Of a stretch of DNA of 64,000 nt, positions 1 through 64,000 are shown piece after piece. The position numbers and the translations under genes were made by a program. The notes below the pieces were generated by a model. That model was not told where the DNA came from. It ran no database searches and was given only the letters and a program-made list of their open reading frames with translations. The DNA lies in NCBI RefSeq assembly GCF_019216885.1, contig NZ_JAAQRC020000001.1, positions 4,529,501 through 4,593,500 on the forward strand, in the 5' to 3' direction. Within the stretch, counting starts at the first letter, position 1; the number at the start of each line of letters is the position of its first letter. The DNA is from Methylobacterium sp. SyP6R. Its GTDB lineage: Bacteria > Pseudomonadota > Alphaproteobacteria > Rhizobiales > Beijerinckiaceae.

Positions 1-240
1 GAGATCGACCACATGGCGACCTGCATCCTGGAGAACCGCACGCCCCGCACCCCGGGCGAGGAGGGCCTGCAGGACCAGATCCTGATGGAGGCGATCTACG
101 AGGCCGCCCGCACCGGCAACGCGGTGGCGCTGAAGGGCCCGGAGCGGATCGTCGGCAAGGGCGAAAAGGACCAGGGCAAGGATCAGGCGGGCAAGGCTCT
201 CGACCAGACCCGCGGTCCGGAGCCGGAGGAGGCCGGTTAG
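1..240 (+). CDS. Gfo/Idh/MocA-family oxidoreductase, C-terminal fragment
   Basis: The reading frame is open from the first base and ends with TAG, so only the last 79 residues are present. The stretch EIDHMATCILENRTPRTPGE followed by a helix with GLQDQILMEAIYEAAR matches the C-terminal end of glucose-fructose-oxidoreductase-like dehydrogenases (NAD(P)-dependent sugar or polyol oxidoreductases), from memory of the family. The last 40 residues are a charged Lys/Gln/Glu-rich tail. The substrate cannot be inferred. It is co-directional with the SDR gene but separated by about 215 bp in which I see no gene, so an operon is uncertain. Confidence 0.7.
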   Translation, partial: EIDHMATCILENRTPRTPGEEGLQDQILMEAIYEAARTGNAVALKGPERIVGKGEKDQGKDQAGKALDQTRGPEPEEAG

Positions 241-456
241 GGCATCGTCTGACGGGGCGGGGCCGGTTCGGCGTCGCGGAGCAGCCTGGGCCGTCGCGGC
301 GGGCACCGGCATACGCCCGACCCCCGATCATGGCACGGCCGCGGTCGCCGTCGAGGCGCGCCACGGCACACCCCCGATGCGCTCCTCAAGCTGGACAAGA
401 CCCGCCCGCTCCTGCCACTCTCCCGCGAAACAACATTTCGCAGGGTGGAAACTCCA

Positions 457-1215
457 ATGATCAGTGCGGATCTGCGCGGGCGCTGCGTGCTCGTCACCGG
501 CGGCGCCTCGGGAATAGGGCTGGCTGCCGTCACGCTGTTTGCCCGCTGCGGCGCCGGCGTGGTGCTCAATCATCTCGCCGAGGATGCCCGCGGGCCGGAA
601 GCCGCCGCGCGGCTGGCGGCCGAGGGCCTGAAGGTCCAGGCGCTCGCCGGCACCGTCTCGGTGCCGGGCGAGGCGGAAGCCATGGTGGCGCGGGGGATCG
701 ACGCGCTCGGCGGCCTCGACGTGCTCATCAACAATGCCGGCACCCCGGCCACGACCACGCCGATTGACTTTGCCGACCTCGACGCCATGACCGAGGAGTT
801 CTGGCAGACCATCCTGGCGACGAACCTGATCGGCCCCTATCGCTGCGCCCACGCGGCGGCGCCTGCGCTCCGCCGCGCCAAGGGCGCCATCGTCAACACC
901 GCCTCGGTGGCCGGGCTCGGGCAGCGCGGCTCCAGCATCGCCTATTCGGCGAGCAAGGCGGGGCTCATCAACCTCACCCGCAGCCTCGCCCGGGCGCTCG
1001 CGCCGGATGTCCGGGTCAACGCCGTGGCGCCGGGCCTGGTCGAGACGCCCTGGACGGCGCCATGGTCGCAGGAGCGCAAGGCCGATTCCGTCGCCCGTAC
1101 CCTGCTCGGCCGCATGGCGAAGCCCGAGGACATCGCGCAGGCCATGCTGTTCCTCGCCGCCGGCGCGCCTTACGTCACCGGCCAGACCCTGGCGGTCGAC
1201 GGCGGCATGCTCTGA
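457..1215 (+). CDS. SDR-family NAD(P)-dependent oxidoreductase
   Basis: A 252-residue classical short-chain dehydrogenase. Cofactor motif TGGASGIG is at residues 14-21, NNAG at 92-95, the catalytic Ser near 150 (VNTAS), and YSASK at 163-167; the C-terminus ends in the usual TGQTLAVDGG. ATG at 457 was chosen because GGTGGA lies 7 bases upstream; an in-frame GTG at 445 is possible but has a poorer site. The stop is 11 bp before the next gene, so the two are probably one transcript. Coupling to a beta-keto acid cleavage enzyme suggests it oxidises a hydroxy acid to a keto acid, but that role is inferred from context only. Confidence 0.9.
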   Translation: MISADLRGRCVLVTGGASGIGLAAVTLFARCGAGVVLNHLAEDARGPEAAARLAAEGLKVQALAGTVSVPGEAEAMVARGIDALGGLDVLINNAGTPATTTPIDFADLDAMTEEFWQTILATNLIGPYRCAHAAAPALRRAKGAIVNTASVAGLGQRGSSIAYSASKAGLINLTRSLARALAPDVRVNAVAPGLVETPWTAPWSQERKADSVARTLLGRMAKPEDIAQAMLFLAAGAPYVTGQTLAVDGGML

Positions 1216-1226
1216 GGGAGGGACGG

Positions 1227-2105
1227 ATGTCTCGCAAGACCGTCATCACCTGCGCCCTCACCGGCTCGTTCGATACGCCCGCGAAGAACCCCGCCGTGCC
1301 GGTGAGCCCGCAAGGGATCGCGCAGTCGGCGCTCGAGGCTGCCGCGGCCGGCGCCGCGGTGGTGCATATCCACGTCCGCGATCCGCAGACCGCCAAGCCC
1401 AGCATGGAGCTTGCCCTCTACCGCGAGGTGGTCGAGCGGATCCGCGACAAGAATGCCGACGTGATCCTCAACCTCACCACCGGGGCCGGCGGGCGCTACG
1501 TCGCCGGCGATCCCGACCCAGGCGTGGCGGGCCCCGGCACGACCCTGGCCTCGCCGGAGGCGCGCACCCGCCACGTCACGGCGTTGCGGCCGGAGGTCTG
1601 CACCCTCGACGTGGCGACGATGAATTTCGGCGAGCACGCCTTCATGAACACGCCCGCCCATCTGCGGGCGATGGCGGCGCTGATCCGCGAGGCGGGGGCG
1701 AAGCCCGAGATCGAGGTGTTCGACCTCGGTCAGATCGAACTGGCTCGCCATCTGATCGCGGAAGGCCACCTCGACTCCCCGCCCTTGTTCCAGATCTGCC
1801 TCGGCATCCCGTGGGGCGCGCCGGCGACGCCCGAGACCCTGCTGCAGATGCGCGACCGCCTGCCCAAGGACGCGGTGTGGTCGGCCTTCGGCATCTCGCG
1901 GGCCGAGTTCCCGATGGTGGCGCTCGCCGCCACGGCCGGGGGCCACGTCCGTGTCGGGCTCGAGGACAACCTGTACCTGTCGCGCGGCGAGCTCGCCCCG
2001 AGCAACGCGGCCCTGGTCGAGAAGGCCGTGAGCCTGCTCGCCCATCTCGATTGCGCCCCCGCCAGCCCGGCCGAGGCGCGGACGATCTTCGGGATCGCGG
2101 CCTGA
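1227..2105 (+). CDS. Beta-keto acid cleavage enzyme (BKACE, DUF849)
   Basis: A 292-residue TIM-barrel enzyme of the 3-keto-5-aminohexanoate cleavage (Kce) family. These zinc enzymes split a beta-keto acid with acetyl-CoA to give acetoacetate and a CoA thioester. Visible family signatures are ITCALTGS at the N-terminus, the metal ligands in HIHVRDP (residues 47 and 49), NLTTGAGG, FQICLGIPWG and the C-terminal VGLEDNLYL. The ATG follows a strong GAGGGAGGGA site. The family has many substrate types (dehydrocarnitine, 3-keto-5-aminohexanoate and others) and the sequence alone does not settle which one applies. The upstream SDR probably supplies the keto acid. A perfect hairpin follows the stop. 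Confidence 0.9.
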   Translation: MSRKTVITCALTGSFDTPAKNPAVPVSPQGIAQSALEAAAAGAAVVHIHVRDPQTAKPSMELALYREVVERIRDKNADVILNLTTGAGGRYVAGDPDPGVAGPGTTLASPEARTRHVTALRPEVCTLDVATMNFGEHAFMNTPAHLRAMAALIREAGAKPEIEVFDLGQIELARHLIAEGHLDSPPLFQICLGIPWGAPATPETLLQMRDRLPKDAVWSAFGISRAEFPMVALAATAGGHVRVGLEDNLYLSRGELAPSNAALVEKAVSLLAHLDCAPASPAEARTIFGIAA

Positions 2106-2108
2106 TCC

Positions 2109-2138
2109 GGCGGGCGTGGCCGAAAGGCCACGCCCGCC
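2109..2138 (+). terminator. Hairpin terminator after the SDR-BKACE operon
   Basis: Perfect 13-bp arms GGCGGGCGTGGCC and GGCCACGCCCGCC enclose a GAAA tetraloop, starting 4 bases after the stop codon. There is no U-run, so it may act as a 3' end stabiliser rather than a strict intrinsic terminator. Confidence 0.7.
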
Positions 2139-2369
2139 AGATCGTTGTCCTGTCGCGCCCTTCGAGGCCCTACATCCCGTTCGACCAATCCGGCCGCGTT
2201 TTGCACATGGCGGGCCGGAGATAGGTCGGGTTGCAGTTCCGCCGTAAAGATTCCGCACAGGGCTACGCTGTAGCGTCGCCCATCGGGCGGGCATGACTTG
2301 CTGGAGAACGGGATCCGCGGCGGCCACCGACCCGAGGCTCGGCGCGCGGCTCCCAAGGGAGTATTGGGG

Positions 2370-3158
2370 ATGATCGGAAGCGGTTACGGGAGGGCGCTCA
2401 TCGCCGCGGGCCTCGCGGTGCTGGCCGGCGGCGCGCACGCCGCGCAATGCGGCAACTCGGCCGCCGGGTACGAGGCCTGGAAGCGGGAATTCGCCGACGA
2501 GGCTCGCGGGCGCGCCAGCCCCGCGGCGATCTCGGCGCTGATGGGCACCTCCTACTCGTCGGCCACCATCGCGGCGGACCGGGGCCAGAAGAGCTTCAAG
2601 CTCTCTCTCGACCAGTTCATGGCCAAGCGGGGCGCCGCCTCGATCATCTCCCGCGGCCGGGCGATGAAGCGCTCGCAAGCCGCCCTGTTCGACTCGATCG
2701 AACAGCGCTACGGCGTGCCCCCGGGCCCGCTGCTGGCGATCTGGGGCATGGAAACGGCGTTCGGCGCCGTGAAGGGCAACGTCAACACCCTCTCGGCGGT
2801 GGCGACCCTGGCCTACGATTGCCGCCGCTCGGCCTATTTCACCGACCAGCTCTACGCCGCCCTGACCCTGGTGGATCGCGGCATCCTGAGCCCGAACACC
2901 CGCGGCGCCGCCCATGGCGAGGTCGGCCACACCCAGTTCCTGCCGAAGAACGTCCTGAACTACGGCACCGGCGGCAGCCTCGACAACGCCTCGGTGGCGC
3001 TGAACTCGACCGCGAACTTCCTCAAGGCCCATGGCTGGCGCGCCGGCGCCGGCTACCAGCCCGGCGAGCCGAACTTCGCGGCGATCCAGGGCTGGAATGC
3101 CGCTTCTGTCTACCAGCGCGCCATCGCGATCATCGGCGCGAAGATCGACGGGGAGTGA
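2370..3158 (+). CDS. Lytic murein transglycosylase (SLT_2 / MltB-like)
   Basis: A 262-residue secreted peptidoglycan lyase that would cleave the MurNAc-GlcNAc bond and leave a 1,6-anhydro end. A signal peptide (residues 1-24, ending AHA) is followed by the SLT_2 domain. The catalytic Glu is in LLAIWGMETAFG (about residue 128). GEVGHTQFLP and YGTGGSLDN are further family motifs. There is no lipobox, so the protein is probably soluble in the periplasm. The C-terminal peptidoglycan-binding domain of longer MltB proteins is absent. ATG at 2370 follows AAGGGAGTATTGGGG. A monocistronic unit is likely, with an imperfect hairpin downstream. Confidence 0.88.
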   Translation: MIGSGYGRALIAAGLAVLAGGAHAAQCGNSAAGYEAWKREFADEARGRASPAAISALMGTSYSSATIAADRGQKSFKLSLDQFMAKRGAASIISRGRAMKRSQAALFDSIEQRYGVPPGPLLAIWGMETAFGAVKGNVNTLSAVATLAYDCRRSAYFTDQLYAALTLVDRGILSPNTRGAAHGEVGHTQFLPKNVLNYGTGGSLDNASVALNSTANFLKAHGWRAGAGYQPGEPNFAAIQGWNAASVYQRAIAIIGAKIDGE

Positions 3159-3172
3159 GTGGGATTTAAGTG

Positions 3173-3210
3173 AATCGGCCTCCGGGAACTTGTTCCGGAA
3201 GCCGATTTCT
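3173..3210 (+). terminator. Hairpin terminator of the transglycosylase gene
   Basis: AATCGGCCTCCGG pairs with CCGGAAGCCGATT with one mismatch around a 9-base loop, followed by TCTCC. It starts 15 bases after the stop. Confidence 0.6.
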
Positions 3211-3238
3211 CCATAGGCTGTCCAGCCTGACATCCTCC

Positions 3239-3378
3239 ATGTCATTCCGGGGCCGTGCAGCGGAACCCGGAATCCAGACACTCAGGCGGTGGAGGATGAA
3301 GCGGAACGAGAGCTGCTTTGTTCTGAACCATCCGCGGTTCTGGATTCCGGGCTCCGCTGCGCGGCCCCGGAATGACAT
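3239..3378. repeat. Long inverted-repeat element, family G copy 1
   Basis: About 38-bp arms face each other. They begin ATGTCATTCCGGGGCC and end GGCCCCGGAATGACAT, with CGGAACCCGGAATCCA at the inner end of the left arm. The related copy is at 51163-51314. This resembles the palindromic GTCATTCCGGGGC repeats common in Hyphomicrobiales. I see no coding sequence in it. Confidence 0.8.
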
Positions 3379-3419
3379 GGTGGTTATGACCATCGTCGAT
3401 TGCAGACCGAACAGGTCTC

Positions 3420-4556
3420 TCAACCCCGCGTCGCCCGGTCCGACGGGCCGCCCCGCCCGATCCGCGGCAGGTCGCTCGCGCCGCTGCCCGGCACCACGAC
3501 GACGCGGCGGACCTCGCCGCGCAGGAAGGCCTGCAGGAAGCGGTCGTAGTTGCGGAACGAGATGCAGCCGTTCGAGGCGCCGCTCGGTCCGAGCATGTAG
3601 GTATGGGCGAGCAGCCCGACCCGGTTGTGGATGGCGCCGCTGCCGCCGACCGGGTTGAGCCGGATCGCCCGCACGCCGTGGAACAGGGCCTCACGCTCGG
3701 TGAGGTCGTAGGTGCCCGGGGGCGTGGCGCCCCGCATCTTCAGGTGGACGTTGCGGGGATCGTCCATGTGCGGCCCGAGGCCGGAATGCGCCTCCAGCGA
3801 CTCGCCGCTCGGCAGGGTCACGGTGCGGGCGCTGATGTCGTAGATCGCGATGCCCGGGCTGGCGCTCAGGCGCGGCCGCGGGCTCGGGTCGAGGCCGCCC
3901 GGCGCGGCATAGGCGAGGGTCTGGGACGGGGCGCTCGTGCCCCCTCCCCCGAAGATCCGGTCGAACAGCGACGGCTCTTCCGGCAGGGCGGCCTTGAACA
4001 CGCTCTGGGTCGAGGCCATCGCCTGGTTCTGGCGCCGCGGCAGGCGCGTCGCCAGCACGGTCGGCGCAGGCCGCGTCTCGGCGGGGCGCAATTCGGGCGG
4101 GCGCGGCACCGGGAGGGGCACGGCGACGAGCGGCGTGGTGGCGGGCTGCACCGCCTCGGACGGCGCCGCCGGAGGCGGCACCAGGGCGGCCGGCGCGGCC
4201 TCGGCGAGGCGCAGAGGCTCGGGGGCAGGCGACGGCGCGGGCGAAGCCGCCGCGAGCTGTTGCGGCGCCTCGGCCGGGAGGTCGCGGGTGAAGCCCGTCG
4301 CCTCGCCCCTCAGGGTCGGCAGCGGCGCCAGCATCCAGCCGAGCTCGGCCGGGGCAACCCGGGCTTCGCGCAACGGCGCGGCCGGCTCCGCGGCGATGCC
4401 GGCGACCGGCGGATGGGTCTCCTCGCGCGGCACCAGGCCGGCCGCGGCCCCGATCCCGCCGAGGACAGCGGCGATGCCGAGGAGCCGCCGGTTGCGGCGG
4501 CGGCGACGGATGGAGCCCGGGGCGAGGCGACCGGACGAATACGCGACGAGGTCCAT
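3420..4556 (-). CDS. L,D-transpeptidase-like protein (DUF2778) with membrane anchor
   Basis: A 378-residue envelope protein. A basic RRRRRNRR stretch precedes one membrane segment (LLGIAAVLGGIGAAAGLV). A long Ala/Pro-rich linker of about 200 residues and a C-terminal DUF2778/YkuD-type domain follow. The domain carries a conserved HTYMLGP and the SNGCISFRNY motif whose Cys is the expected nucleophile. These enzymes form or exchange 3-3 peptidoglycan cross-links; DUF2778 also covers amidase-like effectors, so the exact activity is open. ATG at 4556 was preferred to an upstream GTG at 4586. A CtrA-like TTAA-N7-TAAA box (4692-4706) lies upstream; it is one base from consensus and unproven. Confidence 0.82.
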   Translation of the reverse strand: MDLVAYSSGRLAPGSIRRRRRNRRLLGIAAVLGGIGAAAGLVPREETHPPVAGIAAEPAAPLREARVAPAELGWMLAPLPTLRGEATGFTRDLPAEAPQQLAAASPAPSPAPEPLRLAEAAPAALVPPPAAPSEAVQPATTPLVAVPLPVPRPPELRPAETRPAPTVLATRLPRRQNQAMASTQSVFKAALPEEPSLFDRIFGGGGTSAPSQTLAYAAPGGLDPSPRPRLSASPGIAIYDISARTVTLPSGESLEAHSGLGPHMDDPRNVHLKMRGATPPGTYDLTEREALFHGVRAIRLNPVGGSGAIHNRVGLLAHTYMLGPSGASNGCISFRNYDRFLQAFLRGEVRRVVVVPGSGASDLPRIGRGGPSDRATRG

Positions 4557-4787
4557 GCGGCCTGTACTCGATGGCTTGTCCCGCACGGACCCGCACGCTC
4601 GGCCGCCGGCGCGCGAGGGCGCAGCGGGCCGGTGAGTTCGGCCGTTTAGGAAAGGATCAACCTTAAGCCCTCGTATTGAGCGGCCTCTTGGTTAATCCCG
4701 GCTAAATGACATCGAGGGAATCCGAAGAATTCGTGGCACCGTGATGGCGGCCGGGCCGGCCGGCGTCCGGCCTTGTCCCGAAACGCG

Positions 4788-4820
4788 ACGGCGCGCCGCC
4801 CGAGCCGGGCGACGCGCCGT
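4788..4820 (-). terminator. Hairpin terminator downstream of glmS
   Basis: ACGGCGCGCCGCCCG pairs with CGGGCGACGCGCCGT with one mismatch around a 3-base loop, about 30 bp after the glmS stop on the minus strand. No long U-run is present. Confidence 0.55.
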
Positions 4821-4851
4821 TAAATCCTTGTTCCCGCCGCGGCGGGCGGGC

Positions 4852-6678
<1,827 letters not shown>

Positions 6679-6918
6679 GCTCACCGCCTCAACGTCTCGC
6701 CCGCAGAGTGTCCCGCTGCGGGACGCCCCGGCCTTTATGCGGAGCATTGCGGCAGGATTCCTGCCGGAGATCTCTCACCGGAGGAGTCCTGCTGCACCGC
6801 ACCCGCCATGCTCGCCGTCCTTCTAGCGGACCGGCGGGCGACATGGCGAGTCAACTTGCGTAACGGATTATAACGGCCAAGGTTCACGGAGAGGTTTCAC
6901 GGATCGGCTGCATCGGGC

Positions 6919-6949
6919 GGCGGCCGGGCGGTGCTCCCGCCCGGCCGCC
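6919..6949 (-). terminator. Hairpin terminator of the fasciclin gene
   Basis: Perfect 12-bp arms GGCGGCCGGGCG and CGCCCGGCCGCC with a 7-base loop, 8 bp after the fasciclin stop on the minus strand. Confidence 0.65.
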
Positions 6950-6956
6950 GGTCCGG

Positions 6957-7511
6957 TCAGGGCATCATCACGGTGTCGATGACGTGGATGACGCCGTTCG
7001 ACTGCATCACGTTTCCGATCGTCACTCGGGCGGTGTTGCCCTTGTCGTCGGCGACGAACAGCCGCTTGCCCTTCTGCATCACCGTCAGGTTGTCGCCCTC
7101 GACGGTCTTCAGCTCGGCCTGGCCGCCGCCCTTCTTCACCAGGGCCATCAGGTCCTGGGCGGTGTAGGTGCCGGGCACGACGTGATAGGTCAGGATCTTG
7201 GTCAGCGTCGGCTTGTTCTGCGGCTGGACCAGGGACTCGACCGTGCCGGCCGGCAGCTTGGCGAAGGCGGCGTTGGTGGGGGCGAACACCGTGAACGGGC
7301 CGGGGCCGGCGAGCGTGTCGACGAGGCCGGCTGCCTTCACGGCGGCAACCAGCGTGGTGTGGTCCTTCGAGTTGACCGCGTTCTCGACGATCGACTTCGA
7401 CGCGTACATCGGCGCGCCGCCGACCATCGGGTTCTTCGCCTGGGCGGCACCGGCCGCCGTCGCCAGCGCCAGGGCGAGGACCAGGGTGCGGGCGTGATTC
7501 CGGATCGTCAT
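6957..7511 (-). CDS. Secreted fasciclin (FAS1) domain protein
   Basis: 184 residues: a signal peptide (1-25, ending AQA) and one FAS1 domain. The FAS1 H1 motif is visible as PGPFTVFAPTNAAFAKLP, then LTYHVVPG, and the domain ends NGVIHVIDTVMMP. FAS1 proteins are extracellular or periplasmic adhesion/ligand modules; no enzymatic role is implied. It lies downstream of the anti-sigma and sigma genes on the same strand, separated by 123 bp, so it may have its own promoter. A GAAACT-N16-CGTACC sequence in that gap could be an ECF-type promoter, but I cannot confirm it. See the finding on the SigK/RskA parallel. Confidence 0.92.
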   Translation of the reverse strand: MTIRNHARTLVLALALATAAGAAQAKNPMVGGAPMYASKSIVENAVNSKDHTTLVAAVKAAGLVDTLAGPGPFTVFAPTNAAFAKLPAGTVESLVQPQNKPTLTKILTYHVVPGTYTAQDLMALVKKGGGQAELKTVEGDNLTVMQKGKRLFVADDKGNTARVTIGNVMQSNGVIHVIDTVMMP

Positions 7512-7634
7512 GGGGGTCGTCCCGTCTCTCGTGTCGGCCCCGCTCTCGTCGGGGTCGAGGGCCGGTACGGAGGGCCGGACGGGAAAGTTTCGGAGGAGCG
7601 CGATTTTTTTGCCCGCCCTCGAATTTTCTCGTGC

Positions 7635-8351
7635 CTATTCGCGGATCAGGCGGCCGCTATAGACCACCGGCCCGGTCGGGGCGCCCGAGGGCGAGCCGCC
7701 CGGCGGCTCCACGGTGACGGCAAGGCTCGCCCCCTCGATGAGCCCCCGGTCGCCGGCCGGCAGGGGGAACCGGGTGCCGGCCTCGTGCCGGACGAGGCCG
7801 AGCGAGCGGGGCGCGCCCGCCGCCGGCACCACCCAGAGTTCGAGGCTGCGGTCGCGGGGAGCCTCGGCGGCGAGCGGCCGGACCTGGACCGTGCCGGCCC
7901 GGGTATCGACCCGCACCACCAGGGCCGGCAATTCGCCGCCCCGGTTCACCACCGCGAGGTACTGCGCCGTCTCGGGACGCGGCGCCAGGCGCTCGACGGC
8001 GATGAACACGGCGAGGCCGGCGGCGAGCGCGCCGGCGGCCAGGGCGGCGCGGCGCCAGCGCCGGAGCGCCGGGCGCAAGTCCACCACCGGGGCGGCGGGA
8101 CGCGGCCCCTCGGCGGCAAGGCGCGCGGCGATGCCCTGCCAGGCGCCGGGCGGGGCTGCGACCTCCGGCACGGCCCCGGTGAGGGGCGCGAGGCGCGCCT
8201 CCCAGGCCCGCTCGGCCGCCTGCAGCGCCGGAGAGGTCGCCCGGTCGCGCCGATAGGCCTCGCGCTCGGCCGCGCTCAAGGTGCCAAGCACGTATTCGGC
8301 GGCCCGCAGGTCGGGTTCGTCGGAGGCGCCCATCGCGTCGGGAGTGTTCAT
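7635..8351 (-). CDS. RskA-family membrane anti-sigma factor
   Basis: 238 residues. The N-terminal cytoplasmic anti-sigma helices (AAEYVLGTLSAAER) are followed by a linker, one membrane segment at about 101-121 (RAALAAGALAAGLAVFIAVE) and a periplasmic RskA domain (about 125-238, with LELWVVPAAG). It should bind and silence the ECF sigma factor encoded directly upstream until regulated proteolysis releases it. The start overlaps the sigma stop by 4 bp (ATGA), the usual translational coupling. No zinc-binding HxxxCxxC motif is present, as in other RskA proteins. Confidence 0.9.
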   Translation of the reverse strand: MNTPDAMGASDEPDLRAAEYVLGTLSAAEREAYRRDRATSPALQAAERAWEARLAPLTGAVPEVAAPPGAWQGIAARLAAEGPRPAAPVVDLRPALRRWRRAALAAGALAAGLAVFIAVERLAPRPETAQYLAVVNRGGELPALVVRVDTRAGTVQVRPLAAEAPRDRSLELWVVPAAGAPRSLGLVRHEAGTRFPLPAGDRGLIEGASLAVTVEPPGGSPSGAPTGPVVYSGRLIRE

Positions 8352-8959
8352 GCGGCTTCATCCAGGCAGCCCCGCAGCACGGCGAGCCCGCGATGCAGCC
8401 AGGTCTTCACGGTGTTGACCGGTCGGTCGTAGCGCACGGCCAGCTCCTCCCGCGACAGGCCCTCGCAATAGGCCCGGACCACGCAGTCGCGCTGCGTCGG
8501 CTCGAGCCGGTCGAGGCAGGCGAGGAGCGCGTCGCGGTCCAGGAATTCCGCCTCGCGGTCCCGCGGATCGGCGACGCGCTGGAGCCAGTTCTCGTCCTCG
8601 TCGTCGCTCGCCGGCATCGGCACCTCGCCCTTCCGCCGCACCCAGTCGATGGCGCGGTGGCGCGCGATCGCGGCGAGCCATGCCATCGGCCGGCCCGCCT
8701 CCGGGGCGTAGCCTCCGGCATGCTGCCAGACCCGCAAGTAGGAATCCTGCAGCACGTCCTCGGCGGCGCCCCGGTCCCGGACGATACGCAGGATCAGGCC
8801 GAAAAGTTTCGGGGCCGTGCGCTCGTAGAGCGCCCGCAGGGCGTCCTGCCGTCCCGCCGCCACCCGGGCGATCAGCTCGGCCAGGACAGCGACATCACTT
8901 TCGGCGACATCGCGGTCGGCGGGCGGGTCTCCGGGGGGCAGGTCCTCGCCGCGTAGCAT
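8348..8959 (-). CDS. ECF RNA polymerase sigma factor, SigK-like
   Basis: 203 residues. Region 2 runs from LYERTAPKLFGLILRIVRD through AEDVLQDSYLRVWQHA to AIARHRAIDWVRRK. Region 4 includes LEPTQRDCVVRAYCEGLSRE and the recognition helix PVNTVKTWLHRGL. ATG at 8959 was chosen because a GGGGGGAGG site lies just upstream; the frame is open further to 9007. The gene is co-transcribed with its anti-sigma factor (4-bp overlap). By family it should direct a small cell-envelope regulon that probably includes itself. It is divergent from the DUF2270 gene across about 200 bp. Confidence 0.93.
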   Translation of the reverse strand: MLRGEDLPPGDPPADRDVAESDVAVLAELIARVAAGRQDALRALYERTAPKLFGLILRIVRDRGAAEDVLQDSYLRVWQHAGGYAPEAGRPMAWLAAIARHRAIDWVRRKGEVPMPASDDEDENWLQRVADPRDREAEFLDRDALLACLDRLEPTQRDCVVRAYCEGLSREELAVRYDRPVNTVKTWLHRGLAVLRGCLDEAA

Positions 8960-9160
8960 CGCTCGTGCCTCCCCCCGGGGGCAGTAACCCCTATCGGCCT
9001 CCGCCATAGATCAATCGCGCGCGAAGGACCACGGGGCTGCACGATCTCGCTCCGTCGGATCGACGGTGCGACGCGCGTCTTCCGGTTCGCCCGCGATCTG
9101 CGCCATGATGCCGGCGCCCGGGCCCGGACGACGAAGAGGCACCGGCGAGGCAGGAGTGCC

Positions 9161-9862
9161 ATGATCGCCGCAACGCCTGAGGCCACCGCCCTCCCGTTCC
9201 CGAAGACGCCGTCCGAGACCATCACGGTCCTGGCCCATTACCACCGGGCCGAGATCGCCCGCATGGCCGGCTGGCGCGACCGGATCGACCGCACCACCAA
9301 CTGGGCGATCACCGTCATCGCCGCGATGCTGTCGGTCTCGCTCTCGACGCCGACGGCGCATCACGGCGTGCTGCTCTTCGCCATGCTGCTGGTGATGCTG
9401 CTGCTCGGCATCGAGGCGAGGCGCTACCGCTTCTTCGACGTCTACCGCACCCGGGTGCGCCAGCTCGAGCGGCACTATTACGCCGAGGTGTTCGCGCCGG
9501 GGAGCGTCGTCGATCCCGGCTGGACCCGGATGCTCGCCGACGACCTGCGCCACCCGGTGTTCCACGTCAGCCTGCGCGAGGCCTTCGGCCGGCGGCTGCG
9601 GCGCAATTACGGCTGGATGTTCGCGATCCTGCTGCTCGCCTGGGTGCTGAAGATCACCTCGGCGCGCCTCCAGGAGACCGGACCGCAGGCGGGTGTCGCC
9701 GAGACCGTCCACGGCATCCCCGAGATCCTGGCCGGGGCCGGCCTCGGGCCGCTGCCGGGCTGGCTGGTGCTCGCGGGGGTGGCCGCGTTCTACGCCTGGC
9801 TCCTCGCGGCTGGCCTGCGGGCGGGCCGCCGCGATCCCGACGACGGGTCCGTGCACGTGTGA
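9161..9862 (+). CDS. DUF2270 integral membrane protein
   Basis: 233 residues. After a soluble N-terminus with SETITVLAHYHRAEIARMAGW the protein has hydrophobic segments at about 45-80 (WAITVIAAMLSVSLS, then LLFAMLLVMLLLGIE), about 150-165 (YGWMFAILLLAWVLKI) and about 200-222 (WLVLAGVAAFYAWLLAAGL). The signature RRYRFFDVYRTRVRQLERHY identifies DUF2270. Function is unknown. It is transcribed away from the sigma-factor operon and followed by a palindromic repeat. Confidence 0.82.
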   Translation: MIAATPEATALPFPKTPSETITVLAHYHRAEIARMAGWRDRIDRTTNWAITVIAAMLSVSLSTPTAHHGVLLFAMLLVMLLLGIEARRYRFFDVYRTRVRQLERHYYAEVFAPGSVVDPGWTRMLADDLRHPVFHVSLREAFGRRLRRNYGWMFAILLLAWVLKITSARLQETGPQAGVAETVHGIPEILAGAGLGPLPGWLVLAGVAAFYAWLLAAGLRAGRRDPDDGSVHV

Positions 9863-9897
9863 TGCCTGCTTGTTTGCTTCGGCATGCGTTCCCACGC

Positions 9898-10023
9898 GCG
9901 ACCTCATCCTGAGGTGTTAGCCCATCGAAGATGGGCTGACCTCGAAGGAGGGCTGCGGGGCTCGCAGCGACATCTGGAGCTCTCCTTCGAACCTGCTTCG
10001 CAGCACCTCAGGATGAGGTCGCG
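9898..10023. repeat. Palindromic repeat, family A copy 1
   Basis: The ends are GCGACCTCATCCTGAGGTG and CACCTCAGGATGAGGTCGC, an inverted pair. The interior carries TGACCTCGAAGGAGGGCT and its partner near CTCTCCTTCGAA. Related copies are at 15425 (left end only), 44987, 48101, 57323 and 61303. It follows the DUF2270 gene and precedes glmU's 3' end. Confidence 0.9.
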
Positions 10024-10089
10024 AATGGGACGATGGAATTCGACCGTGATGCTTATATCCGAAGTCAAACTGTCTCTGGGTGCGCGTCC

Positions 10090-11433
10090 TCACCCCTTCG
10101 CCGGCTTCGCCCACCCCGCCTTGATCACCTGCCGCCCGCGCCCGATCGCCAGGGTGCCGGGCGGCACGTCCTCGGTGATGACCGAGCCGGAGCCGACGAA
10201 GGCGCCGGCCCCGACCGTCACCGGCGCGACCAAAGCCGAGTTCGAGCCGATGAAGGCCCCGGCCCCGATCACCGTGCGGTGCTTGTTCACGCCGTCGTAG
10301 TTGCAGGTGATGGTGCCGGCCCCGAGATTGGCGCCCTCCCCCACCTCGGCATCGCCGACGTAAGTCAGATGATTGACCTTGGCGCCGGCCCGGATCGCCG
10401 CGTTCTTCACCTCGACGAAGTTGCCGATGCGGGCGCCCTCCTCCAGCACCGCGCCGGGGCGCAGGCGGGCATAGGGGCCGATCTGGACGCCGTCCGCGAG
10501 CCGGGCCTTCTCGAGGTGCGAGAAGGCGTGGATGGTGCAGCCATCGCCGACCACCACACCGGGGCCGAACACCACGTGGGGCTCCACCACCACGTCGCGG
10601 CCGAGCACGGTGTCGTGGCTGAAGAACACCGTCTCGGGGGCGATCAGCGTGGCGCCCGCCAGCATGGCGCGGCGGCGCAGGGTCGCCTGCACGGCCGCCT
10701 CGGCGGTCGAGAGCTGCACCCGGTCGTTCACCCCTTGCGCCTCAGCCTCCGCCACCGGAACCACTGCGACCCGGTGGCCGTCGGCAACCGCCAGGGCGAC
10801 CGCGTCGGGCAGGTAGTACTCGCCGGCCGCGTTGGCGTTGCCGACCCGCTCCAGCAATCCGAGGGCGTGGGCGCCCGACAGCGCCATCAGGCCGGCATTG
10901 CACAGGGTGACGCGGCGCTCCGCCGCGCTCGCATCCTTCTCCTCGCGGATGGCGACGACCCGGCCGTCCTCGACCAGCACGCGGCCGTAGCCGGTCGGGT
11001 TCGCGGCCTCGAAGGCCAGAACCGCCACCGCGGCGCCCTCGGCCAGCGGCGCGCGCAGGCGGGCATAGGTCTCAGGGCTGATCAGCGGCGTGTCGCCGAA
11101 GGCCACCACCACGTCGTCGGCGCCTTGCGCGAGCACCCGGCGGGCCGCCAGCACCGCGTGGGCGGTGCCGAGGCGCTCGGCTTGCGGAAAGATCTCCGCG
11201 CCGGCAAAGCCCGCCACCACCGTCGCGACGTCGCCGCGGCCGGGCTCGACCACCACGGCGAGGCGTCCGGCCCCGGCCTCGGCCACCGCCGCCAGCACGT
11301 GGGCGAGCATCGGCCGGCCGGCGATCGGGTGCAGCACCTTGGGCAGGTCGGAGCGCATCCGCGTGCCCTTGCCGGCGGCGAGCACCACGGCGAGGAGAGA
11401 GCGCGCCCCTGGGGGCTTCTGGGTCGAGGTCAT
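10090..11433 (-). CDS. glmU: Bifunctional UDP-GlcNAc pyrophosphorylase / GlcN-1-P acetyltransferase
   Basis: 447 residues. The N-terminal nucleotidyltransferase domain has the signature LAAGKGTRM (about 18-26) with a nearby [11 protein letters not shown]. The C-terminal left-handed beta-helix (about 240-430) shows hexapeptide-type repeats and the acetyltransferase segment with [13 protein letters not shown]. The enzyme acetylates glucosamine-1-phosphate and then makes UDP-GlcNAc for peptidoglycan and lipid A. It is slightly short compared with E. coli GlmU but both domains are complete. It works in the same pathway as glmS in this window. Confidence 0.96.
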
Positions 11434-11622
11434 CGGCGGCCTGTCGCGTCCGGGGGAAGCTGTCTGGTCCCGACCGTCTAGCCGATCGCTGCGTCATAAC
11501 AAGCGCCGGTGCGGCTTTCCGAAGGGGCACGAGCTTCGCGATTCTTAACCCCCGGTTCAGCCCGGATCGTGGTAAACGGCCGGCGCCCCCTTCCCGCATC
11601 CGGACCGGTACCCCTCCCCACG

Positions 11623-13206
11623 ATGACGCAGAGCCCCACCGCCCCGCCCGCCCGCACAGCCCTCGACCGACGCGCGGTACTGGCGCTCGCCGGTGGCCTG
11701 GCCGCGACCACGGCGGCGGGCGCGCAGCCGACGGAGCCCGCGCCCCTGTCGGACGGCCAGCGTTTCGATCCCGGACAGGTGGTCGAGCTCGCCCGCGCCC
11801 TGGCGAAGAAGCCCTACGCGGCGCCGCAGGCCGACCTGCCCGAGCCGTTCAAGGATCTCACCTACGACCAGTATATCGGCGTGCGGGCACAGCCCTCGGG
11901 CCTGCTCTGGGCCGGCGAGGGCCGCGGCTTCGTGGTCGAGCCGCTGCATCGCGGCTTCGTCTTCACCACGCCGGTGGCGCTGCACGCGGTCGAGGACGGG
12001 GTGGTGCGCCGCATTCCTTACGACCGCAACCGCTTCAATTTCGGCAAGCTGAAACCCCCGGAGGAGGGCCGCGACCTCGGCTTCTCGGGCTTCCGGCTCT
12101 ATGCTAGCTTCAACGGCGCGGCACCGTCCGATTGCGCGATCTTCCAGGGCGCCTCGTTCTTCCGCGCGCTCGCCGCCGGCCAGAGCTACGGCGTCACCGC
12201 CCGCGCCCTCACGCTCAAGCCCGCCGAGGCGAAGGGCGAGGAATTCCCGCTGTTTCGCGCCTTCTGGCTCGAGCGGCCGGGGGCCGGCACCGGGCAGATC
12301 GTGATCCACGCCCTGGTCGATTCCGAATCCGCCACCGCAGCTTTGCGCATGACCCTGCGGCCCGGCGACGCCACCATCGTCGACATCGAGGCGACGCTCT
12401 GCCCGCGCACGGCGCTCGAGCATGTCGGCATCGGCGGCATGACCGGCGCCTTCCTGTTCGGCCCGACCGATCGGCGCGGCGTCGACGATGCGCGGCTGGC
12501 CGCCCACGAGGTCGACGGTCTCCAGATCCGCAACGGCTGGGGCGAGGCGATCTGGCGCCCGGTGCAGAACCCCGAGACACTCCAGATCTCGGCCTTCATG
12601 GACCAGGACCCGAAGGGCTTCGGGCTGGTCCAGCGCGCCCGCGCCTATGGCGATTACCAGGACGACGTGCAGCGCTGGGAGAAGCGCCCGAGCCTGTGGA
12701 TCGAGCCGCTCGGCAGCTGGGGGCCGGGAGTGCCGCAACATGGCTGGGGCGCCGGCGCGGTGCAATTGATCGAGATCCCGAGCGAATCCGAGGTCAACGA
12801 GAACATCCTGACCTATTGGCGCCCCAAGGAGCCGGTCGCCAAGGAGACCGCCTTCAGCTACCGGCAGTTCTGGTGCTGGACCGTGCCGGGCGCGCCGCCG
12901 CTCGCCGCCTGTTCCGGCACCCGGGTCGGCAAGGGCGCTGGCGGTAAGCGCCGGCTCTTCCTCGTCGACTTCACCGGGGAGGCGCCGTTTGCCGAGGGCA
13001 TCGACCCGAACGCGCTCCAGCTCGCCGTGAGCACCGCGCCCGGCACCATCGCCCGCCAGCGGATCTACCCGTATCCGGAGCGCAAGACCGTGCGGGCGGT
13101 GTTCGAGCTCGATCCGGGCAACGACACCGCCTGCGAGCTGCGCCTGGTCGTCAAGGCCGGCGACAAACCCGTCAGTGAGACATGGCTGTACCGGTGGACC
13201 CCGTGA
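11623..13206 (+). CDS. opgG: Periplasmic glucan biosynthesis protein OpgG/MdoG
   Basis: 527 residues. A twin-arginine-like signal (DRRAVLALAGGLAATTAAGA, RR at 16-17) leads into the MdoG domain, with LTYDQYIGVRAQP, NRFNFGKL and WGEAIWRPVQNPETLQIS. OpgG is required to branch or release osmoregulated periplasmic glucans made by OpgH. ATG at 11623 places the signal at the N-terminus; the frame is open upstream without a plausible site. The 3' end overlaps opgH by 25 bp, so the two are translationally coupled. The gene is divergent from glmU. Confidence 0.93.
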   Translation: MTQSPTAPPARTALDRRAVLALAGGLAATTAAGAQPTEPAPLSDGQRFDPGQVVELARALAKKPYAAPQADLPEPFKDLTYDQYIGVRAQPSGLLWAGEGRGFVVEPLHRGFVFTTPVALHAVEDGVVRRIPYDRNRFNFGKLKPPEEGRDLGFSGFRLYASFNGAAPSDCAIFQGASFFRALAAGQSYGVTARALTLKPAEAKGEEFPLFRAFWLERPGAGTGQIVIHALVDSESATAALRMTLRPGDATIVDIEATLCPRTALEHVGIGGMTGAFLFGPTDRRGVDDARLAAHEVDGLQIRNGWGEAIWRPVQNPETLQISAFMDQDPKGFGLVQRARAYGDYQDDVQRWEKRPSLWIEPLGSWGPGVPQHGWGAGAVQLIEIPSESEVNENILTYWRPKEPVAKETAFSYRQFWCWTVPGAPPLAACSGTRVGKGAGGKRRLFLVDFTGEAPFAEGIDPNALQLAVSTAPGTIARQRIYPYPERKTVRAVFELDPGNDTACELRLVVKAGDKPVSETWLYRWTP

Positions 13207-15362
13207 CCCTCGCCCAAAATCTCGACGCCCGAAATCTCGACGCCCCGCCCCACGCCGCCTTCACGGTCGCGCCCGCGGTGCCGGAGGAATCCCCCCTCGC
13301 CATGCCGGTGCAGGACCTGCGCCGGTGGTCGGAGGCCGACGCGCACAAGGTCCCCGGCCGCCGCGCTCCTTGGGCGGCGCGTGCCTTCGTCTTCGGCGGC
13401 GGCCTGGCGCTGACCGCCTACGGCGCCGTGCAGATGTACGAGGTCGTGTCGGTCGCCGGCTCGACGACCTGGCTGCAATGGCTGCTGCTCGCGCTGTTCA
13501 CCCTCAACTTCTCGTGGATCGCGCTCGCCTTCACCTCGGGGCTCCTCGGCTTCCTGGCGCTGCTGCGCCGGCGCCGGCCGGAGGTGCCTCACGGTCCGCT
13601 CACCACCCGCACCGCCGTGGTGATGCCGGTCTACAACGAGGCCACCGCCCGAACCTTCGCGGCGGTCGAGGCGATCCGCGACTCGATCGAGGCCACCGGC
13701 GAGGGTGACGCCTTCGATTACTGGATCCTGTCCGATTCGACCCAGGCCGATGCCTGGGTCGCCGAGGAGCGGGCCTATCTGGCACTCCGCGCCCGCCTCG
13801 GCGACGGGGCGCGCCTGTATTACCGCCACCGGCAGAAGAACCACCACCGCAAGGCCGGCAACATCGCCGATTTCGTCACACGGTGGGGCGGCCATTACGA
13901 CCACATGCTGGTCCTCGACGCCGACAGCCTGATGAGCGGCGACTGCGTGGTGACCTTGGCCCGTGCGATGGAGGCCGATCCGGATTCCGGCATCATCCAG
14001 TCGCTGCCCTTGATCATCAACCGCAACACCCTGTTCGCCCGGGTGCAGCAATTCGCGGCCCGCATCTACGGCCCGGTCATCGCCACGGGCCTCGCCCTGT
14101 GGTCGGGCCGGGACGGCAATTACTGGGGCCACAACGCGATCATCCGCACGCGTGCCTTCGCCGACCATTGCGGCCTGCCCGACCTCTCCGGCAAGCCGCC
14201 CTTCGGCGGCCACGTGCTGAGCCACGACTTCGTCGAGGCGGCGCTGATCCGGCGCGCCGGCTGGAGCGTCTACATGCTCCCCGAACTCCAGGGCTCCTAC
14301 GAGGAGAGCCCGCCCTCGCTGATCGACGTCGCGATCCGCGACCGGCGCTGGGCGCAAGGAAACCTGCAGCACAGCCGCATCATCGGCACGGCGGGCCTCA
14401 AGCTCGCCTCGCGCCAGCACTTCGCCACCGGCATCGCCGGCTACCTCGCCTCGCCGCTCTGGGCGGCACAGCTCGTGGTCGGTATCGCGCTCGCCCTCCA
14501 GACCGCCTATATCCGCCCCGAATATTTCTCGACCGAGTTCCGCCTCTACCCGGTCTGGCCGCGCTTCGACCCCGTCCGCGCGCTCCAGCTCTTCGGGATC
14601 ACGATGGCGATCCTGCTCGCCCCGAAGCTGTTCGGCCTGATCCTCGGCCTCCTCGACGGGAAGGTGCGGCGGGCGAGCGGCGGGGGATTGCGTCTCGTGC
14701 TCTCGGCGCTGATCGAGACCCTGCTCTCGGCGCTCATCGCCCCGATCGCCATGCTGGTGCAATCCGGCTCGGTGATCCAGATCCTGCTCCGGCGCGACGC
14801 CGGCTGGAACCCTCAGCGGCGCGACGACGGCTCGATCCCGTTCGCGGACATCGTGCGGCGGCACCGTTTCCACACCATCCTCGGTCTCGTCGCGGGCGTC
14901 GCGGCCTTCGCCATCGCCACCTCGCTGTTCCTGTGGATGTCACCGACGATCCTCGGCCTCGTCCTGGCGATCCCGATCTCCTGGGCGAGCGGGCAGCTCT
15001 TCATCGGCCTGGCGCTGAAGCGCGCCGGCCTGCTGATGACGCCCGAGGAGCGCGAGCCCCCGGCGATCGCCACCGCCGCCAAGGCGATCGAGGCGCGCAA
15101 CGCGGCGCTCGCCTACGACGATGCCGACGGGTTGCGGGCGCTCCACGCCGATCCGGACCTCCAGGCCGGCCACCTCGCCTTCCTGCCCCCGGCCGAGCGC
15201 CGGCCCCGCGGCGCGCCGCAAGCAGACCACGTCATGGCCCAGGCCAAGGTGGTCGAGGCCGAGACCATCGACGAGGCGGCCGACTGGCTGAACGCCAAGG
15301 AGAAGATGGTGCTGCTGCACGACCGGGCGCTGCTGGACAGGCTGGCGCGGCTGGGTGGGTAG
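13182..15362 (+). CDS. opgH: Glucans biosynthesis glucosyltransferase OpgH/MdoH
   Basis: 726 residues, an inner-membrane GT2 enzyme that polymerises glucose from UDP-glucose into the osmoregulated periplasmic glucan backbone. Two membrane segments (about 65-130) precede the catalytic domain with VVMPVYNE (about 147), the metal-site LVLDADSLMSGD, and RDRRWAQGNLQH (the QxxRW-equivalent). Several further membrane helices follow to about 620. The start codon lies inside opgG. No separate opgC or opgE gene is nearby. A family A half-repeat and a family B element follow the gene. Confidence 0.93.
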   Translation: MAVPVDPVTLAQNLDARNLDAPPHAAFTVAPAVPEESPLAMPVQDLRRWSEADAHKVPGRRAPWAARAFVFGGGLALTAYGAVQMYEVVSVAGSTTWLQWLLLALFTLNFSWIALAFTSGLLGFLALLRRRRPEVPHGPLTTRTAVVMPVYNEATARTFAAVEAIRDSIEATGEGDAFDYWILSDSTQADAWVAEERAYLALRARLGDGARLYYRHRQKNHHRKAGNIADFVTRWGGHYDHMLVLDADSLMSGDCVVTLARAMEADPDSGIIQSLPLIINRNTLFARVQQFAARIYGPVIATGLALWSGRDGNYWGHNAIIRTRAFADHCGLPDLSGKPPFGGHVLSHDFVEAALIRRAGWSVYMLPELQGSYEESPPSLIDVAIRDRRWAQGNLQHSRIIGTAGLKLASRQHFATGIAGYLASPLWAAQLVVGIALALQTAYIRPEYFSTEFRLYPVWPRFDPVRALQLFGITMAILLAPKLFGLILGLLDGKVRRASGGGLRLVLSALIETLLSALIAPIAMLVQSGSVIQILLRRDAGWNPQRRDDGSIPFADIVRRHRFHTILGLVAGVAAFAIATSLFLWMSPTILGLVLAIPISWASGQLFIGLALKRAGLLMTPEEREPPAIATAAKAIEARNAALAYDDADGLRALHADPDLQAGHLAFLPPAERRPRGAPQADHVMAQAKVVEAETIDEAADWLNAKEKMVLLHDRALLDRLARLGG

Positions 15363-15424
15363 AGTCCGGTCAGATCGCGCGTATTTGCGCGACCGTCAGA
15401 GTGGGAAACTCTTTCATCCCACCC

Positions 15425-15443
15425 GCGACCTCATCCTGAGGTG
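15425..15443. repeat. Family A repeat, left end only (copy 2)
   Basis: A 19-bp exact match to the family A left end. The rest of a family A repeat is absent; a family B element starts 3 bases later. The stretch 15363-15690 contains no gene, only this end and the family B element. Confidence 0.8.
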
Positions 15444-15446
15444 TCA

Positions 15447-15600
15447 TACCAACGGTCGTTGAAAACGACCTTTGGTTCCGTTCTCGAATTTTCGCCAAGC
15501 CTCTGGCTTGAGATCGAAAATTCGAGATGGGTCAACGGCCCCGTCGATCTCGGGCTTGCCCGAGATCGAATCGATGCGTCAGCATCTTGCGCCGTTGGTA
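15447..15600. repeat. Structured repeat element, family B copy 1 (154 bp)
   Basis: Termini are TACCAACGGTCGTT and CCGTTGGTA, inverted over 9 bases (TACCAACGG). The element is flanked on both sides by TCA (15444-15446 and 15601-15603), a possible 3-bp target duplication. Inside are hairpins: GGTCGTT-GAA-AACGACC near the left end, AATTTTCG/CGAAAATT in the middle, GATCTCGGGC-TT-GCCCGAGATC, and GATGC-GTCA-GCATC. A second copy is at 50974-51142. Confidence 0.85.
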
Positions 15601-15690
15601 TCAGTTCGTCACCGGCTTCGCGGTCCCTGGCGAATGACGCTGTTTCGCTATCCAGGGTGGCAAATGCCAACCTGGATCGTGAGTTTCTAT

Positions 15691-15912
15691 TTAACCCTCC
15701 CGCTCGGCCAGGCGCAGGGACCAGATCAGGTTCCCGCCCTCGTCGACCAGCCACAGGGCGTTCACCTGCTCGTCGTCGGGCGTGCTCTCCCGGGCATTGG
15801 CGAGGCGAACCGCCTCCTGCCGGTCCGCGGCCTGGATGATCTCGTCGATCAGCGGGGGACCGATCGCCCCGTCCATGGCGCGGACCGCCCCGCGCAGTCG
15901 ATATGCCGGCAT
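15691..15912 (-). CDS. Small hypothetical protein (73 residues)
   Basis: I do not recognise a named family. The sequence starts MPAYRLRGAVRAMDGAIGPP and continues with an amphipathic stretch ending in ALWLVDEGGNLIWSLRLAER. It reads as a compact soluble protein with a C-terminal beta hairpin and no signal peptide. ATG at 15912 follows GGAGCGACAGGGCGG, so translation is plausible, and codon choice looks like the neighbours. It stands alone between repeats. Confidence 0.6.
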   Translation of the reverse strand: MPAYRLRGAVRAMDGAIGPPLIDEIIQAADRQEAVRLANARESTPDDEQVNALWLVDEGGNLIWSLRLAEREG

Positions 15913-16074
15913 CCGCCCTGTCGCTCCTCGATCGCGTCCCGCTCGATCGCCCACGACTGAGACGCGGGCTGCCCCCGTTTTCGGGCGGGAGCGGGATACA
16001 TCAAGGGCCGGGCCCTGCCGACGTCGCAAAACTGGCCACCGGTCTTGCGACAAAAATCGGCGGCAACCGGGAGC

Positions 16075-16118
16075 CCGAGCGGACGAAGCGTGGGCTTGCA
16101 TACGCTTCGTCCGCTCGG
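16075..16118. repeat. Perfect 17-bp inverted repeat, diverged family D element
   Basis: CCGAGCGGACGAAGCGT and ACGCTTCGTCCGCTCGG flank a 10-base loop. Upstream (from about 16027) the sequence resembles family D (tggccaccggtcttgcg), whose better copies are at 23569 and 36159. The region 15913-16405 holds only this and the family E element; I see no gene. Confidence 0.65.
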
Positions 16119-16220
16119 GTGCGGCGCATCGGCGCTGCTCGCACTCAGCCGGTGCGCCGTGCCGTTCAGCGCCCGGCGCAGGCGCTGATCCCGGCGAGTC
16201 TCCAGCGCCCGCTGCCGGCG

Positions 16221-16318
16221 CAGGGCTGTCCGGGGAAAGACGAGGCGCAGGAAATCCCCCCTCCCCGCGGGCGGGGAGAGGAGAGAATTCGCGCTACACC
16301 TTTCCCCGGACAGCCCTG
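16221..16318. repeat. Inverted-repeat element, family E copy 1
   Basis: Left end CAGGGCTGTCCGGGGAAA and right end TTTCCCCGGACAGCCCTG are an exact inverted pair around an internal CTCCCCGCGGGCGGGGAG palindrome. Related units are at 23251-23503 and bound the insertion scar at 35616-36280. Confidence 0.8.
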
Positions 16319-16405
16319 CCGCAGAGTGGGGAAAAGCCCGCGCCTCTTCTTTTTTGGGATAGGCCCGGTGGAGGCAAGGCATTCGCCCCGCCTCCTGCCC
16401 TGATT

Positions 16406-17929
<1,524 letters not shown>

Positions 17930-17975
17930 GTGTTCCTCCCAGTCGCCCCGCGACGGGGCGTGGTGCACATCCCTC

Positions 17976-17991
17976 GGCAGCCGGCGTGCCA
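17976..17991 (-). promoter_or_regulatory. Sigma-54 (-24/-12) promoter for the aldehyde dehydrogenase
   Basis: Read on the minus strand the sequence is TGGCAC-GCCGG-CTGCC. The invariant GG and GC doublets are at the required 12-base offset and the -24 hexamer is a perfect match to TGGCAC-N5-TTGC; the -12 box has CTGC for TTGC. The start site would fall about 35 bases before the ATG. Confidence 0.75.
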
Positions 17992-18134
17992 TCCGGGCCC
18001 CGGCCGCCCAGCTCCCGCCGCCTGTTCGCTGCAACGATCTGGCGGATCTGGATTTTCTCGCTCGTCGCGCCAAGCCTTCGACCAAAATCCGGCCCCGTCC
18101 GGCCACCATCGGCCTGGACCGCGCACGCGACACC

Positions 18135-18160
18135 TGCGACACCTGTCGCAAACAGCGACA
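18135..18160. promoter_or_regulatory. Overlapping palindromes, likely activator binding sites (UAS)
   Basis: Two overlapping dyads: TGCGAC-ACCT-GTCGCA (18135-18150) and TGTCGC-AAACA-GCGACA (18144-18160). They lie about 145 bp upstream of the sigma-54 promoter and 40 bp before the activator gene. That is a normal distance for an enhancer-type site, and it could also give autoregulation. Binding is inferred. Confidence 0.6.
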
Positions 18161-18199
18161 CTCCGCCCGCAGGGGCGGTGACATGGGAGGAGGCCGCGC

Positions 18200-20083
18200 A
18201 TGCAGAGCCGCGTGACCACGCCCCGCACCCTGCTGGCCGCGCGGCGGCAGGCCTTCGGGCCGGGTGTGGCCGAGCCGCCGCCGCCGATCCTTCGCTCCTG
18301 GGAGCGCTGCGCCGCCCTCGGGCTCGATTTCGGGCAGCGCCCCCGGGTCGAGCCGCTGAGCGGCGCCGAGATGCGCGCCGCCTTCGACCGCAGCGAGGCG
18401 CTGCGCCAGACCTGCCGGCCCGAGATCGAGGCCCTGCACGCCGATGCGCAGGCGACCGGCAGCCTCGTGATCCTCACCGATGCCGACGGGCTGATCCTCG
18501 ACACCCTCGGCAGCGATTCCTTCGCCGGCCGCGCCGCGCAGGTGGCGCTCCGCCCCGGGGTACCCTGGAGCGAGAGCCTGACCGGCACCAACGCCATCGG
18601 CACGGCGCTGATCGAGCGCCGCCCGGTCGAGGTGCGGGGGGCGGAGCATTACTTCGAGCCGCACCGCATCCTGAGCTGCGCCGCCATGCCGATCCTCGGG
18701 GCGGACGGCTCGGTGCTCGGCGTCCTCGACCTGACGGGACCGGCGGCGATCCACCAGGGCCACGCGCTGGGCCTCGTCGGACTCGCGGTCGCCGCCATCG
18801 AGCACCGGCTGCTCGCGACGGTGCCGCCGGGCTGCGAGGTGCTGCGGCTCCACCGCGACGCGGGGCTCCTCGGCACCCCGCGCGAGGGCGTGCTGGTCTT
18901 CGAGGGCCACCGCCTCGTCGGCGCCAACCGGCACGGGCTGGCGCTGCTCGGCCTCACCTGGGGCGATCTCGGGACCGAGCGGGCCGGCTTCCATGGCGGC
19001 GACACCGCGCCCGGCCCACTCGCCCTGCGGGACGCGACCGGGGCCCCGCTCTACGGCCGCCTGCAGGGCGCGCCGGCCTCGATCCGGCGCCGGTCCGCGG
19101 CCGAGCCCGCCCGGCAGAACCCCGCGACGCCGAGCCCCACGACGTCGAGCCCCGCGGCGCCGATTCTCGACCCCGGTACCGACAAGCTCCTCGCCCGGGC
19201 CGTGCGGCTGATCGATGCCGGCATCCCGGTGGTGGTCGAGGGGGAGACCGGCACCGGCAAGGAGGTGTTTGCCCGCGCCGCCCATGCGGGCTGCGCACGA
19301 TCGCACAAGCCGTTCGTGGCGGTGAACTGCGCGGCCTTGCCCGAGACGCTGATCGAGGCCGAGTTGTTCGGCTACGAGCCCGGCGCCTTCACGGGCGCGG
19401 CGCGCCACGGTGCCAAGGGCCTGCTGCGCCAGGCCGAGGGCGGCCTGCTCTTCCTCGACGAGATCGGCGACATGCCGCTCGCCCTGCAATCGCGGCTGCT
19501 GCGGGCGTTGCAGGAGCGCGAGGTGCTGCCCGTCGGCGGCACCCGTCCGGTCCCGGTCGATTTCGCCCTGATCTGCGCGACCCACCGCGACCTGTCCCGC
19601 ATGGTCGAGGAGGGGGCCTTCCGGGCCGACCTGTTTTACCGCATCGCCCCCTACCGGGTGCGCCTCGCCCCCTTGCGCGACCGGCCGGACCGCCTCGCCC
19701 TCGTGCGCGGCCTGTGGGCCCGTACCGACGGCCCGGCCCGCGGCGTGACCCTGTCGCCGGATTGCGAGGCGGCACTCGCCGCGGCGGAGTGGCCCGGCAA
19801 CCTGCGCCAGCTCGCGGCGTGCCTCAAGGCGCTGGCGGCGCTCGCCGAGGCGGGCGAGGTGCTCGGGCCGGAGGACCTGCCGGAGGGAGTGGCGAAGTCT
19901 TCGGCCGTTGCACCGGCGCCCCGACGGGAGCCGGAGGCGGGCCGCCTCGACGCCATCGCGCAGGATGCGATGCGAGCGGCGTTGGCGGCCCATGGCGGCA
20001 ATGTCAGCCGGGCGGCGAGGAGTCTCGGGGTCAGTCGGAGCACGCTGTACCGGCGGTGCCTGAGGGAGAGGGCGGAGGCGTGA
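18200..20083 (+). CDS. Sigma-54-dependent activator, AcoR type
   Basis: 627 residues. The N-terminal region begins with [15 protein letters not shown], typical of AcoR-like proteins, and contains a GAF-type sensor segment (about 70-200, with [20 protein letters not shown]). The AAA+ domain has Walker A GETGTGKE (about 348), the sigma-54 contact loop GAFTGAA (about 394) and [10 protein letters not shown] Fis-type HTH closes the protein ([20 protein letters not shown]). It should open the sigma-54 promoter of the divergent aldehyde dehydrogenase in response to a small metabolite. ATG follows GGAGGAGG. A hairpin overlaps its stop. Confidence 0.93.
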
Positions 20084-20094
20084 GGCCGCCTCCG
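20073..20094. terminator. Hairpin between convergent activator and Lrp genes
   Basis: CGGAGGCG and CGCCTCCG flank a 6-base loop. The left arm includes the last codons of the activator gene. The convergent Lrp stop is at 20101, so it may serve both strands. Confidence 0.5.
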
Positions 20095-20100
20095 TGTCCC

Positions 20101-20577
20101 TTATGGTGTATATAATGTTTCCAGCGGCGCCTCGTCTCGGTCTATCGGAGTTTTGAGAACGACGTAGCTAAAATACTTGTCGATTCCAATATCCATTTCG
20201 ATCAATCTCTCCATCGTCGATTGATAATGCTCGATGCCGCCAACCAGGAATTTTATCAAATAGTCGTAGCCGCCGGATATATTGTGGCACTCCATGACCG
20301 ATTTTTCTTTCTCGATGACGGCCAGGAACCGGGAAAAATCCGAGTGACGATGGTTTTTCAGTGTGATTTCCGTGAAAATCGTCAGGGACTGGCCCAGCTT
20401 CGCGATATTGATTTTTGCAAAATAACCACTGATGTATCCCGCGGACTGCAGTTTTTTCACGCGCATGAGGCATGGGCTGGGCGACAAATTGACCAGCTCG
20501 GACAGTTCCACGTTGGTAATTCGGCCGTTTCTCTGCAATTCGGCTAGAATTTTGATGTCCATGCTATCGAGCTTCAT
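20101..20577 (-). CDS. Lrp/AsnC-family transcriptional regulator
   Basis: 158 residues. The N-terminal winged HTH is [20 protein letters not shown] followed by [19 protein letters not shown]; the C-terminal RAM/AsnC ligand domain spans about 65-150. The typical role is control of amino-acid metabolism in response to an amino acid. Its base composition is clearly more AT-rich than its neighbours, with AAA/ATT/TTT-type codons, suggesting acquisition from elsewhere. It lies downstream of, and on the same strand as, the kinase and PLP-enzyme genes and is their probable regulator. A family F repeat separates it from the kinase gene. Confidence 0.92.
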
Positions 20578-20627
20578 CGCGTGCGCTCTCTCGTCGGCGG
20601 GCGGACATCTCGGGCCGGCGGCATGCT

Positions 20628-20730
20628 AGAGCATTGTCCGACGAAGTGGATGCCGGTTCGTCGCAGGAAATACGGCAAAATCGAAGACCGAGAGAGCTTC
20701 GCGATTGCAAGGCGATCGTGAGGTGCTCTG
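20628..20730. repeat. Palindromic repeat, family F copy 1
   Basis: It begins AGAGCATTGTCCGACGAAG and ends GTGAGGTGCTCT, with terminal inversion AGAGCA/TGCTCT. The second copy is at 30385-30486. A related inverted pair (GAGCAGCG/CGCTGCTC, 20730-20767) follows directly. This type is common in Hyphomicrobiales intergenic regions. Confidence 0.8.
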
Positions 20731-20804
20731 GAGCAGCGCCAGATCGCATTGCAATCGCACGCTGCTCTGGTCGAGAGTTGCGCAGGCGAGGACATCGCCG
20801 GCCT

Positions 20805-21839
20805 TCAGTAGCCGCACGCCGCCAGCAATTCCTGCCGGCACGCGCTCCTGTCCTGTCGAGAGAAATGAAACAGCCCGAATGTCGCCGTGGGATTGTTGCG
20901 CAGGATGTATGACGCCTTCTCGGGATACAGCTTGGATCTCCATTCCGAGATCGTCACCGTCATGGCATTGCGGGCATCGATCAGATCGAGCAGCAGGGCC
21001 ACCTCGTCCGGCCGCAACGGATCGACCGCGTGATAGGCAGAGAGAAAATCAGCCGCGCACAGCAGCGGTTGCTCGTCTTTCATGAGCTGGAACGACAAGG
21101 CAATCGCGATGTCGTAGATCAACGGCGTCCGGACGATGTCGCCGAAATCGATGATGCCGCTGACGGCGTCGTGGTCGTCGGGATCGAGCAGCACGTTGTG
21201 GAAGTGGAAGTCGTTGTGGACCACCTGCTGCCGGAGCCCGTCGCCGCTGGCCGCGATCTCGCCGAAGCGCCGGATGGCGTCGCGGGCGAGACGGCGCTTC
21301 TCGGGGTCGTCGATGTGGATCGTGCGGTCCTCGATCTCGGCCGCGCGCTTCAGGTCCCAGATGATCGGCCGCCCATCGGCCGGATGCCGGAAATCGCGCA
21401 GCGCCCGCGACAGCCGGGCCAGTCCCCGCCCGAACGCCCGGCGTTGCGCGGGGGAGCGCCGGGCGCGGTGGGCGGGAAAGCCCGACAGGAAGCTCTGGAG
21501 GCGACCGACATGACGGTGGCCGTCCAGGTCGATCGCCACCTCCGTCCGCCCGTCCGGCGCCGCGACGACGACCGGGACCGGCAAGCCGGGATCGGCCGCG
21601 TGGACGTGCTGGAGCGCGCGGTTCTCGAAGGCCAGCACCTCCGGATCGTCGGCCGCGTTCCCGAGCTTGAACACGAAGCCGCGTCCGTCCCGGGCGGCGA
21701 CGTGGGCGGTCAGGTCCCGCTCGCTCGCCAGGGGCTCGACGCGGTCCACCGCGATCCCGAAGGCGGTGGCGACGATTCCCGCGAGGCGGTCCGCATCCGC
21801 CCTTGGCGCCGGCGTCTGGTAGGGAGAGGGGGCGCTCAT
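20805..21839 (-). CDS. Hydroxylysine-kinase-like phosphotransferase (APH fold)
   Basis: 344 residues. The APH/choline-kinase fold is shown by VVHNDFHFHNVLLD (catalytic loop) and IIDFGDIVRTPLIYDIAIAL (metal-binding DFG-like). The closest recognised group is the AGPHD1/hydroxylysine kinase and related amino-alcohol kinases. The start overlaps the stop of the upstream PLP-enzyme gene by 4 bp (ATGA), so the two are coupled. The pairing suggests phosphorylation of a hydroxy-amine followed by removal of phosphate and ammonia. The substrate is not known. The 3' third is somewhat less GC-rich than the 5' part. Confidence 0.85.
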   Translation of the reverse strand: MSAPSPYQTPAPRADADRLAGIVATAFGIAVDRVEPLASERDLTAHVAARDGRGFVFKLGNAADDPEVLAFENRALQHVHAADPGLPVPVVVAAPDGRTEVAIDLDGHRHVGRLQSFLSGFPAHRARRSPAQRRAFGRGLARLSRALRDFRHPADGRPIIWDLKRAAEIEDRTIHIDDPEKRRLARDAIRRFGEIAASGDGLRQQVVHNDFHFHNVLLDPDDHDAVSGIIDFGDIVRTPLIYDIAIALSFQLMKDEQPLLCAADFLSAYHAVDPLRPDEVALLLDLIDARNAMTVTISEWRSKLYPEKASYILRNNPTATFGLFHFSRQDRSACRQELLAACGY

Positions 21840-23164
21840 CGGGCTGCAAGCGCCCGGTCGAGCACCTCGACGAAGGTGTCGGCGTTCTGGCGCGTGAAAA
21901 CGAGCGGCGGGCGGATCTTCAGGATGTTGTAGCCGGGACCGCAGACGCTGATCAGCACGCCGTCCTGGCGCATCCGGTTGACCACGCGGGTGGTCAGGTC
22001 GCGGTCGGGCCTGCGGCTGGCGCGGTCGGTCACGATCTCGACGGCGGAAAAGAGCCCGGCGCCGCGCACGTCGCCCACCGCCTCGTGCCGCTCGCCCACG
22101 CGCCGCAGGCCCGCGAGCAGGTAGGCGCCGACGTCGCGGGCATTCGCCATCAGGCCCTCGCGCTCGATGACCTCGAGCACCGCCAGGGCGGCGGCGCAGG
22201 AGACCGCGTTGCCCGCGAAGGTGTTGAAGTAGCGGGCATTCCGGCCGAACGAATCGACCACGTCGGGGCGGATCACCACGCCGGAGATCGGCTGGCCGTT
22301 GCCCATCGGCTTGCCGAGGGTGACCATGTCCGGCACCACCCCGTGGCGCTGGAAGCCCCACATCGTGTCGCCGGTACGGCCGAAGCCGGGCTGGACCTCG
22401 TCGGCGACGAACAGGCCGCCGGCCTCGTGGATCGCGTCCACGGCGCCCTTCAGGAAGGCGGTCGGCTCGGTCAGGATGCCGTCGCTGGTGAACAGGCTGT
22501 CGACGATCAGCATCGCCGGCTTGAGGCCGTGGCGGTGCAGGTCGGCGATGGCCCCCCGCACCCCGGCCTCGAAGGTGGCGGCGACGTCGCCGTCGGTCCG
22601 GTAGGCGGCGGGGGCCGGCACCCGGCGGACGTGGGAGCCGAGATTGACCGCGTTGCCCAGCGTCGGCGAGTACTCGGAGACCGCCTGGGTCAGGCCGTGA
22701 TAGGCGAAATCCGTGATGATGATGCCGGTGCCGCCGGTATAGGTCCGGGCGATGCGGGTCGCGAGGTCGTTGGCCTCGCTGCCGGTGCAGGCGAACATCA
22801 CGTGGCCGAGCGCGTCGGGAAAGGTCGCGAGCAGCTTCTCGGCGTAGTCGAGGATCAGGCCGTGGAGGTAGCGCGTGTTGGTGGCGAGGATCCCGGCTTG
22901 GCGGCGGATCGCCTCGACGACATGCGGATGGCAATGGCCGAGCGAGGCGACGTTGTTGTAGGCGTCGAGGAAGGCGCGGCCCTCGGTGTCGTAGAGCCAT
23001 ACGCCCTCGCCGCGCTCGAAATGCAGCGGCTCTTCGTACATCAGCCGGTAGGCCGGACCGAGCACCTTGGCGCGGCGCGCGACCAGCGCCTCGTCCTGCG
23101 CCGAGAGCGCAACGCTGCCCGGCACGAAGGCGTTGGGCATGGTCATGTCGACGATCTTGGTCAT
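21836..23164 (-). CDS. Class III PLP enzyme, phospho-lyase or aminotransferase
   Basis: 442 residues, complete fold type I class III protein. The PLP lysine is in TLGKPMGNGQPIS (about residue 283), the PLP-ring Asp in LFVADEVQPGFGRTG, and the N-terminal signature is FLDAYNNVASLGHCHP. The family includes ordinary omega-aminotransferases as well as ethanolamine-phosphate and 5-phosphohydroxylysine phospho-lyases (AGXT2L1/2). Translational coupling to a hydroxylysine-kinase-like gene favours a phospho-lyase (inference). It starts at an ATG after a GGAG-containing site. Confidence 0.85.
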   Translation of the reverse strand: MTKIVDMTMPNAFVPGSVALSAQDEALVARRAKVLGPAYRLMYEEPLHFERGEGVWLYDTEGRAFLDAYNNVASLGHCHPHVVEAIRRQAGILATNTRYLHGLILDYAEKLLATFPDALGHVMFACTGSEANDLATRIARTYTGGTGIIITDFAYHGLTQAVSEYSPTLGNAVNLGSHVRRVPAPAAYRTDGDVAATFEAGVRGAIADLHRHGLKPAMLIVDSLFTSDGILTEPTAFLKGAVDAIHEAGGLFVADEVQPGFGRTGDTMWGFQRHGVVPDMVTLGKPMGNGQPISGVVIRPDVVDSFGRNARYFNTFAGNAVSCAAALAVLEVIEREGLMANARDVGAYLLAGLRRVGERHEAVGDVRGAGLFSAVEIVTDRASRRPDRDLTTRVVNRMRQDGVLISVCGPGYNILKIRPPLVFTRQNADTFVEVLDRALAAR

Positions 23165-23250
23165 GGGAGAACTCCAGGACGGGAGGGCGTGGGGTACGCG
23201 CTGGTTTTCGGGGCGACGGCCGAGAGCAAGAACCCTCGCCCCCTCTGCGG

Positions 23251-23503
23251 CAGGGCTGTCCGGGGAAAGACGAGGCGCAGGAAATCCCCTCTCCCCGCGG
23301 GCGGGGAGAGGCTTTCGTCCCCCTTGTCGGAGGCGAAAGCCGGAGCGAGGGTGAGGAGGTGTTTCCGGAGAAGCCTCACTCGTCGAGCCCCCTCACCCTC
23401 GCCTTCGGGCTTGCCGTGCCCCCTGAACGGCGGCACGGCCCTCTCCCCGCCCGCGGGGAAAGGGGAAACCCGCGCTTTTTCCTTTCGCCGGACAGCCTTG
23501 CCG
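23251..23503. repeat. Inverted-repeat element, family E copy 2 (long form)
   Basis: The left end CAGGGCTGTCCGGGGAAAG and the following 35 bases are nearly identical to the copy at 16221; the right end is CGCCGGACAGCCTTGCCGC. Inside are a CTCCCCGCGGGCGGGGAGAG palindrome and a second inverted CTCTCCCCGCCCGCGGGGA segment. With the family D element at 23569 it fills the gap 23165-23693, where I see no gene. Confidence 0.7.
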
Positions 23504-23568
23504 CGGAGGGGGAGGGTTGTTGCGCGGCAGCCATCGCTCCCGCACCATCGGCTTCGTCGGCAGGTGGT

Positions 23569-23674
23569 CTAAGCAGATTTCGCAAAAGTGGCCGCCGGTT
23601 TTGCGGAAAAAATCTGCGATAAACCAAGGATCTAAGCGGACGAAGCGTTGGCCTGCCAACGCAAGTCTGCTTAG
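23569..23674. repeat. Repeat element, family D copy 1 (106 bp)
   Basis: Termini CTAAGCAGA and TCTGCTTAG are inverted. The interior has GCAGATTT...AATCTGC and GTTGGC-CT-GCCAAC hairpins. It is almost base-for-base identical to 36159-36264, which has the same length. Confidence 0.85.
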
Positions 23675-23693
23675 GCGAGGCTCGTAAGGTCGT

Positions 23694-24362
23694 TCAGAGC
23701 CCAAGCAGCCCCGGCAAACCACCGAGATCCTTGATCTGGTGGGTGGCGTAGCCGCTGCACAGCGGCTCGTGATTGCGGTCGACGTGGACGCGGGCACCGA
23801 AATCCATGTCGGCGGCGGTCATCAGGTCGTAGCGGAACGACGAGGAGACGTGCATCACCTCCTCCGCCTTGGCGCCGAGCTTGTCGAGCATGTATTCGAA
23901 GCCCTGCATGTGAGGCTTGTAGGCGCCGGTCTCCTCGGCGGTGATGACGGCGTGGAACGGGGCCTTCAGGCTCCTGATGCCGGCCGGGATCAGATCGATC
24001 ATCGAGTTGGTGAGGCCGACGATCGGGAATTCCTTGGCGACGCGCATCAACGGCTCGACCACGTCCGGATGCGGACCCCAGCTCGGGATCGCGGCGTAGA
24101 TCGTCTCGGCGTCGCTGTCACGGTATTCCACGCCGTTGCGCTTGCAGGTGCGGATAAGGGCGTTGGCGACCACGTCCTTGTACGGCTTGAAGTCGTGGAG
24201 CACTTCGTCGAGCCGGTAGTTCGAGAAATCCCTGACGAAGCGGCCCATCGCCTCGGGCCGGACGCGATCGGCGTAGAGTCCCCGCGCCGCCGGGGCCATC
24301 TCGAAGTAAATCAACGTGCCGTAGCAATCGAAGGTGATGAACTTCGGCTTGAATGAGGTCAT
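23694..24362 (-). CDS. HAD-superfamily hydrolase, haloacid dehalogenase type II-like
   Basis: 222 residues. Motif I is ITFDCYGTL with nucleophile Asp12, motif II is VGLTNS, motif III Lys is in GAYKPHMQGF, and motif IV is VSSSFRYDLMTAADM. The arrangement is that of type II haloacid dehalogenases, although many such proteins are phosphatases or have unknown substrates. It lies upstream of the PLP enzyme and kinase genes on the same strand but with a 529-bp repeat-filled gap, so it may be a separate transcript. In this setting a role in the same catabolic route is possible but unproven. Confidence 0.85.
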   Translation of the reverse strand: MTSFKPKFITFDCYGTLIYFEMAPAARGLYADRVRPEAMGRFVRDFSNYRLDEVLHDFKPYKDVVANALIRTCKRNGVEYRDSDAETIYAAIPSWGPHPDVVEPLMRVAKEFPIVGLTNSMIDLIPAGIRSLKAPFHAVITAEETGAYKPHMQGFEYMLDKLGAKAEEVMHVSSSFRYDLMTAADMDFGARVHVDRNHEPLCSGYATHQIKDLGGLPGLLGL

Positions 24363-24559
24363 CGGATTGGTCCTGAAACAGCGATGAGGCGATGCAGCGC
24401 ATCAACTGATTTTCAGGATAAGGATCGGGGCGAATACTCGTGCGCTCTTTTCGCGCGCATCGCGGCATGCCGCTGCCGTCGCGCCCCCCGCCGGCGGCAG
24501 GTTCTATCACCCCTCGCCGCCGGCCCCGCCCGAGGACCGTCGCTCCCGAGGAGCCAGGG

Positions 24560-26041
24560 TCAGAGCTGCGGATCCTCCGCCGCCTCCAGCCGCCCGGACG
24601 CGATCGCATCCAGGAACAGCCGGTGATCCTCCGCATTCCGCTCGCCGTAGTCCCGCGCCCAGTCCGCGAGGGCCTCGCGGAAATCGGCGTGGCGGTCGCG
24701 GCCGCAATAGCCGGCGATGGCCGCAGCATCGCCGGTGCGGGCATGCGCCCGGGCCAGCAGCGCACCGTAAGCCCAGGAGAAGTAGACGAGCGGCTGCCCG
24801 CGCATGCAGGTGAGCGGGATCTCGCCCTTCATGTTCTTCATCTGGCGGACGTAGAACGGGCGATCGTCGATCGTGGTCCAGCCGAGCAGCGGGTCGCCGA
24901 CCGCCTGGAGGAGGCGCTGGCCGTAGATCACCCGCTCGCCTTCGTGCGAGGCGTAGGGTTCGGGCATGCCGGAGACGTACGGCGCGTGGGCGGGGCGAAC
25001 CGCCTCCTTGACCTGCAGGAAGAGGACGTCCTGATCCGAGTTGCCGCACAGCAGGGCGACGTAGGCCCGGGTGCCGACGCTGCCGACGCCGACCACCCGG
25101 TGGGCGACGTCGACGACGTGGTAGCGGCTCAGCATGAACCGGCGCTCCCGCGGCAGGGTCTCGGCGTAGTGCTCGAGCCCGGCCGTCACCGCCTCGCGGG
25201 TCTCGTCGTCGACCCAGGTCAGGATCGGCGGGTCGTGGCGCAAGCGCCAGCCGCCATCGACCCGCCGCTCGCCGACCCGGGCGAGCAGGCTCTTGTTGTG
25301 GCGCTTGCGCGCCTTCTCGACCGCGCGCTGCACCACCGCGTGCGATTCGTCGTCGATCGTGATGCCGCTGAAATCCAGATCCTCGGCCCGCGCCGCCCGG
25401 TGCCAGACGTCGAGGGGCCCTTGTGGCGCCAGCTCGGTCATGGTGTGCTGGTAGCCGTAGGCCGCCGCGGTCACCGCCTCGCGCCGCTCGGACCCCGGCA
25501 CGTCGAGGTCGCGGGCGGCGACCTCGATGCTGGCGCAGAGCCGCTTCAGGTCCCATTCCCACGGGCCGATCGTGACCTCGTCGAAATCGTTGAGGTCGAG
25601 CACGATGTCGCGCTGGGGCGTGCCGAACAGGCCGAAATTCGAGAGATGGGCGTCGCCGTTCATCACCACGTCGATGCCGCTCGTCGGGGTGCGGGCGAGA
25701 TCCCAGGCCATCACGGTCGCGGCCCCCCGCAGGAAGGCGAAGGGCGAACTCGCCATCCGGGCGACCCGCAGGGGGATCAGCCGCTCCTGGCGCCCGCGTT
25801 GAGCCTCCTCGATCAGCCGCACCGGGTCGGGCCTGTCCCTGGGGAGGGGCACCGGGCCGTGGCCGTCATGCGGGACCTTGGCGCGCAGCGCCTTGCCGGC
25901 GGCGCGGCGCTTCTCCCACGGCTCGCCGGGCGTGCGCAGGTCGATATGCGGGAAATCGGCCAGCGGCTCCAGCACGATGTCCTCGGCCGGCACGTCGTCG
26001 GAACCGGCCTCGTGACGTGTATCGGGAGTGGGTCTATCCAT
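24560..26041 (-). CDS. DUF2252 family protein
   Basis: 493 residues with the DUF2252 signatures VVMNGDAHLSNFG, LDLNDFDEVTIGPWEWDLKR and RQMKNMKGEIPL. The fold of such proteins resembles aminoglycoside phosphotransferase/kinase-like folds (the DAHLxN and DFDE motifs look like a catalytic loop and a metal site). The biochemical function is not established. There is no signal peptide. A GGAAC-N16-GGTT sequence 46-70 bp upstream is a near match to the EcfG stress promoter. The gap to the HAD gene (197 bp) contains nothing I recognise. Confidence 0.85.
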   Translation of the reverse strand: MDRPTPDTRHEAGSDDVPAEDIVLEPLADFPHIDLRTPGEPWEKRRAAGKALRAKVPHDGHGPVPLPRDRPDPVRLIEEAQRGRQERLIPLRVARMASSPFAFLRGAATVMAWDLARTPTSGIDVVMNGDAHLSNFGLFGTPQRDIVLDLNDFDEVTIGPWEWDLKRLCASIEVAARDLDVPGSERREAVTAAAYGYQHTMTELAPQGPLDVWHRAARAEDLDFSGITIDDESHAVVQRAVEKARKRHNKSLLARVGERRVDGGWRLRHDPPILTWVDDETREAVTAGLEHYAETLPRERRFMLSRYHVVDVAHRVVGVGSVGTRAYVALLCGNSDQDVLFLQVKEAVRPAHAPYVSGMPEPYASHEGERVIYGQRLLQAVGDPLLGWTTIDDRPFYVRQMKNMKGEIPLTCMRGQPLVYFSWAYGALLARAHARTGDAAAIAGYCGRDRHADFREALADWARDYGERNAEDHRLFLDAIASGRLEAAEDPQL

Positions 26042-26086
26042 GGGGCGCGGCTCGTCGGCGGACCCGATCCGGGCATGACACTCGAA

Positions 26087-26111
26087 AACCTTGGCCGTGG
26101 GCGATCGTTCC
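26087..26111 (-). promoter_or_regulatory. Candidate EcfG-type promoter for the DUF2252 gene
   Basis: On the minus strand GGAAC (-35, 26107-26111) and GGTT (-10, 26087-26090) are 16 bases apart. The known EcfG consensus is GGAAC-N16/17-cGTT, so there is one mismatch, in the least conserved -10 position. Confidence 0.4.
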
Positions 26112-26146
26112 GGACGCCGGATGAAAAGCCGGCGCCGGACGTGTCG

Positions 26147-29100
26147 TCAGCCTTGATGGTCGCGGGCCTCCTGGATCCGCTGCAGGAGCTCGGCCGCCGT
26201 CTCGCCGCGCCGGTCCGGATCGTCGCAAGCGCGGCGCAGGATCAGCCGCCCCTCCCGGGCGGTCAGGTCGTCGCCGAGCGGCATCGCGGCCGGCGCGCAG
26301 CCGGGCCGGAAATCGACCGCCAGCCCCTGCGGCCCGCCGGTCAGCCGGGCGATGCCGAGTGCCAGGCAGGCGACGCGTAGGTGGCCGAGGGTGAACAGGG
26401 CCTGCACGCCGGTCGGCAGCGGCCCGAACCGGTCCTCGACCTCGCCGCGCAAGGACTCGACCTCCTCCGCCGAGCCGAGGCGCAGGAGGCGGGTATGGAG
26501 GCTCAGCCGCAGTTCCGGCTCCGGCACGTAATCCTCCGGCACGTCGCCGGCGAGGCCGAGGCGGATGTCCGGAGCCCAATCCTCCGCAGGCTCGCCCTTG
26601 GCGGCGCGAAGCGCCAGCTGGAGCAGGTGCTGGTAGAGGCCGAGGCCGATCAGCTTGACGTGGCCGGCCTGATTCTCGCCGACGAGATCTCCGGCGCCGC
26701 GCAGATCGAGGTCGCGGGCGCTGATGGCGAAACCCGCGCCGAGACGGTCGAGAGCCTCCAGCGTGCGCAGGCGCTTCTCGGCCGCCGGAGGCAGCTCGCG
26801 GTCGGGCCGGGTCAGCAGGTAGGTCACGCCCCGGCGCTGGCCGCGCCCCACCCGGCCGCGAAGCTGGTGCAGCTGCGCCAGGCCGAAGCGCTCGGCGTCG
26901 ACGACCAGCATGGTATTGGCCCGCGGCACGTCGAGCCCGCTTTCGATGATCGAGGTGGCGAGCAGCACGTCGCCCTCGCCATCGGCGAAGCGCACCATGA
27001 TCTCGTCGAGTTCGGCCGGCTTCATCTCGCCATGGGCGACGACGGTCGCGAGTTCCGGCACCAGCCGCTTCAGGCGCTCGGCCACCGGGCCGATCTCCTC
27101 GATGCGCGGGCAGACGACGAAGCTCTGGCCGCCGCGGCCCTTCTCGCGCATCAGGGCCGCGCGCAGGGTGTCGTCGTGCAGCGGCGTCAGCAGGGTGCGG
27201 ATCGGCTGGCGCACCGCCGGCGGCGTCGCGATGACGCTGAGCGACTTGAGACCCACCAGGGCCGATTGCAGGGTGCGGGGGATCGGCGTCGCGGTGAGCG
27301 TCAGGACGTGGGCGTCGCCCGCCATGGTGCGCAGGCGCTCCTTCAGGGCGGCGCCGAAGCGCTGCTCCTCGTCGATCACCACGAGGCCGAGATCCGCGAA
27401 CGCGACGCCGCGGCCGGCGAGCGCATGGGTGCCGACGACGAGGCGGATCGAGCCGTCGGCGAGTCCCTGGCGCACGCGCTTGGCCTCGGCCGGGCCTGCG
27501 AGCCGCGAGAGCTGCGCCACCCCGATCCCGAAGCGGGCAAAGCGCCGCTCGAAGGTGCGCAGGTGCTGGCGTACCAGCACCGTCGTCGGTGCCACCACGG
27601 CGACCTGCTTGCCGGCAAGGAGTGCCGCGGCGGCGGCGCGCAAGGCCACTTCGGTCTTGCCGAAACCGACATCGCCGCAGACCAGCCGGTCCATCGGCTG
27701 CGTGCCCGCGAGATCGGCGAGCGCGCCGTCGACGGCCTTCGCCTGATCGGGGGTGAGGGGGAAGCCGAAGCCGGCGCCGAACCGCTCCATCTCGCGCTCC
27801 GGCGGCACCAGGGCGGGGGCCTTGGCCTGGCGGCGTTCCTCCGCCGCCGCCAGCATGGCGCGGGCGGCCCGCGCCAGGCCGGCTTCGGTGGTGAGCCGGC
27901 GCTTCGCCCAGGTGCCGCCCTCGAGGGTGTCGAGGGTGACGGCGTCTTCCTCCGAGCCGTAGCGCCAGATCCGGTCGGCCTGGGCCATCGGCACCATCAG
28001 GATCGCTTCGTGGGCGAAGCGCAGGCGCAGGGCCTCGGTGCTGCCGCCGTCGCCGGTGGCGATGCGCTCCAAGCCCTCGAAGACGCAGAGGCCGTGGTCG
28101 CGGTCCACCGCCACGTCGCCGACGCGCAGATCGACCTCGCCCATCGGCAGGATCACCGGCTGGCCGGCGCTCGGGCGGGCCGAGGTGCCGCCATACACGT
28201 CGGGCGCGGCGATCACCGTGATGCCGAGATCCGGCACCCGGAATCCCGCATCGAGGGGAGCGGGCATGGCCAGGATCTCGCCCGCCTTGGCGGCGACCGC
28301 CTCCGACCAGTCGGCGACCGGGCGCACGCTGCGCTCCGCCGTCCGCGCGGCCTGGCGCGACAGGCGCTTGAGCCCGGCAGGATCGCCGCCGAGCACCACC
28401 CGATCGCCGGCCTTCAGGCGCTCGCGCAGGTAGGCCGAGAAGGCTGCACCCGGCCGGCGCTCGCGCTGGAAGGCCGGGACCGCGACCGATTCCGCGTCGG
28501 CATCGCTCGCGACAGCGATCTCGCGGGCCTCCCGCACGTCTTGCCACTCGGCGGGCGTGAGGTAGAGCGGCACCGCCTGCCCACGTGTCGCCACTTCCGG
28601 CCGACGCCCCTCGGCGATCTGTTCGAAGAAGGCCTCGGCGCGGGCCTCCGCCCCGGCCTCGACCACCAGGCGGGCCTCCGGCACGTAATCGAGCACGGTC
28701 GTGAGCCGGCCGTAGAGGGTCGGGAGCTGGTGCTCCTGTCCGGTGAACGGCCGCAGGCGCAAAGGCGAATCCGGCGCCAGGACGATCTCGGTCGCCGGAT
28801 CGACCACCAGGGTCTCGACCTCGACGAGGGAGCGCTGCGACACCGGATCGTAGGTGCGGATCGCCACGACCTTTCCGCCCGCATGCTCGATGCGGCAGGG
28901 GCGGGGGGCGGCGGCCGGGAAGACGTCGATGGTCCGGCCGCGGAGCGCGACCTCACCGGGCTCGTCGACCCGGTCGTCCAAGATGTAGCCGAGGCGCTGC
29001 ATCTCCGCCGTGAGGCGGCCGGCGTCAAGAGCGTCGCCGGCCCGGATCTCGACCCGGGCCTCGGCCCAGGTCTCCGGCGGCGGCACGCGCTGGATCAGCG

Positions 29101-29440
29101 CCGGGGCGGTGGTGAGCAGGATGTCGGGCAGGTGGTCTGCGTCGGTGAGCCAGCGCAGCACCCCGGCCCGGGCGCCCATCGTGCCGCGGGAAGGCGAGGC
29201 GCGGTCGAAGGGCAGGCAATCCCATTCCGGATAGATCGCGACGCCGATCCCCGGGCCCAGGCCGCGCAGCAGCGCGGCGATCTCCTCCAGCCGGCGGGTG
29301 TCGCGGGCGACGTGGACGAGGGGCCGGCCCCGTTCGCGCAAGGAGAGCAGCGCCACCGCGAGGGCGCCCGGCGGCACCAGCGGCGCTACGGACTCCTCGA
29401 CTGCCGCCGTCGCGCGCTGCCTTGCCTTGCGCTTTGCCAT
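26147..29440 (-). CDS. Mfd-family DNA translocase (TRCF or paralogue)
   Basis: 1097 residues. The UvrB-like N-terminal part has PEWDCLPFDRASPSRGTMG. It is followed by a CarD-like RNA-polymerase-interacting domain (about 460-540, GDVAVDRDHGLCVFEGL), an SF2 translocase with Walker A GDVGFGKTEVAL (about 587) and DEEQRFG (about 685), the TRG region IIESGLDVPRANT, and a TRCF C-terminal domain. Mfd removes stalled RNA polymerase and recruits UvrA. The polymerase-interaction region differs noticeably from typical alphaproteobacterial Mfd, so this may be a second paralogue. Start MAKRKARQR at 29440 has a GGAGCGGGGG site. Confidence 0.85.
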   Translation of the reverse strand: MAKRKARQRATAAVEESVAPLVPPGALAVALLSLRERGRPLVHVARDTRRLEEIAALLRGLGPGIGVAIYPEWDCLPFDRASPSRGTMGARAGVLRWLTDADHLPDILLTTAPALIQRVPPPETWAEARVEIRAGDALDAGRLTAEMQRLGYILDDRVDEPGEVALRGRTIDVFPAAAPRPCRIEHAGGKVVAIRTYDPVSQRSLVEVETLVVDPATEIVLAPDSPLRLRPFTGQEHQLPTLYGRLTTVLDYVPEARLVVEAGAEARAEAFFEQIAEGRRPEVATRGQAVPLYLTPAEWQDVREAREIAVASDADAESVAVPAFQRERRPGAAFSAYLRERLKAGDRVVLGGDPAGLKRLSRQAARTAERSVRPVADWSEAVAAKAGEILAMPAPLDAGFRVPDLGITVIAAPDVYGGTSARPSAGQPVILPMGEVDLRVGDVAVDRDHGLCVFEGLERIATGDGGSTEALRLRFAHEAILMVPMAQADRIWRYGSEEDAVTLDTLEGGTWAKRRLTTEAGLARAARAMLAAAEERRQAKAPALVPPEREMERFGAGFGFPLTPDQAKAVDGALADLAGTQPMDRLVCGDVGFGKTEVALRAAAAALLAGKQVAVVAPTTVLVRQHLRTFERRFARFGIGVAQLSRLAGPAEAKRVRQGLADGSIRLVVGTHALAGRGVAFADLGLVVIDEEQRFGAALKERLRTMAGDAHVLTLTATPIPRTLQSALVGLKSLSVIATPPAVRQPIRTLLTPLHDDTLRAALMREKGRGGQSFVVCPRIEEIGPVAERLKRLVPELATVVAHGEMKPAELDEIMVRFADGEGDVLLATSIIESGLDVPRANTMLVVDAERFGLAQLHQLRGRVGRGQRRGVTYLLTRPDRELPPAAEKRLRTLEALDRLGAGFAISARDLDLRGAGDLVGENQAGHVKLIGLGLYQHLLQLALRAAKGEPAEDWAPDIRLGLAGDVPEDYVPEPELRLSLHTRLLRLGSAEEVESLRGEVEDRFGPLPTGVQALFTLGHLRVACLALGIARLTGGPQGLAVDFRPGCAPAAMPLGDDLTAREGRLILRRACDDPDRRGETAAELLQRIQEARDHQG

Positions 29441-29579
29441 CGGCCCCCGCTCCCATTCTCTGGACCGGGAAACGCCCAGCGGCTGCGCTGGGTCCAGGCG
29501 ATGGCTGTCGCATGCACAGGAATGCGGTGGGGGAGTGCGGGGCGCCCTCACTCCACGAAGGGGACCGGGCCCGTATCGG

Positions 29580-29623
29580 AAAAAAGAAAAAGCGCGGGTT
29601 CTCCCGGAGGAGAGGCCCGCGCT
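29580..29623 (-). terminator. Strong intrinsic terminator, minus strand
   Basis: Arms AGCGCGGG (29591-29598) and CCCGCGCT (29616-29623), with an inner CTCC/GGAG pairing. On the minus strand they are followed by TTTTTCTTTTTT. It ends a transcript coming from 29.7-30.4 kb, about 100 bp after the 31-residue gene, and is distinct from the mfd-like gene further downstream. Confidence 0.8.
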
Positions 29624-29722
29624 CGACCGTCGAAGGATGTCGTCCCGATCGGCCTCGTCACAACCGGTGGCATCGAAGCGGCCGGGACGTCCCTGCCGGC
29701 GACAACGCTCGGACCGGCTGGA

Positions 29723-29818
29723 TCAGTAGGTCCGGCCGGGCCGGGGGCGGGATCCGCGCCGGCCGAGATAGGCGATCAGCTTCGGCAGGACGAAGAGCGT
29801 GAAGATCTTGCGCAGCAT
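29723..29818 (-). CDS. 31-residue basic hydrophobic small protein
   Basis: The frame runs from ATG at 29818 to TGA at 29723. It begins MLRKIFTLFVLPKLIAYLGR and ends in an Arg/Pro-rich tail (RPRPGRTY). One amphipathic or membrane-surface helix (residues 5-19) is followed by a very basic end. GAAGGGAGA lies 8 bases before the ATG, and the strong terminator 100 bp downstream fits a short transcript. It follows the LEA-like gene by 33 bp, so co-transcription is likely. No function is known to me. Confidence 0.55.
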   Translation of the reverse strand: MLRKIFTLFVLPKLIAYLGRRGSRPRPGRTY

Positions 29819-29851
29819 GGCGGGGTCTCCCTTCAGCGGATGGTGAGAGTG

Positions 29852-30367
29852 TCAGCGCGATCGGCGGACGAGCCAGCCCGCCGCGAAGGCGAGGACGGCG
29901 ATGCCGACGACCGTGTTGGTGCGGTGCCCTTCGACGTAACGCAGGGCGCTCTGGCCGTAAGCCTCGCCGCGGCGACGAACCGCATGGGCGGCGTGGCGTC
30001 CGTCCTCGACGAGGTGATCGGCCCGCTTGCGCGCGGTGTGGGCGAAATCCCCGGCGCGCTCACGCGCCTCCTGTGCGAGATTTTCGGCACGCTCACGCGC
30101 CTCATGGGCGAGATCTTCGGCGCGCTCACGCGCCTCGTGGGCTAGATTTTCGGCGCGCTCACGCGCCTCATGGGCGAGATGGCGCCCGTCGTCGACGAAG
30201 TCTTCCGCCCGGTCGCGGGCGCGGCCATAGGCGTATTGCGCGCCGCCGGCCACCTGGTTGGCGGCGCCGCGGACCTGGCGGGCGGGGTCGCCGGTGAGGC
30301 CGCCGAGCGCGGTCTGGACGCGGCCCTTCAGGTGACGGGACGCCCCGTTGAACTGGTCGCGGTTCAT
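29852..30367 (-). CDS. CsbD-like protein with LEA-type 11-residue repeats and membrane tail
   Basis: 171 residues. The N-terminal segment (MNRDQFNGASRHLKGRVQ, then ALGGLTGD) is CsbD-like. The middle (about 65-125) is built of 11-residue units of the form AHEARERAE(N/D)L, repeated at least five times, as in LEA group 3-type helical stress proteins. A C-terminal membrane segment (TVVGIAVLAFAAGWLVRR) resembles the ElaB/YqjD tail anchor. The start follows CTCAGGAGGACAGC. The protein is probably a stress-induced, membrane-attached helical filament protein; this is inferred from composition and neighbours. Confidence 0.8.
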   Translation of the reverse strand: MNRDQFNGASRHLKGRVQTALGGLTGDPARQVRGAANQVAGGAQYAYGRARDRAEDFVDDGRHLAHEARERAENLAHEARERAEDLAHEARERAENLAQEARERAGDFAHTARKRADHLVEDGRHAAHAVRRRGEAYGQSALRYVEGHRTNTVVGIAVLAFAAGWLVRRSR

Positions 30368-30384
30368 GCTGTCCTCCTGAGTTG

Positions 30385-30486
30385 AGAGCATTCTCCGACG
30401 AGGTGGATGCCGGTTCGCCGTAGAAAATGCGACACGATCAAAGATAGGGAGAGGTTCGCGATCGCAACGCGATCGTGAAGTGCTCT
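30385..30486. repeat. Palindromic repeat, family F copy 2
   Basis: It begins AGAGCATTCTCCGACGAG and ends GTGAAGTGCTCT, with terminal inversion AGAGCA/TGCTCT. It is the same family as 20628-20730 and lies just upstream of the LEA-like gene, in its 5' region. Confidence 0.85.
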
Positions 30487-30504
30487 GAGATCTAAGGGTG
30501 GAGC

Positions 30505-30527
30505 GGCGGCGGGACGATCCCGCCGCC
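30505..30527 (-). terminator. Hairpin after the 67-residue CsbD gene
   Basis: Nine-bp arms GGCGGCGGG and CCCGCCGCC around ACGAT, 20 bp downstream of the CsbD stop on the minus strand; no U-run. Confidence 0.5.
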
Positions 30528-30546
30528 CGGTGGAAGATGGTCGGTA

Positions 30547-30750
30547 CTACTTGCGGCCGAGCAGGCTGTCGGCGGCGTTCTTCACGCCGTCCTTGACCTC
30601 GCCGACGGTACGCTGGGCCTCGCCCTTCAACTCCTGAGCCTTGCCCTCGGCGATGAGATGGTCGTCGCCCGTGACCTTGCCGATACCCTGCTTGACGTTG
30701 CCGACGGCCTCGTTGGCCAGGCCCTTGAGCTTGTCGGTGGTGCTGCTCAT
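30547..30750 (-). CDS. CsbD family stress protein (67 residues)
   Basis: The full CsbD/UPF0337 pattern is visible: DKLKGLANEAVGNVKQGIGK, then VTGDDHLIAEGKAQELKGEA and a second helical half with KDGVKNAADSLLGRK. The family is small, hydrophilic, helical and usually induced by general stress; its molecular role is not established. A good GGAGAG site precedes the ATG. It is one of at least three CsbD-type genes in this 3-kb cluster. Confidence 0.93.
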   Translation of the reverse strand: MSSTTDKLKGLANEAVGNVKQGIGKVTGDDHLIAEGKAQELKGEAQRTVGEVKDGVKNAADSLLGRK

Positions 30751-30783
30751 CGAAATCTCTCCTGTCGTTCGAGGGGAAGGGAG

Positions 30784-30805
30784 GGCTCCCGCCTGGGCGG
30801 GAGCC
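30784..30805 (-). terminator. Hairpin after the PhnA-like membrane protein gene
   Basis: Ten-bp arms GGCTCCCGCC and GGCGGGAGCC separated by TG, 10 bp after the stop of the membrane-protein gene on the minus strand. Confidence 0.5.
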
Positions 30806-30814
30806 GGTCGAGGA

Positions 30815-31726
30815 TCAGACGCGGCGGGCGTCGTAGGCGGTCACCAGCTTCGGGGCGCCGAGGCGGCCGCCGAAGAAGGCGGCGGCGGCGCCGAGCAGCA
30901 GCGCGATGGCCGCGTAGAACGCGCCCTGCGTGGCGGCCGACTTGGCGGCGACGGCCGCGGCCTCGGCCTTCTGCTTGGCGGTGGCGACCGCCTGCTCGTA
31001 CTGCTTCTGGTAGTCGTCGATCTGGGCCTTGGCCTGGTCGGGCGAGATGTTCTGGGCCTTGGCGAGAGCGTCGGCGGCGCGGGTCTTGGCCTGCTCCTTC
31101 TGGGCGGCGTCGCCGGTCAGCACGGCACGCACGGCAGCTACGGCGGCGTCACGGGCGGCCTGCGGATCCTGGCCGGCGGCCTGCTGGCGCACCTTGTCCT
31201 CGATGCCCTCGAGCGGGTTCTGGACCTTCGACAGCGACGGGGCCGCCGCCTGGGCGGCGGTCTGCACCGTGCCGCCGACGAGGTTGCCGGCGCCGCCGAG
31301 CGCGCCCGAGACGGTGCTCAGCGTGCCGCCGACGAGGCCGCTCGCCGCCGAGGTCACGAGGTAGATCACCACGAGCGTCGTTACCGCCCAGGAAACGAGG
31401 CCGTGCAGGGCGGCCGCACCCGGCAGCGGCTTGCCGGAGAGCCGGCCCGCGATGGCGCCACCGACCAGCGAGGCGACGATGCCCGAGACCACGAACCACA
31501 GGCCCGCGCCCATCGACACGGTCGAGGCGGCCGGGTTGTCGGCGGCGTTCACGCCGACCGAGGACAGGCCGACGCCGACGCCCACGAGGTTGAGGATCAC
31601 CTGCGTCACGAGCGCGGTCACGGCGCCGGCGAAGATGGCGCCCCAGGAGACCTGGTTGAGCAGGACCGCGCGGGTATCGGCTTGGGCCGCCGTGGCGAGG
31701 GGGGAAACGGGGGTCTGGATGGTCAC
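30815..31726 (-). CDS. Membrane protein with glycine-zipper segments, PhnA-like by annotation habit
   Basis: 303 residues. Hydrophobic segments lie at about 28-55 (WGAIFAGAVTALVTQVILNL), 72-95 (GLWFVVSGIVASLVGGAIAG) and 108-130 (SWAVTTLVVIYLVTSAASGL). A Gly-rich zipper stretch and a long soluble helical region rich in Ala/Lys/Gln (about 165-265) follow, with a final segment at about 270-290. Similar Methylobacterium proteins are often labelled PhnA-like, but I see no zinc-ribbon PhnA domain and would not infer phosphonate metabolism. Its location suggests an envelope stress role. Confidence 0.7.
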   Translation of the reverse strand: MTIQTPVSPLATAAQADTRAVLLNQVSWGAIFAGAVTALVTQVILNLVGVGVGLSSVGVNAADNPAASTVSMGAGLWFVVSGIVASLVGGAIAGRLSGKPLPGAAALHGLVSWAVTTLVVIYLVTSAASGLVGGTLSTVSGALGGAGNLVGGTVQTAAQAAAPSLSKVQNPLEGIEDKVRQQAAGQDPQAARDAAVAAVRAVLTGDAAQKEQAKTRAADALAKAQNISPDQAKAQIDDYQKQYEQAVATAKQKAEAAAVAAKSAATQGAFYAAIALLLGAAAAFFGGRLGAPKLVTAYDARRV

Positions 31727-31833
31727 GCTTCTACTCCGAGTCGTTCGAGCATCGTCGTCGAAGGCCTCTCGTGGGACGGCCCCGCGCGGTCTCGCCGCTC
31801 CGGGGCCGCCCTTTCACGAGGCGGCCTCGAAGA

Positions 31834-32322
31834 TCAGTCGCGGTTGGCGTTGACGAGGAGGCCGAGGCCGAAGCCGACGAAGCCGGCGATCACCAGCGAG
31901 GCGAGCGGGTACTCGGCGACCTGGTGGCCGACCTGCCGGGCGCCGTGGCGCAGGGAGCGGCTGCCGCGCTCGTAGACCTCCTCGGCGTAGCCCTGGGCCT
32001 CCTCGGCGTAGCCCTGCGCGTGACCGGCGACATCCCGCGCCCGGTGACGGGCCCGGTCGGCGAGGTCCTCGGCCCGGTCCGCGGCATGGCGGACGGTGTC
32101 CCGCGTCCGGTCGGCCGCGTCGCCGGCATAGTCCTGCGCCCGGTCGGCGGCGTGGCGGACGGTGTCCTTGGCCTGGCCGTAGGCGTCCTCCGCCGCGCCC
32201 TGCGCCTCCCGGAAACGGCCCTCGGCCGAGTCGCGGTGCGAGCCGGTCAGGTCGCCGACGACGCCCTGGATCTTGCCGCCGAGTTCCTTGGCGGCGCCGG
32301 TGATGCGATTGGTATCGACCAT
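31834..32322 (-). CDS. CsbD-domain protein with helical repeats and C-terminal membrane anchor
   Basis: 162 residues. The CsbD-like N-terminus MVDTNRITGAAKELGGKIQG and GDLTGSHRDSAEG is followed by a coiled region in which DTVRHAADRA occurs twice. A tail anchor (YPLASLVIAGFVGFGLGLLV, about 139-158) follows, as in ElaB/YqjD proteins. The architecture is the same as the gene at 29852-30367, so the two are probably diverged paralogues. Probably a membrane-linked stress protein. A hairpin (GGCCCCG/CGGGGCC, 31778-31807) lies downstream. Confidence 0.8.
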   Translation of the reverse strand: MVDTNRITGAAKELGGKIQGVVGDLTGSHRDSAEGRFREAQGAAEDAYGQAKDTVRHAADRAQDYAGDAADRTRDTVRHAADRAEDLADRARHRARDVAGHAQGYAEEAQGYAEEVYERGSRSLRHGARQVGHQVAEYPLASLVIAGFVGFGLGLLVNANRD

Positions 32323-32353
32323 GGGTCTCTCCTCTGGTGTTCTTGGGAAAAGG

Positions 32354-32376
32354 CGGCGCCCCCGAGCGGGGCGCCG
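32354..32376 (-). terminator. Hairpin downstream of the 57-residue CsbD gene
   Basis: CGGCGCCCC and GGGGCGCCG around CGAGC, 15 bp after the CsbD stop on the minus strand. Confidence 0.55.
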
Positions 32377-32390
32377 GATGACGGGTGTCG

Positions 32391-32564
32391 TCAGTCCTTG
32401 CGAGGTCCGGTCCCCTTACGAGACGTCTCCTCGGCCTTCTGACGCCGGCCTTCGGCTTCGACCCGGACATCGCCGGTGAGCTTGCCGATGGCCTCCTTCA
32501 CCGAACCCTTGACCTGCTCGGTGCAAGGCTTGCCGGTGGAAGTCTTTGACGCGCGATCGGTCAT
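32391..32564 (-). CDS. Short CsbD family protein (57 residues)
   Basis: EQVKGSVKEAIGKLTGDVRVEAEG is one CsbD half-repeat, with a basic tail (RKGTGPRKD). ATG at 32564 follows a GAGGTG site; the frame is open further upstream but without an obvious start. It is shorter than typical CsbD proteins because the second half is reduced to a charged tail. A stress-related role is inferred from the family and the cluster. Confidence 0.8.
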   Translation of the reverse strand: MTDRASKTSTGKPCTEQVKGSVKEAIGKLTGDVRVEAEGRRQKAEETSRKGTGPRKD

Positions 32565-32658
32565 GAGCACCTCGTCGAGTTGAGAAAACTCCGACCGGCC
32601 TGCAGATGTAGGCGCGTCGCGCATCTTCAATGGTAGGAAAATACCGGTATCCTGAACC

Positions 32659-34119
32659 TCAGCTACCGGATGCCTGGAGCGGGAATCCGTGCTCGCGTCC
32701 CCAGAGGATCACCTCCGTGCGGCGGTGCACGCCGAGCTTGCGGTAGAGCGCGGCGCCGTGGTTGCGCACGGTGTTGCGCGACAGGCCGAGCTTGCGGGCG
32801 ATGCCGTCATCGTCGAGGCCGCTGCAGATCAGGTTGAGGATCTGCCGCTCGCGGAGCGTCAGGTCCGGCACCGCGGCGTCCGGCATCTCGCGGCCCGGGC
32901 GGCGCAGGTTGGCGAGCTTCTCGATCAGCCCGCGGCTGAACCAGGAGGTATCGGCCATCACCGTCTCGATCGCGTCGAACAGCTCGCGCTCGGTGTGCTT
33001 GCGCTCGGTGATGTCCTGCAGGACCATCAGCACGAACTCGGATTCGCCGATGGTGACCCGCTCGGCCGAGACCAGGCAGTCGAGGTCGGCGCCGTTCTCG
33101 TGGCGCAGGCACACTTCCAGTCCCAGCACGTATCCGGCCCGCGCCAGCCCCTCCTCGAACCGCCGTCGCTGCTCGGCCGAGACCCATAGCCCGAACTCCG
33201 CCGGGGCCCGGCCGACCACCTTGTCCTCACTGAGGCCGAAGACCCGGCCGAAGGCCTCGTTGATGCTGGTGACCTGAAAGTCGTCGGCGCGGGCGAGCAG
33301 GGTCGGGACCGGGGTCAGGCGGAACGCCTTGGCAAAGCGCTCCTCGCTCTGGCGGAGCGCCGTCTCGGCCTTCCGCCGCAGCTCGAGGTCGGCGAAGGTG
33401 AACAGCATGCAGGGCTCGTCGCCCATCTCCATCGGCTGGCCGGCCACGATCACGAAGCGGCCGCCGCCATCGGGCAGCTCCAGGCGTGCCTCCATCTGGG
33501 GGATGGTGCCGCCCTTGTTCAGCCGCGACACCGCGAGGTCGCGGTTTCGGGCATTGGCCAGCACGTCGACCTCGTAGACGCTGCGGCCGATCACGGCGTC
33601 GCGGGTGAAGCCGGTCATCTCGAGGAAACCCGCATTCACCTTGACGTGGCGCAGGTCGGAGAGCCGCGTGATGACCGCCGGGGCCGGGTTGGCGTTGAAG
33701 GTGCGCTCGAAGCGCTCCTCGGCTTCGAACTGGTCCGACACGTCCTTGAGGATCAGCGCCAGGCAGCTCGGCTTGCCCTCCCGGTCGGTGGCGACGAGGC
33801 TGCGCAGCGAATGCACGAAGCCGACATCCGGCCTGTCGGTGCGCGTCACCTCGACCACCACGTCGTGGAAGCGCTCGCCGGCCACGACGCGCTCGATCGG
33901 GTAGCTCTCCGGCGCGCGGTGGTTGCGGTAGCGCAGGGCGAAGCGCTCCCGGTAGGCGTCGACAGTCGGGCCGATCTCGTCCAGGCTCTCGGCGCCGTGC
34001 ATCGCGAGCGCAGCCTCGTTGGCGTAGGCGATGGTCTGGTCGGGCTCGACCAGGATCACCCCCTCGCTGAGGCCGGCGATGATCTGCCGGAGTTCATGCC
34101 TGTCGACGCCTGCGGTCAC
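32659..34119 (-). CDS. PAS-domain LuxR-type transcriptional regulator
   Basis: 486 residues. Three PAS units lie at about 10-125 (IIAGLSEGVILVEPDQTIAY), about 140-255 (FNANPAPAVITRL) and about 265-380 (FAKAFRLTPVPTLLARADD), the last ending ITERKHTERE. A C-terminal GerE/LuxR HTH follows (LTLRERQILNLICSGLDDDG with recognition helix RNTVRNHGAALYRKLGV). There is no kinase or receiver domain, so it probably senses a signal through PAS and binds DNA directly. A perfect EcfG-type promoter lies 55-79 bp upstream, placing it in the general stress regulon. Confidence 0.88.
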   Translation of the reverse strand: MTAGVDRHELRQIIAGLSEGVILVEPDQTIAYANEAALAMHGAESLDEIGPTVDAYRERFALRYRNHRAPESYPIERVVAGERFHDVVVEVTRTDRPDVGFVHSLRSLVATDREGKPSCLALILKDVSDQFEAEERFERTFNANPAPAVITRLSDLRHVKVNAGFLEMTGFTRDAVIGRSVYEVDVLANARNRDLAVSRLNKGGTIPQMEARLELPDGGGRFVIVAGQPMEMGDEPCMLFTFADLELRRKAETALRQSEERFAKAFRLTPVPTLLARADDFQVTSINEAFGRVFGLSEDKVVGRAPAEFGLWVSAEQRRRFEEGLARAGYVLGLEVCLRHENGADLDCLVSAERVTIGESEFVLMVLQDITERKHTERELFDAIETVMADTSWFSRGLIEKLANLRRPGREMPDAAVPDLTLRERQILNLICSGLDDDGIARKLGLSRNTVRNHGAALYRKLGVHRRTEVILWGREHGFPLQASGS

Positions 34120-34173
34120 AGCTCAAGCGATCCTTCATGCTCGCGTCGTTGCCTGTCGAGGCAACGGAGCACA

Positions 34174-34198
34174 AACGGATCGCGCACCAGCAGGTTCC
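34174..34198 (-). promoter_or_regulatory. EcfG-dependent promoter of the PAS-LuxR gene
   Basis: On the minus strand GGAAC (34194-34198), 16 bases, then CGTT (34174-34177): an exact match to the alphaproteobacterial general stress consensus GGAAC-N16/17-CGTT. The predicted start is about 48 bases before the ATG at 34119. Confidence 0.75.
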
Positions 34199-34339
34199 CG
34201 CGGGGAAGCGAGATTCACCGGTAAAATCGTATCATTGACGTAATTGCCGGTGATCAGAAATAAGTCCGCACATCGCCGGACCGGCCTACTACCCCACGGG
34301 ACTAGCCCGTAGGGACGACCGGTCTAGTCCGATCTGCAG

Positions 34340-35105
34340 ATGGTTGACGGGTCTTTTTCCGTGCAGACAGACCACGAGACGCGCGCGAAGGTTGCCGAGT
34401 CGGAGGCTGCCATCGCCGTGATACCGTCGCATCTCGGTGGGCTGCTGCGGGAGTATTATCCCGAGATCGTTGCGCTCGATGCCGGCTCGCGCCTCGGCGA
34501 GATGCTCACGCGCCTGACGCAAGCACTTGCATCCGCCGAGGAAGTGCCGGCGGCGTTCGGGCGCGAACTTCTCGGCGCGGTGCCGCGGCTGCGCCGCTAC
34601 GCCCTGTCCCTCGCCCATCACGGGGCCGACGCCGACGACATGGTGCAGCACACCCTGCTCAAGGCCTGGGAGCACCGGCACCAGTTCGTCCCCGGCACCA
34701 GCCTGTCGGCCTGGCTGTTCGCGATCCTGCGCAACGGCTTCTTCAACGGTCGCCGCAAGTACCGTCTCGAAGTGGCGGATCCCGACGGGGCCCATGCCGC
34801 CACCCTGGCGAGTGCCGCCGAGCAGGAGCACCGGGGCCGCCTTGCGCGATCTCCAGAGCGCCCTCGACCGGCTGGAGCCGGCGCAGCGCGAGGCGCTGCT
34901 CCTCGTCGCGGTCGAAGGGCTGTCCTACGAGGCCGCCGCCGGCATCATCGGCTGCCCGGCCGGCACGGTGAAGAGCCGCGTCAGTCGGGCCCGCGACCGG
35001 CTCGGGCAGGATCTCGGGCAAGATCTCGGTCAGGATCTGGAGCGGCGAGGGCCGAACCGGGACGGCCCGGGTCGTAGTCCCCCGAATCCGTCCGGCGCCG
35101 CCTGA
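34340..35105 (+). pseudogene. EcfG-like sigma factor with NepR-like N-terminus, frameshifted
   Basis: The first frame (from ATG 34340) encodes a NepR-like segment (LGGLLREYYPEIV...RLGEMLTRL, residues about 32-60) and sigma region 2 ([30 protein letters not shown]). After a GGGG run at 34833-34836 the sigma frame continues one base off. Dropping one G gives [20 protein letters not shown], then [15 protein letters not shown] and [15 protein letters not shown] (region 4), ending at 35105 after QDLG repeats. So one base is extra. This is either a real inactivating frameshift or a base-calling error in a G-run. The family is the EcfG general stress sigma factors. Confidence 0.75.
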
Positions 35106-35290
35106 ATGGTGCAGGCCCCCCACCCGTTTCGCCCGACAGGGCGTCCCCCATCGTTCCGGCGCTATCCCCCGAGGCGTCCGGAACGGTCGCGGGCCGGGCA
35201 CGGCATGGTTCCCCCGTCCGTGCCCGGTTCGTCGCGAGTTCTCCACGACCGGTCCGGCCATGGAGCCGGACGCCCCGATCAGAGGAGATC

Positions 35291-35615
35291 ATGACGCCAT
35301 CCCGCCGCCCGGTCGGCGCACCGGCCCTGGTCCCGGCCTTCACCGCATCCGTCCCCGCGCTTCCGGCCCCGGCCGCGCCCACGGCGAACCGCTTCGACGG
35401 CGCCTGGTCGGTCGTCGCCACCGCCGAGACCGGAAGCTGCACCGGGCCGTACCGCTACCCGATCGTGATTCGGAACGGCATCGTGGACGAGGCCGGGAAT
35501 CACGGCGTCGACGCGTCCGGACAGGCCATGGCCGACGGCCGCATCACCGGGACGATCCGCAGCGGGCTCGCCAGCGTCGCGCTCACCGGCACCTTGCGCG
35601 GCTGCGCCGGCAGCT
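35291..35615 (+). pseudogene. Truncated small secreted-type protein gene
   Basis: ATG at 35291 follows a strong AGAGGAGATC site. The product has an Ala/Pro-rich, weakly signal-like N-terminus and then NRFDGAWSVVATAETGSCTG, IVIRNGIVDEAGN, DGRITGTIRSGLASVALTG and LRGCAGS, typical of small beta-sandwich secreted proteins in Hyphomicrobiales. The normal C-terminus (expected a further 20-30 residues) is missing: the frame runs into a family E repeat at 35616 and continues as nonsense to 35851. Function is unknown. Confidence 0.65.
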
Positions 35616-35715
35616 GGGCTGTCCGGGGAAAATTTGGGGCTGGGTGCCTGCCCTGCCACGCCGGAGGTGATGCGGGAGTTGTCCGGTTGTCGAGACACGA
35701 ACATCCGGGCAGGAC

Positions 35716-36158
35716 ATGCACCCCAGCGATGCCCGCTTCGCCCGGTTGCTGGAAGGCCTCGATCGCCAGCAGACCGCCCAAAGCGTCGCGCGCCACGGCG
35801 CCGACGCCTACGACAAGTGCTTCTCCTCCTGTGATCACCCGCTGGTGCTGATCTTCGCCCAGCTCAGCCCCGCCGCCAGCTTGCGCGGCCTGGAGGTCGC
35901 CTGGGCTCACGCCGCGGCCCACCCCCACCTCGGCACCGGGCCGCTGCACCGCCCGACCCTCTCGGATGCCAACCAGCGCCGCCCCCTGGCGGTGTTCACC
36001 GAGACCTTCGCCCGCCTGGCCGGCCAACTCGACCGCTCCTTGCGCCGCGACCTGCTGCGCCAGGGCTTGTTCGAACCGCAGACCTGGGCCGAGGTCCGGG
36101 CCTTGCTCCCGCCAAGACCGGCCTCGACCCCGCGCAGTAGGAGCACGGCCCATGCCTC
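35716..36158 (+). pseudogene. IS4-family transposase, N-terminal (DUF4372) remnant
   Basis: The frame starts MHPSDARFARLLEGLDRQQ and contains LIFAQLSPAASLRGLEVAW, HLGTGPLHRPTLSDANQRR and PLAVFTETFARL, the usual DUF4372 N-terminal domain of IS4-type transposases. The DDE catalytic domain is absent: the frame enters the family D repeat at 36159 after about 147 residues. It is therefore a dead fragment. Confidence 0.8.
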
Positions 36159-36264
36159 CTAAGCAGATTTCGCAAAAGTGGCCGCCGGTTTTGCGGAAAA
36201 AATCTGCGATAAAACAAGGATCTAAGCGGACGAAGCGTTGGCCTGCCAACGCAAGTCTGCTTAG
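36159..36264. repeat. Repeat element, family D copy 2 (106 bp)
   Basis: Nearly identical to 23569-23674, with the same inverted termini CTAAGCAGA/TCTGCTTAG and the same length. It sits at the point where the transposase fragment ends. Confidence 0.85.
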
Positions 36265-36361
36265 CTTCCCCGGACAGCCCTGCCGCAGAGGGGAAAAGGG
36301 AAAACCCGCGCTACATCCCGTCGTGTAAAATCACCGCGTTTTCCCACTGAAGGACGCCCGC

Positions 36362-36727
36362 ATGGCCGCTCCCCCACCCCGCGTCACCGCCACCCCGGCG
36401 GCCCTCGACCTGATCGACACCTTGCGCCGGGAGCACGGCCCGGTCCTGTTCCACCAATCCGGCGGCTGCTGCGACGGCTCGGCGCCGATGTGCTTTGCCG
36501 TCGGCGATTTCCTGATCGGCGACGGCGACGTGCATCTCGGCGCGATCGGCGGGGCCGAGTTCTACATCAGCGGCCCGCAATACGCGGCGTGGCGGCACAC
36601 CCAGCTCATCATCGACGTGGTGCCGGGCCGAGGCGGCATGTTCTCGCTGGAGAACGGCTCTGGGCAACGCTTCCTCCTGCGCTCGCGCGTGTTCGACGAG
36701 GCCGAGACTGCGGCGCTGAACGCCTGA
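36362..36727 (+). CDS. DUF779 family protein
   Basis: 121 residues with the family's cysteine motif [14 protein letters not shown] and [38 protein letters not shown]. It is soluble and probably binds metal or a cofactor through the Cys cluster; the function is not established. In many genomes DUF779 genes lie next to aldehyde dehydrogenase genes of the type found at 16406-17929, but here the two are 20 kb apart. It sits after the insertion scar and about 90 bp before moaC. Confidence 0.9.
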
Positions 36728-36819
36728 CGAGGCTGGGCCACGATACAGGGCCACGGCGAGGCCGTGGCGGAGCCGGCGGCGGGCGTGCTAAGCGCGGGGC
36801 GGTTCACCCGGAGCAGGCC

Positions 36820-37317
36820 ATGCCGACCCTGACCCATCTCGACGCCGCCGGTGCCGCCAACATGGTCGACGTCACCGACAAGGCCGCGACCGACCGCGCC
36901 GCCCGCGCCGAGGGCCTGGTGGTGATGCAGCCGGAGACCCTGCGGCTGATTCGCGAGGGCGACGCCAAGAAGGGCGACGTGCTCGGCACCGCGCGGCTCG
37001 CCGGCATCATGGCGGCCAAGCGCACCCACGAGCTGATTCCGCTCTGCCACCCGCTGCTGCTGACCAAGGTCCGGGTCGAGTGCGAGCCCGATGAGGGCCT
37101 GCCGGGCATCCGCGTCACCGCCGAGGTCCGGGTGCAGGGGCCGACCGGGGTCGAGATGGAGGCGCTGACCGCCGTCTCGGTGGCCTGCCTCACGGTCTAC
37201 GACATGGTCAAGGCGGCCGACCGGGGCATGCGGGTCGAGGGCGTGCGGCTGCTGCACAAGAGCGGCGGCCGCTCGGGCGTCTGGGAGGCATCGACCGGCC
37301 GGGAGGTCGGCGCGTGA
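36820..37317 (+). CDS. moaC: Cyclic pyranopterin monophosphate synthase
   Basis: 165 residues, full length. MoaC converts the MoaA product to cPMP in molybdenum cofactor biosynthesis. Motifs are [49 protein letters not shown] and [19 protein letters not shown] followed by YDMVKA. The last codon overlaps moeA by 4 bp (GTGA), so the genes form a coupled operon. No moaA is in the window. Confidence 0.96.
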
Positions 37318-38549
37318 GCGCGCTCCTTCCCGTCGCCGAGGCGCTGGCGCGCATCCTCGCCGATGCCCGGCCCGTCGCGCCCGAGACCGTCGCGATCACC
37401 GCCGCCGCCGGCCGCACCCTGGCGGAGGACGTGCGGGCGCTTCGCACCCAGCCGCCCTTCTCGACCTCGGCCATGGACGGCTACGCCGTGCGCGCCGCCG
37501 ATGTCGCCGGGGCCTCGCCCGAGGCGCCGGTGCGCCTGCGCGTCACCGCCACCAGCGCCGCCGGCCACGGCGCCCGCGGACCGGTGGGCGAGGGCGAGGC
37601 GATCCGCATCTTCACCGGCGCGCCCTTGCCGACGGGCGCCGACACGGTGGTGATCCAGGAGGACACGCAAGCCGAGGGCGACACGGTGCTGGCCCGGGCC
37701 GGCAACCCGCCGGGGCGCCATATCCGCGGCAGCGGGCTCGATTTTCGCGAGGGCGACCGGCTGCTCTCGGCCGGCGAACGCCTCGACGGCTGGCGGGTGG
37801 CGCTCGCGGCGGCAGGCGGGCACCCGAGCTTGAGCGTCCGGCGCCGGCCCCGCGTCGCGGTGCTCGCCACGGGCGACGAGCTGGTCCGGCCGGGCGAGCC
37901 GGCGGAATGGGACCAGATCGTCGCCTCGAACGGGCTGGCGCTCGCCGCGATGGCGGAGGAGGCCGGGGCCGAGGCGATCGATCTCGGCATCGCCGGCGAC
38001 TCGTTCGCGGATCTCGAAAGCGCGATCACCCGCGCCCGCGACGCGGAGGCCGACCTCCTGGTGACGTTGGGCGGCGCCTCGGTCGGCGACCACGACCTCG
38101 TCCAGTCGGCGCTGACCCGGCAGGGACTCGATCTCGGCTTCTGGCGCGTCGCGTTGCGGCCCGGCAAGCCGCTGATGCATGGCCGCCTCGGGCCGATGGC
38201 GGTGCTGGGGCTTCCCGGCAACCCGGTCTCGTCGGTGGTGTGCGGGCTGCTGTTCGTCCACCCGCTGATTCGGGCGTTGGCCGGCGACCCGCAAGCCGGG
38301 GCCGACCGCAGCGAGCCGGCGCTGCTGGGATGCGACCTGCCGGCGAATGACGGGCGCCAGGACTACATGCGGGCCGCCCTCGACACCGCACCGGACCGGC
38401 TGCCGCTGGTCCACCCGGCCGCGCGCCAGGATTCCTCGATGCTCTCGGTGCTCGCCCGTTCCGAGGCGTTGCTGATCCGCGCCCCCCACGCGCCGGCCGC
38501 CCGGGCCGGCGATCCCTGCCGCATCCTGAGGCTCGACCGAGGTTTGTGA
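37314..38549 (+). CDS. moeA: Molybdopterin molybdenumtransferase
   Basis: 411 residues, complete Moe[19 protein letters not shown] near the N-terminus, [19 protein letters not shown], the [15 protein letters not shown] segment of the MoCF domain, and [11 protein letters not shown] with GLPGNPVSS. It inserts molybdate into adenylylated molybdopterin. It starts with GTG overlapping moaC. The convergent gene beyond is separated by a hairpin. Confidence 0.96.
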
Positions 38550-38556
38550 CGGAGGG

Positions 38557-38572
38557 GGGGACACGCGTCCCC
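38557..38572. terminator. Hairpin between convergent moeA and the Cys-rich protein gene
   Basis: GGGGAC and GTCCCC around ACGC, 8 bp after the moeA stop and 26 bp from the convergent stop at 38598. It may act in both directions. Confidence 0.5.
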
Positions 38573-38597
38573 GCCCGCGCCGACCGCTTGCCGGAGC

Positions 38598-38903
38598 CTA
38601 TTGCTCCTCGGCCCCCTTGCCGCCGGTCTTGCGGTCGTAGGCGGTGATCGCCGCTCGGCACTGGGGCGAGAGCCGGGCGCGGTTACGGGTGAAGCAGCGC
38701 TCCACCTCCGGGCTGTCCGGATCGGCCCCGGCGCAGAGTTTGAAGTAGTCGCCGGCACAATTCATCTGCAGGCCCTGATCGTCCCGCTGGGCGAGGGCCG
38801 GGGTCGCCGCCAAGGGTGTCAGGACCAGGAGCGTCAGGAAGGCCGCGGCGGCGGCGGGCGCACGAAGCGACGTCGTGTTCAAGGTGTCATTCCCGGGGTT
38901 CAA
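38598..38903 (-). CDS. Small periplasmic cysteine-containing protein
   Basis: About 94-101 residues. A signal peptide (AAAFLTLLVLTPLAATPALA) is followed by a mature domain with four Cys in CAGDYFKLCAG, VERCFTRN and SPQCRAAI, likely two disulfides, as in the small alphaproteobacterial Cys-rich-repeat proteins. The start is uncertain: only TTG codons are available (38903 or 38882), and the region carries a 21-bp tandem duplication of GGGAATGAC(G/A)CCTTGAAC. It is convergent with moeA. No function is known. Confidence 0.65.
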   Translation of the reverse strand: MNPGNDTLNTTSLRAPAAAAAFLTLLVLTPLAATPALAQRDDQGLQMNCAGDYFKLCAGADPDSPEVERCFTRNRARLSPQCRAAITAYDRKTGGKGAEEQ

Positions 38904-39360
38904 GGCGTCATTCCCGCTGGAGAATCCGAAGGACGTAGGGTAGGTGCCCCGCGCCGCCGGACAAGCGCAGCCAGGTCACACCCGCGTGGGGATGCGCCTC
39001 GAAGCTTGTGACGGCCTGTCTGGGCCTGGCCCCTCCCCGCGGGAGCAGTCCCCCGGAATTCAGGCCGCCCCCAGGGGGCGGGCCGCGCCAGATCAGCCTC
39101 GCCGAACGCCAATCCAGGCCATGTCACCGCGGCAGGGTGGCGAGTTGAGTTTCGTGTGATCCTACGGACAAGCTGATGCTTTACCGCTACGCTTGGATTA
39201 AGATTGGGTGAACGGCGGTTTCAGATCGCATTAAATTCCACGGCTTTATTGCGGCGTCCAACGAAGCGTGAGGCGGCTCTCGATCGGCGCGCCGCGGCTC
39301 CGGCAGGCATCCCGCCTCGCCCGGCAGCCCGGCCCCGGCAGCCGCGAGGCTAAGGCGGCG
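38904..39360. other. 457-bp gap upstream of nepR
   Basis: I find no supported gene here. The part from about 39140 to 39250 is noticeably more AT-rich (gattaagattgg, cattaaattcc) and is where a nepR-ecfG promoter would be expected. I do not see a clear GGAAC-N16-CGTT match. Confidence 0.5.
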
Positions 39361-39690
39361 ATGCGCGACGACGAGATCGATACCGACGCTCCGGTCGGAC
39401 CGGAGCCGCGTTCCCGCGGACGGCCGGGTCAGGGGAACGGCCAAGGGAACGGGACGGCAGACGGCAAGGCGCAGGGCGAACTCGACGCCCTCACCCGACG
39501 CCGGCTCGGCCGGGCCCTGCGCGCCCACTACGCCGACCTTCTCAGCGCCCCGGTGCCGGAGCGCTTCGCAGCGCTCATTGCCGGGCTCGATGCCGGCACC
39601 CCGCCGGCGGCCGCCATACCGGCCGAAACTCCGGCCGAAACTCCGGCCGAAACTCCGGCCGAGGATCCCGGGCAGGAGGATGCGCGATGA
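39361..39690 (+). CDS. nepR: NepR anti-sigma factor
   Basis: 109 residues. The core LGRALRAHYADLLSAPVPER (from residue 49) followed by FAALIAGLD matches the two-helix NepR motif that clamps EcfG and is titrated by phosphorylated PhyR. The N-terminus is disordered (Gly/Asn-rich). The C-terminus has four PAET/PAE units encoded by 12-bp tandem repeats (39620-39662), an unusual extension. ATG at 39361 was chosen because AGGCTAAGGCGG precedes it. The stop overlaps ecfG by 4 bp. phyR is not in this window. Confidence 0.88.
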   Translation: MRDDEIDTDAPVGPEPRSRGRPGQGNGQGNGTADGKAQGELDALTRRRLGRALRAHYADLLSAPVPERFAALIAGLDAGTPPAAAIPAETPAETPAETPAEDPGQEDAR

Positions 39691-40268
39691 ACTCCGCCAA
39701 GCCCAACCCTACACCTGCGCCGATCGCGCCCGTCGATCCCGAGATGCGGGCGCTGCTCCTCGGGTCGATCCCGGCCTTGCGGGCGTTCGCGTTCTCGCTG
39801 ACCCGCGACTTCGACCGCAGCGACGACCTGGTGCAGGAGACCCTGGTGCGGGCCTGGACCAAGGCCGACAGCTTCACCCCCGGCACCAACCTCTATGCCT
39901 GGCTGTTCACCATCCTGCGCAACCTGTTCTATTCCGAGCAGCGCAAGCGCCGGCGCGAGGTCGAGGATGCCGACGGTGTGATGGCGGGCCGGCTGACCGC
40001 CCTGCCCGACCAGGAGGCGCGGGTGGAGCTCTCGGCCTTCCAGGCGGCCCTGAGCACCCTGCCGGCGAGCCAGCGCGAGGCGCTGGTGCTGGTGGGGGCC
40101 CAGAACTTCACCTACGAGGAGGCCGCCGAGATCTGCGGCGTCGCGGTCGGGACCATCAAGAGCCGGGTCAGCCGGGCGCGCGTGCGGCTGATCGAACTGC
40201 TCGGCATGACCGGTCCCGACGATATCGGCAGCGACGGCGCGACCCTGGCGGCGATGGGACATCCGTGA
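39687..40268 (+). CDS. ecfG: EcfG-family general stress sigma factor
   Basis: 193 residues. Region 2 (LRAFAFSLTRDFDRSDDLVQ, ETLVRAWTKADSF, LYAWLFTILRNLFYSEQRKR) and region 4 ([34 protein letters not shown]) are complete. EcfG directs RNA polymerase to GGAAC-N16-CGTT promoters; one such site lies upstream of the PAS-LuxR gene in this window. Coupling to nepR marks this as the regulated general stress sigma. Methylobacterium species carry several EcfG paralogues, and a second, broken one is at 34340. A 15-bp direct repeat (40261-40275, 40277-40291) spans the stop. Confidence 0.93.
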   Translation: MNSAKPNPTPAPIAPVDPEMRALLLGSIPALRAFAFSLTRDFDRSDDLVQETLVRAWTKADSFTPGTNLYAWLFTILRNLFYSEQRKRRREVEDADGVMAGRLTALPDQEARVELSAFQAALSTLPASQREALVLVGAQNFTYEEAAEICGVAVGTIKSRVSRARVRLIELLGMTGPDDIGSDGATLAAMGHP

Positions 40269-40411
40269 GGCACACCATCCGTGAGGCACACTGGGCCGGG
40301 ACGCCGCACCCCTGGAACGGTTTCTCAGGCTCCGTGGTTTCGATGCCCTGACGGCAGGCCCCGGCGGCGTCCGCGCGGACCTGCAGCACTCGCAATCCGT
40401 GGAGTTGGTCG

Positions 40412-40648
40412 ATGCCCCGCCCCTACGAAGCCGTCGCGGACGCGATCCGCACCGCCCGCACCATCGTGATGCAGGAGGGCTCGGCCCTCGCCGCGGCCGC
40501 GCGGGCCGGGAACGATGCCGCCCTCGAGGCAGCGAGCTGCGACCTCGTCAGCCGGATCGCCCAGGCGATCCTCGACGCCGAGAACGACGCAATGGCCCGC
40601 TCCCTCGTCGCCACCGAGCCCTATCCGGAAAAGCGCCTGAGCGCCTGA
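40412..40648 (+). CDS. Small helical protein, unknown
   Basis: 78 residues: MPRPYEAVADAIRTARTIVM, then helical segments rich in Ala (ALEAASCDLVSRIAQAILDA) and a basic tail. There is no signal or membrane segment. It is not a family I recognise. It follows ecfG by 143 bp on the same strand. The size and helical character would suit a small regulator, but there is no NepR motif. A weak Shine-Dalgarno-like GTGGAG lies upstream. Confidence 0.5.
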   Translation: MPRPYEAVADAIRTARTIVMQEGSALAAAARAGNDAALEAASCDLVSRIAQAILDAENDAMARSLVATEPYPEKRLSA

Positions 40649-40724
40649 GCGAGAACGGGGCGGACGTCCTCGTCCGTCCCGGGTCGGCGAGCGAACCAAC
40701 TCCGGCGCCCGCCGTTGTGCCAAC

Positions 40725-41699
40725 ATGCACTCACAACCCTACGTCCCCACGCGCTCTCACTCCCCCACCCTGTCCCCCGTCGCCGGCCTCGCCCTGGCGG
40801 GGGCCGCCCTGCTCGGGGCCGGCGCGGTCGAGAACGGGCGCCGCGCCCGCGCCGCCGAACGGGCGACGCCGCCGGTCGGCCGGTTCGTCGAGGTCGGCGG
40901 CACGCGGCTGCACGTGCTGGAGCGTGGGAGCGGGCCGGCCCTCGTGCTGCTGCACGGCAACGGCAGCCTGATCCAGGACTGGCTCGTCAGCGGCCTCCTC
41001 GACCGGGCGGCGCGGACGCACCGGGTGATCGCGTTCGACCGGCCGGGCTTCGGCTACAGCGACCGGCCCCGCAGCCGGATCTGGACGCCGGCGATGCAGG
41101 CCGGGCTGATCCGCGGCGCCCTCCACAGCCTCGGGGTAGAGGAGGCCGTCGTGCTCGGCCATTCCTGGGGGGCGCAGGTGGCGATCGCGCTGGCGCTCCA
41201 GGACCCGGCCCGGGTGCGGGCCCTGATCCTCGAATCCGGCTACTACTTCCCCAGCCCCCGCATCGATTCCCTGCTCTTCGTCCCGCAGGGGCTGCCGGGC
41301 CTCGGCGACCTCATCAGCCACACGGTCGCCCCGGTTGCGAGCCGCCTCCTCTGGCCTCGCATCCTGGCCCGCCTGTTCGGGCCGAGCCCGGTGCCGGGGC
41401 GGTTCACCCGCGACTTCCCGGCCGAGATGGTCCTGCGTCCCTCGCAGCTGCGCAGCGCCGCGGCGGAATCGGCCTTGATGGTGCCGGACGCCTTCGCGCT
41501 CCGGCCGCATTACGCGAGCCTGCGGATGCCGGTGACGATCCTGTCCGGCACCGGCGACCGCCTGCTCTCCCATGCCGACCAGGCGGTGGCCCTGCACCGG
41601 GAGATCCCCGGCAGCCGCCTCGTGGCTGTGGAGGATGCGGGCCACATGCTGCACCACATCGCCCCCGACCGGGTGCTCGATGCCGTCACCGGCACGTGA
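40725..41699 (+). CDS. Alpha/beta hydrolase, membrane-anchored
   Basis: 324 residues. An N-terminal hydrophobic segment (LSPVAGLALAGAALLGAGAV) is probably a signal anchor. The hydrolase core follows: oxyanion loop VLLHGNGSLIQDW, nucleophile elbow VLGHSWGAQVA, acid in ILSGTGDRLL, and His in DAGHMLHHIAPDR. It resembles haloalkane-dehalogenase/epoxide-hydrolase-like esterases; the substrate is unknown. It follows the stress sigma locus but with no evident co-transcription. Confidence 0.85.
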   Translation: MHSQPYVPTRSHSPTLSPVAGLALAGAALLGAGAVENGRRARAAERATPPVGRFVEVGGTRLHVLERGSGPALVLLHGNGSLIQDWLVSGLLDRAARTHRVIAFDRPGFGYSDRPRSRIWTPAMQAGLIRGALHSLGVEEAVVLGHSWGAQVAIALALQDPARVRALILESGYYFPSPRIDSLLFVPQGLPGLGDLISHTVAPVASRLLWPRILARLFGPSPVPGRFTRDFPAEMVLRPSQLRSAAAESALMVPDAFALRPHYASLRMPVTILSGTGDRLLSHADQAVALHREIPGSRLVAVEDAGHMLHHIAPDRVLDAVTGT

Positions 41700-41876
41700 A
41701 CGAGCCCTTGCACGAGAGACCCTCGCACACCCCCTTGAAACCGGACGGCGCCAAACGACTTGACCGTCGTATGACGCGGCGGCAAGTCGCGGACGGCTCC
41801 GGTCTCGGCTAGGAGGAGACTCGATCTCCGCCGGCCGCGTGCCGGCGTCTCCCTCCTGTGTGCGGGTTCTTGCGAC

Positions 41877-44800
41877 GTGACGATCCTGAAACGCGCGCGG
41901 CGTATCGCCGAGACGGGGCGCCAGTGGTTCGTGCCGCCCCCCGGCCCGGTCGCCTGGGGCCGGCTCTACAATTGCGGAATCCTGGTCTCCCTGAACCCGG
42001 AGGCCGATCCGGACGCGGTCGGGCTCACCCTGGCGCAGTCCGGCGAGCGCGAGCACGACCTGCCGATCGAGCGCCGCTTCACGGAAGGCGGCACCGCCTA
42101 CCTGCATGCCGCCCTCGATCCGGCCCTGCTCGCCGCGCCCGCGACCCTGCGGTTCACCGTGACCGAGCCGGGCCGGGCCGACCAGCAGCGGGTCGCCGTC
42201 GGGCCCGGGCGCCACACTCTCCATCTCGACGGCGTCGTCGGCGGCGTGCTCGCCGGCTGGGTCTCGTCGCTCTCCGCCGATCCGCTCCCGCCCGTTCACC
42301 TCGTCGTCGACGGCGTGGAGGGGGAGCCGGTCCGGCCCGGGATCTACCGGCCGGAGCTGCGCTTCGGCGGCCGCGAGGGCGGCTGGAACGGCTTCCGCCT
42401 CGTCCTGCCACCTTGGGCCCTCGACGGGCAGCCGCATACGATCGCGGTGCGGGCCGGCGACACCGTGGAGAGCGTCGGCGCCTACGCGCCGCGGCTGCGG
42501 TCGAGCCTCTACGTCGAGGCGCCGAACCGCGTCACCGGCTGGGTGTTCGACGAGGCCGGACCCGACCGGCCGAGCCTCGTGCGGGCGGTCCGCAACGGCG
42601 AGGAGGTGGCGCAGGTGGAGACCCATCCGCGGGCCGACCTGCTGGACCTGTTCGGCCGCCACTCCGCCGCCTTCGCCTTCCCGCCCGGGGCGCTCAAGCC
42701 GGGCACCGACATCGCGGTCGGCCCCATCGGCGCGGGCGAAGTGATCGGTCACCTGCGCGGCACGATCGAGCTCGCCCGGGCCGAGGCGCGGGCGCTGCTC
42801 CTGCCGGGTGCGCCGTCGACGACGCTCAAGGAGCGCCGCGCGTTGCGCGATCGCCTGGTGGCCGCGGTGCGACCCGGCGGCGGGGCACGCCTCGCCCTCG
42901 CCGCGCCGGCCGTGCCGGAGGTCTGGCCCGAGACCGGCCGCACGCCGCCCCCGGCCTGTGCGATCGTGCCGGTCTATAACGGGCTTTCCGACCTCAAGGC
43001 CTGCCTCGCCTCGCTGCTGCCGCAGCTCGCGCCTCGGCGGATGCGGGCGCTGGTGATCGACGATGCCTCGCCCGATGCGCACGTCACCCGGTACCTCGAC
43101 GACCTTGCGGCGGCCCAGCATCCCGGCCTGACGGTCCTGCGCAACCGGGAGAATCTCGGCTTCATCGGCACGGTGAATGGCGGCCTCGCGCTCCTGGAGC
43201 CGGGCGAGGATTGCATCCTCGTCAATGCCGATACGGTGCTGGCGCCCCGCGCGCTGGAGAAACTGGCACGGGCCTGCCACCGCGCGCCCGGCATCGCCAG
43301 CGCCACCCCGCTCTCGAACAACGCCACGATCCTGGGCTTCCCGGGCATGCCGGAGGCGCAAGGCCCGCTGCTGGGCCTCGGGCCCGACGCGATCGACGCG
43401 GCCCTCGAGGCGGCGTCACCCCAGCCGGTCGTCATCCCGACGGGGGTCGGCTTCTGCCTCTACATGAACCGGCAGGCCCTCGACGAGGTCGGCGGTCTCT
43501 CGCCCGAATGGGGCCGAGGCTATTGCGAGGAGGTCGATTGGTGCCTCACGGCCCGCGACCTCGGCTGGATCCACGTCGCCGCCACCGATACCTATGTCGA
43601 GCACGAGGGCTCGGTCTCGTTCGGCAAGGGGGAGCGGCTCGCGATCCTGGAGCGCAACCACGCCCGGCTCGTCGCGCTCTATCCGGAATACCAGGACGAG
43701 GTCGACGGCTTCATCGCCGCCGACCCGCTCCAGCCCCTGCGGCTCGCCGTGCTCGGGTCCCTGCTCGCCGCGCGCATCCGGCGGCTGACCCTGCATGTCG
43801 GCCACGGGTTGGGGGGCGGCGCGACGCGCTACATCGACCAGGTCCGCGGTCTCGCCCGGGCGAAGGACCACGAGATCGGCCACCTGGCGCCGATGGGCAA
43901 GTATCTCGCCCTCACCCTCGATGCGGCCGGCGCCTCCGTAACCCTGAGGCCGAACGACCTGTTTGGCCTCCTCGACGCCATGGAGGCGGCCGGCATCGCC
44001 ATCGACCTCCACCTCAATGCGCGTTTCGGCTACGATTCGGGCGTGCTCGACCGGCTGCTCTCCGGCCGGTGGCCCTACGCGGTCACGCTGCACGACTTCC
44101 AATGGTACTGCCCGAAGGTGCACCTGGTCGACGGGCGCGATTTTTACTGCGAGGAGCCGCCGCCGGATGTCTGTCGCCACTGCACCGTGCGCGGCGTCGG
44201 TTACGATTACGCCGACCAGAATGCCCTGATGGGCGGCGGCCTCGACGGCTGGCTGGCGACGAACGAGCGCATCCTGCGCGGGGCACGGTGCCTGGTGGCG
44301 CCTTCCCGCGACACCGCCGAGCGCTACGCGCGCCGCCTCGGCCTATCCGGTATCGCGGTGGTGCCGCATCCCGAGGCGGCCTCCCCCGCCCCCGCGCGGC
44401 CGCGCCGGGCGCGCGGGGGCACGGTGCGGGTCGCCCTCGTCGGCGGGATCGGCACGCACAAGGGGTTCGAGCTGGTGGTGGCGCTCGCCGAGCGCGCGGC
44501 GCGGGAGCGCCGGCCGATCGCCTTCACGGTGATCGGCAACGTCGCCGACCGGAAGCGGGTGGAGGATCTCCCCAACCTCACCGTGACCGGCGCCTACCGG
44601 CCGGAAGAGCTGCCGCAGCTCCTGGCCGAAGCCGATCCGGACTACGTCTTCCTGTCGAGCGTCTGGCCCGAGACCTACTCCTACGTCCTGTCGGAGGTCT
44701 GGGCCGCGGGCTACCCGGTCGTTGCCCTCGATATCGGCGCGCCGGCCGAGCGCATCCGGGCGGAGGGCGGCGGGCTCCTGCTCCCGTTCACCCGCGACAC

Positions 44801-44948
44801 CGCGTTCCTGCTCGATGCATTGGTGGCCGCCCGCGGCCAGCTGGCGGAGGTGGCGATCCCGAGCCTGCCCGCGGCGGCGCCGAGCCTCGCGGAGTATCAG
44901 GCGGCAATCGAGGGGGCGGCCGGAACGGAGATCGGGCAGGCTGTTTGA
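41877..44948 (+). CDS. Large glycosyltransferase, GT2 plus C-terminal GT4-like domain
   Basis: 1023 residues. Residues 1-350 contain beta-rich repeats of unknown type. A GT2 domain begins at about 360 (CAIVPVYNGLSDLKACLASL) with LVIDDASPD, ILVNADTVL (metal DxD-like) and GRGYCEEVDWCLTARDLGW. A GT4-like region covers about 640-1010, with LTLHVGHGLGGGATRY, VALVGGIGTHKGFELVVALA (about 851) and YVFLSSVWPETYSYVLSEVW, the donor-site Glu region. Cytoplasmic, no membrane helix. It could extend a surface polysaccharide with two sugars. It starts with GTG; no polysaccharide export gene is adjacent. Confidence 0.85.
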   Translation: MTILKRARRIAETGRQWFVPPPGPVAWGRLYNCGILVSLNPEADPDAVGLTLAQSGEREHDLPIERRFTEGGTAYLHAALDPALLAAPATLRFTVTEPGRADQQRVAVGPGRHTLHLDGVVGGVLAGWVSSLSADPLPPVHLVVDGVEGEPVRPGIYRPELRFGGREGGWNGFRLVLPPWALDGQPHTIAVRAGDTVESVGAYAPRLRSSLYVEAPNRVTGWVFDEAGPDRPSLVRAVRNGEEVAQVETHPRADLLDLFGRHSAAFAFPPGALKPGTDIAVGPIGAGEVIGHLRGTIELARAEARALLLPGAPSTTLKERRALRDRLVAAVRPGGGARLALAAPAVPEVWPETGRTPPPACAIVPVYNGLSDLKACLASLLPQLAPRRMRALVIDDASPDAHVTRYLDDLAAAQHPGLTVLRNRENLGFIGTVNGGLALLEPGEDCILVNADTVLAPRALEKLARACHRAPGIASATPLSNNATILGFPGMPEAQGPLLGLGPDAIDAALEAASPQPVVIPTGVGFCLYMNRQALDEVGGLSPEWGRGYCEEVDWCLTARDLGWIHVAATDTYVEHEGSVSFGKGERLAILERNHARLVALYPEYQDEVDGFIAADPLQPLRLAVLGSLLAARIRRLTLHVGHGLGGGATRYIDQVRGLARAKDHEIGHLAPMGKYLALTLDAAGASVTLRPNDLFGLLDAMEAAGIAIDLHLNARFGYDSGVLDRLLSGRWPYAVTLHDFQWYCPKVHLVDGRDFYCEEPPPDVCRHCTVRGVGYDYADQNALMGGGLDGWLATNERILRGARCLVAPSRDTAERYARRLGLSGIAVVPHPEAASPAPARPRRARGGTVRVALVGGIGTHKGFELVVALAERAARERRPIAFTVIGNVADRKRVEDLPNLTVTGAYRPEELPQLLAEADPDYVFLSSVWPETYSYVLSEVWAAGYPVVALDIGAPAERIRAEGGGLLLPFTRDTAFLLDALVAARGQLAEVAIPSLPAAAPSLAEYQAAIEGAAGTEIGQAV

Positions 44949-44986
44949 CAAATTGCTCGCCTGGATCAGCCGACCTCATTCCCCTG

Positions 44987-45220
44987 GCGACCTCATCCTG
45001 AGGTGTCATACGGAATCCGGAAGATCACTTCCGGATTCCGTATCATCAGCCCGCGCGGCGCCTGAGCGAAGCCGATTTCCGCATCGCGAAGCGATCAATC
45101 GGAAAGCGTATCAGTCGATCAGAGATCGACTGACCTCGAAGGAGGGCTCCATTTTGCTCGGCGACTTCTGGAGCCCTCCTTCGAGGCTCCCTTACGGTCG
45201 CACCTCAGGATGAGGTCGCG
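44987..45220. repeat. Palindromic repeat, family A copy 3, split by a family C element
   Basis: The left end GCGACCTCATCCTGAGGTG and right end CACCTCAGGATGAGGTCGC are intact, but the copy is 234 bp instead of about 128 because 45009-45110 is a separate element. Removing that element plus one TCA restores a family A sequence that matches copy 4. The gap 44949-45254 holds only this. Confidence 0.9.
45009..45110. mobile_element. Structured 102-bp element, family C copy 1
   Basis: It starts with a perfect hairpin TACGGAATCCGGAAG-ATCA-CTTCCGGATTCCGTA and ends with a second hairpin (CCGATT/AATCGG with inner ATCGC-GAA-GCGAT) and CGTA. TCA flanks both ends (45006-45008 and 45111-45113). It has no coding capacity. 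The second copy at 47977-48078 has exactly the same length. Confidence 0.8.
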
Positions 45221-45254
45221 GGCGGGACAGGAAACACAGCTCGGCGCGCCGACC

Positions 45255-46490
45255 CTACACCACCAACCCACCCACCGGCCGCAACGCCTCCGTCCCCGGG
45301 AAGACGCTGCGCCCGAGCACCATCGGCGACAGGCCGAACAGGTCGGCGGCCAGGCCCTTGGCGATTGCCCGCACGTCGGTGGTGGGCGCGAGGTCGCGGC
45401 CGTCGCGGAGCTGGGCGGGGCCGAGGCCCGGCCAGTCCGCCAGCACCCGGCCGCCGCGCACCGCGCCGCCGAGGAGGAACGCCACCGTGCCGGTGCCGTG
45501 ATCGGTGCCGATGGTGCCGTTGACCCGGGCGGTGCGGCCGAACTCGGTGACGACCAGGATCGCGGTGTCGGACCACCGCGGCGCCAAAATCTCGGAGAAG
45601 GCCGAGAACACGGCGTCGAGCCCGCCGAGCAGCCCGGCGAGGCGGCCGGTGGCGCCGCCCTCGTCGGCGTGGGTGTCCCAGCCGTCGAGGGCGAGCGCCG
45701 CGATGCGCGGGCCGTCATCGGCGGCGATCAGCCGGGCCGCCCCCTCGGCGAGGCCGCGCAAGCCCCCGCTGCCCTTCGGCCCGCTCTTGGGGTCACCCTT
45801 GGGCTCGCCCTTGGCCAGGGCATCGACGTCGAGGCCGCGGGCAAGCGAGGCGGCGAGTGCGGGGTCGTGCGCTTCATAGAGGCCGAGTACGCGCCGGCCG
45901 AGCTCGTCGCTCGCCCGCGGCAGGCGCGGCGGCGCCCAGCCGAGGACCGGGGCGGGCCCGCGCAGGATCAGCGGCGGCGTCACCCCGACGCCGAGCGCCG
46001 TGCGGGGCGGGATGCCCTCCCCCGCCGGCAGGGCGGCGACGAGGCGGTTGAGCCAGCCGCTCGCGGTGTGGCCGGGGCCGGGCTGGCCGGTCTCGAGCAC
46101 GTCCTGCCCGTCGAAATGCGAGCGCTCGCGGTAGGCGGTGGCGGCGGCATGCACCACCATCGCCTGGCGGGCGGCGTAGAGCCGCGCGAAGGTCGGCAGC
46201 GCCGGATGCAGGGCGAAGAAACCGTCGAGGGGAAGCGCCGCGGCGGGCCCGTCGCGGGTCAGCGCGATCCCGGGCCGCAGATCCGCATAGGCCGGGTCGC
46301 CGAGGGGCGCCACCGCCGAGAGCCCGTCGAGGGCGCCGCGCAGGATCACCACGACGAGGCGGGCATCCCGGGCACCGGGCGCCGCGTAGGCGGTGCGGGG
46401 CACGGCGCTCCAGGCGAAAAGCGCGCCCGCGGTGCCGAGGATCGCCCGGCGGCTGGGATGGAACTCGCAGACTTCATCCATGGGGATCAC
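45255..46490 (-). CDS. DUF1501 family secreted protein (Tat substrate)
   Basis: 411 residues with a twin-arginine signal (HPSRRAILGTAGALFAWSAV) and DUF1501 signatures LVVVILRGALDGLSAVAPLG, HSFDGQ-like ERSHFDGQDVLETG, and AILVVTEFGRTARVNGTIGT, DHGTG. These proteins are sulfatase/phosphatase-fold exported proteins without a firmly assigned function, almost always encoded with a DUF1800 protein. The start overlaps the end of the DUF1800 gene by 4 bp. Confidence 0.92.
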   Translation of the reverse strand: MIPMDEVCEFHPSRRAILGTAGALFAWSAVPRTAYAAPGARDARLVVVILRGALDGLSAVAPLGDPAYADLRPGIALTRDGPAAALPLDGFFALHPALPTFARLYAARQAMVVHAAATAYRERSHFDGQDVLETGQPGPGHTASGWLNRLVAALPAGEGIPPRTALGVGVTPPLILRGPAPVLGWAPPRLPRASDELGRRVLGLYEAHDPALAASLARGLDVDALAKGEPKGDPKSGPKGSGGLRGLAEGAARLIAADDGPRIAALALDGWDTHADEGGATGRLAGLLGGLDAVFSAFSEILAPRWSDTAILVVTEFGRTARVNGTIGTDHGTGTVAFLLGGAVRGGRVLADWPGLGPAQLRDGRDLAPTTDVRAIAKGLAADLFGLSPMVLGRSVFPGTEALRPVGGLVV

Positions 46491-47854
46491 CGTCGCTGGA
46501 ATTCGGGGGCCATCAGGACGAGGGCGACGCCCTGCGCCCGGCTCTCGGCCCGGCGGAGCGCAGTGCGGGTCTCGTCGGTGGCGAGCGGGCCGAGCACCGC
46601 CTCGGCGAGCCCGGTCGGGTCGGTGCCGGGAGCGAGCTGGCCGATCCGGGCGGCGAGGTCGAGCCGCGCCCGCAAGCCCTCCGGCGAGGCCCAGGTTCCG
46701 GCATCGTCGGGATAGCCGTTCGGGGCCGGGGCGGACCAGAACGGCTGCCCCAAGGCCGAAAGCGCGCCCATCGCCAGCCGGGGATCCGGCGCGAGGGACA
46801 GCCCGCGCATCGCCGCGATCATGAATTCCTGCGGCGAGCGGATCTTGCGCTGCACCGGCTCCCAGGCCTCCGGCGCCTCGATCAGCGCCAGCGTCACCCG
46901 CGACAGGTCGCCGTCCTGGTCGAGGAACGTCTGTGCGAGGCGGGCCACCAGCGCGGGGGGCGGATCGTCGGCGACGAAGTGGCGGGCAAGCCGCGTGGCG
47001 ACGTGGCGGGCGGTCGCCGGATGCGCCGCCAGGTCGTCGAGGGCCATGCGCAATTGCTCGGGCCCGACATCGAGATAGGTGCGTCCGAGCAGCGTCACGG
47101 CGCCCGGCTCGTGGGCGCCGCGCCGGAAGGCGGTGGCGCCCGGCAGGCCCTCGGCATTGCCGTCGCGGTGCAGCGACCAGCCGGTGAGGATGCGGGCGAG
47201 CGCCGTCACGTCGTCCTGGCCGTAGCCTCCATCGACACCCAGGGTGTGCAATTCGAGGAGTTCGCGGCCGAGATTCTCGTTGAGGCCCTTCTTCTGGCGC
47301 TGGCCGGCGGGCGAATTGGGCCCGATCGACGCGATGTTATCGAGATAGATCAGCATCGCCGGATGGGTTGCGGCGGCGAGCAGGAGGTCGCGAAAGCGCC
47401 CCAGCACGTGCGGGCGGATCGCCTCGCGCTCGAAGGCGCCGGCGCTGACCCGCAATTGCGGCCCCCGCACCACCGAGACGGTGAAGTGGTTGGCCCAGAA
47501 CCAGACCAGACGCTCGACGAAGCCGGCCGGCGCGTCCCGCGCCAAAGCGAGTCGGGCCGCCACCTCGGCCTGGTAGGTGCGCTCCTGGACCGCCGGCGCC
47601 GGCGGGCCCTCCGGCATCGGTGCGTCCGGGTGGCCCGCCCGGGCGAGCTTTCGCGCCTGCTCCTCGGCGTGGAGGGCGCACAGCAAGGTCGATGCGGAAG
47701 CCAGGTCCGGCCCGGCCGGCAGGGGCACGGTGCCGGCCAGGATCTCGCGGCGCAAGATCTCCTCGACCGGCTCCGCCCTCGCCAGGTCGCCCGGCCTGGC
47801 GCCGAGCCCGAACCGCCCGAGGGCGAGCGCCGTCCGACGCGGATCGACCGCCAT
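46487..47854 (-). CDS. DUF1800 family protein
   Basis: 455 residues with ALALGRFGLGARPGDLA, RLVWFWANHFTVSV, NENLGRELLELHTLGVDGGY and TGWSLHR, all typical of DUF1800. ATG at 47854 follows GGGAGGGCACGGGC; the frame is open 43 codons further upstream, into repeat DNA. It is translated just before, and coupled to, DUF1501. The pair is thought to work together in the periplasm; the activity is unknown. Confidence 0.92.
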   Translation of the reverse strand: MAVDPRRTALALGRFGLGARPGDLARAEPVEEILRREILAGTVPLPAGPDLASASTLLCALHAEEQARKLARAGHPDAPMPEGPPAPAVQERTYQAEVAARLALARDAPAGFVERLVWFWANHFTVSVVRGPQLRVSAGAFEREAIRPHVLGRFRDLLLAAATHPAMLIYLDNIASIGPNSPAGQRQKKGLNENLGRELLELHTLGVDGGYGQDDVTALARILTGWSLHRDGNAEGLPGATAFRRGAHEPGAVTLLGRTYLDVGPEQLRMALDDLAAHPATARHVATRLARHFVADDPPPALVARLAQTFLDQDGDLSRVTLALIEAPEAWEPVQRKIRSPQEFMIAAMRGLSLAPDPRLAMGALSALGQPFWSAPAPNGYPDDAGTWASPEGLRARLDLAARIGQLAPGTDPTGLAEAVLGPLATDETRTALRRAESRAQGVALVLMAPEFQRR

Positions 47855-47976
47855 GCCCGTGCCCTCCCGTTTCGTCAGGCGTGATGACGCGCCCGGCTGG
47901 CTGAACCGATGCTGAGTGCAGGATGACGATTTCGTAAGGTTGTTTCTGGGGGGAAACGTTTGATTTGTTTGACTGA

Positions 47977-48078
47977 TACGCAATCCGGAAGATCACTTCC
48001 GGATTGCGTATCACCAGCCCGCGCGGCGCGTGAGCGAAGCCGATTTCCGCATCGCGAAGCGATCAATCGGAGATCGTA
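47977..48078. mobile_element. Structured 102-bp element, family C copy 2
   Basis: The same architecture as 45009-45110. The first hairpin is TACGCAATCCGGAAG-ATCA-CTTCCGGATTGCGTA, again perfect, although the fifth base pair differs from copy 1 (C-G instead of G-C). TGA flanks both ends (47974-47976 and 48079-48081). Confidence 0.8.
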
Positions 48079-48100
48079 TGATGTCATGCCCTGCCCACCC

Positions 48101-48228
48101 GCAACCTCATCCTGAGGTGTTAGTCGATTGAAGATCGACTGACCTCGAAGGAGGGCTCCAGGAATCGCAGCGGCATCTGGAGCCCTCCTTCGAGGCTCCC
48201 TTCGGTCGCACCTCAGGATGAGGTCGCG
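48101..48228. repeat. Palindromic repeat, family A copy 4
   Basis: Uninterrupted 128-bp copy, with GTTAGTCGATTGAAGATCG at the point where copy 3 carries the family C element. With family C copy 2 it fills the gap 47855-48280; no gene is seen. Confidence 0.9.
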
Positions 48229-48280
48229 GATGGGATAGAAAAACCTCGCGCGATGTCACTCTCGCAACTCAATTGAGCTC

Positions 48281-49762
48281 TCAGTTCGCCAATTCGAGCA
48301 GCCGGTCGCAATCGACATGGGCTTCGAGGTGGTCCGCAAGCCGATCGAGCACGCGCTCGACCACCGCCTCGTAGGCTTCCGGCCCCGGCGCGGCGCCGAG
48401 GCGGGACAACCACAGGGCGCGCTGGCCCTCGTCGGAAAAAAGCCCGTGCACGTAGGTGCCGTAGATGAGCCCGTCGGCCGAGACCGCGCCGTCGCGGCGG
48501 CCATCGGCGAGGCGCAGCAGGGGCCGGGCGCAGTCGGGTCCGTCGGTCTCGCCGACATGCATCTCGTAGCCGGTGAACGGCGTCTCCTCCGGCAGGCTGA
48601 CCCCGCTCGCCGCCGCCAGCCGCTTCTCGGCGGTGAGCACCGTCTCGACGTCGAGGAGCCCCAAGCCCGCCACCGTGCCGGGCGGCCCCTCGATGCCCTG
48701 AGGATCGCTCAACGTCGTGCCGAGCATCTGGTAGCCGCCGCACAGACCCAGCACCCGCCCGCCGCGGCGGCGATGAGCCAGGATGTCGATGTCCCAGCCC
48801 TGCGACCGCAGGAAGGCGAGGTCGGGGATGGTGGTCTTCGAGCCCGGCAGCAGCACGAGGTCGGCCTCGGCCGGGATCGGCCGGCCGGGCTCGACCAGCA
48901 CCACGCTCACCCCGGGCTCGGCCCGCAGGGGATCGAGATCGTCGAAATTGGCGATGCGGGGCAGGACCGGCACCGCCACCACCTTGCCCCCCGGCCGCTC
49001 GGCGCCGCGCAAGCCCAAGATATCCTCCGCCGGCAGCTGGGCGGCCTGCGGGAAGTGCGGGATCAGCCCCAGAGCCTCCCAGCCGGTGCGGGCCGCGATC
49101 AGGCTCATGCCGTCCGCAAAGAGCGAGGGGTCGCCGCGGAAGCGGTTGACCAGGAAGCCGCGCACCATCGCGGCATCCTCCGGGTCGATGACGGCCCTGG
49201 TGCCGACGAGGCTCGCGATCACCCCGCCGCGGTCGATGTCGCCGAGGAGCACCACCGGCGTGCCGGTGGCGCGGGCGAAGCCCATATTGGCGATGTCGCC
49301 CCGGCGCAGGTTCACCTCGGAGGCCGAGCCCGCGCCCTCGACCAGGACCAGGTCGGATTCCGCCCGCAGGCGCCCGAAGCTCTCGACCACGGAGGTCAGC
49401 AACCGCGGCTTCCAGTCCTGATACTCCCGCGCCCGGACCGTGCCGACCATCCGCCCCTGCACCACCACCTGCGAGCCGATCTCGCTCTGGGGCTTCAGCA
49501 GCACCGGGTTCATGTGCACGGAGGGCGGCACGCCCGCCGCCCGAGCCTGGAGCGCCTGGGCGCGGCCGATCTCGCCGCCATCGGCGGTGACGGCGGCGTT
49601 GTTCGACATGTTCTGCGGCTTGAACGGCCGCACCCGCAGGCCGCGCCGCGCGAAGGCCCGGGCGAGCCCGGCGACGATCAGCGACTTGCCGACATCCGAC
49701 CCGGTACCCTGGATCATCAGGGCCTTCGCATTCTCTCGTGCGGGCAAATCGCCTGCGGACAT
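48281..49762 (-). CDS. cobQ: Cobyric acid synthase
   Basis: 493 residues. The P-loop region [40 protein letters not shown] and [14 protein letters not shown] are CobQ signatures. The C-terminal GATase domain has nucleophile Cys in [12 protein letters not shown], with GYEMHVGET and YGTYVHGLF. It amidates adenosylcobyrinate a,c-diamide at four positions in B12 synthesis. No other cob gene is adjacent and I see no B12 riboswitch upstream. It is divergent from the outer-membrane barrel gene. Confidence 0.95.
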
Positions 49763-49920
49763 GGCTCCTCGGGGGTTGCCGGCCGGCCCGTGCGGCAGCG
49801 CACGGAAAAAATTCAGAAACCCGCCCGGTCAACCGCCAGGTGTGGCGCGCAGGTCATAGGCGTCCGGCCACGCCCAAGCTAGCCTGCGGCCACAATTTCG
49901 CTCAACCGGGGCGTACTCCA

Positions 49921-50835
49921 GTGCTCAAGAAGTTCATGCTCGCCGGCGCCGCCACGTCGCTCCTCGCCGGAGCGGCCTCGGCCGCGGACCTGCCGCGCCG
50001 CGTCGCCCCGCCGCCGGTCTTCACCGCGGTGCCGGTTTTCACCTGGACCGGCTTCTACGCCGGCCTGCACACCGACTACACCTTCACCGACCGCCAGCGC
50101 ATCACCACGATCGGCAACGACGTCGCGCCGACCAACACGATCGGCAACGTCGCGACCCTGCGTCGCCCGCCGGCCGTGCGCAACGAGCAGGACGGGCTGG
50201 CCAATATCGGCGGCGGCTTCGGCTACAACTACCAGTTCACGCCGGGCTCGGGCTTCGTGGTCGGCGTCCAGGCCGACTGGGCCTGGACCGACCTCCACAA
50301 GAACACCTTCTATCTCGGCCCGCAGCTCGCCGCGAATAACGGCTTCTCCGACCCGAGCGCCTTCCGTCAGGAGCTGTCCTGGCTCGGCACCGTCGTCGGC
50401 CGCGCCGGCTACGCCTTCGACCGCGTCTTCGTCTACGGCATGGGCGGCTTCGCCTATGGCGGCGTCGATTATCGCGCCAACTTCTACACCACGGCCGGTG
50501 CGAACCCGCCGCTGGCCCTGGCCTATGCCGGCCGCTACAACGACATCGCGACCGGCTACGCCTATGGCGGCGGCATCGAGTACGCCCTGCCCACCGACTC
50601 GTTCCTGGCCCGCTACAGCCTGCTCGGCCTGCTCGGCATCCAGTCCCAGGCCGTGACGATCAAGGCCGAGTACCTGCATTACGACCTCGGCAGCCGCAAC
50701 GTGCTCGTCAACAACACCGCGCTGGCGGTGAATGGCGGCCTCGGTGCCCAGCCGCGCGGCTCCTACACCTCGCGCTTTCACACCGAGGGCAACCTGGTCC
50801 GCGCCGGATTCAGCTACAAGTTCAACGGCCTCTGA
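49921..50835 (+). CDS. Outer-membrane beta-barrel protein (Omp25/31-like)
   Basis: 304 residues. A signal peptide (MLKKFMLAGAATSLLAGAAS, cleaved before ADLP) precedes FTWTGFYAGLHTDYTF, the typical first strand of Hyphomicrobiales Omp25/Omp31-type barrels. Alternating amphipathic strands with GYNYQFTPGSGFVVGVQADW and GRAGYAFDRVFVYGMGGFAY follow, ending FSYKFNGL. GTG at 49921 is the best start, though ATG at 49936 is possible. Two hairpins follow, the second with a T-run. Confidence 0.88.
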   Translation: MLKKFMLAGAATSLLAGAASAADLPRRVAPPPVFTAVPVFTWTGFYAGLHTDYTFTDRQRITTIGNDVAPTNTIGNVATLRRPPAVRNEQDGLANIGGGFGYNYQFTPGSGFVVGVQADWAWTDLHKNTFYLGPQLAANNGFSDPSAFRQELSWLGTVVGRAGYAFDRVFVYGMGGFAYGGVDYRANFYTTAGANPPLALAYAGRYNDIATGYAYGGGIEYALPTDSFLARYSLLGLLGIQSQAVTIKAEYLHYDLGSRNVLVNNTALAVNGGLGAQPRGSYTSRFHTEGNLVRAGFSYKFNGL

Positions 50836-50859
50836 TCGCCCGATCGGCTGAGCCGCATC

Positions 50860-50881
50860 GGCGGGCCTGAAAAGGCCCGCC
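50860..50881 (+). terminator. Hairpin after the outer-membrane protein gene
   Basis: GGCGGGCC and GGCCCGCC around TGAAAA, 24 bp after the stop. Confidence 0.65.
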
Positions 50882-50888
50882 CCTCTCG

Positions 50889-50923
50889 ACGGCCGTGGGG
50901 CACATCGCCCGGCGGCCGTTTTT
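50889..50923 (+). terminator. Intrinsic terminator with T-run
   Basis: ACGGCCG and CGGCCGT with a long loop, followed immediately by TTTT. It is tandem to the hairpin at 50860. Confidence 0.65.
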
Positions 50924-50973
50924 GCCTTTGCCGAGAGTGTCGAACGACCTCGGAGGCTGTGTGAGCTGACAGA

Positions 50974-51142
50974 TGCCAACGGTCGTTGAGAACGACCTTT
51001 GGTTCCGTTCTCGAATTTTCGCCAAGCCCGAGGTCCCGGACTTCTGGGCTTGGTGTCGAAAATTCGAGATGGGTCGACGGCCCCGTCGATCTCGGCCTTG
51101 CCCGAGATCGAATCGATGCATCAGCATCTTGGGCCGTTGGTA
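50974..51142. repeat. Structured repeat element, family B copy 2 (169 bp)
   Basis: Left end TGCCAACGGTCGTTGAGAAC and right end GGGCCGTTGGTA. It matches 15447-15600 along its length, with an extra 15 bp in the central hairpin (AAGCCC...GGGCTT). The flanking trinucleotides are AGA and TGA, so a target duplication is not evident here. Confidence 0.85.
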
Positions 51143-51162
51143 TGACGGAAACTAAACCCGCG

Positions 51163-51314
51163 ATGTCATCCCGGGGCCGCGCAGCTGAACCCGGCATCCA
51201 TAACCGCTGACGATGCAGGACGAAGCGGAATGGTTTCCGCTGTTTTCGTCCACTTTCGTCCACGTCAGCGTTTGTGGATCCCGGGTTCTCGACTTCGTCG
51301 AGCCCCGGGATGAC
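51163..51314. repeat. Long inverted-repeat element, family G copy 2
   Basis: It begins ATGTCATCCCGGGGCCGC and ends GAGCCCCGGGATGACGGC, with GTTTGTGGATCCCGGGTTC in the right arm. It is the same family as 3239-3378. With copies of family B it fills the 816-bp gap 50836-51651, in which I see no gene. Confidence 0.8.
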
Positions 51315-51424
51315 GGCGAGAGATGTGGGTGTTTGTGCCAGATTGATCGACGCAGCCGCTCAAACAGGCTTTCAGGATGAGGTCGAAGGCAGTCGAGCCC
51401 CTGGGCCGGCAGACTTCAGGCGCT

Positions 51425-51516
51425 CTCGTGTGCCGTCCCGAGTTCAAGGCTTGGCGACGATCCGAGGACGGAACCGACGGCCGTTTCCAATGACCGTCGA
51501 TATCGGGGCCTGTTCG
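51425..51516 (-). repeat. Degenerate partial copy of family B
   Basis: Read on the minus strand this resembles the left half of family B: TTGGAAACGGCCGTCGGTTC and CGTCGCCAAGCCTTGAAC align with the corresponding parts of 15447-15600, with many substitutions. There is no matching right end. Confidence 0.5.
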
Positions 51517-51651
51517 ACTGGCCGACCCGGTCGATCCAGCGCGAACGTCGACATCCCTCCCCGTCATCGCGAAGCCCGAGGCATCCGGAAAACCGGGATG
51601 AGGATGCCGCGTGTCGAGACGGTCGATCGGGCGCGCCTTCGCGCCCGCCCC

Positions 51652-53019
51652 TCACGCCGCGGCCGCGGCCACCACCCGGTTCCGGCCGTCCTGCTTGGCC
51701 CGGTAGAGCGCGAGGTCGGCGCGCTTGAGGATCAGGCTCGGATCGCCGTCCTCGGGCTGGCGGGCGGCGACGCCGATCGAGACCGTGACGTCGATGGCGC
51801 AGGTGCCGCGCTGGACCTGGAACGCCGCCGCCTCGATCCGTTCGCGGATGCGCTCGGCGACCTGGCGGGCGGCGTCGAGCCCGGTATCGGGCACCACCAC
51901 CACGACCTCCTCGCCGCCGTAGCGCGCCACCACGTCGATGCCGCGGGTCTGGGCGCGGATGCGGGTGGCGAATTCCCTCAACACCTCGTCGCCGGCATCG
52001 TGGCCGAAACGGTCGTTGATCGACTTGAAGCGGTCGATGTCGAGGATCAGCAGGGCCACCGGCCGACCCTGCAAGGACGGCTCGGAGAACAGCCCGGCGA
52101 GGTAGCTGTCGAGGTAGCGCCGGTTGTGCAGGCCGGTGAGCCCGTCGGTGACGGCGAGGTCCATCGAGGCCTGGACCGATTCGCGCAAGGAATGCGAGAA
52201 GCGCTTGCGCTTCACCTGGGTCCGCACGCGCGCGACCAGCTCGTTGCGGTCGATCGGGCGGACGAGGTAATCGTGCACGCCGAGATCGAGGCCGCGCATG
52301 ATGCGGGCCCGGTCGTGCGGATCGGCCATCATCACCACCGGCACGGTGCGGGTGCGGTCGAGCGAGCGCAGCTGGCTGCACAGGCGCAGGCCGTCATGAT
52401 CCTGCAGGTCCAGGCTCACCAGCACCACGTCGTAATCGCCGGTCTTGACCCGATCCAGGGCCTCCTGGGGCGAGGCGACCGCCTCGACGCAATGGTACTG
52501 GCCGAGCGCCGCGATCAGCCGCTCGGCGGAGGAGCGGCGGTCCTCGACAACCAGCACGTTGGCATTGTGCCCGGTCTCGGCGGTGGCGGCCGCCAGCGGA
52601 TCGCCGACCCGCGACGACATGGCGCGGCTGCGCAACTCGTCGGTTACCGCCTTCAGGCGCACCAGGCTGCGCACCCGGGCCATCAGGGCGGTGTCGTCGA
52701 TGGGCTTGGTCAAAAAATCGTCGGCGCCGGCATCGAGCCCGCGCAGGCGGTCGCTCGGCTGGTCGAGGGCGGTCACCATCACCACCGGCAGGTGGGCCAT
52801 GGTCGGCGTCGACTTGATCCGGCGGCAGACCTCGAACCCGTCCATGCCCGGCATCATCACGTCGAGCAGCACGATGTCGCACAGGCCCTTCTCGCACACC
52901 GCCAGCGCGTCGGGCCCGTTCATCGCCGAGACGACGTCGAAATACTCGACGGTCAATTTCGTCTCGAGCAACTTGATGTTCGGAAAGAGGTCGTCGACGA
53001 TGAGAACACGTGCCGACAT
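51652..53019 (-). CDS. pleD: PleD-type response regulator diguanylate cyclase
   Basis: 455 residues: REC1 (1-120, phospho-acceptor Asp53 in DIVLLDVMMPGMDG), a degenerate REC2 (about 155-270, Ser in place of the Asp, as in adaptor domains) and a GGDEF domain (about 290-455). The inhibitory RxxD site (RGID) lies five residues before the active site. The active site reads GGEEV rather than GGEEF, a small deviation. PleD makes c-di-GMP at the developing pole in Caulobacter. It is encoded 30 bp after divK, the normal order. Confidence 0.93.
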   Translation of the reverse strand: MSARVLIVDDLFPNIKLLETKLTVEYFDVVSAMNGPDALAVCEKGLCDIVLLDVMMPGMDGFEVCRRIKSTPTMAHLPVVMVTALDQPSDRLRGLDAGADDFLTKPIDDTALMARVRSLVRLKAVTDELRSRAMSSRVGDPLAAATAETGHNANVLVVEDRRSSAERLIAALGQYHCVEAVASPQEALDRVKTGDYDVVLVSLDLQDHDGLRLCSQLRSLDRTRTVPVVMMADPHDRARIMRGLDLGVHDYLVRPIDRNELVARVRTQVKRKRFSHSLRESVQASMDLAVTDGLTGLHNRRYLDSYLAGLFSEPSLQGRPVALLILDIDRFKSINDRFGHDAGDEVLREFATRIRAQTRGIDVVARYGGEEVVVVVPDTGLDAARQVAERIRERIEAAAFQVQRGTCAIDVTVSIGVAARQPEDGDPSLILKRADLALYRAKQDGRNRVVAAAAA

Positions 53020-53049
53020 GGGACGATCAGGCCTCTCGCAAGCTCTGGA

Positions 53050-53430
53050 TCAGCTCTGGCGTTCGTCGCCGACATAGGTGCGGACCGTCGCGAGGAACTT
53101 CGCGACCGAGATGGGCTTCGACAGGTAGGCCTCGCAGCCGCCCTCGCGGATGCGCTCCTCGTCCCCCTTCATGGCGAAGGCCGTGATGGCAATCACCGGG
53201 ATGGCCTTGAGCTCGTCATCCTCCTTGAGCCATTTCGTCACCTCGAGGCCCGACACCTCGGGGAGCTGAATGTCCATCAGGATCAGGTCCGGCCGGTGCC
53301 GGCGCGCCAGCTCGATCGCCTCGATCCCGTTGGCCGTCTTGAGGGTCGCGTAGCCGTGAGCCTCCAACAGGTCGTTGAAGAGCTTCATGTTCAGCTCGTT
53401 ATCCTCGACGATGAGCACCGTCTTCGTCAT
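53050..53430 (-). CDS. divK: Single-domain response regulator DivK
   Basis: 126 residues, a lone receiver: [20 protein letters not shown], phospho-acceptor Asp53 in [13 protein letters not shown], Thr in [10 protein letters not shown] and Lys in AYLSKPIS. DivK links the PleC/DivJ kinases to the CtrA pathway in cell-cycle control. It is the first gene of the divK-pleD unit and divergent from the DUF3572-dinB pair. Confidence 0.95.
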
Positions 53431-53510
53431 GGCTCACTGTCTCCGGCGCCCCGGCGGCCCGCGTCACACCCCGGCAGAAAAACCGGACCCGCAACACTGT
53501 TAAGCGGCAC

Positions 53511-53888
53511 ATGTTGATGAAACGCAAATTCGAAGGATTGGCCAGGGGGGGCGATCCCCGTGGCGGAGTGCTGAGCGAATCCGCCGCGGCGGCCTTGGGC
53601 GGCCGCGTCTTCGCCTACGTCACCGGCGAGCCCGGCCGATTGCTCCGGTTCATGGAGAATTCCGGTCTCTCGCCGGATGCGCTGCGGCAGGCGGCCGACA
53701 GCCCCGATCTCGTGGCCGGCCTCCTCGACCACGTGGTGGCGGACGAGGAGTTGCTGCTCGCCTGCGCCGCGGCGCTGGAGGTGCCGCCCGAGCGGATCAC
53801 CCAGGCCTGGCGCCGCCTCGGCCCGCCGGATGTCCACGACGATGCCGACAGGGATTCGAGGGAGGATCCTGGCGAGTTCGGGGCGTGA
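53511..53888 (+). CDS. DUF3572 family protein
   Basis: 125 residues. After a short basic start (MLMKRK) the DUF3572 pattern is visible: LGGRVFAYVTGEPGRLLRFM, SGLSPDALRQAADSPDLVAG and LLDHVVADEELLLACAAAL. It is helical and soluble; the function is unknown. It is translationally coupled to dinB (GTGA overlap), an association common in alphaproteobacteria that hints at a link to DNA polymerase IV. An in-frame ATG at 53517 is an alternative start. Confidence 0.88.
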   Translation: MLMKRKFEGLARGGDPRGGVLSESAAAALGGRVFAYVTGEPGRLLRFMENSGLSPDALRQAADSPDLVAGLLDHVVADEELLLACAAALEVPPERITQAWRRLGPPDVHDDADRDSREDPGEFGA

Positions 53889-55222
53889 GCGGACAGCCGC
53901 TCTGCCGCGATTGCGGGGCGCGCCCGCCGGCCCAGGCACCCCGCTGCCGGGCCTGCGGCTCGCCGCGCCTGCTCGTCCATCCGGAGCGCGACGCGCTCGC
54001 CATCGCCCACATCGATTGCGACGCGTTCTACGCCGCGGTCGAGAAGCGCGACGACCCCGCCTTGCGCGACCGGCCGCTGATCATCGGCGGGGGTCGGCGC
54101 GGCGTGGTCGCGACCGCCTGCTACATCGCCCGTATCCGCGGCGTGCATTCGGCGATGCCGATGTTCCGCGCCCTCGAAGCCTGCCCGGACGCGGTCGTGC
54201 TGCGGCCCGACATGGAGAAATACGCCCGGGTCGGGCACCAGGTGCGGGCGATGATGCAGGACCTGACGCCGCTGGTCGAGCCGGTCTCGATCGACGAGGC
54301 CTTCCTCGACCTCTCGGGCACCGAGAGGCTGCACGGGGCCTCGCCGGCCGTAACGCTGGCGGGGTTCGCCCGCCGGGTCGAGGCGGAGGTCGGCATCACC
54401 GTGTCGGTCGGGCTCGCGCCCAACAAGTTCCTGGCCAAGATCGCCTCGGACCTCGAGAAGCCGCGCGGCTTCTCGATCATCGGCCGGGCGGAAGCCGAGT
54501 CGTTCCTCGCGCCGCGGCCGGTGCGGATCCTGCCCGGCATCGGCCAGGCCGCGGCCGAGCGCCTCGCGTCGCTCGGCATCCGCCTGATCGGCGAGATCGG
54601 CCGGGTGGCGCCGGAGCGGCTGCACGCCGCACTCGGGCGCGACGCCGCCCGCCTCCTGGCGCTCGCCCGCGGCGAGGACCGGCGCCCGGTGCAGCCGCGG
54701 CGGGAGACCAAGAGCGTCTCGGGCGAGACCACCTTCGCGGAGGATCTGCGCGCCTTCGAGGCCCTGCGGCCGGTCTTGTGGCAGCTCTGCGAGAAGGTCG
54801 CGCGGCGCCTGAAGCGGGCGGACCTCGCCGCCGGCAGCGTCACCCTGAAGCTGAAGGACCGGGAGTTTCGCCTGCGCACCCGCACCCGCTCGGGGCTCGC
54901 CCCGACGCAGGTCGCCGAGCGGCTGTTCCGCCCGGCCGAGGCGCTGTTGCGCGAATCCTGCGACGGCACCGCCTACCGGCTGATCGGGATCGGGGCCGGC
55001 GACCTCTGCGCCGCCGCCCATGCCGACCGGGGCGACCTCGCCGACGTCTCGGCGGTCCGCGAGGCGAGCCGGGCCGCCGCGATCGATGCCCTGCGCGACC
55101 GCTTCGGCGCGGCGGCGGTGCAGCGCGGCCTCGGCTTCGCGCCGCAGGCCAAGGAGCCTGGCAAGGCGCCGAGCCGGGATCGCGCGACGAGTACGACGCC
55201 GCCCGAGCGGGAGCCGCGCTGA
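53885..55222 (+). CDS. dinB: DNA polymerase IV with N-terminal zinc-ribbon-like extension
   Basis: 445 residues. An N-terminal CRDC...CRAC pair (Cys 7, 10, 21, 24) forms a possible zinc ribbon. The Y-family catalytic domain follows with AIAHIDCDAFYAAVE, VSIDEAFLDLSG and GITVSVGLAPNKFLAKIASD, and a little-finger domain (SVSGETTFAEDL onwards). The C-terminal tail is disordered and lacks an obvious beta-clamp motif. The enzyme carries out error-prone translesion synthesis. It starts with GTG inside the end of the DUF3572 gene. Confidence 0.93.
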   Translation: MSGQPLCRDCGARPPAQAPRCRACGSPRLLVHPERDALAIAHIDCDAFYAAVEKRDDPALRDRPLIIGGGRRGVVATACYIARIRGVHSAMPMFRALEACPDAVVLRPDMEKYARVGHQVRAMMQDLTPLVEPVSIDEAFLDLSGTERLHGASPAVTLAGFARRVEAEVGITVSVGLAPNKFLAKIASDLEKPRGFSIIGRAEAESFLAPRPVRILPGIGQAAAERLASLGIRLIGEIGRVAPERLHAALGRDAARLLALARGEDRRPVQPRRETKSVSGETTFAEDLRAFEALRPVLWQLCEKVARRLKRADLAAGSVTLKLKDREFRLRTRTRSGLAPTQVAERLFRPAEALLRESCDGTAYRLIGIGAGDLCAAAHADRGDLADVSAVREASRAAAIDALRDRFGAAAVQRGLGFAPQAKEPGKAPSRDRATSTTPPEREPR

Positions 55223-55254
55223 CCGTCCCGCCCTGCGAAGCCCCGCTTGCAGCC

Positions 55255-56109
55255 CTACTTGCAGTCCTTGCTCTCGGGCAAGAGGTCGATGCGCGACAGC
55301 TCGCCCTTCAGCGAGAACTCGCCGTAATCGAGGCGCAGCGCGCCGCTGACGCCGTTCTCGTAGAGGTCGAAGGCCAGGACATAGACCGGGGTCCGCTCCC
55401 CCTCCCCCGGTGAGAAGTAGCTCAGCGTGACGGGCCAGTGCGGCATCGCCGCCATCGCGCCGTCGCGCAACGCCGCCTCGACCGGGGCGGCGGGCTTCTG
55501 CGTCGCGCCGGTCTCGGCCGTCGATCCGGGCTTCGCCGCGACGCGCTGCGGGCCGATCACCGCCAGGGTGTCGTAGACCTTGCGGCCGTCATCCGAGCCG
55601 TCGAACACCTTGACGGCGACGGTGGATTGCCCGGCCCGGGCGGCCTCGATCAGACGCCGCATGTGGGCGGCCGGAAACAGCACCTCGCCCGGCACCGCCA
55701 GCTCGCCGCGCTTGGGCTGCTTGAGGGTGATGTCGAGCCCCTTGCCACCGCGCTCGGCATTGCCGTCGACGGGGGCCGCGGTCTTGCCGTTGAGGTCGGA
55801 CTGGGTGCGGAAGCGGAAGCTGCGCCCGTCGCCGCTCTCGAAGGTGGTGTTGCGCAGGTCGGAGGTGCGGGTGCCGCTCTCCGAGCTCTCCAGCACCGTC
55901 ACCTGCCGGTATTGCAGGGCGAAGCCCTTGCAGGAATCGCCGGTGAAATCGAACACGATCCGGCCGCGGGCGCCCTCGACCGCGCGGGTGCCGGAACTGC
56001 CGGACAGGGACAGGTCGTAGACGGCACGATGGGGCGCGAGATGCACCGCCTCCGCCGCCATCGCGGGCGAGGAGAGCGCGAGCAGGACGCACGCGAGGAG
56101 TGATCGCAT
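55255..56109 (-). CDS. eipB: Cell envelope integrity protein EipB (DUF1849)
   Basis: 284 residues: a signal peptide (1-19, MRSLLACVLLALSSPAMAA) and a beta-spiral domain with HLAPHRAVYDLSLSGSSG, GDSCKGFALQYRQ and SGALRLDYGEFSLKGELSRI. Two Cys (about 60 and the penultimate residue of SKDCK) match the conserved EipB disulfide. EipB is a periplasmic protein needed for envelope integrity in Brucella. ATG at 56109 has a GGGAGACC site; a longer open frame to 56295 lacks signal features. Confidence 0.9.
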   Translation of the reverse strand: MRSLLACVLLALSSPAMAAEAVHLAPHRAVYDLSLSGSSGTRAVEGARGRIVFDFTGDSCKGFALQYRQVTVLESSESGTRTSDLRNTTFESGDGRSFRFRTQSDLNGKTAAPVDGNAERGGKGLDITLKQPKRGELAVPGEVLFPAAHMRRLIEAARAGQSTVAVKVFDGSDDGRKVYDTLAVIGPQRVAAKPGSTAETGATQKPAAPVEAALRDGAMAAMPHWPVTLSYFSPGEGERTPVYVLAFDLYENGVSGALRLDYGEFSLKGELSRIDLLPESKDCK

Positions 56110-56650
56110 GAGGTCTCCCGGGGCGGCCGTCGGTGCTGGCGTCGGCCCTGTTGGTCGTCTCAAGATAGGCCCCGCCCCGGCCCCCGGCAACGTGCCGGCC
56201 GCCGCCGGCGCGGCCGAGGCCGTGGCATCGCTGCCACGCTTGCGGAGGACAGTCGTGACAACCGGGAGTTGGCGGGCGTCGTGGCGCTCTTTCAACCCGA
56301 GGCAGCAGCGTGTGGCGGCGCGCCGACGATCTCCGATCTTTCCGGCAAACCATTGTTTTCAAAGGAGTTTGCTTCGAGTTCGACGGGGCCGGGCAAGCCC
56401 TGGCGCCCGATCGGCGACACGTTCCGGACGGGCTCGGAGGCCGGCTCCGGCGCGGGGAAAAACCAACTCGGCGGGAGCCGGACTCTTGCGCGGATGTTAG
56501 GCCGTCCTGTAGGTTCACCCCCGTCGCCACCGCTCCAGGCGTGGCGGCGATCACCAGCAGGATCGGATGGATTGGACGCGCGGTCGAGCGGCGGACCGCT
56601 CGCGGCTGCGTGCCGATTCCATGGGTGATGTCGGGGGAGTGGAGGCGGCG
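56110..56650. other. 541-bp intergenic region upstream of gcrA
   Basis: I see no supported gene. Two GANTC sites, the CcrM methylation target in this group, lie in the gcrA upstream region: GACTC at 56481-56485 and GATTC at 56615-56619. I cannot place a promoter with confidence. Confidence 0.4.
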
Positions 56651-57169
56651 ATGATGGATGCGGGTCCGAGCTGGACGAAGGAACGCGTCGAGCTTCTCAA
56701 GCGGCTGTGGAGCGACGGCCGCAGCGCCAGCCAGATCGCGGCGGAGATCGGCGGCGTCTCCCGCAACGCGGTCATCGGCAAGGTCCATCGCCTCGGCCTC
56801 GCCGGACGCGTGCTGAAGGCCAACGGCGCCGCGCCGGCCGGCGGCCGTCGTCCCCGGCCCGAATCCGGTGCGGCCGCGCCCGTCGCCGAGACTCCGTCGA
56901 TGCTCGCCCCCGCGCCGCCGGCCCTCGCCCTGGTTCAGCCCGCGCCGTCCTCCGCGACGGTGGCGCTGCCGGAGAGCGCCCGCGTCACCATCATGGAACT
57001 CCGGGAATTCATGTGCCGCTGGCCGATGGGCGACCCGTCCACGCCCGATTTCCGCTTCTGCGGCGACCGCGCGATCGCCGGCCTGCCGTATTGCACCCAT
57101 CACTGCCGCATTGCCTACCAGCCCGCCGCCGAGCGCAAGCGCGAGCGCAAGGTCGTCGGTTTCCGCTAG
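56651..57169 (+). CDS. gcrA: GcrA cell-cycle regulator
   Basis: 172 residues. The N-terminal DNA-binding domain is MDAGPSWTKERVELLKRLWS with QIAAEIGGVSRNAVIGKVHR; a variable Ala/Pro linker follows; the C-terminus has ITIMELREFMC-like VTIMELREFMCRWPMGDP and Cys/His residues (FCGDRAIAGLPYCTHHC). GcrA binds sigma-70 RNA polymerase and acts at methylated GANTC sites in Caulobacter. ATG 56651 (or 56654) follows GTGGAGG. Confidence 0.94.
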   Translation: MMDAGPSWTKERVELLKRLWSDGRSASQIAAEIGGVSRNAVIGKVHRLGLAGRVLKANGAAPAGGRRPRPESGAAAPVAETPSMLAPAPPALALVQPAPSSATVALPESARVTIMELREFMCRWPMGDPSTPDFRFCGDRAIAGLPYCTHHCRIAYQPAAERKRERKVVGFR

Positions 57170-57322
57170 GGTTTTGGTCTGCGCGGCGCGTCGCGGCTCA
57201 CCTGCACAGGTCCCTTCGAACGGATTGACGATATCGTTCAAATCCTAACGAATCCTGTCCGCCGCTCGGGCGCGGAACACGACCGTGGCATGAGGCCTGC
57301 GGGCATTGGGGTTTTCCCACCC

Positions 57323-57472
57323 GCGACCTCATCCTGAGGTGTTGGTCCAATCGAAGATGGACTGACCTCGAAGGAGGGCTCCAGGGATCGCTGTGGTCTC
57401 CGGAGCCCTCCTTCGAGGCTCACTTCGTTCGCATGCGATCTTCGATCGCCAGCACCTCAGGATGAGGTCGCG
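57323..57472. repeat. Palindromic repeat, family A copy 5
   Basis: 150-bp copy with standard ends and an inserted GCATGCGATCTTCGATCG segment in the right half. It fills most of the gap 57170-57565; no gene is seen there. Confidence 0.9.
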
Positions 57473-57565
57473 GGTAGGACAGGTGATCGCCGGGGATTTC
57501 ATGCCCCTGTCGTCTTGCGGCGGCGGACGCATCGTAGCCCGCCACCGTGCCGTGACGCGCCTCCC

Positions 57566-59305
57566 TCACACGGTCTCGCCGCGCCGCCGCCGCTCCGCAT
57601 CGTCCCAGACGGTGAGCGGCTGGTAGTCGGGCACGAAGCCGAGGCCCTTGCGGGCATCCGACGACACCGCGACCTGCGACGTCTTGACGTCGATCAGCGC
57701 CGGGGCGTTGGCGGCCAGCGCCCGCGCGATCGCCGGAGCCAGATCCCCCGGGCGCTCGACCCGCTCGCCATGGGCGCCGAGCGCCCGGGCCATCGCGGCG
57801 TAGTCCGAATCGGCCAGCAGCGTGCCGACGACCCGGCCGCCGTAATTGAATTCCTGGTCGTAGCGCTCGATGTTCCAGGCGGCGTTGTTGGACACGATGA
57901 TGACCGGCTTCGCCCCATGGCGGACCGCGGTGTCGATCTCCATCGCGTTGATGCCGAACGCGCCGTCTCCGGTGACGCAGATCACCTGCCGGTCGGGGAA
58001 GGCCAGCGAGGCGGCGGTGGCGTAGGGCACGCCGATGCCGAGGCAGCCGAAGGCGCCGGCATCGAGATAGGTCCGCGCCTCGAGACCGACCCGGGCGAAG
58101 CTGAGAAGATCGCCGCCATCGGCCACCGCGATGTAGTCGGGGGACGCCACATGCCGGATCGCCGCGAAGATCGCCGCCGGGTGGATGCGGCCGTCCTCGC
58201 CGGTCTGCGGCACCGCCGCACCGGTGGAGCGCTTGAGATGGCGGGCCCGCAAACCCTCCGCCCAGGTCTTGTCGCGGGCGGGCGCGTGGTTGCCGGCGGC
58301 GTCCACGATCGCGGCCAGCGCCAGCGCGGGGGTCGCGAGCAGTTCCGGCTCGCCGCGGCGGTTGTCGACGAGTTCGCCTGCCGTGTCGGCGATGCGCACG
58401 AAGCGGGCATCGGGAAACACCGCCGGCGAGCCGTAGCCGAGCTGGTAGTCGAGCTTGCGGCCGATCACGAGAACGACATCGGCCTCGGTCATCGCGGCGG
58501 CCCGCATGGCCCCCACCGTCGCGGGATGATCGGCCGGGACCAGGCCGCGGCTCTCCTGCGTGTCGAGATAGACCGCGCCCAGCGCATCGAGGAGGCGCAC
58601 CAGCTCGGGACCGGCCGTCTTGGCGCCGCGGCCGGTCACCACCAGCGGGCGACGCGCCCCCCACAGCACCTCGACGGCCTGGGCGACTCCGGCCGGATCG
58701 GGCGGCAGCACCCGCGGCGCCTTGGGCGCCATCCAGTCGTCCAGCACCAGCTGCGGCGGCACGTGGGCGCGCAGCACGTCGGTCGGGATCTCGATGTAGA
58801 CCGGGCCCGGCTCGCCGAGATCGCCCATGGCGCGGGCGACCGCCTCGTCGAGCTCGCGGATCACCTGGTCGGCGACCCGGGCGGTGCGCGACTGGCGGGT
58901 GACGGGCCGCAGGATGTCGACGTGCGGGATGTCCTGGAGCGGCCCGAGATTGGCCTGCGGCCGCGAGGTGCAGCCGCCGATCAACAGCACCGGGACGCGG
59001 GCGAGCGAGGCGTTGGCGACGCCGGTGACGCAATTGGTGACGCCGGGCCCGGCGGTCGCCATGCAGACCCCGAGTTCCCCGGTCAGCTCGGCATGGGCAT
59101 GCGCCATGTGGACGGCGGCGCCCTCGTCGCGCACGTCGACGATGCGGATGCCGAGGCGGGCGCAATGGTCCCAGATCGGCTGGATGTGGCCGCCCTGGAG
59201 CCCGAACACCCGATCGACGCCCCGCGCCTTCAGGAACTGCGCGATCCAGGCGGCGCAGGATTGCCCGTCGGCGTTGAGGTCCTGGACGGTGGCCGGTTGG
59301 CTCAT
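57566..59305 (-). CDS. TPP-dependent enzyme, acetolactate synthase / hydroxyacyl-CoA lyase family
   Basis: 579 residues in the standard three domains: PYR domain with catalytic Glu61 ([19 protein letters not shown]), [20 protein letters not shown], a middle domain, and the PP domain with [17 protein letters not shown] and NNAAWN for Mg-TPP. It resembles acetolactate synthase large subunits and 2-hydroxyacyl-CoA lyases; no small regulatory subunit gene is adjacent, and an acyl-CoA ligase is, so a lyase acting on a CoA ester is plausible (inference). ATG 59305 follows GGGAGGG. Confidence 0.85.
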
Positions 59306-59416
59306 GGGTTTCCCTCCCGTTCGTGTCGTTGTTCGCGCTTTCGGCGCGCCATGCTCGCCTAGGAACTTGTTCCGGGTGAGGTGGGCATCCTTGCAGAGCG
59401 GGTACAAGCGCAACGG

Positions 59417-59610
59417 CTGAGAGCGTGACCCCCTCCCCCCTCTGCGGAGCAGGTCGGGAGAGGGGAGCCACGCGTCCGGATGAGGCGGAACCGTTCTGAC
59501 GGGCGCCCTCTGGAACAGCGTCGCGCTGCCCCTCTCGGCGGGACTTCGTGCCGCTGCGCTCGCATCCGCTCGCCACCCTCCTCCGCAGAGGGGGAGGGTC
59601 ACGCTCTCGG
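59417..59610. repeat. Long inverted repeat between the lyase and ligase genes
   Basis: Arms of about 30 bp begin CTGAGAGCGTGACCCCCTCC (59417) and end GGTCACGCTCTCGG (59610). They contain CTCTGCGGAG and CTCCGCAGAG and are about 130 bp apart. This fills the gap 59306-59668; I see no gene. Confidence 0.65.
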
Positions 59611-59668
59611 CCGTCACTCCGGCACCGCGCAACCTCCTGTGTCGTGGACCGTAGGAGACTACAGCCCC

Positions 59669-61231
59669 CTACCCCTCCCCCCGCACCAGCCTGTCCTTCA
59701 ACTTCCGGTGCAGGTTCTTCCCCGTGGCGGTCCGGGGCATCGCTTCGTCGGCCATGAACGAGACCGTGCGCGGGCGCTTGAAGCCGGCGAGACGGTCCTT
59801 GCACCAGCCGAGGATGTCGGCCTCGCTGGCCGAGGCCCCGTCGCGCAGCACGATGACGGCGTGGACGCGCTCGCCCCAGGTCTCGTCCGGCAGGCCGATC
59901 ACCGCCACGTCGTGCACCGCGGGATGGCCGCCGAGCAGGGCCTCGACCTCGGACGGATAGATGTTCTCGCCGCCCGAGATGATCATGTTGCTCTTGCGGT
60001 CGACGAGGTGGATGAAGCCGTCGGCGTCGCGCCGGGCCATGTCGCCGACGGTGCAGTACTCGCCGCGAAACGCCTCCCGGGTCTTCTCCGGCAGCTTCCA
60101 GTAGCCGTCGAACAGATAGGGGTTCGAGCAGAACAATTCGCCGGCCTCGCCGTCCGGCACTTCGTTGCCGGCCTCATCCAGCAGCCGGATCGGCGCCGAG
60201 CCGACGCATTCGCGGCCGACCGAGCCGAGCTTGGTGAATTGCTCGGGCGGGTGCAGCATCGTCGCCCAGCCGACCTCGGTGGCGCCGTACAATTCGTAGA
60301 GCCCGGAATTCGGGAAGAACTCCATCACGGCCCGCTTGGTGTCGGGCCGGGCCGGGGCCGAGGAGATCATCAGCCGGGTGATGCGGGTGAGGTCGTAGCG
60401 CGCCTTCGCCGCCTCGCTGAGACCCAGCATCATCGCGTAGTGGGTCGGCACCAGGGAGGTGAAGCTCGCCCCGCCCTCGGAGAGGGCCCGCACGCAATGC
60501 TCGGGATCGAAGCTCTTGCGCGAATACACGCTGGTGACGCCGCCGCAATAGCTGAAGGCGCCGAAGAAGTAGAGCGAGTTGGCATGGCAGAGCGGCATGA
60601 CCAGCAGGGCCGAATCGCGCCGGTGGATGCCGAGCTCGATCTCCGTGATCATCGACAGCATGGCGGCGCCGCGATGCGAGCGGATCGCGCCCTTCGGCTT
60701 GCCGGTGGTGCCCGAGGTATACATCAGCATCCACGGATCGGCCGGATCGATCGCGATGCCTGGCTCGTCCTCGCGGGCCTTGCCGATCAGGTCCTCGTAA
60801 TCCGAGAATCCCGCGGGGCAGGGCGTCCGCCCGAACCACACCACGCGGGATTCGGCGACGGGCAGGTCGGCGCGGATCTCCTCGATCGTGCCGGCCAGTT
60901 CATCCTGGAGAATCAGGGCCGATACCTCGGCATCCTCCAGGATGTAGCGGACTTCCCCGCCGACCAGCCGGAAGTTGATCGGCACCGCGACGAGGCCGGC
61001 CTTCGCCATCGCGGCGTAGATCTCCAGCCACTCGACGCAGTTATAGGCCAGCACCGCCACCCGCTCGCCCTTCCGGAGGCCGAGGCCCAGGAGGGCGTTG
61101 GCGAGGCGGCAGGCCCGGCCGTTCCACTGCCGGAACGTCATCGCGCGCTCGAGGTCGCGTGCGCCGATCCGGTCGGGCTGCAGGCGCGCCTGGACGGCGA
61201 GCATCTGTCCGGGCGTGAGCACATCCCTCAT
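59669..61231 (-). CDS. Acyl-CoA ligase (AMP-forming)
   Basis: 520 residues, ANL superfamily: P-loop YTSGTTGKPKGAIRSH, adenylation motif YELYGATEVGW, hinge region ISGGENIYPSEVEALLGGHP, and the terminal Lys in PRTATGKNLHRKL. It activates a carboxylic acid to its CoA ester with ATP. It is located between the TRAP binding-protein gene and the TPP-enzyme gene on the same strand, so it probably activates the acid that the transporter brings in. The substrate is unknown. ATG 61231 was chosen for its agreement with family N-termini. Confidence 0.9.
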   Translation of the reverse strand: MRDVLTPGQMLAVQARLQPDRIGARDLERAMTFRQWNGRACRLANALLGLGLRKGERVAVLAYNCVEWLEIYAAMAKAGLVAVPINFRLVGGEVRYILEDAEVSALILQDELAGTIEEIRADLPVAESRVVWFGRTPCPAGFSDYEDLIGKAREDEPGIAIDPADPWMLMYTSGTTGKPKGAIRSHRGAAMLSMITEIELGIHRRDSALLVMPLCHANSLYFFGAFSYCGGVTSVYSRKSFDPEHCVRALSEGGASFTSLVPTHYAMMLGLSEAAKARYDLTRITRLMISSAPARPDTKRAVMEFFPNSGLYELYGATEVGWATMLHPPEQFTKLGSVGRECVGSAPIRLLDEAGNEVPDGEAGELFCSNPYLFDGYWKLPEKTREAFRGEYCTVGDMARRDADGFIHLVDRKSNMIISGGENIYPSEVEALLGGHPAVHDVAVIGLPDETWGERVHAVIVLRDGASASEADILGWCKDRLAGFKRPRTVSFMADEAMPRTATGKNLHRKLKDRLVRGEG

Positions 61232-61302
61232 CGTGGTCGTCCTCGTCTGGTCTCTCGGCGCGAGATGGGTTGGGTCGATCGTCGTACGGGCCCGTCCCAC
61301 CC

Positions 61303-61450
61303 GCGACCTCATCCTGAGGTGCTGGCGATCGGAGATCGCATTCGACCGGAGGGAGCCTCGAAGGAGGGCTCCAGTGATCTCGGAGACATCTGGAGCCCTC
61401 CTTCGAGGTCAGTCGATCTTCGATCGACCAACTCCTCCGGATGAGGAGGA
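61303..61450. repeat. Palindromic repeat, family A copy 6
   Basis: Standard left end GCGACCTCATCCTGAGGTG. The right end is degenerate (CTCCTCCGGATGAGGAGG). It lies between the ligase and the TRAP binding-protein genes. Confidence 0.85.
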
Positions 61451-61502
61451 CGATGGGATCAAAGATTGGCTTCGATACCTTGGAAATAAATTTCTTTGCC
61501 TT

Positions 61503-62555
61503 CTACCCGATATCCCCGGCATATTTCTGCACCAGTGCCCAGGCCTCCGGCCCGAACTTCTCGCGCCATTGGCCGTAGAACTTCGTCGCCTTGAGCGCGG
61601 ACTGGAAGGACGCCGGATCGGTGGTGTTGAACACGAGCCCCTTTCCTTCCAGCTCCTTCTGCGTGTCGCGGTTGGCCGTTGCGATGTCGTCGCGTTCCCT
61701 CAACGCCGCGGCGTTGAGGTGCTTCTCCATGATCGCCCGCACGTCCGCCGGTACGCCCTTCCAGACCCGGCCGCTCGCCATCATCCAGAAGCCGTCCCAG
61801 GCGTGGTTGGTGAGCGAGCAGTATTTCTGCACCTCGTAGAACTTGGCGAAGTTGATCAGTGCCAGCGGGTTCTCCTGCCCGTCGGCGATCCGGGTCTGCA
61901 GGGCCGAATAGGCCTCGCTCAACGGGATGCTGACCGGCGCGGCGCCGAGTGCGGAGAACATCGAGACCCAGAGCGGTACCACCGGCACGCGGATCTTGAA
62001 GTTCTTGAGATCGTCGGGCGTGCGGATCGGCTTGGTGCTGGTGGTGATCTGGCGAAAGCCGTTGTCCCAGGTCGTCGCGAACGGGACGAGGTTCGCCTTC
62101 TCGATCGACTTGCGGATGTACCCGCCGACCTCGCCGTCCATCGCGGCCCAGACCTTGTCGTAGCTCGTGAAGGCGAAGCCGATGCCGGTGAGCGAGGTCG
62201 CCGGCACCAGGGTCGAGACCACGGTGCCCGGGAAGGTCGCGAGTTCGAGCGCCCCCGAGCGGATCTGGGACAGCATGTCCGAATCGCTGCCGAGCTGGTT
62301 CGACGGAAACAGGCTGATCTCGACCGCACCGTTCGTCTCCCGGGCGATGGCGGCGATCGCCTCCTTCAGCCGGACGTTGACCGGATGCGGCACCGGCAGG
62401 TCGGTGCCGAGCTTGAAGGCGAGCTTGGCGCCTTGCGCCAGGGCCGGACGCGGGACGCCGGCAGCGAGGCCTGCGGCGGCACCGAGGCCGCAGGTCAGCA
62501 GGTGTCGCCGGTGGAGACCTGTCCGGCGAAGCCCCCTGGGGCGGAGATCGGTCAT
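61503..62555 (-). CDS. dctP: TRAP transporter substrate-binding protein, DctP family
   Basis: 350 residues. A twin-arginine-like signal (RRHLLTCGLGAAAGLAAG, RR at 16-17; cleavage near residue 40) is followed by the DctP fold: LGTDLPVPHPVNVRLKEAIA, FPSNQLGSDSDMLSQIRSGA, and FKIRVPVVPLWVSMFSALGA with the conserved Arg that binds the substrate carboxylate. The membrane subunits DctQ and DctM are not in the window, unlike most TRAP loci. The gene is divergent from the GntR regulator across a strongly palindromic spacer. Confidence 0.9.
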   Translation of the reverse strand: MTDLRPRGLRRTGLHRRHLLTCGLGAAAGLAAGVPRPALAQGAKLAFKLGTDLPVPHPVNVRLKEAIAAIARETNGAVEISLFPSNQLGSDSDMLSQIRSGALELATFPGTVVSTLVPATSLTGIGFAFTSYDKVWAAMDGEVGGYIRKSIEKANLVPFATTWDNGFRQITTSTKPIRTPDDLKNFKIRVPVVPLWVSMFSALGAAPVSIPLSEAYSALQTRIADGQENPLALINFAKFYEVQKYCSLTNHAWDGFWMMASGRVWKGVPADVRAIMEKHLNAAALRERDDIATANRDTQKELEGKGLVFNTTDPASFQSALKATKFYGQWREKFGPEAWALVQKYAGDIG

Positions 62556-62618
62556 GGCGTTTCTCCCTCGGGAATTCCGAAGCCGGCGGCGTTGCCCGCC
62601 TTGCCGTTATTGAATTCG

Positions 62619-62637
62619 GAATTCGAATTTCGAATTC
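62619..62637. promoter_or_regulatory. AT-rich palindrome between dctP and the GntR gene
   Basis: GAATTCGAATTTCGAATTC is a 19-base palindrome (9-base arms, one central T). Another GAATTC is at 62612. It is conspicuous in very GC-rich DNA and lies in the shared 5' region of the two divergent genes, a natural place for the GntR operator. Binding is inferred. Confidence 0.55.
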
Positions 62638-62707
62638 GGTATTGCACGGGCCTCCGGTTTGCGCAACACGTCGGTGACGAGTTTTTGGCGTGAAGGGGGA
62701 TCCGGCC

Positions 62708-63427
62708 ATGGCCGGCGAGACGGATGACCGCAGCCCGACGCGCCACCGGCTCGTCGAACAGGTCTACGGTGCGATCTTCAGCGAGATCACCGAGGGGCGG
62801 CTGGCGCCGAACACGCGGCTGATCCAGGACGAGCTCGCCGATGCCTACGGCGTGTCGCGCCAGCCGGTGCAGCAGGCCCTGCTTCTCCTACGTAACCACG
62901 GCATCGTGCGCGATGCGCCGCGCCGCGGGCTGGTGGTGGCGCCGCTCGAAGCTTCGTTCGTGCAGAACCTCTACGAGGTGCGGGGCGTGCTGGAGGGCCT
63001 GACGAGCCGGCTCGCCGCCGAGCGCAACCCGGCCCGCGCCGGCCGGGAAGGCCCGCCCCTGGTGGCGGCCGGGCGCGCGGCGGCACAGGGCGGCGCGGTC
63101 GCGGAGCTGATCGCCGCCGACATCGCCTTCCACCGCTTCCTCGGCGAGATCGCCGACAACCCGATCATCGTCGAGACCGCGGCGCCGCACTTCAACCACC
63201 TGCGGCGGATCATGGGCGAGGTCCTGCGCGAGGACGAGGCGATGCCGGCTCGCATCTGGGACGAGCACGCGGCGATCCTCGACGCGATCGCGGCCGGCGA
63301 GGCCGAAAAGGCCGACCGCCTGTCGCGCCAACACATCGCCCGGGCCGCCACGATCTTCGTGGACCGGCTCAAGGCGCAGGAGGATGCCTTCGCCCAGGAG
63401 GCGCGGAGCCGGCGGGTCAGGCGGTAG
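62708..63427 (+). CDS. GntR-family regulator, FCD (FadR-like) type
   Basis: 239 residues. The N-terminal winged HTH (LVEQVYGAIFSEITEGRLAP, LADAYGVSRQPVQQALLLLR) is followed by an all-helical FCD ligand domain. It has the usual metal-binding Asp and His residues (AADIAFHRFL, IWDEHAAILDAI, RLSRQHI). Such proteins sense carboxylate metabolites. It probably controls the divergent dctP/ligase/lyase locus. Start at 62708 (ATG, AAGGGG site) was preferred to GTG at 62690. Confidence 0.92.
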   Translation: MAGETDDRSPTRHRLVEQVYGAIFSEITEGRLAPNTRLIQDELADAYGVSRQPVQQALLLLRNHGIVRDAPRRGLVVAPLEASFVQNLYEVRGVLEGLTSRLAAERNPARAGREGPPLVAAGRAAAQGGAVAELIAADIAFHRFLGEIADNPIIVETAAPHFNHLRRIMGEVLREDEAMPARIWDEHAAILDAIAAGEAEKADRLSRQHIARAATIFVDRLKAQEDAFAQEARSRRVRR

Positions 63428-63448
63428 AGCCGGCCGAGCCTTCCTCCC

Positions 63449-64000
63449 TCACCCCTCGATGATCGACCGGATCTTGGTCGCCAGCCCCTCGACCGGGAAC
63501 GGCTTGGTGATCATCTGCATCCCCGGGCCGAGATGCCCGTTGCCGAAGGCGGCGTTCTCGGCATAGCCGGTCATGAACAGCACCTTCAGGTTCGGGCGCA
63601 CCAGCCGGGCCTGGTCGGCGAGCTGGCGGCCATTGAGGCCCGGCAGGCCGACATCGGTGACCAGAAGGTCGATGTGTGAGGCCGATTGCAGCAGGCGCAG
63701 GCCCGCCGGCCCGTCGCCGGCCTCGAGCGTGCGGTAGCCGAGCTCGTGCAGCACCTCGATCACCAGGGCCCGCACGGTCGGGTCGTCCTCGACCACCAGG
63801 ACCGTCTCGCCGCGCTCGGCTCGCGGCGCCTCGCCCCGGATGTCCGAAGAGGCTTCGATCTCGCCGTGGTAGCGCGGCAGGTAGAGCTTGACCGTCGTGC
63901 CCTGCCCGGCCTCCGAATAGATCTTGACGTTGCCCTCCGACTGCTTGGCGAAGCCGTAGATCATCGACAGGCCGAGGCCCGTGCCCTGGCCGATGGGCTT
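63449..64000 (-). CDS. Hybrid sensor histidine kinase, C-terminal part (incomplete at window end)
   Basis: The window ends inside this gene, which enters on the minus strand from beyond 64000. Visible are the G2 box of the HATPase (GQGTGLGLSMIYGF), the ATPase end GQGTTVKLYLPRY, and a receiver domain (VLVVEDDPTVRALVIEVLHE, acceptor Asp in LLVTDVGLPGLNG, Lys in MITKPFP). So it is a hybrid kinase with a fused receiver; the sensor part is not seen. It is convergent with the GntR gene. Confidence 0.88.
   Translation of the reverse strand, partial: KPIGQGTGLGLSMIYGFAKQSEGNVKIYSEAGQGTTVKLYLPRYHGEIEASSDIRGEAPRAERGETVLVVEDDPTVRALVIEVLHELGYRTLEAGDGPAGLRLLQSASHIDLLVTDVGLPGLNGRQLADQARLVRPNLKVLFMTGYAENAAFGNGHLGPGMQMITKPFPVEGLATKIRSIIEG

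Follow-up and report, generated by a model that had tools for sequence, protein, structure and literature searches.

At one place in the DNA analysed here (the window, 64,000 nucleotides of the Methylobacterium sp. SyP6R genome), a palindromic repeat is split by a 102 bp folded element that has the same three bases, TCA, on both of its sides. The question raised by this locus is whether a short non-coding unit has moved into the repeat and, if so, what kind of enzyme moved it.

The interrupted repeat in the window

The repeat belongs to family A and the element to family C. These, together with the related features of the window, are as follows.

44987..45220, plus strand: copy 3 of the family A palindromic repeat, interrupted by the family C element
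45006..45008, plus strand: left TCA of the 3 bp target duplication (direct reading and genome-wide rule)
45009..45110, plus strand: family C element, 102 bp, with TACG...CGTA ends (sequence read directly)
45111..45113, plus strand: right TCA of the 3 bp target duplication (direct reading and genome-wide rule)
45008..45043, plus strand: hairpin 1, 16 pairs and a 4-base loop, the outermost pair taking in A45008 from the left TCA (fold and covariation)
45073..45108, plus strand: hairpin 2, 9 + 5 pairs (fold and covariation)
47977..48078, plus strand: second copy of family C, not within family A, flanked by TGA at 47974-47976 and 48079-48081
48101..48228, plus strand: family A copy 4, uninterrupted
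15446..15601, plus strand: family B element, ATACC...GGTAT, with TCA on both sides, occupying the corresponding site in another copy of family A
15602..15636, minus strand: 35 bases matching the end of an IS110-family element (2 mismatches), beside family B

Direct reading confirmed what the first-pass annotation had proposed for family A copy 3, that it is interrupted by a 102 bp unit at 45009-45110 between two TCA flanks: the order is GAGGTG-TCA, then TACGG...GCGTA (102 bp), then TCA-GTCGATC. Removal of the element and one TCA leaves GAGGTGTCAGTCGATC, which is present intact elsewhere in the same genome, for example at L004, L125, and L033. Copy 4 of the window had been put forward as the matching empty form. 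The filled/empty comparison holds through exact empty forms such as these; copy 4 itself is GAGGTGTTAGTCGATT, in which TTA replaces TCA and the final C is a T. The two family C copies of the window (45009-45110 and 47977-48078) have 94% identity. For the gene at 45255-46490 (minus strand), the five closest orthologues have neither family A nor family C in the adjoining 0.9 kb; they are therefore uninformative on family C alone, and the empty site at the window locus rests on the paralogous family A copies. Elsewhere in the window, at 30003-30180, there is a 33 bp tandem repeat with four registered copies at a spacing of 33.

Copy number, target duplication, and empty sites

In the genome as a whole (7.5 Mb, six contigs), 89 right ends of family C were identified with a pattern allowing up to two mismatches, and none with the reversed-pattern control. 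The terminal inverted repeats are imperfect (TACGnnnTCCGnnnGATC, both ends), and the terminal-repeat pattern has 117 exact places, against none for its control. The copies at 88 of the 89 right ends were read (C2:680923 was left out), and 72 of the 88 have a recognisable left hairpin; the other 16 were excluded from the triplet counts. The element is 102 bp long in 57 of the 72 copies and 94-121 bp in the remainder, and is judged to be non-coding by its length. Forms of 104 bases, of 122/123 bases, and of half length also occur, so that these are modular repeats. Hairpin 2 is present alone, as a unit of about 40 bases, at L104 and L085, the former in the usual family A site. Hairpin 1 is present alone at L215 and L216, and at L215 the flanks lengthen the palindrome by nine bases. 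The right-hand module, made of the linker and hairpin 2, is in tandem at L341, L345, L352, L353, and L359, in the two related genomes G125 and G036.

Matches to family C at E ≤0.001 were found in 38 out of 99 genomes, the own genome included: 35 of the 59 genomes of the same genus and three outside it, which are borderline (E >0.0003). Seven copies, in seven different places, are identical across 104 bases (the 102 bp element and one base on each side), and this identity at separate sites suggests recent spread.

The triplets to the left and right of the element are equal in 60 of the 72 copies (TGA 52, TCA 6, TAA 1, and TTA 1), compared with 45.9 on average, and 54 at most, in 10,000 shuffles of the triplets. 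TNA stands on both sides in 63 copies and the middle base is equal in 60 of these, a count as high as which was not reached in 20,000 shuffles. When the 13 copies adjoining an IS110-family element are dropped, equal triplets remain in 47 out of 59. The 12 copies with unequal triplets, five of which are TGA/CGA, may reflect later mutation; they count, as do the 16 copies excluded above, against the explanation favoured below. In the seven identical copies, the triplets on both sides are TCA, TCA, TGA, TGA, TGA, TAA, and TGA; since identical copies carry different triplets according to site, the triplet is a property of the target and not of the element. The 3 bp target duplication, which the first-pass annotation had raised as a possibility, is thus borne out across the genome, with TNA as its class and TGA as its commonest member, and the result that would have spoken against it, a genome-wide lack of matching trinucleotides at the flanks, did not occur.

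Empty sites were also sought in relatives. The flanks of 26 copies were joined, with the element and one triplet removed, and searched for in seven related genomes, where 40 candidates per genome, from a capped list, were scored. In base-by-base alignments, at least one of the seven relatives spans an insert-free junction for eight of the 26 copies. The cleanest cases, gap-free and with a single TGA, are L080 in G012, G015, and G039, and L028 in G054. One few-gap insert-free case each is seen for L212, L054, L109, and L029, and the alignments are poorer for L072 (78-86% identity) and L103 (82%). The triplet is altered in some relatives, for example TGC at L028 in two. Among the other 18 copies, several have weaker or partial junction matches (e.g. 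L015, L044, L102, and L213, unaligned), and the flanks of L105 are 78 bases apart in G054. The comparison of orthologous filled and empty sites therefore succeeded at these other copies and not at the window locus, where the five orthologues are without family A. Taken with the paralogous empty family A sites, the insert-free junctions uphold the earlier claim that the 102 bp unit is mobile. Equal triplets, triplets that depend on the site in identical copies, and insert-free relatives together show that the family C element moves and duplicates a 3 bp TNA.

Sorting of 102 distinct family A half-sites in the own genome gave 70 that are continuous, 12 with family C, two with family B, and 18 others; the fractions are not genome frequencies, because these loci were largely fetched around family C copies. 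The 70 uninterrupted half-sites dispose of the possibility that every family A copy is filled. All 14 inserts (12 of family C and two of family B) are at one position, each after the half-site at T[CT]A, and 11 of the 72 two-ended copies of family C are at this main family A site. At L009 and L024, the element lies in family A variants, where it takes the far-side TGA of the small hairpin; at L091, it borders a family A repeat, at the outer edge. Within family A, the main site is strongly preferred and other sites are used too. The family A motif is absent within 90 bases in 52 of the 72 copies.

Target preference, hairpins, and nested insertions

A target matrix was built from 50 copies that are off the main family A site and away from IS110, with L009 and L091 included. 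In all 50, the left triplet is T-N-A, with a middle G in 42 and C in eight, and the surroundings are weakly palindromic (GWN-TNA-NWC). There is G at −3 in 31 of the 50, A or T at −2 in 34 and at +4 in 39, and, at +5, C in 23, G in 17, and A in none. The matrix ranks the main family A site first among the TNA sites of copy 4, with the far-side TGA of L009 and L024 second, and places the main site in the top 1.7% of all TNA sites on the two strands of the window (2556 in total).

The orientation of insertion is biased. Among the 59 copies away from IS110, 47 have TGA as their left triplet and nine have TCA, against about equal window totals of 557 TGA and 604 TCA, and at the family A site the middle base is a purine in nine and a pyrimidine in two (L018 being scored by its right triplet). 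This 47:9 bias is not expected from a simple enzyme acting on a symmetric TNA and counts against the explanation favoured below. Stop-codon targeting was considered as a cause and rejected, as the open-frame counts are without excess (16/15/8 among 59 copies, at 136 codons). Coding calls based on GC3, for which we chose the threshold, were made over 62 copies: 15 have same-strand coding sequence called upstream, three are antisense, and 44 are without a call. The left TGA is an in-frame stop in 13 of the 15, which is read as survival of harmless insertions. Nor is it supported as a rule that the internal TCA, which lies at the base of hairpin 1, acts as a guide by pairing with the target TGA. 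The targets of seven well-folded rows with an internal TGA are ACA (three, two of which, L341 and L345, are the same place), TGA (two), GGA (one), and TCA (one); in the own genome, an internal TGA goes together with a left TCA at L094 and L095, but not at L212.

When folded as single-stranded DNA, the element forms two main hairpins (z = −4.8), and 98.5% of the cells are paired in 48 distinct 104-base rows. Both-side changes are seen in 84 cells, against a shuffled mean of 22.5, and in 12 pairs, against 4.2, with none of 500 shuffles as high, although shared ancestry can inflate such counts relative to shuffles. Slid partners, in which the ancestry is kept, gave at most 13 cells with both-side changes, a control that is biased in favour of the modelled pairing since the structure was derived from one of the 48 rows. 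Comparison with Rfam gave eight matches up to E = 1 (best 0.0025), to animal-type microRNA families and each far below the gathering score of its own family; these are taken as chance palindromes.

Family B shows equal TNA triplets in seven out of eight copies. Based on the outer TAC...GTA, the duplication rule, and the family A site that the two families have in common, family B is probably moved by the same enzyme as family C. The second family B copy of the window (50973-51143) has unequal outer triplets, AGA/TGA. An IS110 end (CAGTTCGTCACC) follows three of the eight family B copies, including the window copy at 15446-15601.

Of the 72 family C copies, 13 adjoin, at their left end, a 1478 bp element with Pfam IS110 domains whose own end reads ...GACGAACT|GATACG. 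At both L011/L178 and L046/L176, a family A repeat is parted in two, with one part flanking the IS110 element on its outer side and the rest flanking family C on its far side; the order of insertion was therefore family C into family A, followed by IS110. The leader of the IS110 element holds CGTATCAG, an 8-base match to the target; as the estimated chance of such a match in the compared stretches is about one in eight, it is at most a pointer to guidance by a bridge RNA. At L218 and L219 (near C1:2635643 and C1:1822361), another IS-like insertion splits hairpin 1 of family C at about the same place.

Candidate movers and known systems

Variable, site-derived TNA triplets, together with empty sites that hold one triplet, are the mark of a transposase with a 3 nt staggered cut. 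It is therefore highly likely that family C is non-autonomous and MITE-like, and that a DDE-type transposase cutting TNA moves it in trans. Such a transposase would recognise the imperfect terminal repeats (TACGnnnTCCGnnnGATC) and cut the target with a 3 nt stagger, the element would be inserted by a DDE-type cut-and-paste or copy step, and gap filling would yield the 3 bp duplication. Family A would be a target on account of the good TNA sites at the foot of its small hairpin, and the finished insertion may then become the landing pad for the IS110-family element, integrating at CT|GATACG.

A full-length IS sharing the TACG...CGTA ends had been proposed by the first-pass annotation. In the own genome, the PF01609 and PF00665 neighbourhoods, the terminal-repeat places examined, and the fetched loci yielded no autonomous element with such ends. 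The scan for TNA-TAC...GTA-TNA covered 22 PF01609 neighbourhoods and seven of the eight PF00665 neighbourhoods (L258, at a contig end, was excluded), its reach being such that elements extending more than 1.5 kb past the matched domain would be missed. It returned only chance pairs with poor ends, relatives of families C and B, pairs formed by separate family C copies, and IS-split family C copies. Among 100 of the 117 terminal-repeat places, seven that are partnerless, and likewise three other loci, proved to be relatives of family C, truncated forms of it, single hairpins, or copies split by an IS. Which enzyme is missing can now be put to a direct test in Methylobacterium, a genus with harmless laboratory strains.

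A 3 bp TNA duplication is the group rule of the IS1031-like elements of the IS5 superfamily. Family C might be a deletion derivative of such an element, moved by a resident IS5-type transposase. IS5-type elements in the own genome do have TNA duplications (TAA at L198 and L199, TGA at L188, L191, and L196), but their terminal repeats, GAGCG... or GAGTCTGTCC..., do not match the TACGnnnTCCG of family C, and the 22 PF01609 neighbourhoods contain no equal-TNA TAC...GTA pair with matching ends, the one pair there agreeing at 4 of 18 positions. With the duplication in common but the terminal sequences different, this derivation is unlikely, though not far-fetched. IS5-type elements with GAGTCTGTCCGGG-like ends were also observed at L188, L190, L191, and L196, those of L188 (where it follows CCTGAG) and L190 being inside palindromes of family A. 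A plain MITE model explains neither the covariation of the hairpins nor the one-way orientation towards TGA. An undescribed, structure-recognising enzyme, which would read the ends as folded DNA yet make a 3 bp duplication and would move the unrelated hairpin families B and C in Methylobacterium as well as CIR-type repeats, is rather improbable.

Slightly less probable again is that family C is kept after genes as a functional hairpin, a terminator or mRNA-stabilising structure, with selection setting its conservation and orientation. The in-frame stops at 13 of 15 upstream-coding copies would fit this, but the plain open-frame count has no excess, the bias persists at the family A site (9 vs 2), surviving insertions would spare genes anyway, and the duplication would still need explaining. 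An origin as a REP/REPIN-type element, with a Y1 (RAYT) transposase working on hairpins of single-stranded DNA, would account for the high copy number and for the strong compensatory change in the two conserved hairpins, and family A is REP-like in look. However, Y1_Tnp (PF01797) has no match in the own genome, while the control search was positive in 5 of 14 genomes, including those of E. coli and Caulobacter, and Y1 transposition is not expected to leave a 3 bp target duplication that varies by site; we regard this origin as very unlikely. It is barely credible that mosaic shuffling or gene conversion between repeats put family C into family A without transposition, given the 52 of 72 copies that lack a nearby family A motif and the flanks joined insert-free in relatives for 8 of 26, which refute it as a general mechanism. 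The repeats are nevertheless modular, with 104-base, 122/123-base, and half forms and the tandem modules of G036 and G125, and shuffling could be the source of single odd copies.

The preferred reading, a MITE-like element moved in trans, can be set beside systems already known. No description of the family C element was found in the open-licence PMC literature, covered mostly at title and abstract level. Family C has the features of a MITE in being short, non-coding by length, and present in many copies, with a target duplication and imperfect terminal inverted repeats, whereas an autonomous relative with the same ends was not found in the own genome for two transposase families; it is filed as MITE-like because no parent IS was found. 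An IS5/IS1031-derived MITE would show the TNA duplication, as family C does, and also the terminal repeats of its parent, which the IS5-type elements of the own genome do not share with it.

By their description, the RUP, ERIC, and Correia/NEMIS MITEs resemble family C in being about 100 bp, non-coding, and of high copy number, with a target duplication and a terminal TA (PMC2229807). Those elements pair only their two ends, whereas each half of family C folds alone into one hairpin, and family C has a 3 bp TNA duplication, with no matching IS found. Known bacterial MITEs are described there as mostly A+T-rich (PMC2229807). The one MITE reported in Methylobacterium extorquens AM1 and DM4 is MiniMdi3, at about 400 bp, in 4 and 8 copies, respectively, and related to the resident ISMdi3 (PMC2680597). 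Compared by description, it is like family C in being non-autonomous and in the same genus, and unlike it in size, copy number, and the presence of a resident IS.

IS elements that target REP palindromes have been described (PMC1525189), as have IS621 and its bridge RNA (PMC11208160). Likewise, the IS110-family element here is found repeatedly at one repeat position, beside a CT core; in contrast to the REP-targeting elements as described, the repeat that is hit is itself mobile and, in at least two cases, had already landed in an older palindrome. This is a nested chain of mobile DNA, from palindrome to MITE-like element to IS110-family element.

The closest architecture is that of CIR, in Caulobacter and Brucella, described in a 2007 review as about 110 bp long, with two stem-loop arms, a linker, a terminal TA, and a conserved GANTC; its target duplication is tabled there with a question mark and its mobility mechanism is given as unsettled (PMC2229807). 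Likened by description and not by sequence, family C is also alphaproteobacterial, with two independent arms, a linker, a terminal TA, and a similar length. In contrast to CIR, it has no conserved GANTC, a motif that only 18 of the 48 distinct rows contain and that falls in the hairpin 1 loop region in nine of 48, but its target duplication is shown. Family C works like a MITE with the two-arm architecture of CIR, a two-arm hairpin repeat shown to move, with a landing rule and empty sites.
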